NCBI RefSeq assembly: GCF_027474405.1 | Contig: NZ_CP114871.1 | Span: 3,481,001-3,545,000, forward strand | DNA: 64,000 nt | Source: Caulobacter sp. NIBR2454 | GTDB lineage: Bacteria; Pseudomonadota; Alphaproteobacteria; Caulobacterales; Caulobacteraceae | Reading direction: 5' to 3' | Shown: piece after piece, positions 1 to 64,000 of the stretch | Position numbering within the stretch: the stretch's first letter is position 1 | Layout of the letters: each line of letters opens with the position of its first letter | Made by a program: the position numbers and the translations under genes | Notes under the pieces: model-generated | Seen by the model: only the letters and a program-made list of their open reading frames with translations | What the model was told of the DNA's origin: nothing | Databases searched by the model: none

Positions 1-81
1 GGCAAGGAGAGTTGCGTAGCGCGGCTTGTCCCCGTCGACCTCAACGCCTGGGTCAAGGACGGCACGTTGAGGCCGCTCTGA
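1..81 (+). CDS. C-terminal end of an unidentified protein (truncated by window)
   Basis: An open frame runs from the first base to a TGA at 79-81 and encodes 26 residues ending in DLNAWVKDGTLRPL. It would be the 3' end of a rightward gene that converges on the ABC-F gene starting its stop at 118. A GC-rich frame of this length can occur by chance, and I do not recognise the family, so only the existence of a gene end is proposed. Confidence 0.35.
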   Translation, partial: GKESCVARLVPVDLNAWVKDGTLRPL

Positions 82-117
82 AGACCCGGGATGGGGCGGG
101 TTGAGGCGCCGACGCCG

Positions 118-1746
118 CTACCCGCCCGGGTGCAGCCCAGGGGCTTCCTGACCCGTGCGAGTGACGTATTCACTATAGCCGCCGCCGTACTGATGGACGC
201 CCTGCGGCGTCAGCTCCAGCACGCGGTTGCTCAGGGCCGCCAGGAAATGGCGGTCGTGCGAGACAAAGAGCATGGTCCCTTCAAAGTCCGCGAGGGCGGC
301 GACCAGCATCTGCTTGGTGACCATATCGAGGTGGTTGGTCGGCTCGTCGAGCACCAGCAGGTTGGGCGGGTCGAACAGCATCTTGGCCATGACCAGACGC
401 GCCTTCTCGCCGCCGGACAGCACCCGGCAAGGCTTTTCCACGTCATCGCCGGAGAAGCCAAAGCACCCCGCCAGGGTGCGTAAGCTTCCCTGACCCGCCT
501 GCGGGAACGAGCCCTCCAGGGATTCAAAGATCGTCTCTTCGCCGTCCAGCAGGTCCATGGAATGCTGGGCGAAATAGCCCATCTTGACGCTGGCCCCGAT
601 GCTCACCGTGCCCTGGTCGGGCTTGGTGTCGCCAGCCACCAACTTCAGCAGCGTCGACTTGCCGGCGCCGTTGGCGCCCAGGACGCACCAGCGCTCCTTG
701 CGGCGCACCAGAAAGTCGAGGCCCTCATAGATCGGCTGCGCGCCGTAGCCCTTGTGAACATTGCGCAGATTGATCACGTCGTCGCCCGATCGGGGCGGGC
801 TTTGGAATTCGAACTGGACCGACTGGCGACGACGCGGCGCCTCGACGCGCTCGATCTTGTCGAGCTTCTTGACCCGGCTCTGGACCTGGGCGGCGTGCGA
901 GGCGCGCGCCTTGAACTTCTCGATGAACTTGATTTCCTTGGCCAGCATCGCCTGCTGGCGCTCGTACTGCGCCTGCCGCTGCGCCTCGCCTAGCGCCCGC
1001 TGCTGGTCGTAGAAATCGAGATCGCCCGAATAGGTGATGAGCGAGCCGCCGTCGATCTCCACCACCTTGCCGATGATGCGGTTCATGAACGCGCGGTCGT
1101 GCGAGGTCATCAGCAGGGCGCCGTCATAGTTCTTGAGGAAGGCCTCAAGCCAGATCAGGCTTTCCAGGTCCAGGTGGTTGCTGGGCTCGTCCAGCAGCAT
1201 GCCGTCGGGCCGCATCAGCAGGATGCGGGCCAGCGCCACGCGCATCTTCCAGCCCCCAGACAGCAGACCGACATCGCCGTCCATGCGTTCCTGGCTAAAG
1301 CTTAGGCCCGCCAGGACCTCACGCGCCCGCGCCTCCAGCGCATAGCCGTCCAGTTCCTGGAACCGTTCCAGCACCTCGCCGTAGCGTTCCATCACCGCGT
1401 CCAGCTTGTCGGCCTGGTCCGGATCGACCATGGCGGCCTCAAGGCTCGACATTTCGGCGGCCAGGGCGCTGACGGGACCAACGCCGTCCATCACCGCCGC
1501 GACCGCGCTCTGGCCCGACATCTCCCCGACATCTTGGCTGAAATAGCCGATGGTCATTCCAGGATCGATCGAGACCAGGCCGTCGTCAGGCTGCTCCTGA
1601 CCGGTGATCATGCGAAACAGCGTCGTCTTGCCGGCGCCGTTGGGGCCGACGAGCCCGACCTTTTCGCCCTTTTGGACGCCCATCGAGGCCTCGATGAACA
1701 GGATTTGGTGGCCGTTTTGCTTGGAGATGTTGTCGAGGCGGATCAT
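118..1746 (-). CDS. ABC-F family ATPase (ribosome-associated)
   Basis: A soluble 542-residue protein with two ABC cassettes and no membrane segments, which is the ABC-F architecture. Domain 1 has Walker A GPNGAGKTT (about 34-42), signature LLSGGWKMR (161-169) and Walker B LLDEPSNHLD (184-193). A charged linker follows (about 243-325). Domain 2 has GANGAGKST (357-365), LSGGEKAR (443-450) and VLDEPTNHLD (465-474). Family members bind the ribosomal E site and rescue or tune translation; some give antibiotic resistance, but nothing here points to that. I chose the ATG at 1746 (MIRLDNISK), because the longer frame to 1935 adds a low-complexity Arg/Gly-rich leader with no homology feel. The short C-terminal tail argues against a Uup-type DNA-binding extension. 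The paralogue (EttA, YheS type) cannot be fixed by eye. Confidence 0.93.
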   Translation of the reverse strand: MIRLDNISKQNGHQILFIEASMGVQKGEKVGLVGPNGAGKTTLFRMITGQEQPDDGLVSIDPGMTIGYFSQDVGEMSGQSAVAAVMDGVGPVSALAAEMSSLEAAMVDPDQADKLDAVMERYGEVLERFQELDGYALEARAREVLAGLSFSQERMDGDVGLLSGGWKMRVALARILLMRPDGMLLDEPSNHLDLESLIWLEAFLKNYDGALLMTSHDRAFMNRIIGKVVEIDGGSLITYSGDLDFYDQQRALGEAQRQAQYERQQAMLAKEIKFIEKFKARASHAAQVQSRVKKLDKIERVEAPRRRQSVQFEFQSPPRSGDDVINLRNVHKGYGAQPIYEGLDFLVRRKERWCVLGANGAGKSTLLKLVAGDTKPDQGTVSIGASVKMGYFAQHSMDLLDGEETIFESLEGSFPQAGQGSLRTLAGCFGFSGDDVEKPCRVLSGGEKARLVMAKMLFDPPNLLVLDEPTNHLDMVTKQMLVAALADFEGTMLFVSHDRHFLAALSNRVLELTPQGVHQYGGGYSEYVTRTGQEAPGLHPGG

Positions 1747-1997
1747 GGGGCGGTCTGCTAACGCGGGCGGGCCCAGAACGCCAGCCTGGAGCACCTGAAC
1801 TTTCAACGGACCTCGGCCCGCGCCCGGCCGGTGTGTCAGATGACCTTGGTCTAGACCGCGCTCTCGCCGACGACACGGCCCTTGGCGTGCCGCCGAATGG
1901 CCCGGACCACCCTCCCACGGGCGACCTCGCCACAAGGTCGACAGACTTCATGGACAAGTCAGCGCCTAGCCGGCGGGCTCCTATTGACGCATGAGCG

Positions 1998-3293
1998 TCA
2001 TCGCCCCCCGGCTTTCGACCTGTCGAGACGGCCCATTGCGTAGAAGATCAAGGCGCTGGTCATCAGCAGCACAGCCGCCAGCGCCAGCATCGGCGCAAGA
2101 TTGCTGCCGGTGGCGTCGCGCACCATGGGCACCAGGTTCTGGGCGATGAAGCCGCCAAGGTTGCCGATGGCGTTGATCGCGGCGATTCCCGCCGCCGCCT
2201 GGGGTCCGCTGAGGAAACTGGGCGGCAGGCTCCAGAAGACGGGCTGGGCGGCGAAAATGGCCGGGGCGGCGATGCACAGCATGGCGAACTTCAGGGCGGA
2301 GCCAGGCAAGATCACGCTCAGGACAAGCGCGGCGGCCGCCACCAAGGTCGGCCCGGCGATGTGCCAGGCGCTGGCCCCATGGCGCGCGGCGTGACGCGGC
2401 ACCCACCACAGCGCCACGCCCACCAAGATCCAGGGAATGATGTTGATCAGCCCATTGACGGTGTTGGATACGCCAAAGGACTTGACGATGGTCGGCAGCC
2501 AGTAGCTCAGGCCGTAGGCGCCCAGCGGCATTCCAATGTAGAGCCCCGCCAGCAGCAGCACGCGTGGATCGAAGATCGCCTTCCAGGCGCCGCGGTGATC
2601 GTCGATCGCCCCGCCCCGCTCGGCCGACAGGGCGGCGGCCAGCCAGGCCTTCTGAGCCTGCGGCAGCCACTTGGCCTCGGCGGGTCCATTGGGCAGACGC
2701 CACAGGACGTAGGGCGCCAAAAGCACAGCCGGCAGGCCCGTCACCAAAAACACCCACTGCCATCCCGCCAGCCCCAAAAGGCCGTCCAGATCCAGCAGCA
2801 CGCCCCCGATCGCCGCCCCGACGGCGTTGGCCACGGCGCTGGCGATCATGAACAAACCCACCATCCGCGCCCGATGCGCCTGCGGGTACCACAGGGTCAG
2901 GACATAGAGCACGCCGGGGAAGAACCCGGCCTCCGCGGCGCCAAGCAGGAAGCGCAGGATGTAGAACATGGTCGGGTTCTGGGTGAAGCCCAGGGCGAGG
3001 GTGACCAGCCCCCAGGTGAACATGATCCTGGCGAACCACACCCGTGCGCCCACCCGCGCCAGGATCAGGTTCGAGGGCGCTTCGAACAGAAAGTAGCCGA
3101 TGAAGAACAACGACGCGCCCAGCCCATAGGCCGCCTCGCTGAGTCCCAGGGCCTGGACCATGTCGAGCTTGGCGTACGAGACGTTTTGCCGATCGATGTA
3201 GGCGATCAGATACATCACGCAGAACAAGGGCATCAGCCGCCGCGTCACCTGTCCGACGGTGGCGCGCTCCATATCGGCGGACGGATCAGACAT
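1998..3293 (-). CDS. MFS transporter, anion:cation symporter (sugar acid) family
   Basis: A 431-residue integral membrane protein with about 12 hydrophobic segments. The N-terminal region (YIDRQNVSYAKL, then FLLGAAEAGFFPGVLY near 130) is characteristic of the ACS family of the major facilitator superfamily, which takes up organic anions such as gluconate, galactonate, glucarate or phthalate. The ATG overlaps the end of the upstream lacI-type gene by 8 bases, so the two are almost certainly co-transcribed and coupled. With gluconokinase and gluconolactonase-like enzymes in the same locus, a sugar-acid substrate such as gluconate is the best inference; the sequence alone does not prove the substrate. 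Confidence 0.88.
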   Translation of the reverse strand: MSDPSADMERATVGQVTRRLMPLFCVMYLIAYIDRQNVSYAKLDMVQALGLSEAAYGLGASLFFIGYFLFEAPSNLILARVGARVWFARIMFTWGLVTLALGFTQNPTMFYILRFLLGAAEAGFFPGVLYVLTLWYPQAHRARMVGLFMIASAVANAVGAAIGGVLLDLDGLLGLAGWQWVFLVTGLPAVLLAPYVLWRLPNGPAEAKWLPQAQKAWLAAALSAERGGAIDDHRGAWKAIFDPRVLLLAGLYIGMPLGAYGLSYWLPTIVKSFGVSNTVNGLINIIPWILVGVALWWVPRHAARHGASAWHIAGPTLVAAAALVLSVILPGSALKFAMLCIAAPAIFAAQPVFWSLPPSFLSGPQAAAGIAAINAIGNLGGFIAQNLVPMVRDATGSNLAPMLALAAVLLMTSALIFYAMGRLDRSKAGGR

Positions 3294-4362
3294 GCGGTGA
3301 CCTTTCGGGATGGGAGGCGGCGTTCGGCCTTGGCGACGGCGCGGGGGCTGTTGATTGACGCTCGATCAGGCGATGATCCAGCACATGGTCGGCGAAGGCC
3401 TCGGGCGCGGATGGAGCGCGCAGGGCGCGCATCAACCGCTCAAGCGCCACGGCCGCCATCTGCCTCACCGGCTGATGGATGGTGGTGAGCGGCGGCCACA
3501 GCGTGGTGGCCACGGTCGTGTCGTCAAAGCCCACGACAGTCAGATCGCCGGGCACATCCAAATGCCGGCGGTGGGCGACCGATACGGCCGCGGCGGCCAT
3601 GTCGTCGTTGCTGGCGAAGATGGCGGTCGGCGGCGACTCCAGGTCGAGCAGTTGCTCGGCGGCCTGCAGGCCCGAAGCATAGGTGAAGGCCCCCTGCGCT
3701 AGGACAAGCTGGGCGCCTTGGACCGCCGCCACCGCCGCCCGCGCACCCGCCAGGCGCTCGGCGCTTGCGCTCTGGTCGGGGTTGCCGACGATGACGCCGA
3801 TCCTTCGGTGACCCAGATCCAGGAGATGGCGCACGAGGGCCTGGCTAGCCTGGCGATCGTCAATGCGGACATTGATCGCATCGGGCGCCGGGCGGCCCGC
3901 GGCGACCACCGCGACGGGCAGCTGGGCGGCGGCGAGCAGGGCGCGCACGGCCGCGGATTCGCCCAGCGGCGGCGCCAACACCACCCCGTGAACGCCGCCG
4001 CCCAGCAGCCTTCGCATTTCCGGCAACGAGGGCGCCTGGCCCGCCTCGCCGCGAACCAGGATGAGGCGAGCGCCCGCCTTGGTGGCCTCCTCGAACACGC
4101 CAATGAGGAAGTCGCTCATGAAGGCGGCGCTGGGATTGGAATAGACCACGCCGATCCGCAGCTCGCCGGCCATAACCAAATTCCGGGCCGTCAGATTGGG
4201 GGCGAAGTTCAGCTCGCGGATCGCCGCCAGGACCGCAGCACGGGTCGCTTCACTGACCTTGTCGCCGTCATTGATCACCCGCGACACCGTCATGCGCGAG
4301 ACGCCCGCCAGCTGCGCCACATCGGCCATGGTGGGGTCTCGCGTACGGTCCGCCCTAATCAT
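3286..4362 (-). CDS. LacI-family transcriptional regulator
   Basis: A 358-residue LacI-type repressor. The N-terminal helix-turn-helix with hinge (about 12-65) contains MADVAQLAGVSRMTVSRVIN, followed by a periplasmic-binding-protein-like effector domain with GFDDTTVATTLWPPLTTI near 280-300. The recognition segment (R/K)MTVSR resembles that of the E. coli gluconate repressor GntR, which fits the gluconokinase in this locus. The ATG at 4362 has a good GGAGG ribosome site upstream. It is the first gene of a two-gene unit with the ACS transporter. It is a candidate to bind the CGACCATGGTCG palindromes upstream of the receptor and the GH55-like genes; this is inference. Confidence 0.92.
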   Translation of the reverse strand: MIRADRTRDPTMADVAQLAGVSRMTVSRVINDGDKVSEATRAAVLAAIRELNFAPNLTARNLVMAGELRIGVVYSNPSAAFMSDFLIGVFEEATKAGARLILVRGEAGQAPSLPEMRRLLGGGVHGVVLAPPLGESAAVRALLAAAQLPVAVVAAGRPAPDAINVRIDDRQASQALVRHLLDLGHRRIGVIVGNPDQSASAERLAGARAAVAAVQGAQLVLAQGAFTYASGLQAAEQLLDLESPPTAIFASNDDMAAAAVSVAHRRHLDVPGDLTVVGFDDTTVATTLWPPLTTIHQPVRQMAAVALERLMRALRAPSAPEAFADHVLDHRLIERQSTAPAPSPRPNAASHPERSPHV

Positions 4363-4516
4363 CGCCTGCCTCCCCTAAACATCGGCCAAGCCTAGTCAAA
4401 CTCGACGTTCCCGCATGACGATTCTAGCGCGAAGAAAGGCGCCCGAGCCACGGAGCGGCGCAGCGCCGGTCCGGACCCGGGCGAGGCCGCCCAGGGGGGA
4501 GGTGGCGGCGAGCGGC

Positions 4517-7486
4517 CTAGAAGCTATAGCGCAGGCCCAGGTGATAGAACCGTCCCAGCAGATCGTAGAGCGCCGGGTTGGCGTCCAGGCCCGTATTGGT
4601 TTGCGGAGACGGCGTGGGGTCGCGGTCCAGCAGGTTGTCGACCTTGCCGTAGATTTGCAGACCATTGTCGAACTTGTACGAGGCGCTGATGTCGACATAG
4701 GTCGCGCCGCTCATCTGGTTGTAGTCGAGGGTCGGCCGACTGGCGGTCGAGACAGGGCAGCTGCCGGGCTTGCATTCGACGTATTCGGTGGTGGCGTTGC
4801 CGAACCTGCCATCACTGAACCAGCGCTCCTGTACGCTGAAGGAAAAGCGGTCGGTCTCCCAGGTTTGGATGGCCAGGAGCTTCCAGTCCGGCGTGGCGCC
4901 GGAGTTCTGGCCGGCCGAGTCGGTGGCGACCGCCCCGGGGATGCCGGGGTTGGTGACGAACTTGTGCGTGTTCGTCGCCAGGCCCCGGACCGTGAAGCGG
5001 CCAGGCACGCTGGGCAGTTCGAACCGATAGCTGCTTTCGATGTCAAAGCCGCTGGTCTTGATCGAGGACAGGTTGAACGTCTGGGAGTTGACGAAGGCCG
5101 TGCCCTGGGCAGGCGCGAAGTTGAAGGCGCCGCAGAACTGCTGGAGGCCCGCGAAGCAGAAATTGACGACCTGCTGGGCGCTCAGGCTGGAAATGCCGCC
5201 GTTCAGGACGATGTTGTACCAGTCGACCGAGACGCTGAAGCCCGGCAGCCATTGCGGATTGGACAGCACGACGCCGAGGGTCGCGTTCTTGGCGATTTCC
5301 GGCTTGAGGTCCGGGTTGCCGACCACGTTCTGGAGAACCGTCAGCGCGCCGCCCGTGAACGGGTTGGTGAAGTTGGGCATCGTGGTGGTGACCGGCGCGG
5401 CGTAAAGCTCGGACAGGTTGGGCGCACGCACGTCACGCGAGGTCACCGCTCGCAGGCGAAGGCCCTCAAGAGGTGTGTCCCAGGTGGCGCCGACCTTCCA
5501 GGTATAGACGGTTCCGGAGGTGCTGTAGTCGGTCCAGCGGCCGGCCATGTTGAGGTTGGCCCTGCCCGCCGCGTCGGAATCGACCAGCGGCACGTTCACT
5601 TCGGCATAGGCTTCCTTGACCGAGTACTCGCCAGCGCCGGAATGGTAGTTGCCGGCGAACCAGTTCGCGCCTGACGGGGTCAGGACCGGATCTGCGGGGT
5701 AATCGGCGGTGTTGGGCGAGTCCGTGTTGCCGTCGCCATAGGGGTCGCCTTCGACGTAGTACTGCTCCTTGCGCCACTCGGCGCCGAAGGCCAGCGACAC
5801 CGGCCCCGCCGGAACCGAGAACGTATCGCCGCTGAAGTTAATGCTGGCGACGTCCTGCTTCTGGACCGAGTGCTGGTATGGGCCGTTCTTAGGCGTGATG
5901 TAGGCCAGGGCCGCCTCGCTGGGCCGCTGACCGCCGAAGATGTTGATCGGCACGCAGCCGCTGGCGCGGGCGATCGGGTCGGCGCAGACGATCTGCCCGC
6001 CCACCGTCGTGGCCTGGATGGCCGCGCGATAGCGCGGCATCAGCAGGATGTCGCGAACGTGGATGTTCGTCGTGTTGCGGCCATGGGTGTAGTAGGCGTC
6101 GTAGACCCAGTTCTTGCCCATGACGTCGAACTTGCCATTGGCGCCGACCACCAGACGGTACTGGGTGCGGGTCGGATGGACCGAGATGTTGCGCGGCAGC
6201 AGCGCGTTGCTGAGGCCGTAGCTGAAGGTCGTGATGCCGGCGTTGGCGCACGCCGCCACGACCGAGGCCGGCAGATACGGGTTCGCGCACGACATCGTCA
6301 GATTGGTGGTGGCCGCCCCCGGGTTGGGCTGGTTGCTGGTCTCCACACGGGCGGCGTTGAACGTCGCGTAGATCTCGTGGTTGGCGTCCAGATCAAAGCC
6401 CACACGGGTATAGGCGTTCATGCGCTTGAGGCGCGACTGCAGCGAGGTGCCGATGCCGACGTTGCCCGACAGGTCGCCGCCGACGCAGAAGCCGCCGTTG
6501 GTGTAGCAACCGCTGACCGCGCCGTTCGCCGCCCTGGAGGGCACGCCCCCGCCCCCATACTGGAACTGGAACGGATTGCCGGCTTGGTCGAAGGCCGTGC
6601 CCTGCAGCGGACCGGCGCTGATCAGGCCGTACTTGGCGTACTGGTAGGCCTGGACGTGCTCGCGATAGAGGTACTGGGGCGAGCCGTCGTTGGTGATCCC
6701 GCGGTTGACCAGGGTGGCGGTCGTGTACCAGTCGCGGCTGCCCGGTGCGTCTTCGCCGAAGCCGCCCGCCGGAACGCCCTCTTCCCAGTCGTATTCACCG
6801 CTGACCTGCACGTGCAGGCGGTCGTCCAGGAAGCTCTTGCCCGCCGCGACCTGGGCAAGCCACTGGTGGTTGTCGCCATAGGTGGTGACACCGGTCAGCA
6901 GGTTCGTCTTGAAGCCCACGAACCGCTTGTTGGTGACGAAGTTGACCACGCCTCCGACCGCGTCCGAGCCGTAGGAGGCCGAGGCGCCGCCAGTGACCAC
7001 GTCGACCCGCTCGACCAGCAGCTGCGGGAACATGCTGATGTCGGGCACGCCCGTGACGTTGGCCGGAACGACCCGCTGGCCGTCCAGCAGGGTCAGGGTC
7101 CGGATGGTCCCCAGGCCACGCAGCGAGAACGAGCTCAGGCCCTGCTGGCCGCTCGATGTGCTGAACGTGCCCGTGGTCGCGCCGCTCGATCCTTGCAGGG
7201 AGGGCAGTTGGGTGATGGCGGTGAAGATGTTGGGCTGGGCGGCCCGCTCCAGATCGACCTGGCCCAGGACCTGGGTCGGCGTCGGCGCGGTGAAGCCGGT
7301 GGAGCGGATGCGCGTGCCCGTGACGACGACCTCCGACACGGCGCCAGCTGGGCTTTCCGCCGATGGCGTGGCCTCAGCCTCCTGCGCGAGGGCTGTTCCA
7401 GCCCCCATGATGGTCACGAACGCGCTCGATGCGAGCAAAGCGCTTAAAAAGGCCGTTCCCCCTCGCGCGCCATCCAAAGCACTCAT
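4517..7486 (-). CDS. TonB-dependent outer-membrane receptor
   Basis: A 989-residue outer-membrane receptor. An N-terminal signal peptide ends about ALAQEA (residue 35), and a plug domain follows (SEVVVTGTRIRS near 51, GGASASYGSDAVGGVVNFVTN near 160-185). The rest is a long beta-barrel ending in LGLRYSF, with the C-terminal aromatic residue expected for BAM-dependent insertion. The ATG at 7486 follows a GGAGGGG ribosome site. Such receptors import oligosaccharides or other large nutrients in Caulobacter, powered by TonB-ExbBD. It lies between the LacI/transporter pair and the two secreted beta-helix proteins, as in polysaccharide utilisation loci, and a 16-bp palindrome sits about 80 bases upstream of its start. 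The ligand is not readable from sequence. Confidence 0.95.
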   Translation of the reverse strand: MSALDGARGGTAFLSALLASSAFVTIMGAGTALAQEAEATPSAESPAGAVSEVVVTGTRIRSTGFTAPTPTQVLGQVDLERAAQPNIFTAITQLPSLQGSSGATTGTFSTSSGQQGLSSFSLRGLGTIRTLTLLDGQRVVPANVTGVPDISMFPQLLVERVDVVTGGASASYGSDAVGGVVNFVTNKRFVGFKTNLLTGVTTYGDNHQWLAQVAAGKSFLDDRLHVQVSGEYDWEEGVPAGGFGEDAPGSRDWYTTATLVNRGITNDGSPQYLYREHVQAYQYAKYGLISAGPLQGTAFDQAGNPFQFQYGGGGVPSRAANGAVSGCYTNGGFCVGGDLSGNVGIGTSLQSRLKRMNAYTRVGFDLDANHEIYATFNAARVETSNQPNPGAATTNLTMSCANPYLPASVVAACANAGITTFSYGLSNALLPRNISVHPTRTQYRLVVGANGKFDVMGKNWVYDAYYTHGRNTTNIHVRDILLMPRYRAAIQATTVGGQIVCADPIARASGCVPINIFGGQRPSEAALAYITPKNGPYQHSVQKQDVASINFSGDTFSVPAGPVSLAFGAEWRKEQYYVEGDPYGDGNTDSPNTADYPADPVLTPSGANWFAGNYHSGAGEYSVKEAYAEVNVPLVDSDAAGRANLNMAGRWTDYSTSGTVYTWKVGATWDTPLEGLRLRAVTSRDVRAPNLSELYAAPVTTTMPNFTNPFTGGALTVLQNVVGNPDLKPEIAKNATLGVVLSNPQWLPGFSVSVDWYNIVLNGGISSLSAQQVVNFCFAGLQQFCGAFNFAPAQGTAFVNSQTFNLSSIKTSGFDIESSYRFELPSVPGRFTVRGLATNTHKFVTNPGIPGAVATDSAGQNSGATPDWKLLAIQTWETDRFSFSVQERWFSDGRFGNATTEYVECKPGSCPVSTASRPTLDYNQMSGATYVDISASYKFDNGLQIYGKVDNLLDRDPTPSPQTNTGLDANPALYDLLGRFYHLGLRYSF

Positions 7487-7563
7487 CTTATCCCCTCCCA
7501 GTTTTTCATTGGGCCAGCGTCGTGGCCTACCTGGAATTTGTCAGAGGAGCGGAATGCAAACTA

Positions 7564-7579
7564 TACGACCATGGTCGTA
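7564..7579. promoter_or_regulatory. Perfect 16-bp palindrome, candidate operator of the receptor gene
   Basis: TACGACCATGGTCGTA reads identically on both strands. It lies in the gap between the receptor start (7486) and the end of the downstream-oriented GH55-like gene (7611), at about -78 relative to the receptor start codon. The inner 12 bases recur exactly at 13770-13781, upstream of the other leftward unit of the locus. This makes it a good candidate binding site for the local LacI or GntR regulator. Which protein binds is unknown. Confidence 0.65.
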
Positions 7580-7610
7580 ACCCTATCCGGGCGATCTCCC
7601 TTATTTGCGA

Positions 7611-10600
7611 CTACTTGGCCGGCGCGGCGTAGAGGGCGTGATGGGTGAGGATGTACAAGGTCCGCCCGTCCGCACCGCCCATGACCAGCTGCAAAGGACG
7701 TTCGGGGACATCCAGTCGACCAAGCTCGCGGCCGTCAGGCGCGTAGACAAAGACCTGACCGTTGGCGACATAGACCTTGCCGTCTGGGTCCACCGCCACG
7801 CTTTCACCGCCTCGGTCGGCGAATGGCTTCAAATCGGTGATCGCTCCGCCTTGGCCCACGAGCCCGCTATAGGTCTTGTTCTCCGAACTGTTGGCGATCA
7901 ACACCCGCTGACCGGGCTTGGCCGTGGTGAAGCCGTAGGTGTCCAGCGAGTCCGAGAAGCGAAGTCCCCGGTGATCGGCCGGACCTTGCTGGAATACGCG
8001 GAAGGCCGGCAGCGCCAGGCTGCCATCGGGCGAAACGTATTCCCGGGGCTTTGGTAGGGCCATGTCGCGCGCGAACATCTCGGCCAGGGTCGTGAACTGA
8101 TAGGTGTCCGGGTCGAGCTGGTCCTTGAACTCGCCGTTGTTCCACCAATTGACCGGCAGGACGATGGCCGCGCCAGGGCTTTTCCCCGTCGGAGTGGGCG
8201 CGATCACCGTAACCTCGGTGTCGGGGCTGCCGGGCTTGAAGCTGTAGACCGAGCCGTTGCGGCCGTCCGACGACAGGACCAGCAGGTCGCCTGAAGCGGC
8301 GACCGCCAGGTTGATCGGGTCCAGGGTGTTGTCGCGCACGATAGAAAGCTTGCGGGCGTCCGACCAGCTGTAGATCCGCTGGTTGCGGCGGTCGGTGAAG
8401 TACAACGTCCCGGCCGCGTCGGCAGCGCCGCCGCCTAGCGAATAGAAGCCGTCAGCCAGCTTCTCCACCCGCGCGCCCGCGGGGTAGACCGATGGCGTCA
8501 CAGGCGCGGGAGCCGCGCCGACGTCGAGCACCGCGAACTGTCGCTCGCGCACTTCCAGCCCGCTGGTCACGTCCTGGATGGCGTTGGTGTAGGGATACTT
8601 GGTCAGGCGCAGGAAGGTGGCGCAGCCGCCTTCATCGCAGGTCGGAAAGCCGCTCTCGCCATTGACCGCGACGTTGCGGAACCGGATGTCGTGCGAGTTG
8701 TAGAGCCGCACCGCCGCCGGCGCCGGCCGGCGGGTCCGGGTCACGCGATAGCCGTGATAGTTGGCCACCAGGATGTTGCGGGAATCGCGGATCTCCAGCG
8801 AGACGGTGTCCTCGCCCTCCCCGGCCTCCTCTTCGGTCTGCGGCGCCAGAAGCTCCCAGTTGGCGACGCGATTGAGGCTGATCTCGGACCGAAGGTGATG
8901 CTCGACCGAGGTCTGGTAAATGTAGCCAGGGGTCTCGGTGTCGGACACGTAGATGCCAGAATAGGCGTAGGTGTTGGGGCTCCAGATATTGGCGAAGGTC
9001 CCGCCGCCGCCGTTGGTCACCCACAGGCTGGGATACTGCCCGCCCCAGCGCTTGGCGATGTCAGGATCGGCGGTCGCGTTGGCGTTGTAGGGGTTGTAGC
9101 GCGCGCCATCGAACAGGTTGGTGCCGTGGCCGCCCTGGAACTTGACGTCATTGACCATCGAATTTGCGCCGGCCGTCCACAGCAGCGCGGTGGCGCGCGG
9201 GTTTTGGCCATCGGTGTAGAGACCCAGGCCATGAACGATGTTGTCGCCGCCGGCGGCGGACTCAACCAGCGCCTTGGGGCCGCCGACACCCTGGAAGGCC
9301 GGCGTGCGGTCGGGCAGCACGATCTGGGTGAGGCTGGGGTGCAGGCCGATCAGGACGGTGTCGGGCCTTAGCTTGAGCGTGTCGGTGACCCGGTAGAAGC
9401 CGGTGGGGAAATAGACCACACGGTGAGTGTCGATCGCTTTTTGGATGGCGGCGGTGTCGTCCGTTGCATTGTCGCCCTTGGCGCCCAGGGTGCGCACGTT
9501 CGTCCAATCGGAGGTCGCCGGCAGGGAGCGGATCGCCGGCGCCCGGGGCGCGGGCGTGCTGGTCAGCGCCTCGGCCTGGAAGATCGTGCGATACTCGCCC
9601 ATCTGGCCAAGAGCCGGCACGACAAGGCCGTGATTGAAGGCGGCGACGCGGTAGGTCCGACCCTTGCCGGGAACCGTCTTGCCGCTGTCGCGCATGCGGG
9701 CGAACACCGGCGTGTTGATCGCCACCGCGTTCTCAAAGCCCACCTGGGTGTAGACATTGCGTTCATTGGAGATGATGACGCCGGCCTTGGAGACGTTCTC
9801 GAAGCGAACGTCCTTGCCCCAAAGCCAATCGCCATAGCCGCGGTCGATCTCGATCCCGACGGGCGTGTCGCGCATGGTCACATTGACGAGCGTCAGACCC
9901 GCCTCATGCTCGCGGATCGCCGCGTCGCGCTGACCTTCAAAGGTGGAGTCCAACAGCACAAAGCCCCAGGCCGCCGACGGCTTCTCGGCCAGGATGCCGT
10001 AGCGGCCGCCCTTGAAGTGCAGGTCCTCAGCCTCGTTGGCCACGTGGTACAGGCCCGCCAGTCCCGACCCGATGTCGAACCTCATGTGGCTGACGAAGGT
10101 ATGCTGCGCCGAGTGGAAGCGGATCGCCGTCGCGGCCGGGTTGCCGCGCCCGATCGCAAAATCGATGTTGCTCATCGCGGTGTAGAAGGTGCCGGAATTG
10201 GCGTCGGCGATGTCCTTGTTGAACGGCACGCTGCCCGGCGGCGGGAACGGGACGCGCACGGCCGGATCGGCCTTGGCGCCGGTGAAGATGACCATATTGG
10301 CCACGCCCTTCTGGAAGCCCGGCGTGGCGTCGCCCAGCACGATCTTCGGTCGTTCCGCGCCCACCCCGAACATGCGCACGCCGGGCCACATGAAGAGGGT
10401 TCGGCTGATCCGGTAGCGGCCAGACGGCAGGAAGACGAGGCCGCCGCCGGGCTTGGCCGCCGCCGCGTCGATCGCCGACTGGAGCGCGGCGCTGTCATCA
10501 GCGCGGCCGTCCCCCTTGCCTCTGACCATGACGGCGGAGGGATCATCCGGCGTCGTCGCCAGGACCGAAGCCGACGCGAAGGCCGAGCCGCCGCCTCCCC

Positions 10601-10646
10601 CAATCAGGAGGAGGGCGGCGACCAGGGTGACGAGCCAAAGTCTCAT
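7611..10646 (-). CDS. Secreted GH55-like double beta-helix protein with C-terminal gluconolactonase-like propeller
   Basis: About 1011 residues. A signal peptide (MRLWLVTLVAALLLIGGGGG, cleaved near ASA) is followed by two pectate-lyase-3-type parallel beta-helix domains. The first begins near 35 (VRGKGDGRADDSAALQSAID) and the second near 384 (LGAKGDNATDDTAAIQKAID), the tandem arrangement typical of GH55 exo-beta-1,3-glucanases. The last ~290 residues look like an SMP-30/gluconolactonase propeller, ending in PERPLQLVMGG and TLYILTHHALYA. I chose ATG 10646, which has GGAG upstream and directly precedes the signal peptide, over an upstream TTG at 10706. It is a close paralogue of the gene just upstream, with only 56 bases between. 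A polysaccharide-degrading role is likely; beta-1,3-glucan is inferred from fold only. Confidence 0.7.
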   Translation of the reverse strand: MRLWLVTLVAALLLIGGGGGSAFASASVLATTPDDPSAVMVRGKGDGRADDSAALQSAIDAAAAKPGGGLVFLPSGRYRISRTLFMWPGVRMFGVGAERPKIVLGDATPGFQKGVANMVIFTGAKADPAVRVPFPPPGSVPFNKDIADANSGTFYTAMSNIDFAIGRGNPAATAIRFHSAQHTFVSHMRFDIGSGLAGLYHVANEAEDLHFKGGRYGILAEKPSAAWGFVLLDSTFEGQRDAAIREHEAGLTLVNVTMRDTPVGIEIDRGYGDWLWGKDVRFENVSKAGVIISNERNVYTQVGFENAVAINTPVFARMRDSGKTVPGKGRTYRVAAFNHGLVVPALGQMGEYRTIFQAEALTSTPAPRAPAIRSLPATSDWTNVRTLGAKGDNATDDTAAIQKAIDTHRVVYFPTGFYRVTDTLKLRPDTVLIGLHPSLTQIVLPDRTPAFQGVGGPKALVESAAGGDNIVHGLGLYTDGQNPRATALLWTAGANSMVNDVKFQGGHGTNLFDGARYNPYNANATADPDIAKRWGGQYPSLWVTNGGGGTFANIWSPNTYAYSGIYVSDTETPGYIYQTSVEHHLRSEISLNRVANWELLAPQTEEEAGEGEDTVSLEIRDSRNILVANYHGYRVTRTRRPAPAAVRLYNSHDIRFRNVAVNGESGFPTCDEGGCATFLRLTKYPYTNAIQDVTSGLEVRERQFAVLDVGAAPAPVTPSVYPAGARVEKLADGFYSLGGGAADAAGTLYFTDRRNQRIYSWSDARKLSIVRDNTLDPINLAVAASGDLLVLSSDGRNGSVYSFKPGSPDTEVTVIAPTPTGKSPGAAIVLPVNWWNNGEFKDQLDPDTYQFTTLAEMFARDMALPKPREYVSPDGSLALPAFRVFQQGPADHRGLRFSDSLDTYGFTTAKPGQRVLIANSSENKTYSGLVGQGGAITDLKPFADRGGESVAVDPDGKVYVANGQVFVYAPDGRELGRLDVPERPLQLVMGGADGRTLYILTHHALYAAPAK

Positions 10647-10702
10647 GACGAACTCCGTAGCGGACCGGCCGACGCGGATCGTCGGCAAAGGCGGGCGCCT
10701 GA

Positions 10703-13700
10703 TCAAGGCGTCACCGCGTAGAGCGAATGATGGGTCAGGACGAACAGGATCTTGTTGTTCTCGCCGCCGAAGATCAGCTGCAACGGACGTTCGGGCACAT
10801 CGATGCGGCCGATCAGCTTTCCGTCGGGGGCGTACTGAAAGATCTGGCCATTGGCGACGAACACGCGCCCCTGCCCATCGACCGCGACGCTCTCGCCGCC
10901 CCGGTTGGCGAAGACCTTCAGGTCGGTCAGGGTCCCGCCGGCGCCAACCTTGCCGCTATAGGTCTTGGCTTCGGATTCATTGGTGACGAACACCCGCTCG
11001 CCAGCCTTCGCGCCGATCAGGCCGTGGGCCTGCAGGCTATCGGCCCAGCGCCAGCCCACATGGTCGGGCGGCCCCTGCTGCCAGACCCGGAAGGCCGGAA
11101 GGACAAGGCTGCCGTCGGGCGAGACGTACTCCTGCGCTTTGGGCGCGGCGACGTCGCGGGCGAACATCTCGGCCAAGGTGGTGAACTCGCCCCGGGCGGG
11201 ATCATATTGGTCGCGAAACTCGCCGTTATTCCACCAGTTGACCGGCAGTAGGGTCATGGCGCCCGCACGCGGCGCCGAAGGCGTCGGCGCGATCATGGTC
11301 AGTTGATCGCTGGGACCAGCCGGGTCGATCGAATAGACCGAGGCCTGCGGCCCGTAGGACGACACCACCAAGAGCTTGCCGGATCGGTCGATGGCCAGAT
11401 TCACCGGGTCGAGGGAATGGTCGCGCACGACCTCCAGGCCTCGGGTCTTGGTCCAGCGCCAGATCCGCTGAAAGCGCTTTTCCACGAAATAGAGCGTGCC
11501 GTCTGGGGCTGTCGTCGCGCCGGAGATCGACCAAAAGCCGCCCTCCAGCTTCTCCACCTTGCGGCTGGCCGCCGGCGCGGGCGGCGGCGCGTCACCGGGA
11601 ACGTCGAGCACGGCGAACTCGCGCTCACGCACCTCAAGCTTGCGGGTCTTGTCCTGGATGGCGTTCTCGAACGGGAACTTGCTGGCGCGCAGATAGGTGC
11701 CGCAGCCGATCTCGTCGCAAAGGGCGATGCCGCTCTCGGCGTTGATGTGAACATTGCGAAAGCGGATGTCGGAGGAGTTGAACAGCTTCACCGCCGTCTC
11801 CGCGGGGTGATACGAGCGCGTCACCCGGTAGCCGTGATAGTTGGCGAACAGGATGTTGCGCGAGTTGCGGATTTCCAGCGACACCGCATCGGGGCCGTCG
11901 CCCACCTCCTGCTCGGTCTGGGGCGCGAGGAACTCCCAGTTCTGGACATTGTCGAGCACGAACTCGTTGCGGGCGTGGTGCTCGACCGAGACCTGGTAGA
12001 TGAAGCCCGGCGTGCTGGTGTCGGAGATGTAGAAGCCGGCCGAGGCGAAGGTGTTGGGGCTCCACACATCGTTGAAGGTGCCGCCGCCGCCGTCGGTCAC
12101 CCAGATGCTGGGATACTGCGCATCCCAGCGGCCATCGGCCACGGGATCGCCGCTGCGAGCCTGGGCCGCGCCTAGAGACTTGCCGTCGGCGGTTGGCGTG
12201 CCGCCGCCGCCCATGATCTTCACATCCGTGACCAGCGAGTTCGCCCCCGAGCGCCACAGCAGCGCCGAGGCGCGAGGATTGATACGGCCCGTGAAAAGGC
12301 CGATCCCCGATACGATGTTGTCGCCCGCGCGAGGCGTCTCCAAGATCGGGGCGACAACCCCGACGCCTGCGTGGCGGGGATTGCCGTCGGGAATGACCAG
12401 CTGGGTCATCGCCGGGTGTAAGCCGACCAATACGGTGTCCGGCCGAAGCTTGAGGGTGTCGGTGACCTTGTAGAAACCGGCCGGCAGGTAGAGGACGCGG
12501 TGGGTGTCGATCGCTTTTTGCAGCGCCGCCGTGTCGTCGGTCGCCCAGTCGCCCTTTACGCCCAGTGTCTTGACGTTGGTCCACTCGGCCATGGACGGCA
12601 GCGACCTCAAGGCCGGCGCCGGGGCGGCGGGCGGAGCCGTAAGCGCGGCGAGATCAACCAGCGTCTTGTACTCGCCCATCTGGCCCAGGCCCGCCAGGGT
12701 CAGGCCATAGGTGAACGACTTGACGCGATAGGCCTCGCCCTTCCCCGCCACCGTCCTTCCGCTGTCGCGAAAGCGGGCGAACACAGGGGTTTTCAGGGCC
12801 ACCGCGTTGTCGAAGCCGATCTGTGTGAAGACGTTGTCCTCGGCCGAGATCACCACCCCCGCCTTGGAGACATTTTCAAAGCGGACGTTCTTGCCCCACA
12901 GGCTGTCGCTGTAGCCCCGGTCGATCTCGATCCCTATCGGCGTGTTCTTGATCGCCACATTGACCAGGGTCAGGCGCGCCTCATGCTCGCGGATCGCCGC
13001 ATCGCGCTGACCATCGAAGGTGGAGTCCACCAAGGTGAACTGCCAGGCGGGCGAGGTTTTCTCGGTGACGATCCCGTAGCGGCCGCCGTGGAAGTGGACG
13101 TCTTCCATGATGTTGCCGGCTTGATAGACCCCGGCGAACCCCGAACCGATGCGAAAGTCCATGTGCCGAAGGAAGGCGTGCTGGGCCATGCGGAAGCGAA
13201 CGCCCGCGGCCGCGGGATTGCCCTCCCCGATCTCGATGTCGACATTGCTCATCGACGAATAGAAGGTGCCCGAATTGGCGTCGCGCACCTTGATGGCGGC
13301 GGGCCGGACAGTCGGAACGGGCACGGGAATCTCGCCCACGGCGTATTGGTCGCCGCCGGTGAACACGACCATCGTGCCCACACCCTCCTGAAAGCCTGGC
13401 GTATTGTCGCCCAGAACCAGGACCGGTCGCGTGGCGCCGACGCCGAACACGCGGACGCCAGGCGGCACCAGAACGCTGCGGCTGAGCCGGTAACGGCCCG
13501 AAGGCAGGAAGACCAGGCCATGGCCGGTCTTGTCTCGGGCCGCGTCGAGGGCCTGCTGAATGGCGTCGGTGTCGTCGGCGCGGCCATCGCCCACGCCGCG
13601 GACCTGGACCGCACGCGGATCGTCCGGCGCCGCCAAAAGGACCGACGGCCCGGCGACGGCCAAGGCCGGCGTCAAGATCGCCAGCATCAAAGACAACAGG

Positions 13701-13711
13701 ATCGCGCGCAT
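10703..13711 (-). CDS. Secreted GH55-like double beta-helix protein with C-terminal gluconolactonase-like propeller (paralogue)
   Basis: About 1002 residues with the same architecture as its downstream neighbour. A signal peptide (MRAILLSLMLAILTPALAVA) is followed by beta-helix domain 1 (GVGDGRADDTDAIQQALDAA), beta-helix domain 2 from about 377 (LGVKGDWATDDTAALQKAID) and a propeller from about 714 ending in PERPLQLIFGG and ILFVLTHHSLYAV. Similarity to the neighbour runs through all three parts, so the pair arose by tandem duplication. ATG 13711 directly begins the signal peptide; a TTG four codons upstream is the alternative. A CGACCATGGTCG palindrome lies about 60 bases upstream. It is probably the first gene of the two-gene unit. 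Other beta-helix families (PL, GH28) are possible; the active-site residues were not assigned. Confidence 0.7.
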   Translation of the reverse strand: MRAILLSLMLAILTPALAVAGPSVLLAAPDDPRAVQVRGVGDGRADDTDAIQQALDAARDKTGHGLVFLPSGRYRLSRSVLVPPGVRVFGVGATRPVLVLGDNTPGFQEGVGTMVVFTGGDQYAVGEIPVPVPTVRPAAIKVRDANSGTFYSSMSNVDIEIGEGNPAAAGVRFRMAQHAFLRHMDFRIGSGFAGVYQAGNIMEDVHFHGGRYGIVTEKTSPAWQFTLVDSTFDGQRDAAIREHEARLTLVNVAIKNTPIGIEIDRGYSDSLWGKNVRFENVSKAGVVISAEDNVFTQIGFDNAVALKTPVFARFRDSGRTVAGKGEAYRVKSFTYGLTLAGLGQMGEYKTLVDLAALTAPPAAPAPALRSLPSMAEWTNVKTLGVKGDWATDDTAALQKAIDTHRVLYLPAGFYKVTDTLKLRPDTVLVGLHPAMTQLVIPDGNPRHAGVGVVAPILETPRAGDNIVSGIGLFTGRINPRASALLWRSGANSLVTDVKIMGGGGTPTADGKSLGAAQARSGDPVADGRWDAQYPSIWVTDGGGGTFNDVWSPNTFASAGFYISDTSTPGFIYQVSVEHHARNEFVLDNVQNWEFLAPQTEQEVGDGPDAVSLEIRNSRNILFANYHGYRVTRSYHPAETAVKLFNSSDIRFRNVHINAESGIALCDEIGCGTYLRASKFPFENAIQDKTRKLEVREREFAVLDVPGDAPPPAPAASRKVEKLEGGFWSISGATTAPDGTLYFVEKRFQRIWRWTKTRGLEVVRDHSLDPVNLAIDRSGKLLVVSSYGPQASVYSIDPAGPSDQLTMIAPTPSAPRAGAMTLLPVNWWNNGEFRDQYDPARGEFTTLAEMFARDVAAPKAQEYVSPDGSLVLPAFRVWQQGPPDHVGWRWADSLQAHGLIGAKAGERVFVTNESEAKTYSGKVGAGGTLTDLKVFANRGGESVAVDGQGRVFVANGQIFQYAPDGKLIGRIDVPERPLQLIFGGENNKILFVLTHHSLYAVTP

Positions 13712-13769
13712 GCCGGCCCCCAAGGCTGTTCTGGCCAGTGATAAATCGGCGGGCGGCCTGCACCATCCT

Positions 13770-13781
13770 CGACCATGGTCG
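13770..13781. promoter_or_regulatory. 12-bp palindrome, second copy of the locus operator
   Basis: CGACCATGGTCG is identical to the core of the palindrome upstream of the receptor gene, and the right flank TA is also shared. It lies in the divergent gap between the GH55-like pair (start 13711) and gluconokinase (start 13875), so a bound repressor could control both directions. Confidence 0.6.
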
Positions 13782-13874
13782 TAGTTGCACCGCCCAGACG
13801 CGCCGATAGAACCTTAACCACCCCTGGCGTTTCGATCGCCCGGCGCGCCAGTCGCCGCCAGCCGAGGACGTCGT

Positions 13875-14432
13875 TTGCCCCCGTCATCCCCCACCCCCGA
13901 CCAGGCCGATATCGCCGTCATCGTCATGGGTGTCAGCGGGTGCGGAAAGTCCACGCTCGGCGCCTTGCTGGCCGACAGCCTCCAATGCCCATTCCTCGAA
14001 GGGGACGCCTTCCACGACGATCGCGCCGTCGCCAAGATGCGCGCTGGCGTGCCGCTGAACGACGACGATCGGTGGCCCTGGCTGGATCGCGTGGCCTCAG
14101 CTATCGCAGAGGCGCTCGCCGCCCGTGGAAGGGTGGTGGCGGCCTGTTCGGCGCTGCGGCTCAGCTACCGTGAGCGGCTGCGCACGCAAGTCGGATCGCC
14201 GCTGCGCTTTGTTCTGCTTGAGGCTGGCCATGACGAACTTGCTCGCAGACTTACCGCGCGTTCGGGCCACTATATGCCGCCAAGCCTGCTCGACAGCCAG
14301 CTCGCCACGCTCGAACGGCCCCTCGATGAGGAAGCGGTGCTGATCCTGGACGCTTCCATCCCGCCGGAGCGCCTGCGTCAGATGACCGAGGCGTGGTTGA
14401 TGAGCCAAGCGGCCGGGACCCTGCGCGCTTAG
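13875..14432 (+). CDS. gntK: Gluconokinase
   Basis: A 185-residue P-loop kinase that phosphorylates gluconate to 6-phosphogluconate for the Entner-Doudoroff or pentose phosphate route. It shows Walker A GVSGCGKST (19-27), the gluconokinase signature EGDAFH (42-47), GVPLNDDDRWPWL (58-70) and the C-terminal GHYMPPSLLDSQLATLE (131-147). I chose the TTG at 13875, which has GAGG six or seven bases upstream; the only later ATG (13926) would cut into the P-loop strand. It is divergent from the GH55-like pair and convergent with gntR, whose stop codon overlaps its own by two to three bases on the other strand. Confidence 0.93.
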   Translation: MPPSSPTPDQADIAVIVMGVSGCGKSTLGALLADSLQCPFLEGDAFHDDRAVAKMRAGVPLNDDDRWPWLDRVASAIAEALAARGRVVAACSALRLSYRERLRTQVGSPLRFVLLEAGHDELARRLTARSGHYMPPSLLDSQLATLERPLDEEAVLILDASIPPERLRQMTEAWLMSQAAGTLRA

Positions 14433-15106
14433 GGCATCAGTCGCTTTCGCCCTCGCGAAAGATGCCAGCGCATGGCCAGCGCCGCGCCATCGCCGTCCTG
14501 GGCGCGGATCGCCTCAACGATCAGTTCGTGCTCGCGCATCATCTCGGCGATCACCTCAGGGGGCCGTGAGCGCGAGATATCCACGCCCGCCCGCATGATC
14601 CTGTCGACATCGGCTTCCAGCGCCTCGAACGCCACGAGGAAGGCGGGATTGGCTGTGGCCATCACGATCTGGCGATGCAGCGCCATGTCCTCGGCGTGGG
14701 CGGGCGCGCTCGATAGCAGCGCTTCGCGCAGACGACGAAGCGCCGCTTCGATCTGGTCCATTTCCTGACCTGAGCGCCGCACAGCCGCCAGCCGCGCCGC
14801 CTCAGCCTCGAGCACGAAGCGCACCTCGTAGCTTCCCAGGGTGGAGGGCAGCTCCGACAGGGGCATGTAGGCCCCGAGCCTATCGGAGGGTCGGCTCTTG
14901 ACGAAGGATCCGGCGCCGCGCCGCGCCTCGGTGATGCCGTCGGCGGCCAGCCTGACCAAGGCTTCGCGCACCACCGTGCGCGACATGCCGAACGTCTCGG
15001 CTAGGCTCGCCTCGGAGGGCAGGCGGTCGCCGACCGCCAGACCATCGTCGTTGATCATCTCAACAATGCCCGTATAGGCCCGATCGGCCAGGCGGCCCTC
15101 ACTCAT
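14429..15106 (-). CDS. FadR-subfamily GntR transcriptional regulator
   Basis: A 225-residue regulator. An N-terminal winged helix (about 5-70: GDRLPSEASLAETFGMSRTVVREALVRL) is followed by an all-helical FCD effector domain with metal-ligand-like Asp and His residues. FadR-subfamily members sense sugar acids or organic acids (gluconate, uronates, lactate). The ATG at 15106 has AGGAG upstream; the TTG at 15112 is less likely. It sits tail-to-tail with gluconokinase. Two inverted repeats of the style used by this family lie upstream (15184-15202 and 15259-15273), suggesting autoregulation. Confidence 0.92.
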   Translation of the reverse strand: MSEGRLADRAYTGIVEMINDDGLAVGDRLPSEASLAETFGMSRTVVREALVRLAADGITEARRGAGSFVKSRPSDRLGAYMPLSELPSTLGSYEVRFVLEAEAARLAAVRRSGQEMDQIEAALRRLREALLSSAPAHAEDMALHRQIVMATANPAFLVAFEALEADVDRIMRAGVDISRSRPPEVIAEMMREHELIVEAIRAQDGDGAALAMRWHLSRGRKRLMP

Positions 15107-15183
15107 CCCCAACTCCTGTCGTTGCCACGACCATCAGGCCATTCGCGCCCGATAGGAAGCTGCAGCGCGCGCCATGCTATGGC

Positions 15184-15202
15184 AAACCTGTATGACAGGT
15201 TT
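15184..15202. promoter_or_regulatory. Inverted repeat, candidate GntR-family operator
   Basis: AAACCTGT-ATG-ACAGGTTT has perfect 8-base arms around a 3-base centre. It starts about 78 bases upstream of the FadR-type regulator gene, whose subfamily typically binds short A/T-flanked dyads with a TGT...ACA core. Confidence 0.6.
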
Positions 15203-15258
15203 TGTCCAATCGTGTCATTTTCGCCGATGTTCGCGCTAACATTGCGAAGTCCGCTTGA

Positions 15259-15273
15259 ATTTGTCTGACAGAT
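15259..15273. promoter_or_regulatory. Imperfect inverted repeat, second candidate GntR-family operator
   Basis: ATTTGTC-T-GACAGAT has 7-base arms with one mismatch and shares the TGT...ACA core with the dyad at 15184-15202. It lies closer to the rightward LuxR-type gene, so it could also affect that promoter. Confidence 0.45.
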
Positions 15274-15384
15274 AGCGGTAACATCCGCTCACGTAACCCG
15301 GATCAACCGACGCAGATCGGCGAACAAAACCGGGAACGGCTCCGCCGCGAGGCGGTGCGCAGGGACGAACAGAAGGGCTCGCAA

Positions 15385-15645
15385 ATGACTAAGACGGAAG
15401 TCCTCGTCGCGAACGAGGATTCGCAAGTAGCGATCGGCGGGCTCACGCCGACCCAGATGAAGGTGCTCGAGGGGCTGAACCTTGGTCTGCTCAACAAGCA
15501 GATCGCATTCGATCTGGGCATCGCCGAGGCGACGGTAAAGGCTCACATGACCGCGCTGATGCGCAAGCTCAACGTCCACAACCGCACCCAGGCCGCGCTC
15601 GCAGCGCGCGCGCTCGGGCACGGGACCCGCTCCGCCGCCGGTTAG
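15385..15645 (+). CDS. Stand-alone LuxR-type helix-turn-helix protein
   Basis: An 86-residue protein made almost entirely of a LuxR/GerE DNA-binding domain: [20 protein letters not shown], then [31 protein letters not shown] (about 25-75). No receiver or autoinducer domain precedes it. The ATG at 15385 follows GAAGGG; a GTG at 15355 in frame would add ten residues. Upstream to 15113 there is no frame encoding a receiver domain. It may be a small GerE-like regulator or the remnant of a NarL-type response regulator. Its targets are unknown. Confidence 0.8.
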
Positions 15646-15677
15646 GGCGGCCGGGCGCTCCGAGCCGCCGCCTTTCC

Positions 15678-16670
15678 TCAGGCCTTCTTGACCACCGGCG
15701 CCGCGCGCAGCCAGGCGAGCGGATTAAGGCTCATGGCCGCGGCGATCTGGAGCGAGGTCGCCGTGCGCGTCGCCTGCACCACCCGTCGCCGGGCCAGAGC
15801 CTCCCCCAACCCTTTCAGACCATCGCCCAGGCCCCGCAAGGCTGGCTTGGTCTCGCCCCGCAGCACGTGCCGCGCCATCAGCAGGGCGGTGAAGGCTGCG
15901 TGGGGCGCGATCGTCAGCGCCAGAAGTAGGGGCGGCGTGTTCTGGACGTAGGCCCACAGCCGATTGCGCGCGCCGTGATAGAGGGCGAAGGCCGAGCGCG
16001 GTCCGGCGTTGCTGGCCGATCCCGTGTGGCGCACCACCGCGTCCGGGACCAGCCGCGTCGCCTCCCCGATCAGGCGCAGGCGATAGCCAAGATCCACATC
16101 CTCGCAGTAGCAGAAGAACCGTTCGTCAAAGCCGCCCAGGCCCGCGAAGAGGTCGCGCTCGATCATCATCGCCGCGCCGCAGGCCGAAAACACCTCCCCC
16201 GCTGGACCGCCCAGATCGAGCGCCCCATAGCCGCCTCGAAACGGAACCCCGACCAGCGACATCACATCGCCCAGGCCATCCAGACGCGAAGGGTCTTCGT
16301 CCATCAGCTGGCGGGCGGTGAAACAGCGCACGTCCCGATGAGCCTGCGCCGCTGCCATGAACCGCTCCAGCCAGTCCGCTTGCGCATAGGCGTCGGGATT
16401 GAGCAGGGCGATCCATCGGCCCCGGGCCGCCTTGGCCGCGGCGTTGTTGCCGGCCGCGAAACCCAGATTGCGATCGGCCCGGATCACCCGCACGCCCGGC
16501 GCGGCCAGCGCGATCGCGGCGCCGTCGTCGGTGGAGGCGTTGTCGAGGACGATGGTCTCGAAATCGGTGAAGGTCTGGGCCGCCAGACTGTCCAGGCAAC
16601 GCTGGAGGGTCGGCGCGCTTTGATAGGCGACGATCAGAACGCTGACGGCGGGAGGCGAGGCTTGCGGCAC
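15678..16670 (-). CDS. Glycosyltransferase family 2
   Basis: A 330-residue GT2 enzyme of the rhamnosyltransferase type. The GT-A nucleotide-binding start VSVLIVAYQSAPTLQRCLDS is at about 8-27, the DNASTDDG motif near 47-54, and the acceptor-side segment GGFDERFFCYCEDVDLGYRLR near 190-210. A C-terminal helical or membrane-associated stretch lies near 240-270. It starts with GTG at 16670. It is divergent from a GT4 glycosyltransferase 72 bases away, so the two probably act in the same cell-surface polysaccharide pathway; the sugar is unknown. Confidence 0.9.
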   Translation of the reverse strand: MPQASPPAVSVLIVAYQSAPTLQRCLDSLAAQTFTDFETIVLDNASTDDGAAIALAAPGVRVIRADRNLGFAAGNNAAAKAARGRWIALLNPDAYAQADWLERFMAAAQAHRDVRCFTARQLMDEDPSRLDGLGDVMSLVGVPFRGGYGALDLGGPAGEVFSACGAAMMIERDLFAGLGGFDERFFCYCEDVDLGYRLRLIGEATRLVPDAVVRHTGSASNAGPRSAFALYHGARNRLWAYVQNTPPLLLALTIAPHAAFTALLMARHVLRGETKPALRGLGDGLKGLGEALARRRVVQATRTATSLQIAAAMSLNPLAWLRAAPVVKKA

Positions 16671-16742
16671 GAAGCGCTCTTAGCACGCAAGACGCGCCCG
16701 CGTGGACACCCGCGGCGTCTTGCGTCTATCAGACTGTGACCG

Positions 16743-17978
16743 ATGACCGCCTCCGATCCCGCCCTCGCGCGCCTGCGCGCCCTGCGCCGCCGTCTCGCGC
16801 CCGGCCTTGGCGCGCCGCTGCGCCGCGTCCTGCCGCCGCTGTTCGCCTTCACGGCCGGCCTGCGCCATCGCGCTCTGGGCCTGCCTGCGGGCGGGCCGAT
16901 CGTGTTGGCCGGCTTCCACGGTTCTGTCCTGGGCATCGGCGAGGGCGCGCGCGCCCTGTCGGCGACCCTGCGGGCGGCGGGCTTCGAAGTGACCGACTGG
17001 GACGTCAGCGCCCTCTTCGGGCACGACCGGCGCATCGACGCGGGCGATCCCGCCCCGCCCGCGCCCGGCGGCGGCGTTCTGATCGCTCATATGAACCCGC
17101 CCGAGCTTTTGCAGCTTATCGCCCTGCACGGCGGCGGCGTCCTGAAGGGCCGCCGGGTGATCGGTTACTGGGCCTGGGAGCTGGAACACCTGCCCCGCGC
17201 CTGGAAGCCGGCTCTGCGCCATGTGGACGAGGTCTGGGCGCCGTCGCGGTTCACCGCCGAGGCGGTGGAGGAGGTCGCGCCCCAAGGCCTGCCGGTCAGG
17301 GTCCTGCCGCACACCCTGATCCCCACCGACACCGCGTCCGACCGGGCGCGGTTTGATCTGCCCGACGACGCCGTGGTCGTCCTGTCTGCGTTCGACCTGC
17401 GCTCGACCCTGGCCCGCAAAAATCCCCTGGCCGCCATCGAGGCGTTCCGCCGCGCCGGCGCGCGCTCCTCGTCCAAGGCCCTTCTGGTGCTCAAGACCGT
17501 GGGGGCCGACGCGCACTCGCCGCTTCTGGCCCAGATCAACGCCGCCATAGGCGGCGCGCGCAACATCCGCCTGTTCAACGGCGTGCTGACGCCCGACGAC
17601 CGCGACCGCCTGGTGGCCAGCGCCGACATCATCTTGTCCCTGCATCGGTCCGAAGGGTTTGGCCTGTGGCTGGCCGAGGGCATGCTGGCCGGCAAGCCCG
17701 TAATCGCCACCGCCTGGTCCGGCAACCTGGACTTCATGACCCCCAAGGCCGCCGCCCTGATCCCCGCCCGGCTGGTGGCCGTGGACGACCGACAGGGCAT
17801 GTACGCCGGCGGACGCTGGGCCGAGGCCGACCTTGACGCGGCCGAGGCGCGGCTGGTCGAACTGATCAACGACGCAGACGCTCGCGCCGCCCTGGGCGCC
17901 GCCGCCCGCGATCATGCCGCCAAGACTCTGGACCCCGCCCGCTGGGCCCAGGCTCTCAAGACCTGGCTGCGGCCGTGA
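16743..17978 (+). CDS. Glycosyltransferase family 4 (GT1-like fold)
   Basis: A 411-residue GT-B glycosyltransferase. The C-terminal nucleotide-sugar domain has VVLSAFDLRSTLARKNPLAA near 216-235 and SLHRSEGFGLWLAEGMLAGKPV near 299-320, the E-x7-E type motif of the retaining GT4 family. A basic, Ala/Arg-rich N-terminus may contact membrane. Its stop codon overlaps the GTG start of the YitT gene (GTGA), indicating translational coupling. It is divergent from the GT2 gene. The product is probably a surface polysaccharide. Confidence 0.88.
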   Translation: MTASDPALARLRALRRRLAPGLGAPLRRVLPPLFAFTAGLRHRALGLPAGGPIVLAGFHGSVLGIGEGARALSATLRAAGFEVTDWDVSALFGHDRRIDAGDPAPPAPGGGVLIAHMNPPELLQLIALHGGGVLKGRRVIGYWAWELEHLPRAWKPALRHVDEVWAPSRFTAEAVEEVAPQGLPVRVLPHTLIPTDTASDRARFDLPDDAVVVLSAFDLRSTLARKNPLAAIEAFRRAGARSSSKALLVLKTVGADAHSPLLAQINAAIGGARNIRLFNGVLTPDDRDRLVASADIILSLHRSEGFGLWLAEGMLAGKPVIATAWSGNLDFMTPKAAALIPARLVAVDDRQGMYAGGRWAEADLDAAEARLVELINDADARAALGAAARDHAAKTLDPARWAQALKTWLRP

Positions 17979-18574
17979 CGCCGCCGCGCCACACCGTCTC
18001 AGAGGACATCCACTCGATCCTCATCGGGACCAGCTTCATCGCGGTCGGCCTGGCGCTGCTCAAGGCCGCCGGGCTGGTGACCGGGGGTGTGGCCGGGGTG
18101 GCGCTGATCATCTCCTACGCCACGGGCTGGCAGGTGGGCCTGCTGTTCTTTATGCTCAACATTCCCTTTTACGAGCTGGCCCGCCGCACCATGGGCTGGC
18201 CCTTCACCCTCAAGACCGTGGCGACCAACGCGTTGCTTGCGGGGCTGACGGCGGTCTTGCCGCTTTGGCTGACGTTCGACTGGGTCGATCCGATGTTCTC
18301 GGCCCTGTTTGGCGGCACCATCATCGGCATGGGCGTGCTCGCCCTGGCGCGGCACCGCTCAAGCGTTGGCGGCATCGGGGTGCTGGCCATCTACATGCAG
18401 GAAAAGCGCGGCGTCAGCGCGGGGCGGGTTCAACTGGCCGCCGACGTCCTGATCATCGCGGCGGCCTTCACGGTGATCGATCTGGGCAAGCTGGCCCTGT
18501 CGCTCCTGAGCGCGGCGGCCCTCAGCCTGGTGATCATCGTCAATCATCGGCCGGGCCGTTATTCGGGCTACTGA
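17975..18574 (+). CDS. YitT family membrane protein
   Basis: A 199-residue protein with about five or six membrane helices, including FIAVGLALLKAAGLVTGGVAG (near 19-39) and the conserved GGTIIGMGVLALARHRSSVGG (near 110-130) that marks the YitT/DUF161 family. The biochemical role of the family is not settled; some members are proposed transporters. The GTG start overlaps the stop of the preceding glycosyltransferase by four bases, so it is translated from the same mRNA. Confidence 0.85.
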   Translation: MTPPRHTVSEDIHSILIGTSFIAVGLALLKAAGLVTGGVAGVALIISYATGWQVGLLFFMLNIPFYELARRTMGWPFTLKTVATNALLAGLTAVLPLWLTFDWVDPMFSALFGGTIIGMGVLALARHRSSVGGIGVLAIYMQEKRGVSAGRVQLAADVLIIAAAFTVIDLGKLALSLLSAAALSLVIIVNHRPGRYSGY

Positions 18575-18820
18575 GCGCGACGCCTCCCGATCTATCCGTT
18601 AGATATAATTCTCGAAATCTAACAATATCATCGATCCACGAACATTGTTACTCAGATACGGCGGCATCCCGATCAGATCGCCTTGCCGTCAGGTAAGCTT
18701 AATCTTCGACAACGCCGTCAATAATGACTCACGAGGTGGACATTCCGCCTCTCATTCTTGAAAACTCGCATTTTCCAAGCTTTGCATTACTTCATGTAGC
18801 GATCGATTACTGCTTGCACT

Positions 18821-18837
18821 CGCTTGGCCGCCAAGCG
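18821..18837. promoter_or_regulatory. 17-bp inverted repeat CGCTTGG-CCG-CCAAGCG
   Basis: Perfect 7-base arms with a 3-base centre, 58 bases upstream of the surface-protein start. It could be an operator or an mRNA hairpin. It is only four bases from a second dyad of the same size. Confidence 0.45.
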
Positions 18838-18841
18838 AAAT

Positions 18842-18858
18842 GTGACCGCCACGGTCAC
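18842..18858. promoter_or_regulatory. 17-bp inverted repeat GTGACCG-CCA-CGGTCAC
   Basis: Perfect 7-base arms with a 3-base centre, 37 bases upstream of the surface-protein start. The arms differ in sequence from the dyad at 18821-18837, so the two are not copies of one operator. Their equal size and adjacency suggest tandem leader hairpins or two different regulators. Confidence 0.45.
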
Positions 18859-18894
18859 GGGCGTTCCGCTTGACCAAGTCAGACGGAGCTTCCC

Positions 18895-21528
18895 ATGGCG
18901 ATCCCGACAACCACTGTCGTCACCGCGCAGTTCTCGGCCGACAGCGGGATTTCGAACACCGACCTGATCACCAATGTCGCTAGCCAGACGCTTTCGGGCA
19001 CGACCAGCACCAATCTTGTGGCGGGAGAGTCAGTCTACCTGTCGTTCAACAACGGCGGGTCCTGGAACCCGGCTACGACAAGCACGGGCTCGAACGCCTG
19101 GAGCTTGTCCGTAACGCTTGGCGGGTCCGGAACATTCCTGGCCGTTGTGCGCAACACCGACGGGGATTCGACGCAGCTTTCCACATCGTACGTGCTCGAT
19201 ACGACAGCGCCCTCAACCACGGCGGCTAGCCTGAGCCTTTCGGCCGATACCGGGACCTCATCGACGGACTTCGTCACAAAGACTGCCTCGCAAACCATCA
19301 GCGGCACGCTTTCGGCCAACCTGGCGGCGGACGAAACGGTTTGGGTCTCGGTGGACAATGGCGCCACATGGGCGTCGGCCTCCGCGTCGGTCGGATCGAG
19401 CGCCTGGAGTCTGGCGGGCGCCACCCTGGCGGGCTCGAACAGGATCGTCGCCAAGGTCATGGACAGCGCCGGCAACAGCGGCGCCGGCTACAGCTACGGC
19501 TATGTGCTGGACATCACAGCGCCAGCGACATCGGTCGCCAGCCTGAGGCTCTCGGCCGATACCGGCGTCAGCGCGCTTGATTTGGTGACCAAGACCGCGG
19601 CGCAAACCATCAGCGGCACGCTCTCGGCCAATCTGGCGGCGGGCGAAAGGGTGCTCGTATCCACCAACAACGGCGCCACCTGGGCCGAGGCCACAGCATC
19701 GGTCGGATCAAGCGGCTGGAGTTATGGCGGCGTGACCCTCACGGGCTCGGACACGATCCAGGTCCAGGTCGCCGACTCCGCCGGCAACGGCGGCGCCATC
19801 CTTAGCCAGGCCTATGTACTCGACACCACCGCGCCCACTATCGCCGTCACCTCCAACGTCTCGACCTTGAAAGCCGGCGAGACCGCGACAATCACCTTCA
19901 CCCTCAGCGAGGCCGACCACGGAAGCTTCACCATAGCGGACGCCGTGGTGTCGGGCGGCGTGCTGAGCGGCTTTTCGGGCTCCGGCTCGGTCTACACCGC
20001 AACCTTCACCCCGACCGCGGGGGTCAATGGGGGAACTGCCAGTATCACGGCTACGGCAAACAGCTATATCGACCTGGCGGGCAACTTCGGCGCTGGCGGC
20101 TCGCTGTCCCCGCTGACGTTCGACACCCTGGCGCCCAGCGCGCCCTCGACGCCCGATCTGTCGGCCGGCTCGGATACCGGCGCCTCAAACACTGACAACG
20201 TCACCAGCGACAGCACGCCCACCTTCAACGGCACGAGCGAGGCGAACGCCACGATCACGCTCTACGACACCGACGGCACGACAGAGCTTGGGACCACCAC
20301 CGCCTCGGCCATGGGCGCGTGGTCGATCACCGCTTCGACACTGTCGGCCGGCGCCCACACCCTCACAGCCAAGGCCGCCGACGCAGCCGGCAACGTCTCG
20401 ACGGCCAGCACCGGTCTGAGCATCACCATCGACCTGAGCACGCCGGCCGCTCCCAGCACCCCGGTGCTGAGCGTCGCCAGCGACACGGGCACCGTCGGTG
20501 ATGGCCAGACCGACACCACCACGCCCGTCATCACCGGAACAGCCAGCGCCAACGCCGTGGTCAAACTCTTCGACGGCTCGACCCTGGTCGGCTCGACCAC
20601 CGCCGATGGCGGCGGCGCCTGGAGCATCACCACCTCGACCCTGGCGGCCGGCGCTCACAACCTGACGGCCACCCAGACCAATCTCGCCGGCACGACCTCG
20701 GCCGCGAGCGCAGCGCTCGCCTTGACCATCGGAACCATCGCCCCGCCCGTGGATGAGACGCCGCCTGAACCGCCCGCCCCCGACTATACAGCGCCCGAAA
20801 TCCGCGAGAACTTCGCGGCGGCCGCCGGCTTGCAGCCCAACTCGCCCAAGACGACCATCGCGACCGTCACCCTGGCCGACGGCACGGTCGTGGCCAATCC
20901 AACCTATGAGACGGCCCTGCAGCTAAGCCAGCTGATCTTGCGCTTCGAGGCCGGCCTGATCAGCCGTGAGCGGCTGATCGACGAGGTTGTCGATCTGTCG
21001 GCGCCGACCTCTGGCGTAGCCTTGCAGGCCTATCAGTTCTTCACCGGCCTGGCGCCCAGCAAGGCGGGCTTGGCCTATCTGATCGACAGCCCCGCCAACG
21101 CCAATGACCTGACCGACGCCTACTACGCCCGCTTCAACGAGGTGAACCGCTTCATCAATTTCGCGGTCAGCCTTGGCGTCGAGGGCGAGGGTCGCGCCGC
21201 CTTCGAAGCCAAGTTCGGCGGCCTCGATTTCGCGGCCTCCGTACGCCTGGCCTACGACATGGTCATCGGATTGGACGCCGCGCGCACGGCCGGCGTCGAT
21301 GTGGACGCCGCCCTGGCGTGGATCTCCAGCCAGGAGAGCTATTTCGACCTTTTCGCGGGCTCGGACCTGGGCGGCAAGGCGGCCATGGTCGGCTACATCA
21401 TGCAGGCTGGCTTCGAGGCCCGGGTCGGCCGCTACTACGAGGCTAGCCACGACTTCCTCGAAGACGCCTTCGATGGAACGCCGACCTATCAGGTCGATCT
21501 TGTGGGCGGCCAGCACCTGGGCGGTTAG
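18895..21528 (+). CDS. Ig-like repeat surface protein with C-terminal RsaA-type (S-layer LPS-anchor-like) domain
   Basis: An 877-residue acidic protein with few basic residues in its first 640. It has six Ig-like repeats of about 100 residues, with boundaries marked by D-x-TAP-type linkers near 103-106, 207-210, 311-314, 411-414 and 514-517. Repeats 1-3 resemble each other (SADTG...TISGTLSANLAA), repeat 4 is distinct, and 5-6 share TPxLSxxSDTG. A proline-rich linker (615-633) leads to a domain at about 665-860 containing ALQAYQFFTGLAPSKAGL, NDLTDAYYARF and NRFINFAVSLG. From memory this closely matches residues ~75-150 of the Caulobacter S-layer protein RsaA, its O-polysaccharide-binding region. 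There is no Sec signal peptide, as in RsaA, so type I secretion is likely, but no RTX nonapeptides are seen. It is probably a surface adhesin or sheath protein. The Ig repeats are certain; the RsaA match is strong but not computed. Confidence 0.85.
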   Translation: MAIPTTTVVTAQFSADSGISNTDLITNVASQTLSGTTSTNLVAGESVYLSFNNGGSWNPATTSTGSNAWSLSVTLGGSGTFLAVVRNTDGDSTQLSTSYVLDTTAPSTTAASLSLSADTGTSSTDFVTKTASQTISGTLSANLAADETVWVSVDNGATWASASASVGSSAWSLAGATLAGSNRIVAKVMDSAGNSGAGYSYGYVLDITAPATSVASLRLSADTGVSALDLVTKTAAQTISGTLSANLAAGERVLVSTNNGATWAEATASVGSSGWSYGGVTLTGSDTIQVQVADSAGNGGAILSQAYVLDTTAPTIAVTSNVSTLKAGETATITFTLSEADHGSFTIADAVVSGGVLSGFSGSGSVYTATFTPTAGVNGGTASITATANSYIDLAGNFGAGGSLSPLTFDTLAPSAPSTPDLSAGSDTGASNTDNVTSDSTPTFNGTSEANATITLYDTDGTTELGTTTASAMGAWSITASTLSAGAHTLTAKAADAAGNVSTASTGLSITIDLSTPAAPSTPVLSVASDTGTVGDGQTDTTTPVITGTASANAVVKLFDGSTLVGSTTADGGGAWSITTSTLAAGAHNLTATQTNLAGTTSAASAALALTIGTIAPPVDETPPEPPAPDYTAPEIRENFAAAAGLQPNSPKTTIATVTLADGTVVANPTYETALQLSQLILRFEAGLISRERLIDEVVDLSAPTSGVALQAYQFFTGLAPSKAGLAYLIDSPANANDLTDAYYARFNEVNRFINFAVSLGVEGEGRAAFEAKFGGLDFAASVRLAYDMVIGLDAARTAGVDVDAALAWISSQESYFDLFAGSDLGGKAAMVGYIMQAGFEARVGRYYEASHDFLEDAFDGTPTYQVDLVGGQHLGG

Positions 21529-21532
21529 CGCC

Positions 21533-21976
21533 CTATCGGGCCTGACGACGACTGTCGATCAGGTCGCCGCGGCTGGCGGCGATGCCGTACTGGAAGCTCT
21601 TGGCGATCATATCGGCCCGCGCGCAGACAAGCTCGGCGGCGGGCTTGGGCCAAAGCTCGGCGGCGGTCGTCTTGAACAGCGCGAGCCACTGGCCAAAATG
21701 CTCAGCCTGAATCTGCGGCAGGGCGGCGTGGACCTGCATGGGCGCGCCGCTATAGCGGCCCGACGCCAGCAGCACCGAAGACCAGAAGTCACAAAGCTTG
21801 CTCAGGTGCTCGTCCCAATGGTCGCCGATCACCCCGTCGAAGATCGGCCCAAGAACGGCGTCGGCGCGCACCTTGGCGTAGAAGGCGTGAACCAGGTCCT
21901 CGATCATCGCCTCCGTGACGCCGACGGCGTAGCCGGGGGACAAGATTCTGCGGTGCTCCTGCCGATCCATGGTCAT
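21533..21976 (-). CDS. Group III truncated haemoglobin
   Basis: A 147-residue globin of the 2-over-2 fold, group III (Ctb-like). Recognisable segments are VHAFYAKVRADAVLGPIFDG (about 28-47), WDEHLSKLCDFWSSVLL (54-70) and YSGAPMQVHAALP (74-86), where the His is the expected proximal haem ligand, then HFGQWLALF (93-101). Family members bind oxygen or nitric oxide. The ATG at 21976 was chosen; another at 21970 differs by two residues. It converges on the surface-protein gene with four bases between stops. Confidence 0.9.
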   Translation of the reverse strand: MTMDRQEHRRILSPGYAVGVTEAMIEDLVHAFYAKVRADAVLGPIFDGVIGDHWDEHLSKLCDFWSSVLLASGRYSGAPMQVHAALPQIQAEHFGQWLALFKTTAAELWPKPAAELVCARADMIAKSFQYGIAASRGDLIDSRRQAR

Positions 21977-22030
21977 GGGTAGATCCTGACGCCGCGGAAA
22001 ACCACCGCCTTGATCTGGCGCAAGCGGGCC

Positions 22031-22387
22031 TCAGCCGACCGTGAACTTAAAGTGCTGGCTTGGCCCATGATCGAACAAAGTCACCTCGCCGCCCTTCACC
22101 TTGGCCTCGAAATGGGTCTGGTCGCCGTGATGGTAGCCGGTGACCGTGTCGCCCACGCGGGTGAAGGCGATGTGGGCGGCGTCCCCATGGTGATAGACGC
22201 CATTGGGCAGGGCTCCGGTCACATGATGTCCGCGCGAATGGTCATAGGCCTCGACCGTCTCGCCCTCGACCTTGGCGCTTATGCGCACATTGCCGGTGCG
22301 ACTGTGGTCCAGGACGTTGGTGTACGGGCGACCATTGACCAGGGCGGCCGCGACGGCGGCGACGACAGGACGGGCGTGGACGTTCAT
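22031..22387 (-). CDS. His-rich conserved hypothetical protein with internal repeats
   Basis: A 118-residue protein with no signal peptide or membrane segment that I can see. It is rich in His, Gly, Asp and Val and contains alternating short beta-like units: LDHSRTGNV, YDHSRGHHV, YHHGDAAHI, YHHGDQTHF and FDHGPSQHF at roughly 16-25 residue spacing. This suggests a small repeat fold, perhaps with bound metal, but no family was recognised. The ATG at 22387 follows CGAGG; a longer frame to 22429 is less likely. Confidence 0.65.
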   Translation of the reverse strand: MNVHARPVVAAVAAALVNGRPYTNVLDHSRTGNVRISAKVEGETVEAYDHSRGHHVTGALPNGVYHHGDAAHIAFTRVGDTVTGYHHGDQTHFEAKVKGGEVTLFDHGPSQHFKFTVG

Positions 22388-22432
22388 GAAGCCTCGAAGG
22401 TGCGAGGGCGACGACGCCCCCATGGTCAAGCT

Positions 22433-23587
22433 TTAAGCCAAATGCGGCTGGCGCGGTTCGGTTGCCGCCGCCAGTTCGTCCAGAACGTGGGGATCTGCCT
22501 CGCTCGCCGCCAGCCCCGCCGCCAAGGCGGCGAACGCCGCGGGCTCCAACAGCCGCCCCGCCGCCCATACCGCCGCGCCACGCACGTCGGCGCTGGCGTC
22601 GGCCAAACGCGGCTGCACGGCCGCCATCAGGCTCGGGTCGGCGCTGTTGCCGATGGCGTAGAGTACATTGCGCACGAACCGGTCGCGGCCGATGCGCTTG
22701 ACTGGGCTCTTGGAGAACAGCGCGCGAAACGACGGATCGTCCAGGGCCGACAGTTCGGCCAGGGACGGCCCCCTCAGAGTCTCGCGCGCATGCAGCTTTT
22801 GCTCGCGCGCCTGGGACGCGAACTTGTTCCAGGGACAGACGGCCAAGCAGTCGTCGCAGCCATAGATGCGGTTGCCCAGGGCGGGCCGAAACTGCGCCGG
22901 AATAGGCCCTCTGTGCTCGATCGTCAGGTAGGAGATGCAGCGCCGCGCATCCAGCCGATAGGGTTCGGGAAAGGCCTTTGTCGGACAGATGTCCAGACAG
23001 GCGCTGCACGACCCGCAGCCGGCCTGGGCGACGGTGTCGGTCTCCAGCTCAAGGGTCGTCAGGACCGAGCCCAGGAACAGCCACGAGCCAAAGCCGCGCG
23101 AGACGAGGTTGGTATGCTTGCCCTGCCAACCCAGGCCGGCCTTCTCCGCCAGCGGCTTTTCCATCAGGGGGGCGGTGTCGACGAACACCTTCACCTCTCC
23201 CCCAAATCTCTCAACGATCCACCCGGCCAGTAGCTTAAGTCTCTTCTTGATGACGTCGTGATAGTCGTCGCCCTGGGCGTAGACCGAGATGGCCGCGCGG
23301 TCGCGATCGGCCAGGGCCGCCAGCGGATCGACGTCTGGCCCATAGTTCATTCCAAGCACCACCGCCGAGCGCGCATCGGTCCACATAGCGGTGGGGTGGG
23401 AGCGCCGCTCCAGCGTCTCCTCCATCCAGCCCATGGTCCCGTGCAGGCCTTCAAACACGAAGGTTTTCAAGCGTTCGCCCGCCAGCCACGGCTCATCGAC
23501 GGCCGCGAAGCCGCAGAGGTCGAAGCCCAGCTCCAGCGCCTTGGCGCGGATCAGGTCCTTGGATGGATCAGAAGTCGAGGTCGTCAT
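22433..23587 (-). CDS. queG: Epoxyqueuosine reductase
   Basis: A 384-residue cobalamin- and iron-sulfur-dependent enzyme that makes the last step of queuosine in tRNA. It shows the conserved VFVDTAPLMEKPLAEKAGLG (about 135-154, with the catalytic Asp), and two ferredoxin-type cluster motifs, C191-x2-C194-x2-C197-x3-C201 and C244-x2-C247-x3-C251 with C218 between them. C-terminal HEAT-like repeats (about 300-384) are typical of the family and bind tRNA. Its start overlaps the end of the GST gene by 20 bases, so they form one transcript. Confidence 0.95.
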   Translation of the reverse strand: MTTSTSDPSKDLIRAKALELGFDLCGFAAVDEPWLAGERLKTFVFEGLHGTMGWMEETLERRSHPTAMWTDARSAVVLGMNYGPDVDPLAALADRDRAAISVYAQGDDYHDVIKKRLKLLAGWIVERFGGEVKVFVDTAPLMEKPLAEKAGLGWQGKHTNLVSRGFGSWLFLGSVLTTLELETDTVAQAGCGSCSACLDICPTKAFPEPYRLDARRCISYLTIEHRGPIPAQFRPALGNRIYGCDDCLAVCPWNKFASQAREQKLHARETLRGPSLAELSALDDPSFRALFSKSPVKRIGRDRFVRNVLYAIGNSADPSLMAAVQPRLADASADVRGAAVWAAGRLLEPAAFAALAAGLAASEADPHVLDELAAATEPRQPHLA

Positions 23588-24254
23588 AATGGCCAGCGGG
23601 AGCGAGCCCGGGCCAGCGATCGGCGAGGATCGGCCGGAAGGACGGCCTGGACTTGATCTTCATGTACCACGTCTTGGCCGCCGGGAAGTCGCGCCACGGC
23701 ACGTCGCCAAAATAGTCGATCACCGAAATATGCGCCGCCGCAGCAATATCGGCCAAGGATAGGCGCTTGCCGGCCAGCCAGTCGCGCAGCTGCAAAAGCC
23801 CCTCGATATAGACCAGGTGCTCGCGCAGCGCCTCGCGACCGCGTCGCAGGTTCGACAGTTCCGGCGCGCCCATGCGCAGTAGACGCTTTTCCATCTTTTC
23901 GTGCAGGAGCAGGCCGTTGACCTCGAAGTCGAACTTTCGGTCGAACCACTGCAGAAGGCGTCGCGCCTCGGCGCGCTCGGCCTTGTCCGGCGACAGCAGG
24001 GCTGGCTCGGGGTGCTGCTCTTCCAGATGCCCAAGGATCGCGCGGCTTTCGCACAACACCAGAGGCTGGCCGCCGTCATTTTCAATCAGCACGGGCGTTA
24101 GCCCGGAAGGATTGAGCTTCAAGAACTCGGCTGGCCGCTCCCAGTAGCGCACCTGCACATCGGCGAACGCCAGACGCTTTTCGCCCAGCGCCACGCGCAC
24201 CTGGCGCGAAGCGGGATCGAGCGGGAAATGGTGGAGAATGCGTTCGACGCTCAT
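23568..24254 (-). CDS. Glutathione S-transferase family protein
   Basis: A 228-residue protein with an N-terminal thioredoxin-like domain (LHHFPLDPASRQVRVALGEK near 7-26; the conserved cis-Pro in NPSGLTPVLI near 49-58; ES in LCESRAILGHLE near 68-79) and an all-helical C-terminal domain with the DIAAAAHISVIDYFGDVPW segment near 170-190. It probably conjugates or reduces glutathione-linked substrates; the substrate is unknown. It is the first gene of a unit with queG. Confidence 0.9.
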   Translation of the reverse strand: MSVERILHHFPLDPASRQVRVALGEKRLAFADVQVRYWERPAEFLKLNPSGLTPVLIENDGGQPLVLCESRAILGHLEEQHPEPALLSPDKAERAEARRLLQWFDRKFDFEVNGLLLHEKMEKRLLRMGAPELSNLRRGREALREHLVYIEGLLQLRDWLAGKRLSLADIAAAAHISVIDYFGDVPWRDFPAAKTWYMKIKSRPSFRPILADRWPGLAPAGHYDDLDF

Positions 24255-24331
24255 GCGAGGCGGTCTGGAAGTCCAGGGCGGTGATGGAGGCTATCGGCCA
24301 CAAGGCGCCGAACCCGTTAAGGTCCCGTTTA

Positions 24332-24346
24332 CTGAACCGCGTTCAG
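24332..24346. promoter_or_regulatory. 15-bp dyad CTGAAC-CGC-GTTCAG in divergent promoter region
   Basis: Perfect 6-base arms lie in the 251-bp gap between the GST (leftward) and antiporter (rightward) genes. A TGAAC-N3-GTTCA core is a common form of TetR-family operator, though no tetR gene lies in the window. Function is inferred. Confidence 0.4.
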
Positions 24347-24505
24347 CGACAAAAGACCGGAGTTTCGCATCGATGGGCGCAGGCGGCGCCCATTTGAAGG
24401 CGCCCGCAAAGAGACAGCGCTGTCATTTCCTTTTTCTTTTTAGCGAACGTCAGTGTTAGCCTGTCGCAAACAAGGCGCGCTGACAGCGTCAAAGGGGCAG
24501 GACAC

Positions 24506-25816
24506 ATGACGCCGGCGCAGCTTAGCGTGGTCTTTTTTTTACAGATGTTCGTCATCATCGCCGCTTGTCGCGGCGTGGGCTGGCTGTCGAAAAAGTACCT
24601 GGGCCAACCGCAGGTCGTCGGCGAGATGATCGCCGGCGTGATCCTCGGCCCGTCCCTTTTCGGCCTGTTCGCGCCTGACCTGCAGGCCATGCTGTTTCCC
24701 AAGGAATCCAAGACCATCCTGTTCGTCGGCGCCCAGATGGGCGTGGGCCTCTACATGTTCCTGGTCGGGCTTGGCTTCCAGACCGATCACTTCAAGGCCA
24801 ACGCCAAGAGCGCCGCGGCGGTGTCGCTATCGGGCATGCTGGCGCCCTTCGCGGTCGCCATCGCCATGACGCCCTGGCTGCTGGACAGCGGCCTGTTCGG
24901 AGCTGGCGTCGACACCTTCCAGGCCACCCTGTTCATGGGCGCGGCGATTTCGATCACCGCCTTTCCCATGCTGGCGCGCATCATCCATGAACGCGGGATC
25001 AGCGGCACCCCGCTGGGGACCTTGTCACTCTCGGCCGGAGCGATCGACGACGCCGGCGCCTGGACGGTTCTGGCCATCGTTCTCGCCAGCTTTGGCGACG
25101 GGCCGATGGTGGCCGTCAAGGCCATCGTGGGCGGCGTGGTCTTTGTGATCTTCATGCTGACGGCGGCGCCGAGATTGCTGGCCCCGCTTGGCCGCATCGC
25201 CGAGCGCGAGGGCAAGGTGGGCTCGGGCCTCTTGGCCATTTGCCTGATGCTGTTCATGCTGTGCGCCTTCGCCATGGACGCCATCGGCATCCACGCGGTG
25301 TTCGGCGGATTCATCTTGGGCACGGTGATGCCGCGCGGCCTGCTGGCGCGCGAACTGAAACGTCAGCTTGAGCCCTTCGCGGTCGTGGTCCTGCTGCCGA
25401 TGTTCTTCACCTTCTCGGGCCTCAACACCGAGCTGAGCATGGTCAATAGCTGGGGGCTGGCGCTGGCCGCGGTCGCCATATTGATCGGCTCCATCCTGGC
25501 CAAGGGCGGCGCATGCTGGGCCGCCGCCCGCCTGACGGGTCAGGACAACGCCACGGCCCTGGGCATCGGGGCCCTGATGAACTCGCGCGGCCTGATGGAG
25601 CTGATCATCATCAATATCGGGCTGCAGCGCGGGGTGATCGGGCCGGCCCTGTTCTCGATGCTGGTGCTGATGGCCATCGTCACCACCCTAATGGCCTCGC
25701 CTCTCTTTGAGCTCGTCTATGGCCGCAAGGCTCGTGAACGCGGCGAACTGGGCGCTCTGGACGAAAGCCAGGACGGTCCCTCCCCGTCCCTGGCCAAGCC
25801 CGCGGCGACGCTCTAG
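24506..25816 (+). CDS. Cation:proton antiporter, CPA2 (Kef/NapA) family
   Basis: A 436-residue membrane protein with about 12 helices and no C-terminal TrkA-N or RCK domain. It has the CPA2 start GQPQVVGEMIAGVILGPSLFG (about 33-53), and two Gly/Ser-rich discontinuous-helix regions including ISITAFPMLARI near 150-161 and SAGAIDDAGAWTVLAI near 177-192, where the Asp pair is the expected ion site. It probably exchanges Na+ or K+ for protons across the inner membrane. Its stop overlaps the convergent histidine kinase stop by four bases. Confidence 0.92.
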   Translation: MTPAQLSVVFFLQMFVIIAACRGVGWLSKKYLGQPQVVGEMIAGVILGPSLFGLFAPDLQAMLFPKESKTILFVGAQMGVGLYMFLVGLGFQTDHFKANAKSAAAVSLSGMLAPFAVAIAMTPWLLDSGLFGAGVDTFQATLFMGAAISITAFPMLARIIHERGISGTPLGTLSLSAGAIDDAGAWTVLAIVLASFGDGPMVAVKAIVGGVVFVIFMLTAAPRLLAPLGRIAEREGKVGSGLLAICLMLFMLCAFAMDAIGIHAVFGGFILGTVMPRGLLARELKRQLEPFAVVVLLPMFFTFSGLNTELSMVNSWGLALAAVAILIGSILAKGGACWAAARLTGQDNATALGIGALMNSRGLMELIIINIGLQRGVIGPALFSMLVLMAIVTTLMASPLFELVYGRKARERGELGALDESQDGPSPSLAKPAATL

Positions 25817-27159
25817 CCCGCTATTTGGTCTTTCGGCGGGTCGGCAAGTCTAGGGGCGGTGATGGTCACAAGCAGGCCGCCGTCCGACGCATTGGCGATG
25901 GCCAACGCCCCGCCACACTGCGCCAGCAGGCGTGCGGCCGTCGGCACCCCAAGGCCAAAGCCTGCGGTGTTGCGCGCACGGGCCGGATCGGCGCGAAAGA
26001 ACGGCTCGAAAATGTGTTCCAGATCAGCCGGGGCCATGCCGCCCCCATGGTCGCGGATCTTGATCTGAGGTCCCTCGGCGCCGTCGACGAGGGTGACGCT
26101 GGCCTCGCCAGCGTGGCGCACGGCGTTGTCGATCATCCGCCTTAGCGCTTCTTCGATGGGAGCCCGATAGGTCCTGGCCATCATGGTCTTGGGGCCCTCG
26201 TAGCGCGCTTGGTCGCCAAAGCAGTCGACGATCGAGCGGGCCAGAGCAGCCAGGTCGACCATCTCGGCCTCGCTCTCCTGATGTTGGGCTCTCAGGAAGG
26301 CGCTGAGCGAGTTCAGCATCTGGTCCAGCTCGCGGACATTTTCATCGAACAGCTGGCGCACATCCGCCGGCTCGGCGAACTCGGTGGCCAACTGCATGCG
26401 CGCCAAAGGGGTGCGCAGATCATGGCTGATGGCCTCCATGGATCGCGCCTGATCGGCCATGAGACCGGTGATCCGGTCCTGCATCTCGTTGAAGGCGCGA
26501 CCCAGGTCCCGCAGTTCGTCGGTCGAGCCCTCGACATCGACTGGCGCGTGCGGCGCCCGTCCGAAAGCCCGCGCCGCGTGGGCGAGATCACGCAATGGGC
26601 GACCCATCTGCTTGAGCACGAAGACCGCGAACACCAGACAAAGCACGGCCAAAAGAATGGTCATCCAGGTCACCCGGACCGCGGTCGGCCACATGCGACC
26701 CAGGTCACGCGAGCGGAAACTCAGCCATTGGCCGTCGTCCAGACGCATCGCGCCCACAAGATCCAGACCACCCAGTTCGTTCGCCTTGGTCCAGATCAAC
26801 AGCTCCTTGTGAAGCAGTTCCGGCTCCCAGCGCACGATAGCCTTGCGAACAGCCTGCGCCTCGTCGCTTGAGGACCCGGGGGAAGGCGGACGGGCCGGCA
26901 GGCGGGCGACCTCCAGGTAGCTGGTGGTCATCACCTCGCCGACATCGGCCGCGCCAAGGGCGTGAACCCGCTGGCTGACCATGAGAAGCTCAGCGACACG
27001 CCGGGCATGGTCCTCGCGCGCGGTCTCACGGTCGATGCTCACATAGAAGGACAGGCTGACGCCGAGCTGGAGGATCAGGATCGCTCCGATCACCAGCATC
27101 GACCGTCCAACCAAGCTCGTTGGCCACACCTTCGTCATCGCCAGCGTTTCGTCCCTCAT
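25813..27159 (-). CDS. Sensor histidine kinase (no adjacent response regulator)
   Basis: A 448-residue inner-membrane kinase. Transmembrane helix 1 is at about 20-42 and helix 2 at about 164-184, with a periplasmic sensor loop of ~120 residues between them. A HAMP domain (185-240) and HisKA domain with H246 in ISHDLRTPLARM follow, then an ATPase domain with N box RRMIDNAVRHA, G1 IRDHGGGM and G2 GFGLGVPTA. The phospho-acceptor His falls at the same residue number as in the kinase at 31156-32481, and the segments RYEGP and DPARARNTAGFGLG match that kinase, so the two are paralogues. It follows the porin gene by 26 bases and is probably co-transcribed with it. The downstream partner could be the regulator at 32478. 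Confidence 0.92.
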   Translation of the reverse strand: MRDETLAMTKVWPTSLVGRSMLVIGAILILQLGVSLSFYVSIDRETAREDHARRVAELLMVSQRVHALGAADVGEVMTTSYLEVARLPARPPSPGSSSDEAQAVRKAIVRWEPELLHKELLIWTKANELGGLDLVGAMRLDDGQWLSFRSRDLGRMWPTAVRVTWMTILLAVLCLVFAVFVLKQMGRPLRDLAHAARAFGRAPHAPVDVEGSTDELRDLGRAFNEMQDRITGLMADQARSMEAISHDLRTPLARMQLATEFAEPADVRQLFDENVRELDQMLNSLSAFLRAQHQESEAEMVDLAALARSIVDCFGDQARYEGPKTMMARTYRAPIEEALRRMIDNAVRHAGEASVTLVDGAEGPQIKIRDHGGGMAPADLEHIFEPFFRADPARARNTAGFGLGVPTAARLLAQCGGALAIANASDGGLLVTITAPRLADPPKDQIAG

Positions 27160-27186
27160 TGGATCGCGCAGGAGCCGGTCGCGCGA

Positions 27187-28578
27187 TCAGAAGTCCAGTT
27201 CGATGCGCCCCGCCGCGACGTGAGCGCCATAGTTGCGATCCTCGGCGCCTAAGGCTGCTCCTTGGTATTGCAGGTAGCCGTAATTGAAGTTGAGGCGCAG
27301 GTCAGGCAACAGCCCCCAGATCAAAGCGCCAAGATAGCCGCGCTGTTCACCGCCCTGGATGGGCCCATCGTTGAGCGACAGGTAGTCAAAGCGCAGGTTG
27401 AGCTGCAAGGATCCTGCGCCGCCGTCGTCAAGAGGACGAGCCGGATTGGCGCGGCCGAACTGGCCGTCCTTGTAGCCTCGACGATCGCCGCGGGTGAGGA
27501 AGTAGCCGATCTCGCCGTAGCCGCCGAAGAAGGTGACATCAGGCTGGCCAGGGCGATTGGCCTGGAGCCAGTGAGTCTCGGCGGCGAGATGCCATCGCCC
27601 CCGGATCAGCGCCGCCTCGAGCCCGTAGTTGAACTCGCTGTCGACGTCCAAGGCGGGGGTCGCCAAGACCCGGCTGTTATTGGCGTGCAGATAGGGTCGC
27701 TGGCGATAGCGCGTGGGCGTCTCGGCCAGGCGATTGAGCTCGCGCCAATGTGCTGACGCGCCCAGGTGCAACTGTGTGTCGCCAAGCCTTGGCGCATAGA
27801 CGATGCGCTGATCGAAACTGAAGCTGTTGTTCTCATCCCCCCCGTCAGGACCGTCGCTCTGGTTCGAAAGCGCCTCGACGTCGTCAGCAAAGACACCTGT
27901 CTGGAACAGCCAGGCGCCGCTGCTACGCTGGGCCGACACGCCGAGCCGGCGCTCGAAATTGAAGGCGTCCGTGAAGGCGGCGCGTTCCATCACAGATCCG
28001 GTCGTGTCGCCGGTGAGTTCATCTAGGGACTGGAAGGCGTTGTGGTTGCCCACGGTGAACAGCCAGCGTCCCGCATCAAAGGTCACGAACGTATCGACCA
28101 GGTCGACGCTGTTGTCGGAGAGTTCCAGTTCCAGCTTATAGCCGACCCCGCCGCCCAGAGCGCCTTCACCGCCGAGGCGCAATCGCCGAAACTCGCTGGC
28201 GAGACCGAAGGCTTCGTCATCGAGCCCGGGAGGCGAAGACACATAGCCGACGTCGGCCTGGATACGCCCTTTGACCTTGAAGGCGCGGTCGTCGCTGACG
28301 AACTGCGGCGAGCCCTTCCAACCAATCTCGGTCTGGCCCTTTGCGGGGGGTGAGGCTTCATCCGGCGGCGCAGTGGCTTCAACCTTGGCGATGGGCGTGC
28401 CGATCGCCGTCTCCAAACGCCGCTCCAGAGTTTCGACCTTCGCCTTGAGCCCGGCGAGTTCGGCTCTGAGCAGCGCCGCTTCGGCCGCGCTGAGCGAACC
28501 CTCCTGGGCCATAGCTGAGCTTGCGAGGCAGGCGCCGGCCAGGGCGAATGGCAAGACGAGTTTGGTCGTTGGAATCAT
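27187..28578 (-). CDS. Outer-membrane porin with N-terminal coiled coil (OprO/OprP-like)
   Basis: A 463-residue protein. A signal peptide ending ASSAMAQEG (about 25) is followed by a coiled coil (about 27-62, LRAELAGLKAKVETLERRLE) that probably trimerises at or spans the periplasm. A beta-barrel follows with the phosphate-selective porin-type start FKVKGRIQADVGYVS near 100 and FRRLRLGGEGALGGGVGYKL near 130, ending in GRIELDF with a C-terminal Phe. OprO/OprP-type channels favour anions. It lies directly upstream of a histidine kinase and downstream of the SulP terminator. Confidence 0.88.
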   Translation of the reverse strand: MIPTTKLVLPFALAGACLASSAMAQEGSLSAAEAALLRAELAGLKAKVETLERRLETAIGTPIAKVEATAPPDEASPPAKGQTEIGWKGSPQFVSDDRAFKVKGRIQADVGYVSSPPGLDDEAFGLASEFRRLRLGGEGALGGGVGYKLELELSDNSVDLVDTFVTFDAGRWLFTVGNHNAFQSLDELTGDTTGSVMERAAFTDAFNFERRLGVSAQRSSGAWLFQTGVFADDVEALSNQSDGPDGGDENNSFSFDQRIVYAPRLGDTQLHLGASAHWRELNRLAETPTRYRQRPYLHANNSRVLATPALDVDSEFNYGLEAALIRGRWHLAAETHWLQANRPGQPDVTFFGGYGEIGYFLTRGDRRGYKDGQFGRANPARPLDDGGAGSLQLNLRFDYLSLNDGPIQGGEQRGYLGALIWGLLPDLRLNFNYGYLQYQGAALGAEDRNYGAHVAAGRIELDF

Positions 28579-28715
28579 TTCAGCGCGCCGAAGTCGGCGC
28601 GGACCGTGGTGGCGCAGCTTGAGGAAAGCCCGATCAAAGAGCAGCGTTCGTTGAGATTGCCCATAAGGGCGACACTGCGGCCCGCAGGCTTTCTGAAGTG
28701 CATCAGATTTGTGTC

Positions 28716-28756
28716 AAAACATGTCTGGCGACGACGCCATAAGACGTCGTCGCCAG
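28716..28756 (-). terminator. Rho-independent terminator of the carbonic anhydrase-SulP unit
   Basis: CTGGCGACGACG (28725-28736) and CGTCGTCGCCAG (28745-28756) form a perfect 12-bp stem with an 8-base loop, five bases after the SulP stop codon. Read leftward, the stem is followed by ACATGTTTTG, giving a short U run. Confidence 0.8.
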
Positions 28757-28761
28757 CTAGG

Positions 28762-30309
28762 TCAGGCGTGGGCGGGGATAAGCCTACGCCGAACAGTTTC
28801 GTTAGCGCGCAGCTCGACGCGCCCGCCATCGCGCTCTCGTCCACGCAACCAGTCGGTTAGAACTTCCGCGCAGGTGTGGTCGAGGGTGGATAGCCGCTCA
28901 AGGTTCAGACGCACCATGCCGCCGCGGGGCGAGGCTTCCAGAGCCTTAGCGATCCTGGGCAGCTGCACGAAGGTCGCCGCGCCGTCGAGGCTGACTTCCC
29001 GCTCGTCGTCCGACAGCGTCTGCGTCTGGATGCGCAGGCGCAGCCGCATCAGGTTCGGCGCCAGCTCCACAAGAGTGAGCGCCATACCCACCAGAACGCC
29101 TGTCAGCAGATCGGTGGCCACGACCGTGAAGAAGGTCACCGCCCAGATCGCGGTCGGCAAAAGCCCATAGCGCTCGAACAGGTGACGCGCGTGCTTGAGG
29201 CTGACCAAACGCCAACCGGTCACCACAAGCACGCCGGCGAGGGCCGCACTCGGGATGAGACGCAGAACGCTGGCCAAGAGCGCCACCGAGCCCAAGATCC
29301 AGATACCGTGCAGGATCGTCGACAGGCGGGTCTGGGCGCCAGCCTGAACGTTGGCTGAGCTGCGGACGATCACACCCGTCATGGGGAGCGCGCCGGCCAA
29401 GCCGCAGAGCAGGTTGCCAATGCCTTGGGCGGCCAGCTCCTTGTTATAGCGGGTCTTGGGGCCGCTATGCATCTGATCGACCGCGGCGGCCGAGAGCAAG
29501 GTCTCGGCCGAGGCGATGAACGCGATGGCCAAAGCCGTGATGAAGATGGCCGGCTCCATCAGTCTCGCCAAGTCGCCAGCGCCCGGAGGGGCGATGGCGG
29601 CGATGATCGATTCTGGGACGGCGATGCGCTGCACGGGCAGTTGGAAGAAGATCGCCGCCAAGGTCGCGGCCAGCACGCCGAGCAAGGCGCCGGGAACGAG
29701 TTTGAGCTTAGCGGGTCGCACCTTCTCCCAGATCAGCATGGCCGCGATGGTGATCGCGCCGACCAGGAAGGTTGCTTCTGCGACCCCAAGGTCCGTGGGG
29801 TTTAGGCTGGCGAAAGCGGCTGGGATGGCGAGCAGGTTTTGCAGCCCATGCGGCCCTGGACTGTCGCCAAACAGCACGTGGGCTTGACCGGCGACGATCA
29901 GCAGACCGATGCCTGCCAGCATGCCGTGAACGACCGCCGGCGAGATCGCTCGAAACCATTGTCCCAAACGAAGGGCGCCGGCGCCTAGCTGGATAAGACC
30001 CGCTACGACCAGAATCGGACCGAGCATGGCCAGGCCATAGCGCTGCACGACCTCGAAGACGATCACGGCAAGGCCGGCGGCCGGACCGCTGACCTGAAGC
30101 GGAGAGCCGGCCAAGGCGCCGACGACGATGCCGCCGATAATGCCGGTGATCAGGCCCTTTTCAGCCGGCACGCCAGAGGCGACGGCGATGCCCATGCAAA
30201 GCGGCAGGGCGACGAGGAAGACGACGACCGAAGCGGTGAAGTCGCGCATGAATCCGCCTGCGGCGGGCGCGCTCCCCGAGGCCTCGGAACCAACAGGGAC
30301 CGAGCTCAT
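28762..30309 (-). CDS. SulP family anion (probable bicarbonate or sulfate) transporter
   Basis: A 515-residue membrane protein. It has about 10-14 helices in the SLC26/SulP core, with the diagnostic SGPAAGLAVIVFEVV (about 74-88) and SSANVQAGAQTRLSTILHGI (about 330-349). A C-terminal cytoplasmic STAS-like domain (about 435-515) contains ATFVQLPRIAKALEA and RLNLERLSTLDHTCAEVL. The ATG overlaps the stop of the carbonic anhydrase gene (ATGA), so the two proteins are made together. SulP-carbonic anhydrase pairs are generally associated with bicarbonate rather than sulfate transport; this is inference from context. A terminator follows at once. Confidence 0.9.
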   Translation of the reverse strand: MSSVPVGSEASGSAPAAGGFMRDFTASVVVFLVALPLCMGIAVASGVPAEKGLITGIIGGIVVGALAGSPLQVSGPAAGLAVIVFEVVQRYGLAMLGPILVVAGLIQLGAGALRLGQWFRAISPAVVHGMLAGIGLLIVAGQAHVLFGDSPGPHGLQNLLAIPAAFASLNPTDLGVAEATFLVGAITIAAMLIWEKVRPAKLKLVPGALLGVLAATLAAIFFQLPVQRIAVPESIIAAIAPPGAGDLARLMEPAIFITALAIAFIASAETLLSAAAVDQMHSGPKTRYNKELAAQGIGNLLCGLAGALPMTGVIVRSSANVQAGAQTRLSTILHGIWILGSVALLASVLRLIPSAALAGVLVVTGWRLVSLKHARHLFERYGLLPTAIWAVTFFTVVATDLLTGVLVGMALTLVELAPNLMRLRLRIQTQTLSDDEREVSLDGAATFVQLPRIAKALEASPRGGMVRLNLERLSTLDHTCAEVLTDWLRGRERDGGRVELRANETVRRRLIPAHA

Positions 30310-31097
30310 GCTGCGTTGGTCCGCACATGAACATGGTCGGCGGCCGCCAGGCGCGGGGTGGCGGCCAGGGCGACCGGCAGGTTGGTGCGGTCGCGCGCGG
30401 TGACGAAGCGGCCGGTCTCGCCATCCAGCGCCAGGATGTCGGCCGTCTCGATGTCGAAGAACCAGCCATGCAGCGTCAGTTCGCCCTTGGCGACGCCCGA
30501 GGCGACCGACGGGTGGGTCCGAAGATGGTTGATCTGAACCACGACATTCTCAAGCGCGAGCGCACGCACGGCCGAAGCATCGTCCAGGTCGTGATAGGCC
30601 GAGCAGACCACGCTATGGGCTGCGTGGGCGTGGCGCAGCCAGGCGGCGACGTTGGGCATCTTGGCCAAGGCGGAGGGGTTGGAGAACGCCTTCATGGCGC
30701 CGCAGTCGGAGTGGCCGCAAACGACGATGTCGCGCACCCCAAGCGCTTCGACCGCATATTCGACCGCCGAGGACACGCCGCCATTGGCCTGCGAGAAGGG
30801 CGGAACGATATTGCCGGCGTTGCGGCAGACAAAGAGGTCGCCAGGGGCGGCCTGCATGATGATTTCGGGCACGACCCGCGAGTCGGCGCAGGAGATCATC
30901 AAAGCGCGAGGGCTTTGACCGTCACTGGCCAAGCGTTCGTAGAGGGCGCGCTCTTGAGGAAAAACATTGTCACGAAAGAGCGCCGCGCGCGCGAGCAAGT
31001 GTTCCAAGGTCAACTCTCCAAAGCCCGAGGGGAGCGACGGCCACAACCCGGCGACAAGCGCCTTAGGGCAAGGGGAGGCCGTAACCGCCGCGCTCAA
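30306..31097 (-). CDS. Beta-class carbonic anhydrase
   Basis: A 263-residue zinc enzyme that interconverts carbon dioxide and bicarbonate. The zinc ligands C70, H129 and C132 and the catalytic dyad D72-R74 are all present, in ISCADSRV (68-75) and CGHSDCGAMKAF (127-138). GDLFVCRNAGNIVPPF (86-101) and EYAVEALGVRDIVV (113-126) also fit. It is the first gene of a coupled pair with the SulP transporter. A histidine-kinase/response-regulator pair lies just upstream on the same strand. The N-terminus is ~30 residues longer than in short members, so a later start is possible. Confidence 0.95.
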   Translation of the reverse strand: MSAAVTASPCPKALVAGLWPSLPSGFGELTLEHLLARAALFRDNVFPQERALYERLASDGQSPRALMISCADSRVVPEIIMQAAPGDLFVCRNAGNIVPPFSQANGGVSSAVEYAVEALGVRDIVVCGHSDCGAMKAFSNPSALAKMPNVAAWLRHAHAAHSVVCSAYHDLDDASAVRALALENVVVQINHLRTHPSVASGVAKGELTLHGWFFDIETADILALDGETGRFVTARDRTNLPVALAATPRLAAADHVHVRTNAA

Positions 31098-31155
31098 GGT
31101 TTTGGGGGACGGCCTTTGCTGCTGCGCAGCATCTTCGTGACAAACTGTGTCGGCG

Positions 31156-32481
31156 TTAGTGTGCGTGAGGCAGGACGAGTTCGGCGCGAAGTCCGCCTTG
31201 AGGGCGGTTGATCAGGTTGAGCGCGCCGTTCTCGCCGTCGGCGATACGCTGCACGATGCTCAGTCCCAGACCCATTCCGCTCGTATTGCGCGCCCGGGCG
31301 TGATCGAGCCGATGGAAAGCATCCACCACGTGGCTCAATTGGTCTTCAGGTATCCCAGGACCGCTGTCCTCGACCGCGAGGGTGAGCTGCGGATCGTGCG
31401 ACAGGATCAGATGGGCGTCGCCCGCATAGGTCACCGCGTTCTGGATGAGATTGTCGATCGCCCGCTTGAGCGCGACAGGGCGAACCTTGACCATGAGGTG
31501 GTCGGGACCCGTGTAGCGGACCTGCCCCCCCGCATCGCACGCCTCGTCGACGAGGGTCAGGCAAATGGCGGCGACATCGGTAAGTCGCGCAGGCTCCGCC
31601 TCGTGGCCGCCACCAAGATAGTCCAGAAGCGAATTGAGCATCGCCGTCATCTCATCGACGTCGCGCTCCAAAGCTTCACGGGTTTCTGGATCGGCGACCA
31701 TCCCGGCGCGCAACCTCAATCGCGCCAGGGGCGTGCGCAGGTCATGGCCGGCGGCGGCGAGCGCGTGAGTGCGCGCCGTCAGCAACTCGGAGATGCGCTT
31801 TTGCATGGCGTTGAAAGCCCTGGCGACACGGCGCAAATCGCCGGCGCCGACTTCCGGCACATGCACCGTGCGGTCGGCTCCGACGGCCTCAGCCGCCTGG
31901 GCCAGGGCGCCGAGCGGCCCTCCCATGCTGCGCAACAGCATGACAGCCGCGGTGATGACCCCGACGCACAAAATGGCGGCCGACACCAGTTGCTGCAAAA
32001 GCAGATCCCAGACGTGCCAGCGAAGGTCCGTGCCGACCACGACCCGCGATCCGTCCTCCAGGGAGGCCGAAGCGGTCACTCGCTTGCGTTTCAACAAATC
32101 GCGCGGCTTCTTGACCTCGATCGCAAAGCCGCGGACCAGCAGGCCCGGCTCCTGACGCGCCATGGTCGCGCCCATGCCGCGCAGTTTCTCGCGATCGACA
32201 AGTCGGACGGGTTCGGCGCTGGGCTTCCAGCGCACCGATATTGTGTCTGTCTTGAGCGCGGCCGCCACGCCGGCGCGGGCCGCCGGCGCAGTGCCGTCCA
32301 AGATGCGGACCGCCCCGATCAGGACGTGCGCCATCTCGCGCGCCTGCTGGTCGCGCGAGGCCTGGAGCCCCTCGTGTTCGTACAGGATGAAGCTGCCCAG
32401 GAACTCCACCAGGACCGCGCACATGACCACCAAGGTCGCGCGCCCGATCAGTCCCTGAGGAAGTAATTTGAAGGCCTTCAA
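31156..32481 (-). CDS. Sensor histidine kinase, partner of the adjacent OmpR-type regulator
   Basis: A 441-residue inner-membrane kinase: transmembrane helix 1 at about 15-35, a periplasmic loop to about 160, helix 2 at about 163-183, HAMP, HisKA with H246 (AAGHDLRTPLARL), and an ATPase domain with N box RAIDNLIQNAV (340-350), G1 DSGPGIP and G2 TSGMGLGLSIV. Its ATG overlaps the response-regulator stop by four bases. It is paralogous to the kinase at 25813-27159. Its position upstream of carbonic anhydrase and SulP suggests a bicarbonate, pH or ion signal; the signal itself is unknown. Confidence 0.93.
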   Translation of the reverse strand: MKAFKLLPQGLIGRATLVVMCAVLVEFLGSFILYEHEGLQASRDQQAREMAHVLIGAVRILDGTAPAARAGVAAALKTDTISVRWKPSAEPVRLVDREKLRGMGATMARQEPGLLVRGFAIEVKKPRDLLKRKRVTASASLEDGSRVVVGTDLRWHVWDLLLQQLVSAAILCVGVITAAVMLLRSMGGPLGALAQAAEAVGADRTVHVPEVGAGDLRRVARAFNAMQKRISELLTARTHALAAAGHDLRTPLARLRLRAGMVADPETREALERDVDEMTAMLNSLLDYLGGGHEAEPARLTDVAAICLTLVDEACDAGGQVRYTGPDHLMVKVRPVALKRAIDNLIQNAVTYAGDAHLILSHDPQLTLAVEDSGPGIPEDQLSHVVDAFHRLDHARARNTSGMGLGLSIVQRIADGENGALNLINRPQGGLRAELVLPHAH

Positions 32482-33221
32482 ATCCGCCTGACCGGCAAGG
32501 AGAACATGTAGCCGACCCCGCGTACCGTGCGGATGATCGCCCCGTCCTCTTCACTTCGCCGAAGCTTGCGGCGCAGCCGGCTGACGAGCACGTCTATGCT
32601 GCGGTCCGAAGCGTCCGCGATCCGGGCGCGCGATAGCTCCAACAGTCGCTCACGGCCGATCACCCGTTGCGGCTGGCTGACAAAGGCGACAAGCAGGTCG
32701 AACTCGGCCCCTGACAGATCGACCGCCGCGCCTTCGGGAGAAATCAGTTCACGGTGCGCCGGGTCGAGTATCCATTGGCCAAAGCCCAGCTGGCCGCGCG
32801 AGAGCTCCATAGGTTGGCTGTCGGCGTTGGTGCGGCGAAGCACCGCCCGAATCCGCGCCACCAGTTCGCGGGCGCTGAAGGGCTTGGCCACATAATCGTC
32901 GGCGCCAAGCTCAAGGCCCAGCAGGCGATCGGCCTCCTCAGCGCGTGCGCTCAACATGATCAGCGGAACATTGCTTTCGCGACGGATCGCGCGGCAAAGA
33001 TCAAAACCATTGGACCCGGGCAGCATGACGTCGAGCAAGATCAGATCGACGGACGCGCCCTGCAGGGCGCGAACCATCTCTGGGCCCGAACCTGAGCTGA
33101 GAGCGTGATAGCCGTTCTCGCGCAGCGTCCGCAGCAGCAACGCCCTAAGGCTTGCGTCATCCTCGACAACAAGGACCGTAGGCGGCCCCTGCAGGGCGAC
33201 GTTCAGATTCAAGTCGAACAT
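32478..33221 (-). CDS. OmpR-family response regulator
   Basis: A 247-residue regulator with an N-terminal receiver (about 14-125: acidic pair near 20-22, phospho-acceptor D64 in ILLDVMLPG, T/S site near 90-91, K113 in AKPFS) and a C-terminal winged-helix domain (about 145-243, VIGRERLLELSRARIADASD and IRTVRGVGYMF). It is translationally coupled to the downstream histidine kinase. Likely targets are the carbonic anhydrase-SulP and porin genes on the same strand; no binding repeat was identified. Confidence 0.95.
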   Translation of the reverse strand: MFDLNLNVALQGPPTVLVVEDDASLRALLLRTLRENGYHALSSGSGPEMVRALQGASVDLILLDVMLPGSNGFDLCRAIRRESNVPLIMLSARAEEADRLLGLELGADDYVAKPFSARELVARIRAVLRRTNADSQPMELSRGQLGFGQWILDPAHRELISPEGAAVDLSGAEFDLLVAFVSQPQRVIGRERLLELSRARIADASDRSIDVLVSRLRRKLRRSEEDGAIIRTVRGVGYMFSLPVRRI

Positions 33222-33335
33222 TTAAATCTTATGCGGAGGCCCGCGCCTGCCGAACCGGAGCGATACTTAAGTGCAGGGCTCTACAGCCGCAACCATCGTG
33301 CAGCGCAGCGTCACGACACAATGAAGACGACGAGG

Positions 33336-33605
33336 CTACCGAGCGCCGCCATCCGAACCGGCTTCCGAACAGGCCGACGCCGTCGCGGCGTCACGCTTGC
33401 CGTCCGCCTTTGGGTCTTTTTGCCGCTGGGCTTTATCGACGCCGGCCTTGGCGCAGGCGGTATCGGCCACTGACGCTTTTGCGATCAGCCGGGCCTTCTT
33501 ACTCACCGCGACGGTGTGAGTAAGACCGGTGCTTTGCGGATTGTTGGCCAGAGCCGGGGCGGCGGCGGTAAGGGCGGCGAGAGTCAGGAAAGCGGCAAGC
33601 TTCAT
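33336..33605 (-). CDS. Small secreted hypothetical protein
   Basis: An 89-residue protein. A signal peptide (MKLAAFLTLAALTAAAPALA, cleavage near residue 20) leaves a mature part rich in Ala, Lys, Asp and Ser with two Cys (about 50 and 79) that could form a disulfide. The ATG at 33605 is right for the signal peptide; a longer frame to 33779 reads through the preceding gene. No family was recognised. It follows the next secreted gene by 34 bases on the same strand. Confidence 0.6.
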   Translation of the reverse strand: MKLAAFLTLAALTAAAPALANNPQSTGLTHTVAVSKKARLIAKASVADTACAKAGVDKAQRQKDPKADGKRDAATASACSEAGSDGGAR

Positions 33606-33639
33606 ACGGATACCAAAATCAAGGGGGACAGGAAGGAGT

Positions 33640-34308
33640 TCAGGGCTGCAGCGGGTTGGTCGTCTGCATGCCTTTGGATGCGGACGCCGTGCTGAAGTTT
33701 TGAGATGCGCGATAGGCGTCCACTGTCCGCAACAGGCCGACAATTTCAGCCTTGGGAAGTTGGGTGCGGTGCTCCTCACCCAGTTGCGGTTTGAACTTCA
33801 GCTCCCAGGCTTGGGGGTCGTGTCCGCCAGTGCTTTCAGCGGCGCGACGAAGATCGGCCTCGCTGACTTCAAAGGAGACTTGCTCCAGGCAAGCTTGGGA
33901 GAACTCAATGGCTTGGCAGTGCGCCTTGTTGGCGGCGAGAACCAGAAGGCGCGCCGAACGCGGCAGGGCGTCCGTCTCGTAGTTGACCCGCTCATAGTGG
34001 CGGAACGTGCCGATATAATTGAAGGTCTGGCGCACTTCGAAGCGCACCTGACCGGTGCCCTTGTGGACCGCCGCGCGCAGGTAGCCGTCATTGTGCAGGG
34101 TGCGGAAGACCCCACGCGTGCTGCGCACCGCGCGCTCGGTGCTGAAGGCGGTCTCCTGCTCGAGGGGATCGTCCATCACGACAATGGCCTGCTGGACCTG
34201 CTCGGGGGTGATTGCAGTCTGAGCCTGAGCCAAGGATGGCGCGGTCATGACACAGACGACCAGCGCGGCGCGCAACGCGCCGGAATGCGCGACATTCCTG
34301 ATGGTCAT
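33640..34308 (-). CDS. Secreted hypothetical protein
   Basis: A 222-residue protein with a signal peptide ending near SLAQAQT (residue 30). The mature part begins ITPEQVQQAIVVMDDPLEQE and is predicted mixed alpha/beta, with two Cys (about 138 and 147) possibly paired in the periplasm. AGGAG stands upstream of the ATG at 34308; the longer frame to 34422 lacks a better start. I do not recognise the family. It forms a likely unit with the 89-residue secreted protein. Confidence 0.65.
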   Translation of the reverse strand: MTIRNVAHSGALRAALVVCVMTAPSLAQAQTAITPEQVQQAIVVMDDPLEQETAFSTERAVRSTRGVFRTLHNDGYLRAAVHKGTGQVRFEVRQTFNYIGTFRHYERVNYETDALPRSARLLVLAANKAHCQAIEFSQACLEQVSFEVSEADLRRAAESTGGHDPQAWELKFKPQLGEEHRTQLPKAEIVGLLRTVDAYRASQNFSTASASKGMQTTNPLQP

Positions 34309-34493
34309 CAGATAACTCCTGCCGTGGCGGTCCGCGACAGCGATCAAATGTTGCGTGCAGTTTGCTGGAGCGTCACGGCAAGTGTGACAAACTGTTGCCG
34401 CGATCGCCCCAGAGCGCGCCACGCGTGAGCGTTCAGGAACGCTCCAGGCGCGGCGCTGGCCCTGGTTGCCGGCAAAGCAAACCTTTCCCCAAT

Positions 34494-35417
34494 TCAGCTC
34501 TCGCCAAACACCCCGCCGTGGGTTTCGGCCCGGCCGCGGGGGTCGGCGTGGAGCAGGATGTCGGCGGCGGGGAAAATGCTCAGAATCCGTCGCTCGGCGT
34601 CGACCACGATCTGGTGAGCCGCCTCCAGGGTCAGATCATGGTCGAGATCGATGTGGGCCTGGATGTGGATGTAGGGACCGGACTCGCGGGTGCGTAGCTG
34701 ATGCACGCCACGGACACGCGGATCCTGCGCCATCAGGGCGAGCACCCGGGCGCGGTCCTTGTCCGACAGCTCGCGATCCATCAGTTGGCCTGACGCGCCG
34801 CGGAAGACCCCGACCGCCCCCCAGACCAGCCAAGCGGCGACCACCAAGCCGGCGACGGCGTCGATCCAAACCACGCCGGTCAGGGCGGTGGCGAGCAGGC
34901 CCACAATCACCACGCCGTTGGACGCCAGATCGGCCGCGTAGTGCGCCCGATCGCCGGCGACAGCGATAGAGCCCGCCTTGGCCAGGGCGCGCGATTGCAG
35001 AGTGATCAGCCCGCCGGTGATGGCGATGGAGACGATCATCACCGCGATGCTCCACCCATCCACCGACACCGGCGCCGGGTGCAGCAACCGGCCGATCGCC
35101 TCGCGCCCGATCAAGGCGCCCGAGGCGAAGACCAGCCCCGCCTGCATCAGGCTGGCGAAGGCCTCGGCCTTGCCGTAGCCGAACCGGTGAGCCGCATCGG
35201 GCGGCGCGTTGGCGTAGCGTACGGCCAAAAGCGTGACGAGCGACGCCACCAGATCCAGGCAGGAGTCGGCCAAGGACGCCATCACCGCCACCGAGCCGCT
35301 GGCCGCGAAGGCGGCGCCCTTCAGGGCGATAAGCAGCGTGGCCGCCAGGGTCGATAGCAGGGTGATACGCCGGGTGATCACGGCCTTATCGGCGACCGAC
35401 AGAGCGGGAGTTGACAT
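34494..35417 (-). CDS. Cation diffusion facilitator (metal/proton antiporter)
   Basis: A 307-residue CDF transporter with six membrane helices and a C-terminal cytoplasmic domain (about 220-300). The transport-site residues are D51 and D55 (DSCLD, helix 2) and H159 and D163 (HYAAD, helix 5), the HD-DD pattern of Zn/Fe exporters such as FieF. The dimerising C-terminus has HIQAHIDLDHDLTLEAAHQ (about 253-271) with His/Asp metal sites. It probably exports divalent metal to the periplasm. It starts next to a divergent UrcA-family gene. Confidence 0.93.
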   Translation of the reverse strand: MSTPALSVADKAVITRRITLLSTLAATLLIALKGAAFAASGSVAVMASLADSCLDLVASLVTLLAVRYANAPPDAAHRFGYGKAEAFASLMQAGLVFASGALIGREAIGRLLHPAPVSVDGWSIAVMIVSIAITGGLITLQSRALAKAGSIAVAGDRAHYAADLASNGVVIVGLLATALTGVVWIDAVAGLVVAAWLVWGAVGVFRGASGQLMDRELSDKDRARVLALMAQDPRVRGVHQLRTRESGPYIHIQAHIDLDHDLTLEAAHQIVVDAERRILSIFPAADILLHADPRGRAETHGGVFGES

Positions 35418-35501
35418 GCCGTCCTCAAGCCTCGCTTCAAACCCGGTTCGCCGACCGGCGAGATTTCAAAGAATCTCATCGTCAATATGGAAACGACGGA
35501 A

Positions 35502-35515
35502 ACATAGGCCTATGT
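35502..35515. promoter_or_regulatory. Perfect 14-bp palindrome upstream of the UrcA-family gene
   Basis: ACATAGGCCTATGT is a perfect palindrome, 66 bases before the UrcA start and 84 bases before the CDF gene on the other strand. It is in the right place for an operator of either gene. No regulator is encoded nearby. Confidence 0.45.
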
Positions 35516-35581
35516 AGGAAAAACGTGCGGAGCGCACAGTTTTTGGCCTTCCGCGTGCAAAAACAGCCCAAGGAAACGCCA

Positions 35582-35869
35582 ATGTTGAAGATGCTTGCTC
35601 CCGCCGCGGCCTTCGCCCTGATCGCCAGCGTCGCCGTCGCGGCTCCCGCGACCAACTCCGCGGTCGTCAAGGTCGGCGACCTCGACCCGGCCAAGGCCTC
35701 CACCGCGCGCATCATGGAAAAGCGCATTGAAGCGGCCGCCCTGACCGCCTGCGGCGCCGATGAAGGCAGCGTGGCCCTCGTCAAGCGCTCGGCTCAAAAG
35801 AGCGATTGCTACAAGCAGGCCGTGGCCCAGACGCGCACCGTGGTGTCTCGCCAGCTGGCTTCGAACTAA
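35582..35869 (+). CDS. UrcA family protein
   Basis: A 95-residue exported protein. The signal peptide (about 1-21, ALIASVAVAAPA) is followed by the UrcA pattern: VKVGDLDPAKASTARIMEKRI, then a Cys-containing TACGA, and a second Cys near SDCYKQAVAQT, probably disulfide-bonded. The family is widespread in Caulobacter and Sphingomonas relatives and has no settled function. The ATG at 35582 opens the signal peptide; the upstream frame to 35411 is read-through of the promoter. Confidence 0.8.
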   Translation: MLKMLAPAAAFALIASVAVAAPATNSAVVKVGDLDPAKASTARIMEKRIEAAALTACGADEGSVALVKRSAQKSDCYKQAVAQTRTVVSRQLASN

Positions 35870-35876
35870 GTCCCCC

Positions 35877-38168
35877 TTAGGGTGCGGCGCTGCGATTCCA
35901 ATCCAGCGCCGCCTCCCCGCGCAGCTTGCGCAAGAAGAAGTCGAACTGGCGCCGCTGCACATAGGGGATCGGCCCCGTGGAGCGCCCCACCGCATGGCCC
36001 TCGCCCGGGACCATGAGCAACTCGAAGGTCTTGTCGGCCTTGATAAGGGCGTCGACCACCTGAAGGGTCGAGGCGGGATCGACGTTGGAATCCTGCTCGC
36101 CCACGATCAACAGCACGTCGCCCTGCAGCTTGTGGGCGTTATCCACACCCGAAGCCCGTGCGTAGCTGTCGTCCACCGGCCAGCCCATCCACTGTTCATT
36201 CCAACTGATCTTGTCCATGCGGTTGTCGTAACAACCGGCATAGGCGACGGCCGCCTTGTAGAAATCGGGATGGAAGAGCAGCGCTCCAAAGGCGCTCTGG
36301 CCGCCGGCCGAAGCGCCGTAGATGCCCACCCGGCTGGCGTCATAGGACGGATCGATCGCCGCCAGCGCCTTGTGCCAGGCGATCCGGTCGGGGAAACCGC
36401 TGTCGCCCAGGTTCTTCCAGGCGACGTCGTGGAAGGCCTTTGAGCGGTTCAGCGTGCCCATGCCGTCCATCTGCACGACGATGAAGCCAAGGTCGGCCTG
36501 GGCCTGCATGCCGATCATCTTGTCGCCGCCGGCGTGGAAGCCGAACGGCCAAAAGGTCTTTGGGACAAAGTTGTCGTGCGGGCCGGCATAGATGTTCTCG
36601 ATCACCGGATAGCGTTTGGCCGGGTCGTAGTCCTTGGGACGGACCACTAGGCCCCAGATGTCGGTGCGGCCGTCGCGGCCCTTGGCTTTGAACACCTGCG
36701 GCGCCTTCCAGCCGGCGGCCCTCAGGGCGCCGATGTCGCCGGTTTCGATCCGCGCCACCAAAGTCCCGTCGGCCTTGCGCAATTCGGAGATGTTGGGCTG
36801 GTCCACCCTTGAATAGGTGTCGACGTAGAAGGCCATGTCCGATGAAAAGGCCACGTCATGCCAGGCGTCGGCGAAGGTCAGGGGCGTCAGACCCCGGCCA
36901 TCGAAGCCGATGCGGTAGACATGCTGCAGATAAGGATCCTCGCCCGGCCGCATGCCGCTGGCCGCGAACCAGATCTGGCGCCTGTCCTCATCGACCTTGA
37001 TCACCTTGCGCACGATCCAGTCGCCCTTGGTGATCTGGTTCTTCACCCGCCCGGTGCGGCCGTCGTGCAGATAGAGGTGGTTCCAGCCGTCTCGCTCCGA
37101 CATCCAGATCACTTCGCGCCCATCGGCGCCGATATCCTGGCGGAAGGTCCGGCCCATATTGATGAAGGTCTTGGTCTGCTCGTCGATCACGGCGCGGGCC
37201 TTGCCGCTGGCCGCCTCGATCTCGATCAACTTCAGCGCCTGATGGCCGCGTTGATCATACTCGAAGGTCACCGTGGCGCTGTCCTTGCGCCAGGCCAGTT
37301 TGGACATCGCATAGGGGTTGGCAAAGAGGTCGTCGGCGACGGTGACCTGCCTGGCTGACGCCACGTCGAACAGGACCGGTCGCTCGATATCCACTGGGTC
37401 GCCGGGCTTGGGATAGAGCTGGGTCTGCAGTTTGGGCTGCACCTGATCGCCAGGCGAGGTCTCCACCCGCAGCACCTTGCGCCCATAGCCGGGCCGCAAG
37501 CGATAGAGGGCGAGCTTCTTAGAGTCCGGCGACCAGGCGATGGTCTCGGGGTCGTAGAAATCGCCCGGCGAGCCGTCCGTGCTCAGGATCGTCACAGCCC
37601 CGTGCGGCAAGGCGCGCACCGCCAGATTGTCGCCCTGGACGAAGGCCTCCCATCGGCCGTCGGGCGACCGCCTGGGCGTATTGTCGGCGGGAACGGAAAG
37701 ATCGCGCACCACGCCAAAGCCCTTGGGGCGAGCCTTGCGGGCCGGGGCGCGGGCGCAGACGTAGTCCTCCAGCCGGCAGGTCCAGCGACCTTCGCCGGAC
37801 GCAAAGGCGATCGACCGCCCCTCGTGAACGAAAGTGTCGAACGGCAGACGCAGAGGATTTTGCGGCGCGCCCATCGCCTTTGAAAGGCCAGCGGCGAGGC
37901 GCTCATGATCAAAGGCCGACGCCTTGGCGTTGGTGGCCACGTCATAGGCGATGAAGCTGAACCCGCCAGGGACGGTCTTGCGATAGTAGAACTTCGACTG
38001 TCCTTCGACCCAGGTCGCCGGGTCAGCGACGTCCTTCGTCAGGAACATCCAGCGATCACGCAGGGTCAGGGCCGCATCCACGTCCGCCCGTGTGGCCGCC
38101 GCCAGGACGGGACTGGCCACAACCAGGAAAAGGGCTGCCGCGGCCCCCAGGCATCGAAGCATGAACAT
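35877..38168 (-). CDS. Dipeptidyl peptidase IV family serine peptidase (S9B)
   Basis: A 763-residue secreted or periplasmic prolyl peptidase. A signal peptide (about 1-23) precedes an eight-bladed propeller domain (to about 500) and an alpha/beta-hydrolase domain. The catalytic Ser is S620 in GASAGG, the Asp is in EQDSNVD near 693 and the His is H725 in GEGHAVG. It probably removes N-terminal dipeptides with Pro or Ala at position 2 during peptide use. The stop lies eight bases beyond the convergent UrcA gene. Confidence 0.93.
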   Translation of the reverse strand: MFMLRCLGAAAALFLVVASPVLAAATRADVDAALTLRDRWMFLTKDVADPATWVEGQSKFYYRKTVPGGFSFIAYDVATNAKASAFDHERLAAGLSKAMGAPQNPLRLPFDTFVHEGRSIAFASGEGRWTCRLEDYVCARAPARKARPKGFGVVRDLSVPADNTPRRSPDGRWEAFVQGDNLAVRALPHGAVTILSTDGSPGDFYDPETIAWSPDSKKLALYRLRPGYGRKVLRVETSPGDQVQPKLQTQLYPKPGDPVDIERPVLFDVASARQVTVADDLFANPYAMSKLAWRKDSATVTFEYDQRGHQALKLIEIEAASGKARAVIDEQTKTFINMGRTFRQDIGADGREVIWMSERDGWNHLYLHDGRTGRVKNQITKGDWIVRKVIKVDEDRRQIWFAASGMRPGEDPYLQHVYRIGFDGRGLTPLTFADAWHDVAFSSDMAFYVDTYSRVDQPNISELRKADGTLVARIETGDIGALRAAGWKAPQVFKAKGRDGRTDIWGLVVRPKDYDPAKRYPVIENIYAGPHDNFVPKTFWPFGFHAGGDKMIGMQAQADLGFIVVQMDGMGTLNRSKAFHDVAWKNLGDSGFPDRIAWHKALAAIDPSYDASRVGIYGASAGGQSAFGALLFHPDFYKAAVAYAGCYDNRMDKISWNEQWMGWPVDDSYARASGVDNAHKLQGDVLLIVGEQDSNVDPASTLQVVDALIKADKTFELLMVPGEGHAVGRSTGPIPYVQRRQFDFFLRKLRGEAALDWNRSAAP

Positions 38169-38220
38169 GACTTGGCCCCCACGAAATGAGGGTCAAGCTA
38201 TCGTATACGATTTTGGATTC

Positions 38221-39333
38221 CTAGGCCGCCACGCGAGGAGGGGGGCCGACATAGGCCGACTGCGGCCTTATCAGGCGCCCGCCGGCTACTTGCTCGCGGG
38301 CATGGGCGACCCAGCCGGCGGTGCGCCCCATGGCGAAGACGCAGGTGAAGGCGCTGGGCGGGAAGCCCAGAGCCTCCAGCAGCAGCGCTGTGTAGAATTC
38401 GACATTGGTCTCCAGCGGCCGATCTGGCTTGCGCTCGCGCAAAATGGCCAGGGCTGCCCCCTCCACGGCCTCGGCCAGGGCTGCCCCCTCCACGGCCTCG
38501 GCCAAGGCGATCCGGCCGCACACGGCTTCTTCCTGCAGGGCAAGATCGCGCACCGCCGCCTTGAGCGCGTCGGCGCGCGGGTCGCGAACCCGATAGATGC
38601 GGTGGCCAAAGCCCATCAGCCGCTCGCCGCGATCAAGGGCTTCCGCCAGCCAGACGCGGGCGTTCGTCGGCGCGCCGATAGCGTCAAGCATGTCGATCAC
38701 GGGCCCCGGCGCGCCGCCATGCAGCGGACCCTTGAGGGCGCTGATCCCCGCCAGAACCGCCGAGGTCAGACCGGCCTGGGTCGAGGCGACGACCCTGGCG
38801 GCGAAGGTCGAGGCGTTCAGACCGTGATCGCAGACCGTGACCAGGTAGGTGTCGAGGGCTGCGGCCTGCGCCCGGGTCGCCGCTTGGCCACGCATCATGC
38901 GCAGGCTGTCGGCGGCGTGGCCGAGCTTCGCATCCGGAGCGATCGGCGCCTTGCCCGTCGAGACGCGCAGCACCGCGCCGGTGAACACCGCCGGGGCGGC
39001 GATCAGGTTCAGCCCAATCTCAAGATCGTCCCGGTCCGCCAGTCTGGCCACAAGAGCACGGATCGCCTCGACCGGGGCGCGGGCGAGATTGGCGTCCAGA
39101 TGAGCGACCTGCTCAAAAACCCTTACCCGCGCCGCCCCCAGGGCGGGGGCCAGATCGTCGGGTAGGTCCGGAAAGAAGCCAGCCAACAGCAGCCCGGCGG
39201 CCTCCTCGAAGGACCAACGGCCCGCGAGCTCATCAAGGGCATGTCCGCGGATGATCAGCCGGCCCGCCAGGCCATCGACTTCTGAAAGAACGGTTTGCGC
39301 GGCGACGACGCCTTCTAGTCCCGACATGGACAT
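38221..39333 (-). CDS. Citrate synthase / 2-methylcitrate synthase family protein
   Basis: A 370-residue enzyme of the citrate synthase family, shorter than the main type II enzyme. It has HGLNASTFAARVVASTQAG (about 169-187), the first active-site His in KGPLHGGAPG, and the second in MGFGHRIYRVRDPRA. The usual NV-D-F acid is a Glu here (TNVEFYTALLLEALG), as I recall for some citrate-synthase-2-like proteins. Two exact in-frame copies of EAVEGAALA (279-296) come just before that site. It probably condenses acetyl- or propionyl-CoA with oxaloacetate. It is divergent from a second family member, sharing a promoter region with palindromes. Confidence 0.88.
   Translation of the reverse strand: MSMSGLEGVVAAQTVLSEVDGLAGRLIIRGHALDELAGRWSFEEAAGLLLAGFFPDLPDDLAPALGAARVRVFEQVAHLDANLARAPVEAIRALVARLADRDDLEIGLNLIAAPAVFTGAVLRVSTGKAPIAPDAKLGHAADSLRMMRGQAATRAQAAALDTYLVTVCDHGLNASTFAARVVASTQAGLTSAVLAGISALKGPLHGGAPGPVIDMLDAIGAPTNARVWLAEALDRGERLMGFGHRIYRVRDPRADALKAAVRDLALQEEAVCGRIALAEAVEGAALAEAVEGAALAILRERKPDRPLETNVEFYTALLLEALGFPPSAFTCVFAMGRTAGWVAHAREQVAGGRLIRPQSAYVGPPPRVAA
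38446..38499. repeat. Exact 27-bp tandem duplication inside the citrate synthase gene
   Basis: GGCCAGGGCTGCC... is repeated exactly twice (38446-38472 and 38473-38499). The repeat is codon-aligned and duplicates nine residues, EAVEGAALA, at 279-287 and 288-296. A partial third copy of five bases follows. The exact DNA identity implies a recent slippage event. Confidence 0.95.
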
Positions 39334-39371
39334 CTCCTCTTGGATTTGGCCGCAATCCGCTCCTGAAAGAC

Positions 39372-39392
39372 ATTGACGTCAATCTTGATCAA
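39372..39392. promoter_or_regulatory. Palindromes in the shared promoter of the two citrate synthase genes
   Basis: ATTGACGTCAAT (39372-39383, perfect 12-bp) is followed by TTGATCAA (39385-39392, perfect 8-bp), then AATATAATCAATATATG running into the rightward start. Repeated ATTGA/TCAAT half-sites in a 71-bp divergent gap suggest an operator, possibly bound by the helix-turn-helix of the adjacent citrate-synthase-like protein. Confidence 0.6.
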
Positions 39393-39404
39393 TATAATCA
39401 ATAT

Positions 39405-40547
39405 ATGATGGACTGGATGACCGCAGAAGACGCGATGGCCGCCCTCGGCGTGCGGGCTCAGACCCTCTACGCCTATGTCAGTCGGGGGCGGATAACGGCC
39501 CAAACCGACGCCGCTGATCCCAGGCGGAGCCGCTACAGCGCCGCTGACGTCGCCGCCCTGGCGGACCGCAAGCGGCGCGGGCGCAAAGCCTCCGACGTAG
39601 CCCAGAACGCCATCGCCTGGGGCGAGCCGGTGCTGGCCTCGGCCATCACCACCGTCGCGCGCGGCTGTCTCTACTACCGGGGACGTGACGCCGTCGGCCT
39701 GTCGCAGTCGGAGAGCTTTGAATCCGTGGCGCGGCTGCTTCGCGATCAAAGCGCCCCCGATCTTGTTCCGGTCACCGACGCCGCGATCGCCAAGGGCAAG
39801 ACCGCCGGCGCGCGCCTTTTCGCCACCCTGGCGGGACGCGTGGGAACTGACCTGCCAGTCGCTGGCCGTTCACCCCGGTCCCTGGCCGTGGACGCCGCCA
39901 GCCTGCTCGACGCCGTGGTCACGGCCGCCGCCGGACAGGACAGCCGCGACCCGGCGCATGAGAGACTGGCGCTGGCCTGGGGGTGCGATGCAGACGGCGC
40001 CGACCTGATCCGGCGCGCGCTTGTTCTGCTGGCCGATCACGAACTGAACGCCTCGACCTTCGCGGCCAGAGTGGCGGCGTCGACGGGCGCATCCCTGGCC
40101 GCCAGCGCCTTGGCGGGCCTGGCGACCCTGTCGGGACCGCTGCACGGCGGCATGGCTAGCCGCGTCGCCGTCTTCATGGCCGAGGTCAAGCGCAGCGGAG
40201 CCCAAGCGGCCACCGCCGACCGCCTGATGCGCGGCGAGCCCCTGCCTGGATTTGGTCATCCGCTTTATCCAGAAGGCGACCCGCGCGCCCAAGCCCTGCT
40301 GGAGAGGTTCGAGACGCCCAAGCGATGGGCGGCCGCCGCTCAGGCCGCCGAGGCGGCGGGATCGGGCAGGCCGAACATCGACTTCGCCCTCACCGCCCTG
40401 GCCAAGCATCTCAACCTGCCCGATGACGCGCCCTTCACCCTATTCGCCACGGCGCGTTGCGCGGGCTGGGTCGCCCACGCCATCGAGCAGTCCCAGACCG
40501 GCCGCCTGATCCGGCCTCGCGCGCGCTACGTGGGCGCGCCGGTCTGA
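39405..40547 (+). CDS. Citrate-synthase-family protein with N-terminal helix-turn-helix domain
   Basis: A 380-residue protein. The first ~65 residues form a MerR/excisionase-type helix-turn-helix (MTAEDAMAALGVRAQTLYAY, then VSRGRITAQTDAADPRRSRY), fused to a citrate synthase fold from about 70. The active-site set is intact: His in SGPLHGGMASRV, His in PGFGHPLYPEGDPRA and Asp in RPNIDFALTAL. HELNASTFAARVAASTGAS mirrors the leftward paralogue. It may be an enzyme, a DNA-binding regulator that senses CoA or oxaloacetate, or both. The ATG at 39405 has no clear ribosome site, so the mRNA may be leaderless; a third ATG at 39417 is possible. The stop overlaps the convergent araC gene by 22 bases. 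Confidence 0.88.
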   Translation: MMDWMTAEDAMAALGVRAQTLYAYVSRGRITAQTDAADPRRSRYSAADVAALADRKRRGRKASDVAQNAIAWGEPVLASAITTVARGCLYYRGRDAVGLSQSESFESVARLLRDQSAPDLVPVTDAAIAKGKTAGARLFATLAGRVGTDLPVAGRSPRSLAVDAASLLDAVVTAAAGQDSRDPAHERLALAWGCDADGADLIRRALVLLADHELNASTFAARVAASTGASLAASALAGLATLSGPLHGGMASRVAVFMAEVKRSGAQAATADRLMRGEPLPGFGHPLYPEGDPRAQALLERFETPKRWAAAAQAAEAAGSGRPNIDFALTALAKHLNLPDDAPFTLFATARCAGWVAHAIEQSQTGRLIRPRARYVGAPV

Positions 40548-41389
40548 CGGGCCGCTCCAGGCGGCGCTCCATAGCGGCGCACGAAGGCGCGGGTGAAGCT
40601 GGCCTGATCAGCAAAGCCGAGCTGGCGCGCCACCTGCGCGGGCCTTGCCTGACCCGAGGCCAACATGTCCGCCGCCCAAGCCATGCGAAGATTGCGATGA
40701 TAGGCGGCCGGCGCCGCGCCATGCGCCTCGCGAAAGGCGCGCGCCAGATGAAATGGCGAGACCGCCGCGATCCTGGCCAGTTCATCCAGGGGCACGGCTC
40801 GATCGCGCACCGCATGCAGATAGGCCCGCGCGGTCTCGATCCGCCTGAGAAGCTCCAGCCGTGTCGCGGCCTTGCCGCCGCTGAGGGCTCCGATGCGCAG
40901 GCCCAGGTCCTGGACGAAATGGTTCAGTCCGCGACGGGTCGCCTCCAACGCCCCGGACGCCGCCTCTTCCCCATGCTCAGGCCGCCGCGCCAACGTCTGG
41001 GCCAGGGCTGTCAGCGCCGCCCCAAAGGGATGGTCCACCAGCGGCATGACCAGGGGAGAGCCTGACAGGGCTGATTCCCAAGGCTGATCAGACGGGTTAG
41101 CCGGCATGTAGACGCATAGGCCTGTGGCCTCGCCGCCCGCTGGCAGGCTCACCTGCATGGCCGAGCCCACATCGGCGATCATCAGGGAGCCGGCGCCAAG
41201 GCGATGGGTGCGCCCGCTCGCCTCGTATCGCTCCTCCCCCTCCAGAACGACTTTGACGCACACAGCGGCGCGCGCGATCTGGCTGCTGCCGCCAGAAAGC
41301 TGCGACAGCACCAGTCGGCCGCCGGGCGCGGCCTGGCGAGGCCGGTCCAGATGCTGGCGCTGATGTACGAAATCGACGGTCACGCCCAA
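40526..41389 (-). CDS. AraC-family transcriptional regulator
   Basis: A 287-residue regulator with an N-terminal cupin-like sensor (about 1-110) and a C-terminal double helix-turn-helix domain (about 185-285). The latter has LDELARIAAVSPFHLARAFR and AQVARQLGFADQASFTRAFVRR, which are typical of the family. Its 3' end overlaps the citrate-synthase-family gene by 22 bases on the other strand. It is divergent from a hydrolase operon, 48 bases away, which is its most likely target. Confidence 0.92.
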   Translation of the reverse strand: MGVTVDFVHQRQHLDRPRQAAPGGRLVLSQLSGGSSQIARAAVCVKVVLEGEERYEASGRTHRLGAGSLMIADVGSAMQVSLPAGGEATGLCVYMPANPSDQPWESALSGSPLVMPLVDHPFGAALTALAQTLARRPEHGEEAASGALEATRRGLNHFVQDLGLRIGALSGGKAATRLELLRRIETARAYLHAVRDRAVPLDELARIAAVSPFHLARAFREAHGAAPAAYHRNLRMAWAADMLASGQARPAQVARQLGFADQASFTRAFVRRYGAPPGAARQTGAPT

Positions 41390-41437
41390 TCCTGTCGCTC
41401 GCCGCGCAAGTTCGCAAGAACGGTCAAGGACGCAGCG

Positions 41438-42859
41438 ATGTCGCGCCTGCTATCGCGACCCCTTCGCCTCCGTCGAAAGCCAAAGCTCATGTCCGTGCGT
41501 CTCGCCCTGCTGATTTCCGCCGCCTTCCTGACAGTCGCCGGGTCGGCGCAAGCCTTGCCCCGCCGCGCGGAGCTGGGCGTGACTCTGGGCGCGGCCAAGG
41601 ACGGCGGCGTCACCGTGGACGCGATCGCAACTCCAGCCTCCGCCGCGGCGGCGGGTCTTCAAGCCGGAGACGTCATCTTGAGCATCGGCGGCGCGGCGAC
41701 CGCTTCGCCGGCGGCGGTGCTGTCGGCTCTGGAAGGCCGTCGCCAAGGACAGGCGGTCAAGATCACGCTGCGGCGTGGCGACAAAACCCTGGTCCAGACC
41801 CGCAAGCTCGCCCCCAAGGCGCGCGAACAGTACGATGGCGGCCACGCGACCTACGGCTCCGTCCCCTTTGGGGGCGGCCAGCTTGCCGACATCATGGTGG
41901 CGCCGCCGCAGGGGCCCGCGGGCCCGGTGCTGTACATCATCCAGGGCTACACCTGCGCCAGCATGGAGGCGTCCAATCCGCAGTCGGCCTATCGGCTGCT
42001 GGCGCAGGGCCTTCTGGCGCGCGGCGTCTCGACCTATCGCGTCGAAAAGCCCGGTGTGGGCGACAGCCTGGGCGGGCCGTCGTGCGCGACCATCGACTTC
42101 GACACCGAGGTGCGCGCGTTCGAGGCGGGCTATAACCACCTGGTCAAGGACCTGAAGATTTCGCCCGAGCGCATCTTCATCCTGGGTCACTCCATGGGCG
42201 GCGTGGAGGCGCCGCTGATCGCGGCCCGCAACCCATCGCCGCGCGGCGTGGCGGTCTATGGAACCGTGGTGCGCAGCTGGCAGGACTATCTGCAGGACGT
42301 CTTCAAGTATCAGGCCTTCCTGGCCCGTGGCGGCGATCCGGCGCGCGGGGAGGCCGATGGCGAGGCGACCCGCGGCGTCATCGAGAAGATCTACGGCCAG
42401 GGCGCAACGCCCGCCCAGGTGGCCGCCACAAACGCTGAGGACGCCAAGCGACTGCGCGACTGGTTCGGCTGGGACGGCGCCGAGCAGATCTTCAGCCGCC
42501 ACTACAGCTATTGGCATGGGGTCGCCAAGGTCGCGAGCCTGGCCGCCTGGCGCGACGTGCGCTCCGACGTGCTGTCGGTACGGGGCGAGTCCGATCTGGC
42601 CGCCCTCAATGACGAGGATCACAAGCTGATCGCCGATGTGGTCAGCCACTATCGCCCTGGCACGGCCCGTTTCGTCTCCGTGCCGCTCACCGGCCACGGC
42701 ATGCGTATCGAGGGCACGCCGGCCCAGGTGCGGGCCAACGCCGCCGCGCCGCCGCCGGCCGCCTTCAACCCCACAATCATCGACCTGTTCGGCGACTGGA
42801 TCGAAGCGGCCATGGCCAAGCCGCCGGTGGCGACGCAGTTCGAAAAAGCGCCTGCCTGA
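41438..42859 (+). CDS. Secreted alpha/beta hydrolase with N-terminal PDZ domain
   Basis: About 473 residues. A signal peptide (ALLISAAFLTVAGSAQA) is followed by a PDZ-like domain (ELGVTLGAAKDGGVTVDAIATP, GLQAGDVILSIGGAA) and an alpha/beta-hydrolase fold with nucleophile motif GHSMGG near 250. It is probably an exported esterase or peptidase; the substrate is unknown. I chose ATG 41438, which has AAGGA seven to eight bases upstream, though it gives a long n-region; ATG 41489 (MSVRLALLIS) is a real alternative. It overlaps the DUF885 gene by one base (TGATG). Confidence 0.82.
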   Translation: MSRLLSRPLRLRRKPKLMSVRLALLISAAFLTVAGSAQALPRRAELGVTLGAAKDGGVTVDAIATPASAAAAGLQAGDVILSIGGAATASPAAVLSALEGRRQGQAVKITLRRGDKTLVQTRKLAPKAREQYDGGHATYGSVPFGGGQLADIMVAPPQGPAGPVLYIIQGYTCASMEASNPQSAYRLLAQGLLARGVSTYRVEKPGVGDSLGGPSCATIDFDTEVRAFEAGYNHLVKDLKISPERIFILGHSMGGVEAPLIAARNPSPRGVAVYGTVVRSWQDYLQDVFKYQAFLARGGDPARGEADGEATRGVIEKIYGQGATPAQVAATNAEDAKRLRDWFGWDGAEQIFSRHYSYWHGVAKVASLAAWRDVRSDVLSVRGESDLAALNDEDHKLIADVVSHYRPGTARFVSVPLTGHGMRIEGTPAQVRANAAAPPPAAFNPTIIDLFGDWIEAAMAKPPVATQFEKAPA

Positions 42860-44250
42860 TGAGCTTGGCCAAGATCGGCGCTATCGCCGCGTCCCTCGCC
42901 CTGGCGGCCGCACCCGCCTTGGCGGCGCCAACGGTCGCGGGAGGCGGCGACGCGACTCAAGCCCTGTCCGATTGCAACACTGACCTGCGCTTGCTCAATC
43001 CGCTCACCGGTTGGCAGGCGCGCTGGCCTCAACAACTGGCCGGGCTGGCCGCCGCGCCGGCGCCGGTTCAGCAGGTGGCGCTGGACGATTGGCGAGGCGC
43101 TCCCGCCGCGCTGCACGCCGATATCGAGGCGTTGCGCGCCCGAACCAACGCTCCCGCGCACGTGGCTCGCCGCATCCTGACGCAAGTCCAAGCCCTGCAG
43201 GCCGGTCCGATAGCGCCGCAACTGACCGACCCGCAATGGCGCGCCCTTCTGGATGGCCCGCTGAAGGACGCTGTCGCCGACTACGCACGGTTCCTATCCC
43301 AAGGCTATCTGCCCAAGGCCCCGGCCGGCAGCGGGCTGGCGCTCGATCGCGAGGGTCAGGCCTGCTTTCTTCTCGCGGCGACGCGCTGGACCAGCCTGGC
43401 GCTAACCGCCGACCAGATCGAGGCGACGGGTCGCCGGCTGCTCGCCGAGCGTCGGGCCAGGCTGGCCGAACTCAGTGGCGTGGCTGAGGCCGACCTTGCC
43501 CCGGTGCTGGAAGGCCTGCGCGCTGGCGAGCAGACGCCCACCACCCGCGACGACATCCTGCGGATATCGAGGGCGGCGCTGGAGCGCGCCCGCATGGCCG
43601 CGCCAGACTGGTTTGATCTTCCCGACGCGCCGCCCATAAATCTGGAACCCATCCCCGCTTCATTGGAGGCGGACCTGCCCGCCGGCTACTACCAACCCGC
43701 CACGGCCCAGACGCCGGCGACCTACCGGGTCAACCTGTCGCGACCTCAGGACCGGCGGTTGATGGCGCAGGTCATCGCCTTTCACGAGACGATCCCCGGC
43801 CATCACTTGGGCTTTTCAGCCGCCAGGGCGCCGGGCCAGTTCAACTCGGGCTTTGTCGAAGGGTGGGGCGTCTATGCCGAGCACCTGGCCGAGGAGATGG
43901 GCCTCTATAGTGATCGTCAGGCCCTGATCGGCTCAGCCGCCAAGGACCTGTGGGGCGCCAGCCGCCTGATCGTCGAGCCGGGCCTGCACGTGAGGGGCTG
44001 GTCGCGCGATCAGGCCGTGGCGTTCATGCTGGAAAACACCGCCCTGAGCCGCGCTGAAATCGAGGTGGAGGTCGATCGCTACCTGGCCCTGCCCGGTCAA
44101 TCGCTGTCCTATATGCTGGGCTATGACGCCATCCGCCAGGCGCGCGAGCGCACCCAGGCCCGCCAAGGCGCGGCCTTCGACATCAAGGCTTTCCACAAGG
44201 CCCTGCTGTCGCCGGGAAGCCGGCCGCTTTCGGACCTGACGCTCCCCTAA
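42859..44250 (+). CDS. DUF885 family exported metallohydrolase-like protein
   Basis: A 463-residue protein with a signal peptide (about 1-22, AAAPALAAPT). The helical body contains AFHETIPGHHLGFS near 310-323, which carries an HExxxGHH metal-binding-type motif, and SGFVEGWGVYAEHLAEEMG near 335-353, both typical of DUF885 proteins. They resemble M32-like peptidases, but the activity of most is unproven. Its stop overlaps the convergent methyltransferase stop by four bases. It shares an operon with the PDZ hydrolase. Confidence 0.85.
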   Translation: MSLAKIGAIAASLALAAAPALAAPTVAGGGDATQALSDCNTDLRLLNPLTGWQARWPQQLAGLAAAPAPVQQVALDDWRGAPAALHADIEALRARTNAPAHVARRILTQVQALQAGPIAPQLTDPQWRALLDGPLKDAVADYARFLSQGYLPKAPAGSGLALDREGQACFLLAATRWTSLALTADQIEATGRRLLAERRARLAELSGVAEADLAPVLEGLRAGEQTPTTRDDILRISRAALERARMAAPDWFDLPDAPPINLEPIPASLEADLPAGYYQPATAQTPATYRVNLSRPQDRRLMAQVIAFHETIPGHHLGFSAARAPGQFNSGFVEGWGVYAEHLAEEMGLYSDRQALIGSAAKDLWGASRLIVEPGLHVRGWSRDQAVAFMLENTALSRAEIEVEVDRYLALPGQSLSYMLGYDAIRQARERTQARQGAAFDIKAFHKALLSPGSRPLSDLTLP

Positions 44251-45773
44251 AGGACGCCCAGGTTTCTCCAGACGTCGATGCGGCCATTGAAGGCGGGGGC
44301 CATCTGCTCGGCCAGATAGGCCCGCGCCTCATCGTCCACCAACTGACGACCCTCGTGATGCAACAGGCGCCCGCTCGTGGACAGGATGGCGTAGCCGTAG
44401 GCCGCCGCATCCGCCAGATCGTCACCCCGCCCGTCGGCCACGGCGCAGGCGGTCAGCAGGTCTGCGGAGCCCACAACCACGCCGGTTCGCGCGGCCGGCG
44501 CCACCAGGACGTTATAGCTGCGACCGACCCGATAAGCCGACAGCAGGACCTGGTTGAGCCGTTGAGCGGGGCCGGGATCGACCACCTCCTGGACGGGCAG
44601 TATCTGCTTGGCGTGAACCAGCAGGGCCAGAGCCTGAAGCGCCACGGCCGGATTGCTGGCCGGGATCAGGCCCTGGAGCTCTCCAAAGCTCGCTGGCCCC
44701 GCGGCCAGCCGGTCCAGGATCGGATGGTGGACCGCCGCCTCGCCCGCCATTTCGCCCATGGGGCCGACAAAGGCGATCTTGGCGTCGGCCCGCGGCACGG
44801 CCAGGGCGAACTGCTGCTCGCGCAGCGACAGGAACTGGTCCACCGGGTTCAGCCGGTTGAGGCCGCGCCCATAGATGTCACGCCGAAAGGTCTTGTTGTT
44901 GGCCAGGTCGCGCAGTTGCTCGGCCCAGATGCGGTCGTTCCCCGCCTCCTCGGCGATGATCGCCGCGGCGGCGGTCGTGGTCGCCGCCTCGGTCATGCTG
45001 TCCATCAAGGTGGCCGAGGTCATGTAGTCCAGCCGGGCCTCGGCCATGCGGCCCGCGACCTCGGTGAAATGGAACGGCCGCCAGTGGCTGTTCAGATATT
45101 CGTGGGCGAAATAGGCGCTCGACTGCGTGCGCAGGTGGGCCAGCTTGCCCCCCAGGCCCGACTGTTTGGCGAAATAGACCGCGCCGGCGTCGGTCAGGCG
45201 CTGGGCGAGATCCAGCACTCGGGTCGGGACGCCGTCGGCGTCACCCACGCGCGTGAACAGCTGATGGGCCATATGGCGGAAAGACAGGGTCTCGGACCAG
45301 CCCGGCAGGCTGTTATAGGAGACATAGACCAGACCGCCGGCCTTCAAGGTGCGGTCGATGAACCGCAACACCTGGTCGAAGTTTTCATCGGACACCCAGG
45401 TCAGGACGCCGTGCAGGGCGATGATGTCGAAGGCGGGAAGTTCGTCGGCGCGCTCAAGCGCCTGTGCGAAGCTCCAGTCGCGAAAATGCGCATTGTCGAG
45501 CTGCGCGGCGGCGGCGAGCTCGCGGGCGTTGGCGATCTGGGCCGGATTGAAGTCGATACCCCAAAAGCTCGCCCCCGGATTGGCGGCGGCAAGGACATTG
45601 ACCGACACGCCCTGGCCGCAGCCCAGTTCGCAGAAGGTGAAGCCATCCCCAAGGCTGGGCGGTCGCCAGCCCGTGGATCGCGCCGCGAACGACAGGTGGG
45701 CGGGCGCCAGTTCGCTGTAGAAGTACGGCGTGTACTGCAGTTCGGTCGTATAGCCTTCGTTCCAGCCGCCCAT
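44247..45773 (-). CDS. SAM-dependent methyltransferase with regulatory domain
   Basis: A 508-residue protein. The N-terminal class I methyltransferase domain has the SAM motif CELGCGQGVSVNVLAAANPG (about 48-67) and DIIALHGVLTWVS (about 115-127). The central and C-terminal part (about 210-508) matches the methyltransferase-regulatory domain organisation seen in similar large proteins, with DIYGRGLNRLNPVDQF near 298-313. The acceptor, small molecule or protein, is unknown. It lies downstream of gltB on the same strand, separated by a hairpin. Confidence 0.85.
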   Translation of the reverse strand: MGGWNEGYTTELQYTPYFYSELAPAHLSFAARSTGWRPPSLGDGFTFCELGCGQGVSVNVLAAANPGASFWGIDFNPAQIANARELAAAAQLDNAHFRDWSFAQALERADELPAFDIIALHGVLTWVSDENFDQVLRFIDRTLKAGGLVYVSYNSLPGWSETLSFRHMAHQLFTRVGDADGVPTRVLDLAQRLTDAGAVYFAKQSGLGGKLAHLRTQSSAYFAHEYLNSHWRPFHFTEVAGRMAEARLDYMTSATLMDSMTEAATTTAAAAIIAEEAGNDRIWAEQLRDLANNKTFRRDIYGRGLNRLNPVDQFLSLREQQFALAVPRADAKIAFVGPMGEMAGEAAVHHPILDRLAAGPASFGELQGLIPASNPAVALQALALLVHAKQILPVQEVVDPGPAQRLNQVLLSAYRVGRSYNVLVAPAARTGVVVGSADLLTACAVADGRGDDLADAAAYGYAILSTSGRLLHHEGRQLVDDEARAYLAEQMAPAFNGRIDVWRNLGVL

Positions 45774-45828
45774 GTCCCGCCCCCGCGAAAGACGGCATGC
45801 GCCGTCATCTCGCCAGGGTTAGCGGGAC

Positions 45829-45866
45829 TCGGGGCCGCCGCACAATCCCGCTGAGAGCGGCCCCGA
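45829..45866 (-). terminator. Hairpin downstream of gltB
   Basis: TCGGGGCCGC (45829-45838) pairs with GCGGCCCCGA (45857-45866), a 10-bp GC-rich stem with an 18-base loop, 11 bases after the gltB stop. There is no clear U run on the leftward strand, so it may be a weak terminator or an RNA-stabilising hairpin. Confidence 0.5.
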
Positions 45867-45877
45867 ACTTCTCAAAA

Positions 45878-50416
<4,539 letters not shown>

Positions 50417-50422
50417 GGTCGT

Positions 50423-51871
50423 CTACTCCGCCGCGACCAGCGCCGGAGCGCTCGCCTTGGCCGTCAGGTACGAATGGATGGAATCCGCTGCGTCGCGGCC
50501 GTCGCGGATGGCCCAGACCACCAGGGAGGCGCCTCGCACGATGTCGCCGGCGGCGAACACCCCGTCGAGATTGGTCATCTGATTGCGGAAGTCGGCGCGC
50601 ACGGTGCCGCTGCGCGACACTTTCAGTTCCGGGGCGGACCACAGCTGCGGCAGGTTTTCCGGCTCGAAACCCAGGGCCTTGATCACCAGTTGCGCAGGGC
50701 GGTCAAAATCGCCGCCCGGGACCTCTTCGGGCGACTGACGCCCCGAAGCGTCGGGCGAGCCTAGACGCATGCGGGCCGCATGCACGCCAGTCACCGCGTC
50801 GGCGTCGCCGCGCACCGCCTTGGGCGCGGCCAGCCATTCGAAATGGACGCCCTCTTCCTCGGCGTTGGCCACCTCGCGCATGGAGCCCGGCATATTGGTC
50901 TTGTCGCGGCGATAGAGGCAGGTCACCGAGGTCGCGCCCTGGCGGATGGCGGTGCGCACGCAGTCCATGGCGGTGTCGCCGCCGCCGACCACGACCACGT
51001 CCTTGCCGTGTGCGTTCAACTTACCAGAGGTGATCTCCTCGACCGCGTCGCCCAGGCTGTGGCGGTTGGAGGCGATCAGGTAGTCGAGAGCGGCCACAAC
51101 GCCGGTCGAGCCCGCGCCCGGCACGGTCAGATCGCGGGCCGCATAGACGCCGGTGGCGATCAGCACGGCGTCATGACGCTCGCGCAGTTGCTCCAGGGTA
51201 GCGTCCTTGCCAACGTCAAAACCCATCTGGAAGACAATGCCGCCTTCGGCCAGACGACGGGTGCGGCGCTCGACCACGTCCTTTTCCAGCTTGAAGCCGG
51301 GGATGCCATAGATCAGCAGGCCGCCCGGGCGATCGTGGCGGTCATAGATGGTCACGTCATAGCCGCCTTCACGCAGGCGCTCGGCCGCCGCCAGACCCGC
51401 CGGGCCGGCGCCGATGACGCCCACCGACTGGCCGCGCGAGGGGCCGGCGACCAGAGGGCGCACCCAGCCTTCCTCCCAGGCCTTATCCGACAGATATTTC
51501 TCCACCGCGCCGATGGTGACCGTCCCGTGGCCCGACTGCTCGATGACGCAGTTGCCTTCGCACAAGCGGTCCTGCGGGCAGATGCGGCCGCAGATTTCGG
51601 GCATGGCGTTGGTGGCCTGAGAAAGCTCATAGGCTTCCTGCACACGGCCTTCGGCCGTCATGCGCAGCCAGTCGGGGATATTGTTGTGCAGCGGGCAATG
51701 TGACTGGCAAAACGGCACACCGCACTGAGAGCAGCGCGAAGCCTGCTCTGTCGCCTTGGCGTCAATGAAGTCGCCGTAGATTTCCAGGAAGTCGTCCGAA
51801 CGGGCGTCGGCGTTGCGCTTTTCCGGCATCCGCCGCGGCGTCACCGTGAACTTCAACATGCGTTCGGCCAT
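50423..51871 (-). CDS. gltD: Glutamate synthase (NADPH), small subunit
   Basis: A 482-residue beta subunit that passes electrons from NADPH to the large subunit. N-terminal 4Fe-4S cysteines are in CSQCGVPFCQSHCP and CPQDRLCEGNC. The FAD site is GAGPAGLAAAERLREGGYDV and the NADPH site is GGGDTAMDCVRTA. I chose ATG 51871 (MAERMLKF), placed six bases after AGAAGGGG; the longer frame to 51913 adds 14 unlike residues. It precedes gltB in the operon. A >200-base A/T-rich promoter region lies upstream, shared with uppP. Confidence 0.96.
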   Translation of the reverse strand: MAERMLKFTVTPRRMPEKRNADARSDDFLEIYGDFIDAKATEQASRCSQCGVPFCQSHCPLHNNIPDWLRMTAEGRVQEAYELSQATNAMPEICGRICPQDRLCEGNCVIEQSGHGTVTIGAVEKYLSDKAWEEGWVRPLVAGPSRGQSVGVIGAGPAGLAAAERLREGGYDVTIYDRHDRPGGLLIYGIPGFKLEKDVVERRTRRLAEGGIVFQMGFDVGKDATLEQLRERHDAVLIATGVYAARDLTVPGAGSTGVVAALDYLIASNRHSLGDAVEEITSGKLNAHGKDVVVVGGGDTAMDCVRTAIRQGATSVTCLYRRDKTNMPGSMREVANAEEEGVHFEWLAAPKAVRGDADAVTGVHAARMRLGSPDASGRQSPEEVPGGDFDRPAQLVIKALGFEPENLPQLWSAPELKVSRSGTVRADFRNQMTNLDGVFAAGDIVRGASLVVWAIRDGRDAADSIHSYLTAKASAPALVAAE

Positions 51872-52115
51872 GATCATCCCCTTCTCGACGCGCGCGGGGC
51901 CCGGCAGAGGCATAACCTTGCGCGCGATGGGGTCTTACGTGCCGTTCATTGCAGCGAAAACAGTATAGTCCTATTTATTGACAATTATCCGCTCGCAAAT
52001 CCCGTCCTATTCGCCGAAAACGTCTATTGAGAGTCGCTATCAGTCAATTTTATAGACTATACGACCTGTTTACCTTATCGCGCCACGCCTTGAGCTCCCG
52101 TCGGAGAAGCTTCCA

Positions 52116-52922
52116 ATGCCGGACTGGTTGATCGCCATCGTCCTGGGCCTGATCGAGGGCCTGACCGAATTCATCCCGGTCTCGTCCACCGGACACCTGC
52201 TGCTGGTGGGCCATTTCCTGGGCTTCAACAGCACCGGCAACACCTTCGAGGTGCTGATCCAGCTGGGCGCGATCTTGGCGATCATCAGCGTCTATTTCAC
52301 CCGGCTGTGGAGCCTGCTGATCACCGCGCCCAAGGACCCGGCGAGCCGCCGCTTCATCGCCGCGATCATCATCGGCGTCGTGCCGGCCGTGATCATCGGC
52401 GTAGCGGCCCACGACTTCATCAAGACCGTGCTCTACGAGTCCCCCACCCTGATCTGCACCACCCTGATCATTGGCGGGATCATCCTGCTGGCGCTGGACC
52501 GCATGAAGTTTCAGCCGCGCTATACGGACGTGACCCAATTCTCGCTGAAGACAGCGCTGATCATCGGCCTTTGCCAGGCGGTCGCCCTGATCCCTGGCGT
52601 GTCGCGTTCGGGCGCGACCATCGTCGGCGGCCTGCTGCTCAAGTGCGACAAACGCTCGGCGGCGGAATTTTCGTTCTTCCTTGCCATGCCGACCATGGCC
52701 GGCGCCTTCGCCTATGATCTCTACAAGAACCTCGACCAGCTCAGCCTGGACGACGCCGGCCTGATCGGCCTTGGCTTCATCGCCGCCTTCGTCTCGGCCG
52801 TCTTCGTGGTGCGCGGCGTGCTCAACTTCGTCACCCGCCACGGATTCACCCCCTTCGCCATCTGGCGGATCGTCGTGGGCGCCGCCGGACTGGTGCTGCT
52901 GGCGATTTTTCCGGCCCGCTGA
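52116..52922 (+). CDS. uppP: Undecaprenyl-diphosphatase
   Basis: A 268-residue inner-membrane phosphatase that recycles undecaprenyl pyrophosphate to the lipid carrier used in peptidoglycan and O-antigen synthesis (BacA family). The two inverted halves carry the motifs [17 protein letters not shown] (about 11-27) and [15 protein letters not shown] (about 160-174), with the catalytic Glu, Ser and Arg residues. About eight to ten membrane helices are present. It is divergent from gltD across a gap that holds a bulged inverted repeat (GTCTATTGA at 52022 and TCAATTTTATAGAC ending 52056). Confidence 0.96.
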
Positions 52923-53050
52923 GGAATTTGCGGGCCATCGAGCCTTGAGCCGGAGCCGCTTGGGGCCTAGCTAGCCGGCATGGGCGCGCCCGATGGCTGC
53001 GCCGGACTCCCCTTTGTCGAGGGCGCGTCGTCTTCGAAGGGGAATTTCCG

Positions 53051-54250
53051 ATGAGCTCCAGCCGCAATTTCTTCGGCCTGGCCCTGATCCTGGGCCTGGT
53101 GTCGGCCATCGGCCCCTTCGCCATCGACATGTACCTGCCGGCCCTGCCCTCCATCGGGGCCAGCCTGAACGCCAGCCCCGGGGCGGTGCAGATGAGCCTG
53201 ATGGCGTTCTTCATCGCCTCGGGGGTCTGCCAGCTGATCTATGGGCCGATATCGGACATGATCGGCCGAAAGCCGCCGCTCTATTTCGGCCTCAGCCTGT
53301 TCATCGTCGGCAGCATCGGCTGCGCTCTGGCGCCCACCATCCATGCCCTGATCGCCTTTCGTGTGGTTCAGGCCGTAGGCGCCTGCGCCGGCTCGGTCGT
53401 TCCGCGGGCCATGGTGCGCGACATGTACACCGGACCCGAGGCCGCGCGCCTGATGTCGCTGCTGATGCTGGTCTTCAGCATCTCGCCGATCCTGGCCCCC
53501 TCCGTGGGCGGTGCCGTGATCGCCCTGACCGGATGGCGTGGTGTGTTCTGGGCGACCGCCATCGCCGCCGTGATCGGCCTGATCCTGATCGCCTTCTTCA
53601 TGAAGGAGACCCGCCCCGCCGAAGCCCGCAGCGAAAGCTCGTGGACCAGCGCGGTGATCAGCTACGGCAGGCTGCTCAAGGACCGGCACTACTTGGCCGT
53701 GGTGCTAGTGGGCGCGTTCGGGGTCTCCTCGTTTTTCGTCTATGTGGCCAATTCGTCCTTCGTCATCATCGACTTCTACGGCCTGTCGCCCAGCGCCTTT
53801 GCGATCTTCTTTGCGTTCAACGCGGCGGCCTTCTTCGCCGCGGCCCAGTTCACCGGCATGCTGTCGCGCCGCCTGGGGCTGGGCCGGCTGGTGCGCCTGG
53901 CCGTCACAGGGTTCGCCGCATCGATGGTCCTGATGACCGCCCTGTTCGCCCTGGGCCTGGGGAGCCTGGCCGTCATGAGTGGCATGCTGTTCATCGGCTG
54001 GGGCTTTTTGGGCCTGGTCATGCCCACCACCGGCGTGCTGGCCATGGAGGCTCACGGCCGCATCGCAGGCTCAGCTTCGGCTCTGATGGGCGCCATTCAC
54101 GTGACGATCGGCGCGGCGACCATGGCCATCGCCGGCCTGTTTGCGGATGGCAAGCCGCTGTCGATGATCACCGGCATCACCGCCTGCGCCCTGACGGCCT
54201 TCGTGCTGGCGCAGATCTTCGTGCGACCGCCGGCCGCGGACGTTCGCTGA
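53051..54250 (+). CDS. Bcr/CflA family multidrug efflux transporter (MFS)
   Basis: A 399-residue protein with 12 membrane helices. It opens with FAIDMYLPALPSIGASLN (about 24-41), has motif A-like GPISDMIGRKPPLYFGL near 72-88 and the motif C-like LAPSVGGAVIAL near 155-166. These fit the DHA1 Bcr/CflA drug exporters. Substrates cannot be told from sequence. GGGG lies upstream of the ATG at 53051. Confidence 0.93.
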   Translation: MSSSRNFFGLALILGLVSAIGPFAIDMYLPALPSIGASLNASPGAVQMSLMAFFIASGVCQLIYGPISDMIGRKPPLYFGLSLFIVGSIGCALAPTIHALIAFRVVQAVGACAGSVVPRAMVRDMYTGPEAARLMSLLMLVFSISPILAPSVGGAVIALTGWRGVFWATAIAAVIGLILIAFFMKETRPAEARSESSWTSAVISYGRLLKDRHYLAVVLVGAFGVSSFFVYVANSSFVIIDFYGLSPSAFAIFFAFNAAAFFAAAQFTGMLSRRLGLGRLVRLAVTGFAASMVLMTALFALGLGSLAVMSGMLFIGWGFLGLVMPTTGVLAMEAHGRIAGSASALMGAIHVTIGAATMAIAGLFADGKPLSMITGITACALTAFVLAQIFVRPPAADVR

Positions 54251-54431
54251 AGGCCACGCTTAAGGGCTTGATCTGAGGACCCGAACAATTGCACGCGAGC
54301 ACGCGTTGCGAGCCGCGAAAATCTGGGTTATGAATTCACCCGATTGAATATCGTTTTGGTTCGGTTGCTCTCCACGCTTGCTCTTCGGATCGAGCTTCCG
54401 AGTCTACCACGATCCTCTCCGACAATTTGAT

Positions 54432-54481
54432 CATGCAGGGACACTTTCAGCCCTGCGTGAACCTCCTCACCCGAAAGGTGA
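54432..54481 (+). promoter_or_regulatory. Two hairpins in the cold-shock gene leader, one burying the ribosome site
   Basis: CATGCAGGG (54432-54440) pairs with CCCTGCGTG (54451-54459) with one G-U. Next, TCACC (54467-54471) pairs with GGTGA (54477-54481) around a CGAAA loop; GGTGA is the Shine-Dalgarno region of the ATG at 54487. Cold-shock mRNAs often have temperature-dependent leaders, so this may control translation; this is inference. Confidence 0.5.
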
Positions 54482-54486
54482 CACTA

Positions 54487-54696
54487 ATGGCTACCGGTAC
54501 TGTTAAGTGGTTCAACACCACCAAGGGCTACGGCTTCATCCAACCTGACGACGGCGGCGCCGACGTTTTCGTGCACATCTCGGCCGTTGAACGCGCCGGC
54601 ATGCGCCAACTCGATGAAGGTCAAAAGCTGAGCTACGAGCTCGAGCGCGACCAGCGCAGCGGCAAGACGTCCGCGGGGCAACTGCAAGCCGGCTAA
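54487..54696 (+). CDS. Cold-shock protein (CspA family)
   Basis: A 69-residue OB-fold single-strand RNA/DNA-binding protein. It has [20 protein letters not shown] with RNP1 KGYGFI (about 15-20) and RNP2 VFVHIS (about 29-34). It starts at ATG 54487; the longer frame from 54427 is leader. A structured leader precedes it and a strong rho-independent terminator follows it 40 bases later, so it is a single-gene unit. Which Caulobacter paralogue it is cannot be told. Confidence 0.95.
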
Positions 54697-54735
54697 TCCG
54701 TTTCCACGGATAGGCCGAGCCCAGCGCTCAATACG

Positions 54736-54764
54736 AACAGGGCGGCCTTGGCCGCCCTGTTTTT
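54736..54764 (+). terminator. Rho-independent terminator after the cold-shock gene
   Basis: AACAGGGCGGCC (54736-54747) and GGCCGCCCTGTT (54750-54761) give a perfect 12-bp stem with a 2-base gap (a longer loop after fraying), followed by TTTTT. Confidence 0.92.
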
Positions 54765-54821
54765 CGTCCGCCCTCCCCCGAGCACGGACCAATACCCAGA
54801 CACAGGATCAGAACTGACCTT

Positions 54822-55172
54822 ATGAAGAACGTCGACTTTTCGGACCGCCTCAAGACCGCCGCTGAAGCCAAGCAAGCCCTCCTGAGCAAGCTCAAGCCAA
54901 AGGTCGCCGTCACCGATCCGCTGTTCGAACAACGTCAGGCCCTGCGCGAAGCCGAGGTCGAGCGTGTCCGCCAGGAACGCGCCGAACAAAAGGCCGCCGC
55001 CAAGCAGGCCGCCGCCGAGGCCGAAGCGGCCGTCCGTCAGGCTGAGGAAGCCCTCGCCGAGGAGGCCCTGGCCAACAAGCGCGCCGAGCGCAAGGAACGC
55101 AAAGCCCTTACAGCGGCCGAGCAGAAGGCCAAGCGCGACGCGCGATACGCCGCGCGCAAGGCCCGCCACTAG
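54822..55172 (+). CDS. DUF6481 family coiled-coil protein
   Basis: A 116-residue, highly charged protein rich in Ala, Glu, Lys and Arg. Most of it is a predicted coiled coil (about 38-110, EAEVERVRQERAEQKAAA and the following heptads), after the DUF6481-type start FSDRLKTAAEAKQALLSKLK. No function is known. It starts 57 bases after the cold-shock terminator. Confidence 0.8.
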   Translation: MKNVDFSDRLKTAAEAKQALLSKLKPKVAVTDPLFEQRQALREAEVERVRQERAEQKAAAKQAAAEAEAAVRQAEEALAEEALANKRAERKERKALTAAEQKAKRDARYAARKARH

Positions 55173-55183
55173 AGACTGAGAAA

Positions 55184-55207
55184 CCTGGGCGGCTCCGGCC
55201 GCCCGGA
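55184..55207. terminator. Hairpin between convergent DUF6481 and NDUFA9-like genes
   Basis: GGGCGG (55187-55192) and CCGCCC (55199-55204) form the core of a short GC-rich stem, extended by G-U and G-C pairs. There is no clear U run, so termination in either direction is only possible. Confidence 0.4.
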
Positions 55208-55237
55208 CTCAACTGCGCAAATGGGTCCGCCCGTTTT

Positions 55238-56200
55238 CTACAGAGCGCCTTCCGGCAGCGGCGCGTACTGACCGCCCTTGCGGTAGAGGTACAGATAGCT
55301 CGGAACCACCGCCTCCACCGTCGTCGGCACGATGCCTAGCTCAGCCAGGCCCGGCAGGGAGCCAGAGACGACGTTGTCGCTTTGCAGCAAGATCACCTGA
55401 TCGCTGGTGATCGGCGCCGGGAAAAGACCCGAAATCATGTCGCCGGCCGACCCCATGGCCTTGGCCGCGAACCAAGGAATCGGGATCAGCGGACGATTGC
55501 GGCCCGTCTCGCGCAAAATCAGCTCCAGCACTTCCTTGAAGCTGTAGACGGCCGGGCCGCCCAGTTCGAAGGTCTTGCCCGCGTGACCGGCCTGGGTCGC
55601 CGTCGCAGCGATCGCCGCCGCCACGTCGCCCACGAAAACCGGCTGGAAGCAGGTCTTGCCGCCGCCAAACAGCGGAAGCGCCGGCGCCAGGGTCGCCATG
55701 CGGGCGAAGAGGTTGAAAAAGCCGTCCTCGGGCCCGAACACGATGGACGGGCGAATCACCACCGCGTCGGGGAAGACCTGACGCACGGCCGCCTCGCCCA
55801 TGGCCTTGGTGCGGGCGTACTTGGATCCAGATTCAGCATCGGCGCCCAGGGCCGACATCTGCACAAAGCGTGTGGCTCCAGCCGCCTTGGCGGCCTCGGC
55901 CACCTTGCCGGCGGCGGTGGCGTGCAGGCTCATGAAGCCCTGACGGCCACGCTCTTGCAGAACCCCCACCAGATTGACGCAGGCCTGCGCCCCTTCGAGG
56001 GCGCGAGCGACGGACGCGCCGCTGCGGATATTGGCCTGCACGACCTGGATTTGGCCGACATCGCCCAGCATGCGCATACGGTGCGCCATGTTGGTGCGGC
56101 GCACGGCCACGCGGACCCGCCAGCCCTGCTTGGCCAGGGCGCGCACCACCTGGGTCCCGATGAACCCCGAGCCGCCGAAAACCGTCACCAAGCCTTGCAT
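55238..56200 (-). CDS. NAD(P)-binding protein, complex I NDUFA9 subunit family
   Basis: A 320-residue atypical short-chain dehydrogenase. The Rossmann start VTVFGGSGFIGTQVVRALAK (about 4-23) has the GGSGFIG nucleotide motif, and GATRFVQMSALGADAESGSKYA (about 105-126) has the Tyr-Ala region. C-terminal parts (LPLFGGGKTCFQPVFVGDVA) resemble the complex I assembly or accessory subunit family. ATG 56200 follows GAGGGA; the longer frame to 56266 has no better site. A role in respiratory complex I or quinone metabolism is plausible. Confidence 0.88.
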   Translation of the reverse strand: MQGLVTVFGGSGFIGTQVVRALAKQGWRVRVAVRRTNMAHRMRMLGDVGQIQVVQANIRSGASVARALEGAQACVNLVGVLQERGRQGFMSLHATAAGKVAEAAKAAGATRFVQMSALGADAESGSKYARTKAMGEAAVRQVFPDAVVIRPSIVFGPEDGFFNLFARMATLAPALPLFGGGKTCFQPVFVGDVAAAIAATATQAGHAGKTFELGGPAVYSFKEVLELILRETGRNRPLIPIPWFAAKAMGSAGDMISGLFPAPITSDQVILLQSDNVVSGSLPGLAELGIVPTTVEAVVPSYLYLYRKGGQYAPLPEGAL

Positions 56201-56348
56201 GGGAAATCCCTCGTTTGTCGGGTGCGGGATAGACGTTCCCAAGCTTATTCGCAACGCACGATGCATTTTGGCGAAGGTTCGTGTTGACGTCCCGAAATCG
56301 CTTCTCTAAAGCTCCCGGCCTCGCGCCGATCCGGTGGATGCGGAGCGG

Positions 56349-56435
<87 letters not shown>

Positions 56436-56521
56436 TCGCTCTTTTTCTACCTAGAAAGAGCAGGCGCCTCACCGGCGGCGCGCTATATAAAGCGCCAACA
56501 TCGCCGGAGCGTTCGACACCC

Positions 56522-57139
56522 TTGGCCAATTTTCTTCATGAAGGCGACCTGCCCGCCGACGTTTTCGCGGGCGCGACCTCTGTCGCCGTCGATTCCGAAA
56601 CCATGGGCCTTCGCCTGGGTCGCGACCCGCTGTGCGTGGTCCAGATCTCGGACGGGAACGGCGACGCCCATATCGTCCGCCTGAACCGCCCGGCCTATGA
56701 CGCGCCCAATCTCAAGGCGCTGCTGGCCGATCCGGGCGTGCTGAAGATCTTCCACTTTGGCCGGTTCGACATCGCCATGTTCGACCTGCACCTGGGCGTG
56801 ACCACCACACCGGTCTATTGCACAAAGATCGCCTCCAAGCTGGCGCGCACCTATACCGACCGCCACGGCCTCAAGGACGTGGTGCGCGAATGCGCCGGCG
56901 TGGAGCTGTCCAAGGCCCAGCAAAGCTCCGATTGGGGCTCAGCGACCCTCAGCCCCGAGCAGCTGGCCTACGCCGCCAGCGACGTGCTGCATCTGCATGC
57001 GGTCAAGGCCAAGCTGGACGCCATGCTGGCGCGTGAGGGCCGCACCGCCCTGGCCCAGGCCTGCTTTGATTTTCTCCCCAGCCGCGCCAAACTCGACATC
57101 GCTGGTTGGGAAGACGCCGACATTTTCGCCCACGCCTGA
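56522..57139 (+). CDS. Ribonuclease D-type 3'-5' exonuclease
   Basis: A 205-residue DEDD-family exonuclease domain only (no HRDC domain), shorter than E. coli RNase D. Motifs are VAVDSETMGL (Asp, Glu; about 21-30), KIFHFGRFDIAMF (Asp; about 75-87) and QLAYAASDVLHLH (Tyr-x3-Asp; about 146-158). It trims RNA 3' ends, perhaps tRNA precursors. It starts at TTG 56522, as no earlier ATG or GTG keeps the family N-terminus. The lptC gene follows 10 bases later. Confidence 0.88.
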   Translation: MANFLHEGDLPADVFAGATSVAVDSETMGLRLGRDPLCVVQISDGNGDAHIVRLNRPAYDAPNLKALLADPGVLKIFHFGRFDIAMFDLHLGVTTTPVYCTKIASKLARTYTDRHGLKDVVRECAGVELSKAQQSSDWGSATLSPEQLAYAASDVLHLHAVKAKLDAMLAREGRTALAQACFDFLPSRAKLDIAGWEDADIFAHA

Positions 57140-57149
57140 GGTCCCTTAA

Positions 57150-57770
57150 ATGACCCAAGCCGCCGCCCTTACCGATCGTCCGTCCCGGCCTGACCTGAAG
57201 CGCTGGCGCAAGCGTTCGCGCACGGTCCGCACCCTGCGCTGGGCCCTGCCCGCGGCGGCCGGCCTGCTGGTGGTGATGCTGGGCGCGCAGATCGTCTGGA
57301 ACGCCTTCGCCCGCGAGACGCCCTCCCTGGAGAAGGCGGCCACGGTCGTGCGCATGACCAATCCGCGCTTCTTCGGCCGCGACGAGAAGGGGCGTCCCTT
57401 CCGTATCAGCGCCAAGAGCGCCGCTCGGGACGACAAGGATATCAACGTCATCCTGCTGGAGCAGCCTGACGTCAGCCTAGCCATGGACGGCCCGTCGGCC
57501 ACCCGGGCCACCGCCCGCACTGGAATCTACCGTGAGAGCGACCGGACGTTGAAGCTGCAGGGCGACGTGAAGTTCAGCGACGCCAGCGGCTATCGTTTCG
57601 CTGCTCAGGAGGCCAATGTGGACACCCGCGCCGGCCGCGTGGTCGGCCAGGGCCCGGTGCGCGGCGAGGGTCCGGGGACCCAGCTCAACGCCAACGGCTA
57701 CACGGTCGAGGACAAGGGCGATCGGGTGATCTTCCGCGGCAGGGTTCGCGCGCGGCTCAATCAGGATTAA
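57150..57770 (+). CDS. lptC: LPS export protein LptC
   Basis: A 206-residue inner-membrane-anchored periplasmic protein of the LptBFGC transporter that passes LPS to LptA. One membrane helix lies near the N-terminus (about 30-50, LRWALPAAAGLLVVMLGAQI), followed by an OstA-like beta-jellyroll domain with TGIYRESDRTLKLQGDVKF near 128-146. It is the first of three adjacent lpt genes. Confidence 0.9.
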   Translation: MTQAAALTDRPSRPDLKRWRKRSRTVRTLRWALPAAAGLLVVMLGAQIVWNAFARETPSLEKAATVVRMTNPRFFGRDEKGRPFRISAKSAARDDKDINVILLEQPDVSLAMDGPSATRATARTGIYRESDRTLKLQGDVKFSDASGYRFAAQEANVDTRAGRVVGQGPVRGEGPGTQLNANGYTVEDKGDRVIFRGRVRARLNQD

Positions 57771-57808
57771 GAGGGGTTCGTAAGAACCCTGTGACGGAGG
57801 AACGGCGA

Positions 57809-58351
57809 GTGATCATGCGGTGGGCGGCGGTCGGCCTTGCAGCGACCCTTATGGCCGGCGCGGCGCAGGCGCAGATTTCGCGCGACTCCAGCGCGCCGAT
57901 CGATATCACCGCCGACGAGAGCGAAGTGATCAACAGCCAGTGCGTCACCATCTGGCGCGGCGAGGCCGAGGCCCTGCAGGAGAACACCCGCCTGCGCGCC
58001 GCCGTGATCAAGGTCTACGCCACCCCGCGCCCCGGCACGGGCGAAAACGGCCAGGCGCGTTGCGGCGACACCAACCGGCTGGAGGCCGAAGGTCCGGTCT
58101 ATTACGTGACCCCCAACCAGACCGTGCGCGGCGACCGCGCCGTCTACACCGCCGCCGAAGACACCGTGGTGGTCAGCGGCGATGTCATCGTCGTCCAGGG
58201 CAAGAACGTCGCGCGCGGCTCGCGCCTGACGCTGAACAACAAGACCGGCGAGGCCAAGATGGAATCGTCGGTGACCGGCCGTAACAAGGCTGGCCGCGTG
58301 CGCGGCGTCTTCTATCCCGACAGCAAGCCTGCCGCTGGCGGCGCGCGATAA
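57809..58351 (+). CDS. lptA: LPS transport periplasmic protein LptA (OstA-like)
   Basis: A 180-residue secreted OstA-fold protein that forms the periplasmic LPS bridge. The signal peptide (AAVGLAATLMAGAAQAQ) is followed by PIDITADESEVINSQCVTIW and the repeating beta strands of the family (YYVTPNQTVRGDRAVYTAAED, VVVSGDVIVVQGKNV). I chose GTG 57809, with GGAGG eight bases upstream; ATG 57815 and GTG 57791 are in frame as well. Confidence 0.9.
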   Translation: MIMRWAAVGLAATLMAGAAQAQISRDSSAPIDITADESEVINSQCVTIWRGEAEALQENTRLRAAVIKVYATPRPGTGENGQARCGDTNRLEAEGPVYYVTPNQTVRGDRAVYTAAEDTVVVSGDVIVVQGKNVARGSRLTLNNKTGEAKMESSVTGRNKAGRVRGVFYPDSKPAAGGAR

Positions 58352-58368
58352 GCCAGGGCCGACCTCAC

Positions 58369-59136
58369 GTGAATCGCTCCTCTGCCGCAAAGACCGCGTC
58401 CTCGGCCGCGCCCGCCAAGGACGGCCTGTTCGTCGATGGCATCGCCAAGACCTTCCGGGGCCGCCCCGTGGTCAAGGGCGTCAGCCTGCACCTGCGCCGC
58501 GGCGAGGTCGCCGGCCTGTTGGGTCCCAACGGCGCGGGCAAGACCACCTGCTTTTACATGGTCACGGGCCTGATCGCCGCCGACGCTGGCCGCATCTTCC
58601 TCGACGGCGAGGACATCACCGACCAGCCCATGTATCAACGCGCCCGCATGGGCGTGGGCTACCTGCCGCAGGAAGCCTCGATCTTCCGCGGCATGACGGT
58701 GGAAGAAAACGTCATGGCCGTTGTGGAGATGCGCGAACGCGATCCCAAACGCGCCCGTGGCATCGTCGATCGCCTACTCGAAGAGCTGCGCATCGGCCAT
58801 CTTCGCAAGTCGCCGGCCGTGGCGCTGTCGGGCGGCGAGCGTCGTCGCGTCGAGATCGCCCGGGCCCTGGCGGGCGAGCCGTCCTTCATGCTTTTGGACG
58901 AGCCCTTCGCCGGCATCGACCCGTTGGCCATCGCCGATATCCGCGAAGTGATCACCTATCTGAAGAGCCGCGGCATCGGCATCTTGATCACTGACCACAA
59001 TGTGCGCGAGACGCTCGATATCATCGATCGCGCCTCGATCATCGCCAGCGGCGAGGTCCTGTTCGAAGGCACGCCCAAGGAGATCGTCGAGAACCCCGAG
59101 GTGCGGCGCGTCTATCTGGGCAATCTCTACGACTGA
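58369..59136 (+). CDS. lptB: LPS export ABC transporter ATPase LptB
   Basis: A 255-residue ABC ATPase that drives LPS extraction with LptFG. It shows Walker A GPNGAGKTT (near 53-61), Q-loop YLPQEASIFRG, signature LSGGERRRVEIAR and Walker B FMLLDEPFAGIDPLA with the switch His in ILITDHNV. It starts at GTG 58369, 17 bases after the lptA stop. The rpoN gene follows, as in many proteobacteria. Confidence 0.97.
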   Translation: MNRSSAAKTASSAAPAKDGLFVDGIAKTFRGRPVVKGVSLHLRRGEVAGLLGPNGAGKTTCFYMVTGLIAADAGRIFLDGEDITDQPMYQRARMGVGYLPQEASIFRGMTVEENVMAVVEMRERDPKRARGIVDRLLEELRIGHLRKSPAVALSGGERRRVEIARALAGEPSFMLLDEPFAGIDPLAIADIREVITYLKSRGIGILITDHNVRETLDIIDRASIIASGEVLFEGTPKEIVENPEVRRVYLGNLYD

Positions 59137-59195
59137 GCCTGCGACGGTTTAGCTCGGCCCTTGTTGGCCCAAGGCTTGCAGGCGTTCGCATCTCG

Positions 59196-59203
59196 TTAAC
59201 CAT
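59196..59203 (+). promoter_or_regulatory. Possible CtrA-type half site upstream of rpoN
   Basis: TTAACCAT, a short form of the motif associated with the Caulobacter cell-cycle regulator CtrA, lies 44 bases upstream of the rpoN start. An 8-base word can occur by chance and no second TTAA at the right spacing is seen. Confidence 0.35.
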
Positions 59204-59220
59204 GATGACCGCATCTAGTC

Positions 59221-59241
59221 CCTACGAGGTTTCGTAGGAGG
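59221..59241 (+). promoter_or_regulatory. Hairpin overlapping the rpoN ribosome-binding site
   Basis: CCTACGA (59221-59227) pairs perfectly with TCGTAGG (59232-59238) around a GGTT loop. The Shine-Dalgarno AGGAGG is 59236-59241, so its first three bases are in the stem. This, with the weak TTG start at 59247, suggests translational limitation of RpoN. Confidence 0.5.
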
Positions 59242-59246
59242 TCGTC

Positions 59247-60743
59247 TTGGCCATAGGCCCAAGACTCGAGTTTCGGCAGGGCCAGAGCCTGGTCATCACG
59301 CCGCAGCTGCAGCAGGCGATCAAGCTGCTGCAGTTGAACAATCTCGAGCTCCAGGCCTTTGTCGAGGCCGAGCTCGAGAAGAACCCCCTGCTGCAACGCG
59401 ACGAGGTCGACGCCGAGGTGGCGGTCGAGGCTCCGGCTCCAGAATCCTACGCCGTCGATTCCGTGCCGGACGGGGCGGCGGCGGCCGATATGGATGGCGG
59501 CGCCTCCGACAGCCATGCCGACGCCTCGCCAGGCGAACGCGATTCCGGCGAGACGGGATCAGAACCTTCAGGCGGGCAGATCGATTGGTCCAAGGCCGGT
59601 CGCGGCGGCAGCTTCGAAGGCGACGACAATCTGGAAAGCGCCCACAGCCGCGAAAAAAGCCTGTGGGAGCACCTGCACGAGCAGCTGACCGTCGCCAGCT
59701 TGGCCCCCGCCGACCAGGGCGTCGCCGTAGTGCTGATCGACGCCATCGACGAGGGCGGCTATCTGCGCGCCGACCTGGAAGAGACCGCCGAGCGCCTAGC
59801 CTGCGCCCCGGAGCGAGTCGAAAGCGTGCTAGCCGTCATCCAGGGCTTTGATCCTGCCGGCGTGGGCGCCCGCGACGTGCGCGAGTGCCTGATGCTGCAG
59901 CTAAAGGACCGCAACCGGTACGATCCGGCCATGGCCGCCCTGCTGGATCATCTGGACCTGCTGGCGCGCCGCGACCTGCCCAGCCTGAAGAAAATCTGCA
60001 GCGTCGATGACGAGGACCTGCGCGACATGATCGCCGAGGTCCGCGCCCTCACCCCGCGTCCGGGCGCGGCCTTCAGCACGGGCGAGACCGCCCAGACCGT
60101 GGTGCCCGACGTTCATGTCCGCGAGGGCCTGGGCGGGCTGTGGCACGTGGAGCTCAACGCTGAAACCCTGCCGCGGGTGCTGGTCGACCAGCGCTATCAC
60201 GCCCGCATCGCCGGCGGCGCGCGCAGCGACCAGGACAAGACCTTTGTCTCCGACTGCCTGTCGTCGGCCAACTGGCTCGTCAAAAGCCTCGACCAACGGG
60301 CCAAGACCATCCTCAAGGTGGCCAGCGAGATTGTCCGCCAGCAGGACAGCTTCCTGGCCTTCGGGGTCGAACACCTTCGCCCGCTGAACCTGAAGACCGT
60401 GGCGGACGCCATCGGCATGCACGAGTCCACCGTCAGCCGGGTGACCTCCAACAAGTACGTCTCCACGCCCCGCGGGGTGTTCGAGCTGAAATTCTTTTTC
60501 ACCTCGTCCATCGCCGCCACTGGCGGCGGCGAGGCCCACTCGGCCCAGAGCGTGCGCCATAAAATCCGCCAGTTGATCGACGCCGAAAGCCGTGAGTCAG
60601 AAGTGCTTTCGGACGATGCCCTGGTGGACATTCTCAAGGAGGCTGGCGTCGATATCGCTCGGCGCACGGTGGCCAAATATCGCGAGGCCCTGAAGATCCC
60701 CTCGTCGGTCGAGAGAAGACGCAGGTTGCGCGAGCACGCCTGA
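59247..60743 (+). CDS. rpoN: RNA polymerase sigma-54 factor
   Basis: A 498-residue sigma-54. The Gln/Leu-rich activator-interacting region I is LVITPQLQQAIKLLQLNNLE (about 15-34), a long acidic region II follows (about 50-120), then the core-binding domain and the C-terminal RpoN box ARRTVAKYRE (about 470-480). It directs transcription of nitrogen, flagellar and stalk genes with ATP-dependent activators. The TTG at 59247 has AGGAGG five bases upstream and gives the correct N-terminus MAIGPRLEFRQGQSL. Confidence 0.97.
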   Translation: MAIGPRLEFRQGQSLVITPQLQQAIKLLQLNNLELQAFVEAELEKNPLLQRDEVDAEVAVEAPAPESYAVDSVPDGAAAADMDGGASDSHADASPGERDSGETGSEPSGGQIDWSKAGRGGSFEGDDNLESAHSREKSLWEHLHEQLTVASLAPADQGVAVVLIDAIDEGGYLRADLEETAERLACAPERVESVLAVIQGFDPAGVGARDVRECLMLQLKDRNRYDPAMAALLDHLDLLARRDLPSLKKICSVDDEDLRDMIAEVRALTPRPGAAFSTGETAQTVVPDVHVREGLGGLWHVELNAETLPRVLVDQRYHARIAGGARSDQDKTFVSDCLSSANWLVKSLDQRAKTILKVASEIVRQQDSFLAFGVEHLRPLNLKTVADAIGMHESTVSRVTSNKYVSTPRGVFELKFFFTSSIAATGGGEAHSAQSVRHKIRQLIDAESRESEVLSDDALVDILKEAGVDIARRTVAKYREALKIPSSVERRRRLREHA

Positions 60744-60799
60744 ACCCCACATCCTGTTGGTGCGTTCTGAAAACCAGGGCGTCACGACGGGACCATCGC

Positions 60800-61411
60800 A
60801 TGGAAGAGAACGACCGGCTCTCCGAGGTTTTGCAGGACATCTGCGATCGGCCCGAGCCGAACGTCTCAATCGGCGAAATCATGGACGAGTTTGGGCCGCG
60901 CGCCTTCGGCGCCGCTCTTCTGGTCTTTGCAGCCCCCAACCTTCTGCCGCTCCCTCCAGGCTCCTCCACGGTCCTGGGCGCCCCTCTGGTGCTGCTGGCG
61001 CCCCAGGTGGCCTTGGGCGCCGAGCATCCCTGGCTGCCTGAGCGCGTGAACCGGCAAACCCTTCGACGGGGCGACCTGCGGAGCGCTTTCGGAAAGCTGA
61101 TCCCCATGTTGCAGAGGGTGGAGCGGATATCGCGCCCTCGCCTGGAGTTTCTCTTCGGACCCTTGGGAGACCGGATGATCGGGGTGGTCTGCACCGCCCT
61201 GGCCCTGGTGCTGATCGTTCCGATTCCCTTGGGAAACCTTTTGCCGGCGGCGGCGGTTTCGGCCTTCGCCCTGGCTCTGATCCAGCGCGACGGGGTCTTC
61301 GCCCTTGTCGGCTATCTCCTTACGGCCACCAGCATCTGCGTCCTCGTCCTGGGCGCAAGCGTTGTCGTGGCCAGCTTTCGGCATATCGCCGATCTGTGGC
61401 CGGGGTCATAA
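60800..61411 (+). CDS. ExoD-family membrane protein
   Basis: A 203-residue protein with a soluble N-terminal helix region (about 1-35) and four or so membrane helices. It shows the ExoD-type features FGPRAFGAALLVFAAPNLLP (about 31-50), LGAPLVLLAPQVALG, and a C-terminal hydrophobic pair. ExoD is linked to exopolysaccharide production and alkali tolerance in rhizobia; the mechanism is unknown. It lies between rpoN and hpf on the same strand, an unusual insertion into this conserved operon. Confidence 0.88.
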   Translation: MEENDRLSEVLQDICDRPEPNVSIGEIMDEFGPRAFGAALLVFAAPNLLPLPPGSSTVLGAPLVLLAPQVALGAEHPWLPERVNRQTLRRGDLRSAFGKLIPMLQRVERISRPRLEFLFGPLGDRMIGVVCTALALVLIVPIPLGNLLPAAAVSAFALALIQRDGVFALVGYLLTATSICVLVLGASVVVASFRHIADLWPGS

Positions 61412-61460
61412 GACCGCGGCGCCGCTTGACAGTCTGAAAACGGAGGCGTTCGCTAAGCAC

Positions 61461-62120
61461 ATGCAAGTCCAGATCTCAGGCAAACACGTCGCTGTCGGTG
61501 ATGCCCTGCGGACGCGGGTCACCGACGAAATCTCCTCCAGCATCGGCAAGTACTTCGAACGTGGCGGCGACGCCAACGTCGTGGTCAGCAAGGACGGTCA
61601 CAGCTTCCGCGTAGACTGTTCGGTGCTGCTGGCTTCGGGCCAGCATCTGGAGAGTCACGGGCTGGGCGGCGACGCCCACGGCGCCTTCGACCAGGCCCTC
61701 CAGAAGATCGAGACGCGGGTGCGGCGCTACAAGCGCCGGCTCAAGAGCCACAGCAACGCCCAGACCGCGAAGTCGGCCGAGACCGCCCAATTCTACGTCC
61801 TGCGCGCACCCGAAGGCGATGACGAGACCGAGGAGGAATGGTTCGCCGACGGCGATCAGGCGCCCCCCAGCGCCATGGTCATCGCCGAGACACAAGCCGA
61901 GCTTAAGACGATGACCGTTTCTATGGCTGTCATGGAGATGGACTTGACCGAGTCGCAGGCAATCGTGTTTAGGAACGCCGCCCATGGCGGTCTGTCGGTG
62001 GTCTACCGCCGTTCTGACGGGAACATCGGTTGGATCGATCCCGAAAGGACCACCAATGGGCATGCTTCGAGCCGTGCGAACGGCGCCGCTCTTAATGGCG
62101 CATCGTCCGGGACCCAGTAG
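61461..62120 (+). CDS. hpf: Ribosome hibernation promoting factor, long form
   Basis: A 219-residue protein. The N-terminal S30AE/RaiA domain (about 1-100: MQVQISGKHVAVGDALRTRV and FERGGDANVVVSKDGHSFR) binds the decoding centre. A linker leads to a C-terminal dimerisation domain with VFRNAAHGGLSVVYRRSDGN (about 175-195). The long form makes 100S ribosome dimers directly. It starts at ATG 61461; the longer frame from 61305 overlaps the ExoD gene. Confidence 0.95.
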   Translation: MQVQISGKHVAVGDALRTRVTDEISSSIGKYFERGGDANVVVSKDGHSFRVDCSVLLASGQHLESHGLGGDAHGAFDQALQKIETRVRRYKRRLKSHSNAQTAKSAETAQFYVLRAPEGDDETEEEWFADGDQAPPSAMVIAETQAELKTMTVSMAVMEMDLTESQAIVFRNAAHGGLSVVYRRSDGNIGWIDPERTTNGHASSRANGAALNGASSGTQ

Positions 62121-62176
62121 ACAGTCTGCGCGTTCATGCCCGGCCGAGATAATCGACCGGGCGACGGCCGCCTGAC

Positions 62177-62665
62177 TTGAGCGAGCTTTCCAAGTCCATG
62201 CGTATCGAAGAGTTGTTGGACCGGCGGGCGATCTCGCCGCGGTCGAGTGCGTCTAACAAGCGTCAGGCGCTGTCGGTCATCGCCGACATCGCCGGCCGTA
62301 CCTTTGGCCTCCAGTCCGACGCCGTGCTTGAGGCCCTGCTGGAACGCGAAGCCGCCGGCTCTACTGGCGTGGGCCAGGGGGTGGCGGTGCCGCACGCCCG
62401 CCTGGAAGGGCTAGATCGGATGCGCGCCGTGGTGGTCCGCCTCGACCAGCCCATCGACTTCAACGCCGTTGATGATCAACCTGTCGATCTGATGGTGGCC
62501 CTGCTGGCTCCTGTTCATTCCGCCAGCACCGAGCACCTGCGCGCACTTGCACGGGTGTCTCGCCTGCTGCGTCGCTCTGAAATCCGCGAGCAGCTGCGTC
62601 AGGCCAAGTCCGCGGACGCGATGCATGTCGTCATGGGCAGCGAGGCGGCTCCCACGGCCGCCTAA
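62177..62665 (+). CDS. ptsN: PTS IIA-Ntr protein
   Basis: A 162-residue EIIA-type phospho-carrier. The phosphorylated His is H73 in GVGQGVAVPHARLEGL (about 64-79), and a typical DxPVDLMVALLAP strand lies near 99-111. With EI-Ntr and NPr it signals nitrogen and potassium status. The start is TTG 62177, but ATG 62198 (MRIEELLDRR) is nearly as likely and neither has a strong ribosome site. It is the last gene of the rpoN operon. Confidence 0.93.
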   Translation: MSELSKSMRIEELLDRRAISPRSSASNKRQALSVIADIAGRTFGLQSDAVLEALLEREAAGSTGVGQGVAVPHARLEGLDRMRAVVVRLDQPIDFNAVDDQPVDLMVALLAPVHSASTEHLRALARVSRLLRRSEIREQLRQAKSADAMHVVMGSEAAPTAA

Positions 62666-62675
62666 AAAGGCTGCA

Positions 62676-62699
62676 GGCCGCGCCCGCCAGGGCGCGGCC
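62676..62699. terminator. Bidirectional hairpin between ptsN and the DUF1150 gene
   Basis: GGCCGCGCCC (62676-62685) and GGGCGCGGCC (62690-62699) form a perfect 10-bp stem with a GCCA loop, between convergent genes. On the leftward strand a TTTTT run comes eight bases after the stem; rightward there is none. Confidence 0.7.
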
Positions 62700-62707
62700 C
62701 TCGCCGT

Positions 62708-62971
62708 CTAGTGGACAGACACCGGCGCCAGCTCATGCGCCAGAGCCGCCGCCACCGCGGCCGCCTTGTCCGTGAGCACGGCCAGGCGGGCGCCGTCTGC
62801 GCGATAGACCGCATATAGGGTCTGTTCAGGATCCAGCGACAGGGCCTGCTCGGGGTCGGCGTCGGGGATCACCTCGGCGGCCTTGACCGGCCGCACATAG
62901 ACAAGATCGGGCGCGCCAAGCGCGGCGAAGGCCTCGTTCGAGAAGACCGGATTTTGCAGTGTAGGCGTCAT
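62708..62971 (-). CDS. DUF1150 family protein
   Basis: An 87-residue protein with the typical ALGAPDLVYVRPVKAAEV (about 17-34) and a C-terminal DGARLAVLTDKAAAVAAALAH. The ATG at 62971 follows AGGAGG eight bases upstream. The family commonly stands beside small heat-shock genes in Alphaproteobacteria, as here, and has no proven function. Confidence 0.9.
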   Translation of the reverse strand: MTPTLQNPVFSNEAFAALGAPDLVYVRPVKAAEVIPDADPEQALSLDPEQTLYAVYRADGARLAVLTDKAAAVAAALAHELAPVSVH

Positions 62972-63054
62972 TTCGACCACCTCCTTGGAATTTGGAACGC
63001 GCCGCATGGCCGCCGGTTCAGCCGGCCGCGCCGCATCCGCGAAATGAGACAGGC

Positions 63055-63471
63055 TCAGCCCGCTGTTCTGATGGGTATTGTGCGCACCTGACGCTCCGGC
63101 TCGGGCCGGGCCAAATCCACATGCAAAAGCCCGTGCTCGAGGATGGCCGCCTCCACCTCCATGCCGTCCGCCAGGACAAAGGCGCGGATGAAGCCGCGGG
63201 CGGCGATGCCTCGGTGCAGATAGGCCTTGTCCTCACCCTCGCCACGTCGGCCGGCGATGGTCAGCTGTCGATCCTCGACCTGGACGAAAAGCTGATCGGG
63301 CGCGAACCCGGCCACGGCCAGGGTGATGCGCACGCCGCCGCCTTCGCGGGCCTCGACATTGTAGGGGGGATATCCCTCGCCCGCGGCCTTGGCGGCGCGC
63401 TCGATGAGATTTCGGGTGTGGTCAAAGCCCAGCAGGAACGGGCTGTCGAAAAGCAGGGTACGGGTCGTCAT
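63055..63471 (-). CDS. Small heat-shock protein, Hsp20 family
   Basis: A 138-residue holdase chaperone of the IbpA type. The alpha-crystallin domain (about 35-130) contains PPYNVEAREGGGVRITLAVAGF, RRGEGEDKAYLHRGIAARGF and EHGLLHVDLARPEPERQ. It forms large oligomers that hold unfolded proteins. The DUF1150 gene follows 83 bases later and is probably in the same unit. Confidence 0.95.
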   Translation of the reverse strand: MTTRTLLFDSPFLLGFDHTRNLIERAAKAAGEGYPPYNVEAREGGGVRITLAVAGFAPDQLFVQVEDRQLTIAGRRGEGEDKAYLHRGIAARGFIRAFVLADGMEVEAAILEHGLLHVDLARPEPERQVRTIPIRTAG

Positions 63472-63590
63472 CGCGTCTTGAGCCCTTGAACAAGCGACTC
63501 CCGCCGCCGGCCCAAGCGGCGCCGGATGCGGTTGCTTTTCTAGGTGGCGACGAGCGGCCCGGGGCGCAAGGGATGACTTGGGCCAAGGCG

Positions 63591-64000
63591 TCAGCTGCTG
63601 CGCCAGCGGGTCTCCATCAGATCGATCTCGCGCACCAGATCGCGGGCGATATCGTCCTTGAGGGCGCGCCGCCGAACAAGGCGAAAGAGCTCGTCACGCT
63701 CGGCCTGCAAGGCGGCCAGCCGCAGGTCGCGGTCGATCTCTTCCAGCTTCTGGATCAGGGCCGCCTCGCCCGCCTCCCGCGAATGGCCATCGATGCGGCG
63801 GCGATAAAGGCCCATGATCCGCGCCGCGGCTTCGGCCTGCAGGTCGGCGTCGGCCTCGTCTCCGGGCAGTTCATGCTGCGCGCGCTCTATGGCGCGGATA
63901 GCGGCCTTGGCGGCGGCGACCCTGGCCGCGCCCTCCTCACCCTGCCGGTCGGGATCGATGGAGGCGACCAGGCCCTTCATCGCCCAGGGCAGGGCGACCG
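63591..64000 (-). CDS. C-terminal part of a probable Na+/H+ antiporter (5' end outside window)
   Basis: The frame stays open beyond the ATG at 63980 to the window edge, where it reads VALPWAMKGLVASIDPDRQ. This fits the end of a membrane domain followed by a helical, charged cytoplasmic tail (AAKAAIRAIERAQHEL, RIMGLYRRRID, ALKDDIARDLVREIDLMETR). Such tails are typical of CPA1-type Na+/H+ antiporters. The identification rests only on this tail. Confidence 0.6.
   Translation of the reverse strand, partial: VALPWAMKGLVASIDPDRQGEEGAARVAAAKAAIRAIERAQHELPGDEADADLQAEAAARIMGLYRRRIDGHSREAGEAALIQKLEEIDRDLRLAALQAERDELFRLVRRRALKDDIARDLVREIDLMETRWRSS

Follow-up and report, generated by a model that had tools for sequence, protein, structure and literature searches.

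Gene organization and domain architecture

The window analyzed here, a 64,000-nucleotide stretch of the genome of Caulobacter sp. NIBR2454, contains a forward-strand open reading frame (18895..21528) encoding an 877 aa protein in which Ig repeats are followed by a C-terminal RsaA_NTD (Pfam). Residues 1-612 (18895..20730, +) comprise six Ig-like repeats, supported by a full-length structure model and assigned by Pfam to Big_13 in five stretches and to Big_12 in one; the repeats also match the Ca_tandemer profile (NCBIfam NF033510) at 76.4 bits, against a cut-off of 50. The DNA holds a single 15-base tandem array, and recent duplication of DNA is thus not the origin of the Ig repeats. A Pro-rich linker, recognized in the sequence and predicted to be flexible (residues 613-633; 20731..20793, +; pLDDT <50), leads into the RsaA-type helical anchor domain with its N-terminal extension (residues 634-861; 20794..21477, +). 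The RsaA_NTD core (Pfam PF19198) spans residues 705-871 (21007..21507, +) and scores 166.6 bits against a Pfam cut-off of 27, with an E value of 6.6e-49 for the whole protein and of 2e-50 for the fragment 20881-21528 alone. By alignment, residues 725-748 (21067..21138, +) are the equivalent of the RsaA Ca2+-binding loop 77-100. The low-confidence tail (residues 862-877; 21478..21525, +; pLDDT <50) ends VDLVGGQHLGG and is a candidate type I export signal. The protein has a pI of 4.05 and no Cys. Pfam searches recognized no ligand-binding domain and no lattice-type RTX domain in it, and gave no M10 metalloprotease match at E ≤ 1. A promoter scan found none.

An earlier note on this DNA, made from the letters alone, had proposed six Ig-like repeats and a Pro-rich linker followed by a C-terminal anchor of the RsaA type. 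The Pfam and fold matches confirm this architecture; all of the RsaA motifs it named were found in the protein, and the profile search assigned the C-terminus to PF19198 and to no unrelated family. An Ig family is present in 14 of 30 homologues surveyed, which makes the window protein a member of a small family rather than a singleton.

The anchor domain and its relationship to RsaA and SapA

Modelling of the C-terminal domain recovered the RsaA anchor fold, with the predicted match extending over nearly the whole anchor. No other convincing match to the domain was present in the Foldseek and VIA lists, where absence excludes nothing. In RsaA (PF19198; PDB 6t72) this domain is the O-antigen anchor of the Caulobacter S-layer and stands at the N-terminus, with an RTX lattice domain at the C-terminus, whereas in the window protein it is C-terminal and carried on Ig repeats in place of the lattice domain. 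According to passages of the structural study of RsaA (PMC6978808, Cell 2020), anchoring to the O-antigen involves Ca2+, which is carried by loop 77-100; the NTD is able to bind along the entire O-antigen, and adjacent anchors are in contact through an NTD:NTD pair, Asp30-Lys142.

In the alignment, Asp731, Asp738 and Asp741 of the window copy correspond to RsaA Asp83, Asp90 and Asp93, all three being kept, and the RsaA D79 position is Ala. Asp90 and Asp93 are also kept in all eight rows of the clade to which the window copy belongs, while Asn and Ser occupy these positions in 40 and 42, respectively, of 64 C-terminal copies. The lattice contact residues are not kept, with Ser678 and Met789 at the positions of Asp30 and Lys142. 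Across 87 domains, K or R occurs at position 142 in 16 of 23 N-terminal copies (RsaA included) versus 8 of 64 C-terminal copies, and within the window's genome in 6/8 versus 0/18; this contrast amounts to two to three independent comparisons only, part of it being due to shared ancestry, and a sign test is not significant. The pattern fits a binder outside the lattice, and is no proof of one. Asp30 was considered as a marker of N-terminal copies and rejected, as it varies in both groups. The 87 rows are RsaA, 26 copies from the window's genome (fragment R27 omitted) and 60 of 215 matches from other genomes, the 60 having been hand-picked, not drawn at random, from 18 of the other 23 genomes with RsaA_NTD.

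The earlier note was aware of no precedent for such a design. That claim does not hold: the C-terminal half of SapA, the S-layer-associated metalloprotease of C. crescentus, is described in passages of PMC3034196 as resembling the RsaA N-terminal region, and the SapA profile NF051884 meets the window anchor at profile positions 447-634 of 644. The score (113.1 bits against an equivalog cut-off of 1200) reflects the domain region only. Both SapA and the window protein are type I-style exoproteins with RsaA_NTD as their C-terminal part; the partner is an M10 protease in SapA and a set of Ig repeats in the window protein. The C-terminal arrangement is therefore already known from SapA. The features new in kind are that the partner is an Ig rod, that the genome holds so large a set of paralogues, and that the anchor is homologous to DUF4214 (see below). 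Ca_tandemer adhesins share the Ca2+-stabilised Ig repeats of the window protein, which differs from them in having RsaA_NTD as its end module.

A set of RsaA_NTD proteins in one genome

The genome encodes 27 RsaA_NTD matches, all above the Pfam cut-off. Eight are N-terminal copies, with the domain starting at residue 55-69, and 18 are C-terminal, 17 of them with at most 17 residues after the domain and one (R07) with 49. The C-terminal anchor has among its partners an M10/serralysin-type protease in R01, R06, R07 and R09, FG-GAP repeats in R04 and R05, RTX repeats in R02, R03 and R26 (R26 also has a lipase-like stretch), a pectinesterase-like stretch in R20, and Ig repeats in R17 (the window protein), R22, R23 and R24. 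No second family was found in R11, R12 and R25, and R10 consists of nothing but the domain (195 aa). R01, R06 and R09 are the most SapA-like over their length in this genome, below the NF051884 cut-off. The fragment R27 (L056; G000:C1 3202735-3203217) matches profile positions 26-178; its open frame has 186 codons and a late first ATG.

Six of the N-terminal proteins (R08, R13, R15, R16, R18 and R19) are 662-672 aa long, three of them in tandem, and are encoded at G000:C1 376996-383457 (L039), 307107-309125 (L044), 2609281-2611287 (L050) and 2650331-2652319 (L048). These constitute several candidate S-layer proteins in a single genome, each shorter than RsaA (1026 aa). Elsewhere (L040 7452-13062; G000:C1 396451-402064) the consecutive C-terminal genes R02, R05 and R04 have nearly identical anchors and differing N-terminal parts (RTX, FG-GAP and FG-GAP). 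The neighbouring Ig-repeat genes R22 and R23 (L053) likewise have almost identical RsaA_NTD domains (end branches 0.006 and 0), a likeness that suggests that the anchor was copied recently or underwent gene conversion.

When the 87 domains are placed on a quick maximum-likelihood tree, at least three changes between the N- and C-terminal ends are required, two of them forced by starred branches, and thus the module has moved more than once. The window copy falls in a C-terminal clade of eight rows (99*). The SapA-like R01, R06 and R09 fall in a separate clade of 53 rows (99*), 48 C-terminal and five N-terminal, where Asp90 and/or Asp93 are missing from 44 of the 48 C-terminal rows.

Candidate export signal, secretion genes and distribution

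VDLVGGQHLG followed by 0-4 residues ends 11 of the 30 homologues (P0001-P0011), in which the partners are Ig repeats (nine) or PF12951 beta-strand repeats (two). Both domain and tail are conserved in P0002-P0011, at 73-82% identity over the anchor; the close homologue next in rank, P0012, has no such tail. An aromatic residue is present in the last 10 residues of 62/64 C-terminal copies, the window copy being without one. SapA, in the account given in parts of PMC3034196, is exported by a type I secretion system (T1SS) with no clear signal. Because the tail is kept on different partners and SapA lacks a clear signal, the C-terminal module may carry export and anchoring together. With regard to a Sec signal, a hydrophobicity window, the sole measure used, gives 1.43 for the window protein, against 2.22 for a porin-like neighbour and as much as 2.68 for a kinase-like one. 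All 27 RsaA_NTD frames in the genome have a pI of 4.05-4.81 and 25 of them have no Cys, the other two, R02 and R26, having two each. For 12 window neighbours compared, the pI is 4.99-9.89 and Cys is absent from four.

Among 18 matches in the genome to a PrtD-type T1SS ABC transporter, one gene is above the cut-off. It is adjoined by genes for HlyD- and TolC-family proteins, GDP-mannose 4,6-dehydratase (gmd) and a NeuD-type acetyltransferase, each of the four scoring above its NCBIfam threshold, and by a DegT-family aminotransferase gene. The gmd, NeuD-type and DegT gene set would fit synthesis of N-acetylperosamine.

RsaA_NTD occurs in 24 of 75 genomes of the genus, with 3-29 matches in each, in 26 of 249 genomes of a family sample and in one of 385 genomes of a class sample, that one being the window's own. 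For comparison, passages of PMC12700997 give S-layer genes in 7.8% of Caulobacteraceae species. A close RsaD orthologue (at least 71% identity) is present in 18 of the 24 RsaA_NTD-positive genus genomes versus 0 of the 51 negative ones, where the best among the matches listed reaches 43%; in nearly all genus genomes, 18 candidates were scored per genome. In the six positive exceptions, for which all candidates were scored, G070 carries a fragment at 68% and the remaining five show no candidate over 35%. Among these five, G069 and G073 are listed as 100% complete and carry four RsaA_NTD matches each. Either an assembly gap or another exporter would account for the lack of an RsaD-like gene in these two genomes.

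Genomic site

In two relatives (G058 and G014) the flanks match the window (18577-21553 compared with L126 and L127) at 75-86% DNA identity, and a DUF4172-Fic gene stands in place of the Ig-repeat gene at the same site. The closest anchor matches in both genomes lie away from this site. An explanation from gene neighbourhood was considered and rejected, as the adjacent glycosyltransferase and YitT genes are kept in both genomes with the Fic gene instead. Since the flanking genes are kept without the Ig gene, they form no functional unit with it, and the neighbours give no support. The 12 window neighbours have no match in loci L001-L010, save one 59-residue hit in L004.

Homology of RsaA_NTD to DUF4214

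With the Ig part alone as the query, 1418 relatives were found (7979 candidates scored). DUF4214 (PF13946) is present in 27 of the best 120 of these, the first at about rank 8 and the top few without it. Six of the 27 were scanned, and each proved to have DUF4214 close to its C-terminus, in one stretch or two. A W-D/N-F/M tail ends 22 of the 27; P0037, P0044, P0100, P0123 and P0124 end differently. The position of DUF4214 at the C-terminus of Ig-repeat relatives suggested that RsaA_NTD occupies the place of DUF4214. More broadly, exoproteins with protease, RTX, FG-GAP or Ig-repeat parts end in DUF4214 units in many bacteria, a partner set overlapping that of RsaA_NTD; among the best 120 of 325 DUF4214 proteins, 17 M10-type proteases and three FG-GAP proteins were counted by eye from the Pfam column.

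RsaA_NTD was compared with DUF4214 profiles of 22, 42 and 213 rows. A narrow profile of 22 rows, chosen from the 27 Ig-DUF4214 proteins by leaving out the five with other ends, matched RsaA_NTD with a probability of only 3.8. A 42-row profile gave a probability of 64; one of 200 column permutations scored higher, at 131.3, an outlier. The 87 RsaA_NTD rows compared by hhalign with 213 DUF4214 rows, those of 227 with at least 100 columns and with three proteins flagged by Pfam as RsaA_NTD omitted, gave a probability of 85.6 (P 5.6e-6, score 40.4), against a permutation maximum of 22.1 (0/150 above) and a score of 8.0 for the reversed profile.

An RsaA_NTD HMM matched 58 of 120 DUF4214 proteins at E ≤ 1e-3 and 115 at E ≤ 1, versus none of 120 reversed and none of 120 shuffled sequences at the former threshold and two and one, respectively, at the latter. 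These test proteins, the best 120 of 325, include three flagged by Pfam as RsaA_NTD and are related to one another, so the 58 matches are not 58 independent events. Of the domain hits, 49 reach 0.01 or better, and every one of them overlaps a DUF4214 unit. In the opposite direction, a DUF4214 HMM matched eight of the 87 RsaA_NTD rows at E ≤ 0.01 and 43 at E ≤ 1, and one reversed row at E ≤ 1. The Pfam RsaA_NTD model scored 24.7-25.1 bits on the DUF4214 proteins P0178, P0253 and P0268, against its cut-off of 27. The Pfam DUF4214 model matched none of 11 RsaA_NTD rows at E ≤ 10, and RsaA_NTD is therefore a relative of the family and not a member. In the profile alignment, A-Y-Q-F-F-T-G-x-x-P-S-x-x-G-L of RsaA_NTD lies opposite L-Y-x-x-x-x-x-R-x-P-D-x-x-G-L of DUF4214, and RsaA_NTD differs by an 18-residue insert at about RsaA 94-111, which takes in the NRFINF motif and the last part of the Ca2+ loop. 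We conclude from these comparisons that RsaA_NTD is homologous to DUF4214, as a distant relative.

DUF4214 has no match in the window's genome. It is present at E ≤ 1e-3 in four of the 75 genus genomes, three of them over the cut-off and all three without RsaA_NTD. A genome of the same class (G281, loci L130-L157) has 28 DUF4214 matches, which parallels the 27 RsaA_NTD matches of the window's genome, and several of these proteins end in D-W-L-L or like tails. A PDB search returned no convincing DUF4214 structure, the best match being Glr2806 (chain 9k9w_M2; E 0.008), of a phycobilisome linker family. P0268 also weakly matches the phycobilisome linker family PF00427 (E 7.8e-4), and these weak matches may point to a wider superfamily.

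RsaA_NTD might further be a derived tandem DUF4214 with an insert beside the Ca2+/O-antigen loop, DUF4214 being a general export-linked surface-glycan anchor and the window protein the Caulobacter version of the Ig-DUF4214 exoproteins known from Massilia, Janthinobacterium and other bacteria, with the generic anchor swapped for the RsaA one. We advance this tentatively and with some doubt, because only 27 of the best 120 Ig-part relatives carry DUF4214 and because the insert covers only the loop end. In passages of two papers, DUF4214 is only presumed to be a surface anchor. In a literature search with most subscription papers outside its scope, no work among the matches listed mentions both DUF4214 and RsaA, and those on RsaA_NTD/PF19198 deal, by title, with S-layer structure or cryo-EM methods, with no family-level study among them.

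Discussion

We propose that the window protein is probably a surface rod exported by an RsaDEF-type T1SS and anchored to the O-antigen by its C-terminal RsaA_NTD; the tethered rod suggested in the earlier note is thus plausible, and that note is supported in its architecture, though not in its claim of no precedent. The product, with no evident Sec signal, would most likely leave C-terminus first through the RsaDEF-type system of the genome, directed by an export signal within the C-terminal module (tail ...VDLVGGQHLGG). RsaA_NTD would emerge first, fold in outside Ca2+ and bind an N-acetylperosamine-type O-antigen, after which the six Ca2+-stabilised Ig repeats would reach outward via the flexible linker, possibly in an adhesive role. 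As it has no lattice domain and no RsaA NTD:NTD salt bridge, the protein would be bound singly to O-antigen chains, under the S-layer units or in the gaps between them, as one of a set of exoproteins with a common RsaA_NTD anchor. This reading draws on the domain and fold matches, the kept loop aspartates, the replaced lattice contact residues, the T1SS gene with its neighbouring sugar genes, the co-occurrence of RsaD with RsaA_NTD, the acidic, Cys-poor frames, the conserved tail and the SapA precedent. It is weakened by the missing tail aromatic, the tail-less P0012, G069 and G073 with no RsaD-like gene above 35% identity, and the absence of the gene from this site in G058 and G014; as an export mark, the lack of Cys is itself weakened by the four neighbours that share it.

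Also against this reading, Gandham is said to have found, in 2012, SapA on the surface of cells without O side chains, so a C-terminal RsaA_NTD could attach to something else. Alternatively, the domain might serve mainly as an export module, or bind an outer-membrane ligand other than O-antigen, with the rod released or otherwise held. We consider this rather unlikely. The departure of SapA by T1SS with no clear separate signal (in passages of PMC3034196) speaks for it, as do the DUF4214 relatives that form the C-termini of Ig-repeat and protease exoproteins of other bacteria and the Asn/Ser at Asp90/Asp93 in most C-terminal copies, through which sugar and Ca2+ binding may differ. However, the window copy and all eight rows of its clade keep both aspartates, the fold match runs across nearly the whole anchor, and RsaA_NTD and the sugar genes co-occur in this genome.

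The absence of a lattice-type RTX domain and the loss of Asp30 and Lys142 make it improbable that the protein belongs to the S-layer, as another lattice-forming protein or as an accessory integrated in the lattice, even though the anchor is common to S-layer proteins and this genome has eight N-terminal-anchor copies, six of them of 662-672 aa; the position-142 contrast (16/23 against 8/64, in two to three independent comparisons) points the same way. That the gene is a recent, dispensable copy with little function, parked at a variable site, would agree with the Fic gene found there in G058 and G014 and with the location of their best anchor matches elsewhere, but is very hard to credit given an intact 877-aa frame and a domain and tail kept in ten homologues (P0002-P0011; 73-82% identity over the anchor).

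If the link to DUF4214 is right, the solved structure of the RsaA NTD on O-antigen would provide a testable mechanism for DUF4214. It would also make the Caulobacter S-layer anchor a display system, with up to 29 RsaA_NTD matches per genus genome, among which there may be competitors of RsaA for O-antigen. A module at the C-terminus that may serve in both export and anchoring is of use for living-material engineering.
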